Positions 1-8,713 of a DNA stretch of 8,713 nt are shown here, piece by piece. The notes below the pieces were generated by a model. That model did no database searches and was not told the origin of the DNA. It saw only the letters and a list, made by a program, of their open reading frames with translations. This DNA comes from a bacterium (GTDB lineage Bacteria; Patescibacteriota; Microgenomatia; UBA8517). Position 1 is the stretch's first letter. The number at the start of each line of letters is the position of its first letter. The translations under genes were made by a program, and so were the position numbers. The DNA lies in contig JAKAKU010000133.1 in NCBI GenBank assembly GCA_021824385.1, forward strand, positions 1 through 8,713. The letters run 5' to 3'.

Positions 1-28
1 AACTCATAATTATCTAAACTAAGAGAGC

Positions 29-34
29 ATTATA
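29..34 (-). promoter_or_regulatory. Possible -10 box for a leftward gene beyond the left edge
   Basis: The minus strand carries a perfect TATAAT hexamer here. Transcription would start near position 22 and run off the left edge. The region 17 nt upstream (CCTTCG at 57-52) is a poor -35 match, so support rests on the -10 box and on the leftward direction of the neighbouring small gene. The stretch 1-91 has no visible gene of its own and no clear hairpin. Confidence 0.3.
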
Positions 35-91
35 GCATCAAAAATCATACACGAAGGATTAAATGTTGGATATAAGAGTAAATATTTAATG

Positions 92-277
92 TTAACTCTT
101 CCCCGCCAAACCTTTAATGATGTCTACAAGAAGTCGAACAATTGCGTTGACAGCAATTCCAATCCATCCAAAGATCATACGAATAATTTTTACCAACTGG
201 TACTGAGAAGTTTTTATATACCTATTGTCACCAATTCCCCCTGGGGTATTGGCTGCTGTTTGCATAAATGTATCCAT
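92..277 (-). CDS. Small putative membrane protein, unrecognised family
   Basis: A 61-residue open frame starts at ATG 277 and ends in TAA. Residues 1-25 are polar and include a Thr-Pro-Gly-Gly-Ile-Gly stretch. Residues 27-58 are mostly hydrophobic with spaced Lys, Arg and Asp, including IIRMIFGWIGIAVNAIVRLL. This could be one membrane helix or an amphipathic membrane-lying helix. I recognise no family. The GTG at 292 in the same frame lies inside the tRNA gene, so the ATG is the better start; a second ATG lies four codons in. No ribosome binding site is visible. The start is only 6 nt past the tRNA-Val 3' end, so the gene is probably read from the tRNA promoter. It could be a chance frame, but its uninterrupted hydrophobic pattern and position favour a real gene. 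Confidence 0.55.
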   Translation of the reverse strand: MDTFMQTAANTPGGIGDNRYIKTSQYQLVKIIRMIFGWIGIAVNAIVRLLVDIIKGLAGKS

Positions 278-283
278 AGTAGG

Positions 284-357
284 TGGTCGCACCTGGATTC
301 GAACCAGGGACCTTTCGAATGTGAATCGAACGCTCTAACCAACTGAGCTATGCGACC
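284..357 (-). tRNA. tRNA-Val, anticodon CAC
   Basis: The minus strand folds into a full cloverleaf. The acceptor stem GGTCGCA pairs perfectly with TGCGACC. The D arm is GCTC/GAGC with loop AGTTGGTTA. The anticodon stem TTCGA/TCGAA closes loop TTCACAT, giving anticodon CAC, which reads the valine codon GTG. The variable loop has 5 nt, and the T arm CCTGG/CCAGG carries TTCGAAT. The discriminator is A, followed by CCT, so CCA is not encoded and must be added after transcription. Position 1 of the transcript is at 357. The gene is divergent from lepB and is closely followed by a small protein gene. Confidence 0.96.
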
Positions 358-369
358 TGATTGTATCAG

Positions 370-378
370 ATTATACCA
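370..378 (-). promoter_or_regulatory. Extended -10 promoter of tRNA-Val
   Basis: The minus strand reads TGGTATAAT, a perfect TATAAT box with the extended TGn element. The predicted start near 363 is about 6 nt before the mature tRNA 5' end at 357. No good -35 box is seen at normal spacing, which fits an extended -10 promoter. It lies in the same 60-bp gap as the lepB promoter on the other strand. Confidence 0.65.
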
Positions 379-379
379 C

Positions 380-409
380 TTGTCTACTAGAGGTTTATAC
401 CGATACAAT
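380..409 (+). promoter_or_regulatory. Promoter of lepB, giving a nearly leaderless mRNA
   Basis: TTGTCT (380-385) and TACAAT (404-409) are separated by 18 nt, matching the sigma70 pattern at 4/6 and 5/6. The expected start is about position 416, only 1-2 nt before the lepB ATG at 418. The mRNA would be leaderless or nearly so, consistent with the lack of a Shine-Dalgarno sequence. Confidence 0.5.
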
Positions 410-417
410 AACGTATT

Positions 418-966
418 ATGCAGAAGCTGGGTTCTTTTTTCTTTGAAATACTTCAAACGCTTGTTTTTGCCATATCTATTTTTTTGTTTGTGTACCTACT
501 TCTTCTTCAACCCCACAAAATTAAGGGGAGTTCTATGGAGCCAAATTTTCATGACGGTGAGTACTTGTTAACCGACAAAATCAGCTACCGACTGCACACT
601 CCCGAGCGGGGCGATGTTATTGTGTTTAAGGCTCCACCAGATTATGTAGACGAATTTATTAAGCGAATTATAGGTATACCTGGAGACACTGTTTCTGTCA
701 AAAATTCAAAGGTTTTTGTGAACGGCAGAGAGATACCGGAGGCATATATTCCTGCTGAATATCACACCTATGCAGGTCGGTTTGCAGATGAAGGGGCAGT
801 TCTAACCGTTCCTGCTGATGAATACTTTGTGCTTGGGGATAATCGTGAACATTCACTCGATTCCAGAAATATTGGCTTTATTGGAAAAGATAAAATTACA
901 GGCAGAGCATGGCTTATCTACTGGCCTGTCAACAAAGCAGGAATTGTTAAAAACCCCAACAAGTAA
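418..966 (+). CDS. lepB: Signal peptidase I
   Basis: Type I signal peptidase (family S26), which cleaves signal peptides from exported proteins on the outer face of the cytoplasmic membrane. The 182-residue protein has one N-terminal membrane segment (about residues 8-30). Box B follows as GSSMEPNF, with nucleophile Ser39 just before Met40. RGDVIVFK (64-71) matches box C. The catalytic Lys82 is in KRIIGIPGD (82-90). Box E is GDNREHSLDSRNIG (140-153). All catalytic landmarks are present. The length suits the short single-anchor bacterial forms, as opposed to the longer E. coli type with two anchors. The ATG at 418 places the membrane anchor normally; there is no ribosome binding site and a promoter lies immediately upstream. 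The gene is divergent from tRNA-Val and followed by an unknown membrane protein. Confidence 0.95.
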   Translation: MQKLGSFFFEILQTLVFAISIFLFVYLLLLQPHKIKGSSMEPNFHDGEYLLTDKISYRLHTPERGDVIVFKAPPDYVDEFIKRIIGIPGDTVSVKNSKVFVNGREIPEAYIPAEYHTYAGRFADEGAVLTVPADEYFVLGDNREHSLDSRNIGFIGKDKITGRAWLIYWPVNKAGIVKNPNK

Positions 967-973
967 TTATCAT

Positions 974-1002
974 TTGACTTCATTTTTGGAGCAAAGTAAA
1001 CT
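974..1002 (+). promoter_or_regulatory. Possible promoter of the small membrane protein gene at 1035
   Basis: TTGACT (974-979) is followed after exactly 17 nt by TAAACT (997-1002), matching the sigma70 consensus at 5/6 and 4/6. The start would be near 1009, leaving a leader of about 26 nt. The leader contains AAGGG (1021-1025), 9 nt before the ATG and one of the few Shine-Dalgarno-like sites in this window. Confidence 0.4.
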
Positions 1003-1034
1003 ATGAGTCTCGCATTAGTGAAGGGACGAGTGAG

Positions 1035-1349
1035 ATGTTATTCCGTAGGCAAGTACTTGTAACAGTTCGTGCTCGTATAATTGCAATAGTCGTAGCCACA
1101 GTCGTTGGAACGCTGATAGCGGTACTAATCGCAACGAGCCTATTTCCGATAGAAGTACGCACAAGGGCTACAAAAGCTCAAGACAATGTAACGTCAGAGA
1201 TTGGAAAGATAGACCTTATCGGAACATTTGATGAACACTACAAGGCCTTTCGAGTTCGAGTCGACGACGGTCTGGGATACTTTACCTGCTTAGTGGTTAC
1301 TTCGAAAAATGAGAATAACACGGGCCCAGTATCACTGAGTTGTAAATAA
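1035..1349 (+). CDS. Hypothetical single-pass membrane protein
   Basis: A 104-residue protein I do not recognise. The N terminus is Arg-rich (Arg4, Arg5, Arg12, Arg14), followed by a strong hydrophobic segment at about residues 15-37. This predicts an N-in anchor or uncleaved signal sequence with the rest outside the membrane. The outer part (38-104) is polar, and its last third looks beta-rich. Two cysteines, Cys85 and Cys103, could form a disulfide. Start choice is supported by AAGGG 9 nt upstream and a possible promoter at 974-1002. An intrinsic terminator lies 13 nt after the stop, so this is the last gene of the rightward unit. Its closeness to lepB suggests a role at the cell surface, but nothing shows a specific function. 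Confidence 0.7.
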   Translation: MLFRRQVLVTVRARIIAIVVATVVGTLIAVLIATSLFPIEVRTRATKAQDNVTSEIGKIDLIGTFDEHYKAFRVRVDDGLGYFTCLVVTSKNENNTGPVSLSCK

Positions 1350-1362
1350 AATTGATTCGGAT

Positions 1363-1393
1363 GGGAGTAGCTTTATGGCTACTCTCTTTTTTT
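1363..1393 (+). terminator. Intrinsic terminator of the rightward unit
   Basis: A 9-bp stem pairs 1363-1371 (GGGAGTAGC) with 1378-1386, with one G-U pair, around the 6-nt loop TTTATG. Seven Ts follow at 1387-1393. It lies between the converging unknown gene and parB. On the minus strand no T run follows the hairpin directly, so it would be a weak terminator for parB. Confidence 0.88.
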
Positions 1394-1405
1394 GTCATGA
1401 AAGCC

Positions 1406-2257
1406 TTATGCGGCCTTACCAGTAATTGAAGAATAGATCTTTTGAAGTTTTTGATCGGTTTCTTCTAAACTGCCATAAAATGTAAACACAACTTTTGTTT
1501 GACGTTTGCTGCGTGAAAGCTTGACTTCAGTTGATTTAGGATCTTCTTCAGCTGAGAAACGAAGTGTATTCTCAAGCTCCGTTTTCATTTTGTCCATGTC
1601 TTCTGACACAATGTGGAGATCATCAGTTCTTGTTTTTGGCTTAATTGCCTGATTGCTCTTAGCCTTCATGCGTCTTGCAAGCTCCTCTGCCCTGCGAACT
1701 GATGCACTTTCTCGAAGAACCTGTTTATACGCCTCTATAATGAGTGCAGGGTCATCAATAGAAGACAACGCTCGTGCGTGACCTTCTGAAATAAGACCAG
1801 ACAAAAGACCATCCTTTAAAGCATCCGGAAGCATCAGGAGTCGCATAGAATTACTGACATACGCAACAGATTTTCCAATACGAACGGCAACCTCACTGGT
1901 CGTGAGAGTAAATTCATTCATGAGTCGCTCAAAGCCCTTAGCACGATCGAGGGCATTTAGGTCAACCCGTTGTACATTTTCCACAATTGCCATTTCAAGC
2001 ATTCCTTTTGGAGTTGTTTCACGAACAATTGCGGGCGCATGGGTGAGACCGGCAAGCTTACTTGCACGCCATCTGCGTTCACCTGCGATGATTTGATAGC
2101 CTGCAGGGGTACGTGCAATAACGAGTGGTTCAAGTACGCCGTGTTCTTTGATGGAGTCTACAAGATCGACTAAACTTTCGGGGGTAATAATTCCACGCGG
2201 TTGAAGCGGGTTTGGTTGGAGTTCTTCTAATGCAATCTGAATAATTTCTTCTGCCAT
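1406..2257 (-). CDS. parB: Chromosome partitioning protein ParB (Spo0J/Noc family)
   Basis: ParB loads at parS sites as a CTP-dependent DNA clamp and works with ParA in origin segregation. The 283-residue protein has the N-terminal ParB/Srx domain with LQPNPLQPR (13-21). The CTP-binding box is GERRWRAS (59-66), followed by ENVQRVDLNALDRA (93-106). A helix-turn-helix lies at about 117-140, then ISEGHARAL (156-164). A basic linker leads to a C-terminal dimerisation segment (TKVVFTFYGSLEETDQKLQKI). ATG 2257 is chosen; a TTG two codons upstream is in frame but less likely. No ribosome binding site is seen. The gene is 29 nt after rpmA and is probably part of the ileS-rodA-rplU-rpmA string. No parA lies alongside in this window, which is unusual for parAB pairs. 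A parS-like half-site lies inside the gene. Confidence 0.93.
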   Translation of the reverse strand: MAEEIIQIALEELQPNPLQPRGIITPESLVDLVDSIKEHGVLEPLVIARTPAGYQIIAGERRWRASKLAGLTHAPAIVRETTPKGMLEMAIVENVQRVDLNALDRAKGFERLMNEFTLTTSEVAVRIGKSVAYVSNSMRLLMLPDALKDGLLSGLISEGHARALSSIDDPALIIEAYKQVLRESASVRRAEELARRMKAKSNQAIKPKTRTDDLHIVSEDMDKMKTELENTLRFSAEEDPKSTEVKLSRSKRQTKVVFTFYGSLEETDQKLQKIYSSITGKAA

Positions 2258-2286
2258 GGACAAGTTAATTTACTAACACAAAAAAC

Positions 2287-2532
2287 TTAAACTATTGAGA
2301 CAAACTTTCGTCCCAATTTTTTACTAAAAGTTACTAAGCCTGCTGATACTGCATACAACGTGTGATCTCGACCAACTTTTACATTCTTTCCAGCATGAAA
2401 TACGGTGCCGCGCTGTCGAACTAAAATTTCTCCACTTGCGACGGTTTCTTTGTGCATCCGCTTTACCCCGAGCCTTTTACCGGCGGGGCTTACGTGCTGC
2501 TTTGTTTTTCCTGCTGCTTTATGTGTTGACAT
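2287..2532 (-). CDS. rpmA: 50S ribosomal protein L27
   Basis: L27 sits near the peptidyl-transferase centre of the large subunit, with its N-terminal tail reaching towards tRNA. The 81-residue product shows the family core GKRLGVKRM, then GEILVRQRGTVFHAGKNV and GRDHTLYAV. It is slightly shorter than the usual 85 or so residues. The N-terminal tail MSTHKAAGKTKQHVSPA is missing much of the Gly/Ser/Asn-rich stretch seen in common bacterial L27. No cleavable N-terminal extension of the Firmicutes type is present. It lies 81 nt downstream of rplU, the usual partner, and 29 nt upstream of parB. No ribosome binding site is visible; a possible internal promoter (2544-2572) would give a very short leader. 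Confidence 0.97.
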   Translation of the reverse strand: MSTHKAAGKTKQHVSPAGKRLGVKRMHKETVASGEILVRQRGTVFHAGKNVKVGRDHTLYAVSAGLVTFSKKLGRKFVSIV

Positions 2533-2543
2533 AGTATATTTTT

Positions 2544-2572
2544 AGAGTAATAAAGTTTTTCACGGGTGTCAA
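2544..2572 (-). promoter_or_regulatory. Possible internal promoter before rpmA
   Basis: The minus strand has a perfect -35 box TTGACA (2572-2567), a 17-nt spacer, and TACTCT (2549-2544), a weak 3/6 -10 box. The start would be about 4-5 nt before the rpmA ATG, again an almost leaderless message. Support comes from the exact -35 and its spacing in an 81-nt gap that otherwise holds nothing. Confidence 0.4.
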
Positions 2573-2613
2573 GAGTATCTTTCTTTATAGTTTGATACAG
2601 TTAACAATTACTA

Positions 2614-2910
2614 TTATGCAATGCTCTCAACGTGAATTTGAGAATATTGAGGTCGTGATCCGATGGTTTTGCGATAACGGGATTTTGCTTTATATTTAAA
2701 AACTCGAATCTTTTCTCCTTTTACCAACGGTTCAGTCAATTTGAGGCTAACTTTGTGTGACTTTACGAGTGGGGTTCCCAACTGAACTTTCTCTCCATCC
2801 ACGACAAGAAGAACTTCGTATTGAAAGTCCTCGGCCTTTGGAACCAGAAAATCCTGGCCTTCTTCGACTCGATATTGGTGCCCTTGGGTTCGAACTACAG
2901 CGTATTTCAT
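2614..2910 (-). CDS. rplU: 50S ribosomal protein L21
   Basis: L21 binds 23S rRNA in the large subunit. The 98-residue protein begins MKYAVVRTQGHQYRVEEGQ, matching the family N terminus (YAVIkTGGKQYkV). It continues with VLLVVDGEKVQLGTPLV and ends with KIRVFKYKAKSRYRKTIG, the family RNA-binding signature. Its length is close to the usual 100-105 residues. It starts 8 nt after the rodA stop and precedes rpmA, the standard L21-L27 order. No ribosome binding site is seen upstream of ATG 2910, but a plausible promoter inside the end of rodA would supply its own transcript. Confidence 0.96.
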   Translation of the reverse strand: MKYAVVRTQGHQYRVEEGQDFLVPKAEDFQYEVLLVVDGEKVQLGTPLVKSHKVSLKLTEPLVKGEKIRVFKYKAKSRYRKTIGSRPQYSQIHVESIA

Positions 2911-2918
2911 ATTCAGCG

Positions 2919-3980
2919 TTATATGGATTGTATTTTACCTGAAACCCGGCCCGCTTGCAAGGTAAGAGCCAAAAGAATGGCTGTGGACAAAAGAGACGAC
3001 CCTCCGTATGAAACAAGCGGCAGGGGAATACCGGTAATTGGAAGCATTCCCATGTTCATTCCGATATGAACAAAAATTTGCAAAAAGAAGCTGGCAAATA
3101 CTCCTGAAATATATGCTTTCCGAGTTGGTGAGCTTGTTTTATCCAAAAAAGTAATAAACCGAAGAAGAATTGCAAAAAGTGAAAGTAAGCAAATGGCCGA
3201 CCCCACGAATCCGAGCTCTTCTGAAATTGCCGCAAACATAAAGTCTGTATGTTTTTCAGGCAAAAATGAGAGCTGTGTTTGAATTCCATTCCCCAAGCCC
3301 CGCCCTGAAAACATTCCAGATCCTACAGCAATCACCGACTGAATTGAGTTATACCCCTGCCCCATTGGATCACTTCCTGGAGACAAAATAGAATACACCC
3401 GGTCTTTTTGATATGGAGCAAGAAAGGACCATAAAATTGGTGACATAATTGCAAAAAACACGATCGCATAGACGTAGTATTTTCGTGAGATATTCAGTGA
3501 AAAAATTACTCCTCCAAACCCCGCTAAGGTTAAAAGGGTTACTCCAAGTGACGGTTGTAAAAAAATAAGGATCAGCGGCAGTCCCATGAGAGGGACACTG
3601 AGGAGAAATCGTTTTAGGGTGAGGGTTCGCGAAGCAAAGAAATGCGCGAAAAACAAAATCAAAAATGGCCGTACGATTTCAGCAGGTTGTAAATTAAAGC
3701 TCCCTATAGGAATCCAACGAATGGTACCTCGTGTTACTTGGCCAATAACAATGGGGAGGATAAGCAACAGAATACTCCCTCCATATAAAAAACCAGAAAA
3801 CGCGCCCAATGTATCAAAGTCGGTATGTAAAAAAACAATAAAAAATATAATTGCAAACAAAATGTACACGTAATATTGGGGAAATACCTGTGGGGCAATT
3901 GAATGAAGCATAAGAAATCCGAGAAGCAAACAAAGGATAATCGGGGCAAAAACGATATCAAACAGGAACAGCTTTTTCAT
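2919..3980 (-). CDS. rodA: SEDS-family peptidoglycan polymerase (RodA/FtsW type)
   Basis: SEDS proteins polymerise glycan strands from lipid II in the cytoplasmic membrane, paired with a class B penicillin-binding protein. The 353-residue protein is almost entirely hydrophobic segments, about ten membrane helices. Family landmarks are GTIRWIPIGSFNLQPAEIVRP (near 85-105), the loop DPMGQGYNSIQSVIAVGSGMFSGRGLG, LPEKHTDFMFAAISEELGF with the predicted catalytic Asp246, and the C-terminal PLPLVSYGGSSLL. RodA is favoured over FtsW by the HTDF context and by length, but the assignment is not firm; ftsZ lies nearby. The usual QPDLG motif reads QPSLG, with Ser144 replacing Asp. The gene starts 6 nt after the ileS stop with no ribosome binding site, so translation may be coupled or leader-independent. 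Confidence 0.9.
   Translation of the reverse strand: MKKLFLFDIVFAPIILCLLLGFLMLHSIAPQVFPQYYVYILFAIIFFIVFLHTDFDTLGAFSGFLYGGSILLLILPIVIGQVTRGTIRWIPIGSFNLQPAEIVRPFLILFFAHFFASRTLTLKRFLLSVPLMGLPLILIFLQPSLGVTLLTLAGFGGVIFSLNISRKYYVYAIVFFAIMSPILWSFLAPYQKDRVYSILSPGSDPMGQGYNSIQSVIAVGSGMFSGRGLGNGIQTQLSFLPEKHTDFMFAAISEELGFVGSAICLLSLFAILLRFITFLDKTSSPTRKAYISGVFASFFLQIFVHIGMNMGMLPITGIPLPLVSYGGSSLLSTAILLALTLQAGRVSGKIQSI
2932..2960 (-). promoter_or_regulatory. Possible promoter of rplU inside the 3' end of rodA
   Basis: On the minus strand TTGCAA (2960-2955) and TAAAAT (2937-2932) are separated by 17 nt, matching the consensus at 4/6 and 5/6. The start would be near 2925, giving a leader of about 15 nt for rplU. 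This would let the ribosomal protein pair be made at higher levels than the upstream rodA and ileS. Confidence 0.42.
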
Positions 3981-3986
3981 GCATTG

Positions 3987-6815
3987 TTAAACCGGAGTTA
4001 CTTTAAACTCGCCTTTTGTGAGATTCCTAACCAAGGCTTCATTTTTTATAAATTCTTCGTATTCGTGAGGCCAGTCAGTGAGAGACACATCAACCAGTTG
4101 GTTTAGGTCGGTTTTCAGCTCTTTTCGCATTGACTGAATATCGCGAACAAGCTTTCGTGCTTCTCCTTTTTGTACATTAAGGTTATTCTCTGAAAATGCG
4201 GTATCCGTTGAAACTGCTTCAAAAACAGATGCTTCGCCTTTATAAATAAATTGTTCTACATTCGTTTCTTCTTGAAGAATACTCACGTATTCTGGCGAAA
4301 TTTCAGTTGGCCCACGGTACTCAAATTTCCTAACGGGGGTGCGAACCGGAACATTGTGTGCTTTTCTCTCCATATGAACAATTCCTGCCATATCTCGAAT
4401 CTGTTGCATTGAAATTTCCATAGAAATTTGTATTTCACTTTCGTCTAAAACAGGCCAGTTCTCTAGGTGAACTGAAGGCTCTCCCGTTAAGTTTCGATAC
4501 ATTTCCTCAGTGGTGAATGGAATTAACGGAGCAGTTAGTTTACAAAACGTGTTCAGAACATAAAAACAGGTTTCGTAAAAGTCATTTTTATCTTGGACGT
4601 TTTTTGCACTTGCACCAACGCGGTCACGGCTTCTCCTGATATACCAGTTTGACAAAATATCAACAAAACTCCGTGTCGACTCAACATATGAAATTGTGTC
4701 AAATGACTCAAGTGATTGAGTTACCTCTTTGGCGTAACTGGTAAGTTTGGATCGAATCCACAAATCGAGTACATTTTTAGACACCTCAAGTTTCATATTT
4801 GGATTCCATTCGTCGGAAAGTGCATAGGTTACAAAAAAGTTATACACATTCCAGAGAGTCAAAAGCGTTGTTTTTAGCTGATTTCGATAATGTTCCTCGG
4901 AAATAATCATATCCTCCCCCTTCATTACATTTCCTCCCAAAAGGTACAAACGAAGTGCATCTCCTCCGTATTTTGTGATCATCTCTTTTGGATCGGGATA
5001 ATTTCCAAAGTTTTTACTCATTTTGCGACCGTCAGTCCCAAGCACTACCCCCGTTACTGATACATTTTTGAAGGCCGGTGACTTGTAGAGCGCCGCTCCA
5101 ATAACATGAAGTACATAAAACCACGCTCGAATTTGCCCGGTGTATTCAACAATAAAGTCTGGAGGGAAAAAGTCTTCGAGCTTTTCTTCGGTATTGAATG
5201 GAAAATGTCGCTCAGCAAAAGATGCTGATCCTGCTTCAATCCAACTATCCAAGACTTCTGAAACACGGTGCATTTGTTTTCCACATTTTTCGCATGCAAA
5301 AGTAACCTCATCAATTTCTGGCTTATGAAGATCAGTTAACCTTTTACCAGATTTTTCCTCAATTTCCGATAGCGAACCAACAACTACCCGCTCCCCACAT
5401 TCACATTCCCAAACAGGTACTGGAGAACCCCAATAGCGGCTTCTACTGATGCACCAATCGGGAGCGGCCTCCATGCTTTTCAAAAACCTTCCGTACTTAA
5501 AGTGCTCTGGAAACCATGCTACCTTTTCGTTCGTCTCTTTCATCAGAGGCTTTAATTTTTGAACATCTACATACCATGCATTTTGTGGAGCGTAAAAAAG
5601 CCGTGTATGACAGCGCCAACAATTTGGAATTGTATGGGTATGAGACTCTTCTTTATACATAAGGCCGCGCTTCACCAAATCCTCATTTACCGCTTTGTTG
5701 GCCTTTAAGTAATACATTCCACCAAACTGTGGAACATTGTCTTTAATCGTGCCTTCTTCATCAACGTGCATCACGATTTGGATATGTTCCTTTTTCATGA
5801 CTTCTAAGTCTTCTTCTCCATAAGCGGCTATGGTTACAATGCCGGTGCCTTCTTCGGCTGTCACGAAGTCGGCAGGGATTATCACAAAAGCACGTTTTCC
5901 TTCGTCAATTTTAAAGTAGTCATAGTGTGCTTCAAAAGATTTTCCAACCAATTCTGTTCCTTTCATTTCTGAAACTATTTCGTAAGGAGTCTCAGTAAGC
6001 TTCGAAAGGGTCGTTTTTGCCAAAATATAATATTCACTCCCCTGTTTTACTTTTACGTAGGTAAGACTTGGGTTAACTGCAAGAGCGGGTGTTGCAATTT
6101 TATTCCATGGAGTTGTGGACCACGCGAGAAAATAGGTATCTTCCTCACCGACTACTTTATATTTATAGGTATTGGCCGGTTCTGTAATTTCTTTGTAATT
6201 ATCGGGGTCCATGGCAACTTCAAAATTAGAAATCGGAGTAGAACAATGAGGGCAATACAGTGAAACTCTGAGGCCTTTGTAAATAAAATCTTTTTCATAC
6301 ATTGACTTGAATACCCACAAAACACTTTCCATATAAGGCGTGTCCATGGTTTTGTATGCATTTTCAAAATCCACCCAGCGACCGATATGGTCAACATACC
6401 ATTCCCACTCTGAAGATACATCGGCTACATAGAGCTTACATTCATCAATAAACTTTTTGACACCAATCTTTTCTTCAATATCTTTTTTACGAGTAATGCC
6501 AAGCTTGGTTTCTACTTTGTTCTCAGCGGGGAGTCCGTGACAATCCCACCCCCACACACGCTCAACATGGTAACCTTGCATGGTTTTGAATCGGGGAAAG
6601 ACATCTTTGGGGATACTTGCCAATAGTGTTCCATAATGAGGAAGACCGGTTATAAATGGAGGTCCATCCAAAAAAGTCCATTTTTTTGTCTTTGGATTCT
6701 TAGCTACTGATTTTTCAAAAATGGTATTTTTCTTCCAATACTCAATCGTTTGCTGTTCCATTTTTGGAAAATCCGCGCTTGGGTTTACTGGTTGAAAGGC
6801 GTGTTTAGAGCTCAT
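3987..6815 (-). CDS. ileS: Isoleucyl-tRNA synthetase, eukaryote-like class with variant HIGH motif
   Basis: This enzyme charges tRNA-Ile with isoleucine using ATP and edits valine errors. The 942-residue protein starts at ATG 6815 (MSSKHAFQPVNP). The class I signature GLPHYGT (57-63) stands where HIGH is expected: His60 is present, but the second His is Thr63. WGWDCHGLPAE (88-98) fits the eukaryote-like type. CPHC (188-191) is a likely zinc ribbon. The CP1 editing domain carries AWSTTPWNKIATPAL (231-245) and EEGTGIVTIAAYGEEDL. Cys pairs in NCWRC, CECG and CEKCG suggest metal knuckles. The KMSKS loop is KMSKN (598-602). The anticodon-binding domain follows with LSNWYIRRSRDR. Length is normal. 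A GTG 15 codons upstream overlaps a hairpin and is rejected as start. The gene heads the rodA-rplU-rpmA-parB string. Confidence 0.96.
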   Translation of the reverse strand: MSSKHAFQPVNPSADFPKMEQQTIEYWKKNTIFEKSVAKNPKTKKWTFLDGPPFITGLPHYGTLLASIPKDVFPRFKTMQGYHVERVWGWDCHGLPAENKVETKLGITRKKDIEEKIGVKKFIDECKLYVADVSSEWEWYVDHIGRWVDFENAYKTMDTPYMESVLWVFKSMYEKDFIYKGLRVSLYCPHCSTPISNFEVAMDPDNYKEITEPANTYKYKVVGEEDTYFLAWSTTPWNKIATPALAVNPSLTYVKVKQGSEYYILAKTTLSKLTETPYEIVSEMKGTELVGKSFEAHYDYFKIDEGKRAFVIIPADFVTAEEGTGIVTIAAYGEEDLEVMKKEHIQIVMHVDEEGTIKDNVPQFGGMYYLKANKAVNEDLVKRGLMYKEESHTHTIPNCWRCHTRLFYAPQNAWYVDVQKLKPLMKETNEKVAWFPEHFKYGRFLKSMEAAPDWCISRSRYWGSPVPVWECECGERVVVGSLSEIEEKSGKRLTDLHKPEIDEVTFACEKCGKQMHRVSEVLDSWIEAGSASFAERHFPFNTEEKLEDFFPPDFIVEYTGQIRAWFYVLHVIGAALYKSPAFKNVSVTGVVLGTDGRKMSKNFGNYPDPKEMITKYGGDALRLYLLGGNVMKGEDMIISEEHYRNQLKTTLLTLWNVYNFFVTYALSDEWNPNMKLEVSKNVLDLWIRSKLTSYAKEVTQSLESFDTISYVESTRSFVDILSNWYIRRSRDRVGASAKNVQDKNDFYETCFYVLNTFCKLTAPLIPFTTEEMYRNLTGEPSVHLENWPVLDESEIQISMEISMQQIRDMAGIVHMERKAHNVPVRTPVRKFEYRGPTEISPEYVSILQEETNVEQFIYKGEASVFEAVSTDTAFSENNLNVQKGEARKLVRDIQSMRKELKTDLNQLVDVSLTDWPHEYEEFIKNEALVRNLTKGEFKVTPV

Positions 6816-6829
6816 AGGTCGATGTGGGT

Positions 6830-6835
6830 ATTTTA
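6830..6835 (-). promoter_or_regulatory. Possible -10 box of ileS
   Basis: TAAAAT on the minus strand ends 14 nt before the ileS ATG, predicting a start near 6823 and a leader of about 8 nt. The hexamer 17 nt upstream (GCCACA) matches the -35 consensus at only 3/6. A terminator for the upstream RNA ends at 6861, so ileS needs its own promoter or readthrough. A small hairpin (AAAAG/CTTTT with loop GGAG, near 6842-6855) lies between. Confidence 0.35.
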
Positions 6836-6860
6836 CACCAAAAGCTCCCTTTTGTGGCAC

Positions 6861-6893
6861 TAAAAAGCGGCGTTATCAAATTGACAACGCCGC
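6861..6893 (-). terminator. Strong intrinsic terminator ending the ftsZ-ileS intergenic RNA
   Basis: Read leftward, GCGGCGTT (6893-6886) pairs perfectly with AACGCCGC (6874-6867). An inner TCA/TGA pairing extends the stem past one mismatch, and TTTTTA (6866-6861) follows directly. The U tract is on the minus-strand side only, so it serves leftward transcription arriving from the ftsZ side. It lies just before the ileS promoter area. Confidence 0.9.
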
Positions 6894-7131
6894 ATAATAA
6901 AGGGCTAAAAGCTCCACGTCACGTCGGTATCGTATCCGTGTTGAGCAGTTTTTGGGTCTTGAAAAGAATGTTGTCCTTTTCAATTGTTGGCTATGAAAGC
7001 CGCGCTTTCATTCCGAACCCATCCCCCCAGTTTTAAAATTTACATTGGAAGACCAACCCTAGGGCAACACTGCCCATCGTTTTTGAAATAATACTAATTT
7101 CAAACTCGAGTTTCGGTAATCTGAGTGAATT

Positions 7132-7182
7132 GATCTTCCTAAGCAGTGCACCAAGATAGGTGCACTAGTTAAGAAGGTCAAA
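7132..7182 (-). repeat. Hairpin repeat unit B inside the predicted RNA
   Basis: Arms 7132-7152 and 7159-7179 pair at 19 of 21 positions in the transcript, with mismatches at 7134/7177 and 7143/7168 and a 6-nt loop. The 17 nt at 7166-7182 differ by one base from 7521-7537 in unit A. Confidence 0.8.
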
Positions 7183-7486
7183 GGGGGGGAGAAAAGATCC
7201 TCCCCCCTCTATTCTCGATAAATTTATTCAAGAAGGGTAACTCCTTGAATGAAAGATTTATGTGGTTTTTATGCCACCTACGCGCGGTGAGAATACCTCC
7301 AGGCAAGAATAATTCCTCCCCAGTTCAATGCTTTGTATACGCTATCCAGTTTTAAACTGAATGCTTCAACGTTTGATGTATGACATATTGTCGGTCGATC
7401 AAACGTACACAAAGTTATTTAGTTGAATATCTCACCGTAACGCTTTTTAAAACGTCACGTTTTTAAGAAAGACAAGCATTTTGTGC

Positions 7487-7537
7487 TTGGCCTCCTTGCC
7501 TACCACACAATAAAATGTGATAGGTAAGAAGGTCAAA
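7487..7537 (-). repeat. Hairpin repeat unit A inside the predicted RNA
   Basis: The minus strand forms a stem of 21 positions (7516-7536 with 7487-7509) with 19 pairs and two A-C mismatches, around a 6-nt loop at 7510-7515. Its 5' arm begins TTTGACCTTCTTA, identical to unit B. The 3' arm contains AAGGAGG. The outer three pairs overlap a neighbouring small hairpin (7473-7489), so the two compete at their edge. Confidence 0.8.
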
Positions 7538-7720
7538 AAAAGTCTGAGCTGTTAATGAGCTAGAAAAATTTATGATAGTGCCCTTCGGAAACAGTGCACT
7601 TTCGTGCTCTGACCGCTATTTAAGACGCTTATGTCTCTAAAGAAATCATCCTGGCCCGAAGGGCACATACATGGCCTGCGAGCAGGCCCTTTTGGAGAGC
7701 CCTTTCGACAAGTTGACTAT

Positions 7721-7748
7721 ATAATAGCAGAAACTTTGGAAATGTCAA
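7721..7748 (-). promoter_or_regulatory. Promoter of the intergenic structured RNA
   Basis: On the minus strand a perfect TTGACA (7748-7743) is followed after 16 nt by TATTAT (7726-7721), a 5/6 match. The predicted start is A at 7714 or 7713. It is the best-looking promoter in the window and lies 24 nt after the ftsZ stop. No terminator separates ftsZ from it, so ftsZ transcripts could also read through. Confidence 0.7.
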
Positions 7749-7771
7749 GTACTATGGGTGGAAATGAAGGC

Positions 7772-8713
7772 TTAGTGAACTTTTCGAAGGAATGCGGGGA
7801 TTTCAAAATCGTCTTCATATTCTTCCTTGTTCTCCTCGGGCGCTTGGTTTGGAGTTGAGCTAAAAACTGAGCGTGGAGTTTCTTCCTGTACTGATCTCGG
7901 TTGTTGTTGCTGTTGGATTTGCTCCTCGCGCGGATCGTTCATCATACTGCCACCTCTTGGCTCAGCGATAACCCCTTCCATTCGCATCGGCTCCATTGGA
8001 CGTGCAAACTTGGTGAGCCTTGCTTGAGTTTCGTCAAATCCGGTAGCCACAACGGTGATACGAACTTGGTCTGACATATCATCTTTAATAACTGATCCGA
8101 AGATAACATTGGCATCAGGATCTGCGGCACTACTAATAATACGGGCTGCTTCATCGAGCTCATACATGGTAAGGTCGGATCCACCAGTGACATTGAAGAG
8201 AACTCCGCGCGCACCATCAATAGAAAGATCTAACAGAGGCGAACTGATTGCAGCCCGTGCTGCCATTTGTGCTCTGTTCTCTCCCACACCAACTCCAATT
8301 CCCAAAAGCGCGGTTCCGGCGTCTTTCATAATGGTCTTAACGTCAGCAAAGTCAACGTTAACCAAACCGGGGGTCGTAATAATTTCTGCTATTCCTGTAA
8401 CTGCTTGTCCAAGAACTCCGTCGACAATTTTAAATGCTTCAATAAGCGTCATCTTGCGATCAACGACGTCCATAAGGCGTTGATTTGGAATTACAATCAG
8501 CGTGTCGACTTCATCGCGAAGTCGATCGATTCCTTCTTCAGCGTGGTTACTGCGCCTCGCTCCTTCAAATGCAAATGGTTTTGTAACAATTCCAACAGTG
8601 AGTGCACCAATCTCTTTTGCAATGCGAGCGACAACTGGGGAAGCACCGGTTCCAGTTCCACCACCCATACCTGCCGTGATAAACACCATATCGGAGTCTT
8701 GCAAAAGCTCTTT
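7772..8713 (-). CDS. ftsZ: Cell division protein FtsZ, 3' part (5' end beyond the window)
   Basis: FtsZ is the tubulin-like GTPase that forms the division ring. The visible 313 residues continue without a start to the right edge (first codons read Lys-Glu-Leu-Leu-Gln-Asp). The tubulin signature GGGTGTG is at visible residues 17-23. The synergy (T7) loop NVDFADV (119-125) carries both catalytic Asp residues. A C-terminal polymerisation subdomain follows. The last part is a low-complexity Gln/Glu/Pro-rich linker (about 250-300) with a five-Gln run, ending in the conserved tail DDFEIPAFLRKVH that binds FtsA or similar membrane partners. The N-terminal third or less is missing because of the window cut, not truncation. 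A promoter for an unrelated-looking RNA starts 24 nt downstream, with no terminator in between. Confidence 0.97.
   Translation of the reverse strand, partial: KELLQDSDMVFITAGMGGGTGTGASPVVARIAKEIGALTVGIVTKPFAFEGARRSNHAEEGIDRLRDEVDTLIVIPNQRLMDVVDRKMTLIEAFKIVDGVLGQAVTGIAEIITTPGLVNVDFADVKTIMKDAGTALLGIGVGVGENRAQMAARAAISSPLLDLSIDGARGVLFNVTGGSDLTMYELDEAARIISSAADPDANVIFGSVIKDDMSDQVRITVVATGFDETQARLTKFARPMEPMRMEGVIAEPRGGSMMNDPREEQIQQQQQPRSVQEETPRSVFSSTPNQAPEENKEEYEDDFEIPAFLRKVH

Follow-up and report, generated by a model that had tools for sequence, protein, structure and literature searches.

The window analyzed here is an entire contig of 8,713 nt, to which all coordinates refer, from an uncultured bacterium whose nearest named relatives are Candidatus Woesebacteria; its source is one incomplete assembly of 927 kb, 68% complete. 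Between ftsZ and ileS the contig holds a gap at 6861-7771 (Table 1), and the same order of ftsZ, gap and ileS is common in the family, 20 of the 29 loci read having an ileS-like match no more than 1.5 kb after ftsZ. Although the ileS frame opens with a GTG at 6860, translation probably begins further in, at an ATG at 6815-6813 (residue 16), which fits alignments that begin at residues 12 to 22. The first 18 residues of the ftsZ fragment (8660-8713) match positions 15325-15378 of contig C111 of the same genome, so the remainder of ftsZ probably lies on that contig, as overlapping contig ends would give. A tRNA at 284-357, the sole Rfam match at gathering score in the window, is a tRNA-Val about 6.5 kb from the structured stretch described below. 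Further along, a 104-residue frame on the plus strand (1035-1349) without a Pfam match seems by eye to include a membrane segment, and a terminator-like hairpin lies 3' of it at 1363-1386.

Table 1. Features of the ftsZ-ileS region of the window
Feature	Position	Strand	Basis or remark
ftsZ, 3' part (contig ends inside the gene)	7772..8713	-	Pfam PF00091, PF12327
Promoter-like site: TTGACA, 16-nt spacer, TATTAT, TG ahead of the second hexamer	7721..7748	-	predicted, 11/12
Predicted RNA, about 850 nt (852)	6865..7716	-	ends inferred from the positions of promoter and terminator
5' hairpin, first element of the 5' domain	7675..7712	-	local fold and pairwise structure alignment
S2 domain block: long bulged stem, then UAUCAU	7558..7676	-	alignment and covariance model R2
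First copy of the TTTGACCTTC hairpin	7485..7540	-	direct repeat; model R1 alignment and search
Hairpin H1, CAAGGAG in the 5' arm	7226..7250	-	counterpart in UBA5941
Hairpin H2, G-run/C-run stem	7184..7207	-	counterpart in UBA5941
Second copy of the TTTGACCTTC hairpin (H3)	7128..7184	-	DNA similarity to UBA5941
Terminator-like hairpin, 12 bp, then TTTTT	6867..6893	-	predicted; T-run reaches 6862
TAAAAT, -10-like element downstream of the terminator	6830..6835	-	predicted promoter of ileS
ileS frame	3987..6860	-	Pfam PF00133, PF08264; gene name from the first reading

The original prediction for this DNA was a large structured RNA flanked by a strong promoter and a strong terminator on the minus strand. 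Both ends were borne out: the promoter-like site is the best among the 20 of the whole window, and the stem of the terminator-like hairpin is the longest among the window's 14 terminator-like sites. The 20 promoter-like sites compare with 16.8 in shuffled sequence, so that the quality of this site, not the number of sites, is exceptional. The extent first proposed, 6861-7748, needed only a slight correction, to a unit running from 7748 to about 6862.

Folding of the minus-strand RNA (854 nt folded) gave an energy of -309.9 kcal/mol compared to -219.5 ± 8.2 for 20 shuffles (z = -11.0), and on 40 shuffles the 852-nt stretch reached z = -11.9, compared to -1.4 to 0.5 for four coding controls of equal length from the window. 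The antisense strand folded less well (-286.0 kcal/mol), and in all three genomes in which such a unit was found (see below) the promoter-bearing strand folds better than its complement. When 300-nt segments were scored with a regression trained on the relative G024, six consecutive segments starting at 7663 to 6913 scored -3.2 to -7.1, four of them at or below -5, and the remainder of the window scored 1.6 to -3.6, with its lowest value at 4813. The minimum-energy fold of the 852-nt RNA comprises 29 uninterrupted helices of at least 5 bp, including 15 of at least 8 bp, in agreement with the "some 16" inverted repeats initially noted. An exact-seed repeat finder run over 6700-7900 returned two pairs only, neither of them a hairpin inside the stretch. 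The base of S2 is a 12-bp helix (7666-7655 with 7589-7578), and the most conserved sequence of the TTTGACCTTC element is its 5' arm. In the fold of the whole RNA, part of the 5' hairpin can pair instead with 6899-6916 near the 3' end; the corresponding closing stem of the two ends (7705-7693 with 6916-6899) is not claimed here and has no clear counterpart in either related genome.

The view that the stretch holds no credible protein gene was upheld by the lack of a Pfam match in the two open reading frames of at least 60 residues that overlap the gap. Frames of the gap of at least 25 residues, compared with the homologous units, gave no convincing similarity either (best E = 0.18). An Rfam search had been proposed together with the original prediction; none of 4,227 families reached its gathering cutoff in the structured stretch, and RNase P RNA, tmRNA and other known families were not matched over cutoff at the locus. 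Matches below threshold (E up to 10) were to unrelated small RNAs, the best of them at E = 0.026 in the window (21.1 bits against a cutoff of 174.8), E = 0.044 in UBA925 and E = 0.16 in UBA5941. As candidates for the locus, RNase P RNA and tmRNA were also set aside on their own matches over cutoff elsewhere in the genome, to RF00010 on contig C15 (115.2 bits) and in full to RF00023 on contig C57 (125.8 bits). OLE, GOLLD, ROOL and HEARO were absent from the matches with E up to 10 in all three structured stretches, as were RF00169 and RF00013, and no T-box was found at the locus among matches at gathering score or with E up to 10.

A match to ftsZ was present in 46 of 50 family genomes, and the best 29 loci besides the window's own were read. 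A strongly structured gap follows ftsZ in two of the 29, and these belong to the two genomes nearest by FtsZ: UBA5941, of the same genus (88%), and UBA925, of another genus of the family (79%). The predicted RNAs measure 852 nt in the window, 863 nt in UBA5941 and 266 nt in UBA925. Structure is strong in both relatives, at z = -7.5 for the unit and -8.0 for the whole gap of UBA5941, and at z = -9.0 for 320 nt around the unit and -8.8 for the whole gap of UBA925. Both units also have a promoter-like site at the corresponding place (TTGACA-16-TATACT, 11/12, and TTGACA-17-TAATAT, 10/12, respectively), and the numbers of such sites in these two stretches do not exceed those in shuffles (2 against 1.6 and 1 against 1.6). 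UBA5941 ends its unit with a clear terminator-like hairpin like that of the window; in UBA925 the terminator has a weak U-run on the strand of the RNA and there is a better one on the opposite strand. Upstream of the UBA925 unit, at about 3068-3310 of the locus (L062), lies a stretch of about 240 nt that resembles a T-arm by eye (CTAGGG and CCCTAG around TGCAAGT), with no ARAGORN match and no excess folding (z = -0.9).

Strong structure was not found in the other loci read. Among these 27, 11 had gaps with z of 0.2 to -2.2, nine had no ileS match and best 300-nt segments of -2.0 to -2.7, and seven had gaps shorter than 75 nt, which were not folded. The unit is not essential in the family, because it was not found in the other relatives read. 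The "housekeeping context" initially suggested by the neighboring genes is accordingly weak, with the unit in three close relatives and the other 27 loci lacking either strong structure or room for it. The central proposal fared better: the stretch is best read as a gene for a large structured RNA, as its predicted structure is found again in the corresponding gaps of the two nearest relatives, in part with compensatory changes.

The two long RNAs share the order of their parts, which is 5' hairpin, S2 with UAUCAU, a hairpin, a divergent middle, H1, H2, H3, further hairpins and the terminator. Similarity of their DNA was found only in the H3 hairpin (78% over 58 nt, E = 5e-6), an element that the window carries in two copies. 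An alignment by structure and sequence scored 690, a value that nine rotations (at most 603), the antisense strand (572) and 24 shuffles (at most 574) did not reach; a simpler aligner gave a consensus energy of -127.8, where eight rotations gave -32 to -108, the antisense strand -63 and 20 shuffles -36 to -67. Pairing is also kept in alignments made blind to structure. In S2, 25 of the 32 pairs of the window also pair in UBA5941 and two more are gapped, compared to 8 to 17 kept after sliding the alignment by 1 to 6 columns; for the RNA as a whole the count is 128 of 235 pairs, against 72 to 112 in slid alignments. In H3, 91.7% of cells are paired compared to 35 to 45% after sliding.

Evidence for compensatory change is more local. 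All nine pairs of the outer S2 stem are kept and four of them have changed on both sides, each to a Watson-Crick pair, and among three copies of H3 (two of them from the window's RNA) four of 20 pairs have both-sided changes, a count reached by nine of 500 shuffles. Overall, 31 of 65 both-sided changes are complementary (48%, compared to 32 to 53% in slid alignments), and in S2 six of 12 (compared to two to seven of 9 to 14), with no excess in either case. Since both-sided changes overall do not rise above the slid controls, compensation is seen in places (the outer S2 stem and H3) and not throughout. Both-sided changes counted on structure-fitted alignments were discarded as evidence, shuffles giving as many.

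The short unit of UBA925 resembles the beginning of the long RNAs. Folded alone, its first 121 nt show the same layout, with a hairpin at the 5' end and then a long bulged stem. Pairwise alignment of the 5' domains, each time against 60 shuffles, scored 167 for the window and UBA5941 (shuffles at most 110; 6.9 standard deviations above), 129 for the window and UBA925 (at most 107; 4.2) and 126 for UBA5941 and UBA925 (at most 109; 3.4), and when the three domains were compared with unrelated stretches, the 15 results fell between -1.2 and 1.7 standard deviations. A two-sequence covariance model of the window and UBA5941 (R2), run unfiltered on the three loci, found its best match outside the training sequences at 3376-3476 of UBA925, over all 121 positions. 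This match is weak (11.6 bits, E = 0.31), and unrelated 20-kb stretches reach 11.2 bits with R2 and 10.6 bits with R3; because the score is close to background, the evidence lies in the place and register of the match and not in its score. In a three-row alignment, 14 of 24 pairs are changed on both sides and 98.6% of cells are paired, neither figure being reached in 500 shuffles, and both are biased towards structure, the pairs having been preselected as kept in two sequences and the third row fitted to them. From place and shape we infer that the short unit of UBA925 is homologous to the long RNAs.

Searches further afield returned little beyond these three. A blastn search of the RNA against 186 genomes, the window's own included, gave the self match and otherwise short matches (best E = 0.0018 among the matches listed), and neither the 50,697 phage nor the 72,556 plasmid records searched contained a match; a search of viral contigs with the pattern of one hairpin also yielded nothing. 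The window's 68%-complete genome contains no second copy. The UBA5941 unit itself was found by synteny and then by the 58-nt local alignment and the fold; blastn of whole genomes did not place the stretch among the matches listed, which for UBA5941 were two, both elsewhere in its genome. It is thus an example of how large RNAs can escape sequence search. Covariance models were run on 373 class genomes sampled evenly from a larger group. With R1, built on the TTTGACCTTC hairpin, six genomes had a match with E of at most 0.05. Besides the window's genome and UBA5941 these comprised four more, all rejected: in G184, which gave the strongest of the four matches (E = 6e-6), it is a terminator-like hairpin that follows a T-run, and in the remaining three it lies inside a coding frame. 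R2 recovered only its two source genomes. R3 at E of at most 0.1 matched four of the 373, the window's genome, UBA5941 and two others (G291, E = 3.4e-4, and G095, E = 0.06), both rejected as lying inside open frames; a 38-genome search with R3 added G014, where the match lies in a frame (E = 0.10), and G019 (E = 0.55). UBA925 is not among the R3 matches in the 373-genome search, and its membership of that set is not evident; the 38 genomes did not include it. The three models together gave no credible further homolog in the 373 class genomes, and homologs beyond close kin may be invisible to them.

The stretch immediately precedes ileS, shares its strand and has a terminator-like hairpin that ends 6 nt before the ileS frame, an arrangement that would suit a cis-acting leader in which transcription from the promoter at 7748 reads through and the hairpin at 6893-6867 serves as an isoleucine-responsive attenuator in the manner of a T-box. 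Known ileS T-box leaders likewise sit upstream of ileS and end in a terminator-like hairpin. They are several times smaller than the ftsZ-ileS RNA, however, and the stretch has no match over cutoff to a T-box or any other Rfam family. In addition, ileS appears to have a -10-like element of its own downstream of the terminator. In all 20 loci tested, the 75 nt ahead of the first aligned ileS codon contain the pattern [GC]TA[AC]AAT, compared to a mean of 1.28 and a maximum of 5 in shuffles, although it was chosen after reading those same 20 loci and a narrower first pattern gave 13 of 20; its distribution suggests that ileS transcripts in the family may be short-leadered or leaderless. In 18 of the 20 loci the gap either has no strong structure or is shorter than 75 nt. 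As the element is there with or without a structured unit, ileS most likely has its own promoter and the RNA is a separate unit. The genes behind the unit also differ: the ileS of UBA5941 shares only 36% identity with the window's gene over the 180 residues compared, that of UBA925 has 66% and others reach 75%, so the RNA follows descent and not the type of ileS. We therefore regard a leader of ileS as unlikely. Seen from the other side, the stretch follows ftsZ in all three genomes and the interval from ftsZ to the promoter at 7748 is free of terminator-like sites, which would be expected if the stems formed the structured 3' end of the ftsZ transcript, protecting the mRNA or stopping transcription, and there were no separate RNA gene. 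The TTGACA promoter-like site that stands between ftsZ and the unit in all three genomes argues against such an arrangement, and 850 nt of paired structure far exceeds what a terminator or stabilizer needs; we give it little credence.

A very divergent form of a known housekeeping RNA below the Rfam cutoff, such as SRP RNA or 6S RNA, has in its favor that both are unaccounted for in the family. RF00169 (small SRP RNA) exceeded its cutoff in none of 47 family genomes compared to nine of 14 control genomes, a difference in which the model may simply be blind here, and RF00013 (6S RNA) in none of 47 compared to four of 14, with no match in the window's genome. The SRP RNA of the family is either too divergent for RF00169 or missing, and at 266 nt the short unit falls within the size range of large SRP RNAs. 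Against this, the absence is family-wide yet the RNA was found in three genomes only, neither family was listed for the three stretches, the SRP motif patterns searched for were absent from all three RNAs, and RNase P RNA and tmRNA are found elsewhere in the genome. Of the explanations considered, we would be most surprised by this one. (The one weak RF00169 match, in G017 at 25.9 bits, falls within a 507-residue open reading frame of the opposite strand.) A decayed mobile element, or a spacer rich in hairpins, without RNA function could account for the few relatives that carry the unit, the hardly conserved sequence, the spread in length from 266 to 863 nt and the level of both-sided changes overall, which is not above controls. 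It fits poorly with a unit that has no second copy in the genome and no phage or plasmid match, that is headed by a promoter-like site in all three cases and whose pairs are kept more often than in slid controls despite the changing sequence, and we think it improbable.

We therefore prefer to read the gap as the gene of a leftward-transcribed, untranslated RNA of about 850 nt, predicted to be a folded scaffold for protein or RNA partners, and put the probability of this reading at roughly 0.55. The pattern of change is likely that of a fast-evolving structural noncoding RNA. Transcription would run leftward from the RNA's own promoter at 7748 and end at the hairpin at 6893-6867, and the product would accumulate as a stable, separate molecule. 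Its 5' domain (hairpin and long bulged stem) may be the functional core, and the 3' part with the repeated TTTGACCTTC hairpin an extension that adds binding sites. Such an RNA would act in trans and not as a leader of ileS. The scaffold role is suggested by analogy with other large RNAs and by the repeated TTTGACCTTC hairpin; fast sequence change combined with kept pairing would point to recognition by shape and not to a base-pairing regulator with fixed targets. More tentatively, we speculate that these units represent a new CPR RNA family fixed between ftsZ and ileS, in which a 266-nt form has grown in one genus to an 850-nt ornate RNA by repeated hairpins, serving as an RNA or RNA-protein scaffold in genomes of about 1 Mb; this broader history seems to us possible but somewhat doubtful.

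Size and hairpin density had brought OLE, GOLLD, HEARO and ROOL to mind, and in these two respects the likeness stands, whereas membership in or kinship with any of them is unsupported, with no Rfam match. HEARO has an Rfam family, and the genes of the OLE neighborhood are not among the window's Pfam-scanned frames. According to PMC12286853, OLE, GOLLD and ROOL have Rfam families and form homo-oligomeric RNA complexes, and GOLLD and ROOL are without known function. GOLLD is like the ftsZ-ileS RNA in exceeding 800 nt, in being densely paired and in having conserved and variable parts, but its conserved part is the 3' region (PMC12286853) while that of the ftsZ-ileS RNA is the 5' domain. ROOL is likewise large (659 nt in one described case) and complex in fold, with no known protein partner (PMC12286853), and in a strain of Ligilactobacillus salivarius its abundance is reported to match that of 16S rRNA (PMC12286853, citing PMC5643018 on a 520-nt RNA). 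GOLLD and ROOL are described as carried by phages or prophages, often near tRNA islands (PMC12286853); the ftsZ-ileS RNA, in contrast, has no phage gene among the ten Pfam-scanned frames of its window and no tRNA island, only the one tRNA-Val. ROOL in particular is phage- or prophage-borne, whereas the present RNA occupies the ftsZ-ileS gap and matches no Rfam family. OLE is a large ornate RNA known to act with proteins (studies cited in PMC12286853), and it too differs from the ftsZ-ileS RNA, which matches no Rfam model. We thus class the RNA as a candidate new family of a known kind, the large structured RNAs, and the family rests on three sequences. A literature search on structured or noncoding RNA in the candidate phyla radiation, Woesebacteria and Patescibacteria found no account of it among the matches listed.

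Large structured bacterial RNAs are little studied, and the present candidate would offer a good case for asking what such RNAs do, as 850 nt of noncoding DNA would be a notable investment for a genome of about 1 Mb. The series of 266, 852 and 863 nt in three genomes suggests a core and its expansion. The slot after ftsZ is itself of some interest: within one bacterial family it holds at least two distant ileS-like types, at 29 to 40% and 66 to 75% identity to that of the window over the parts compared, hinting that ileS may have been replaced in place.

The relative G024 was scanned for folded regions over 900,000 of its 901,682 bases, and 8 of 5,998 300-nt segments had z of -5 or below. The longest folded run consists of four segments with z of -3.1 to -4.5 at 489601-490350 (750 nt; L181 9601-10350). 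It folds better on the minus strand and has frames of at most 109 residues, with no Rfam match, no promoter-like site near it and no match to R1 or R3 beyond background. Other folded spots lie at 52, 62-64, 352, 377, 698 and 855 kb, and G024 may conceivably harbor a moved homolog of the RNA. In L160 of the same genome, positions 5400-5552 form a 153-nt folded unit (z = -8.5 for the 300-nt segment) with TTGACT and TATAAT-like hexamers ahead of it, between frames that resemble sortase and radA by eye. It matches neither Rfam nor R2 and has no credible DNA match beyond itself in 50 family genomes. A divergent 6S RNA and a compact relative of the 5' domain are both conceivable identities, and we do not claim kinship; aligned with the three 5' domains it scored 2.1 to 3.1 standard deviations above shuffles, compared to -1.2 to 1.7 for five controls each.
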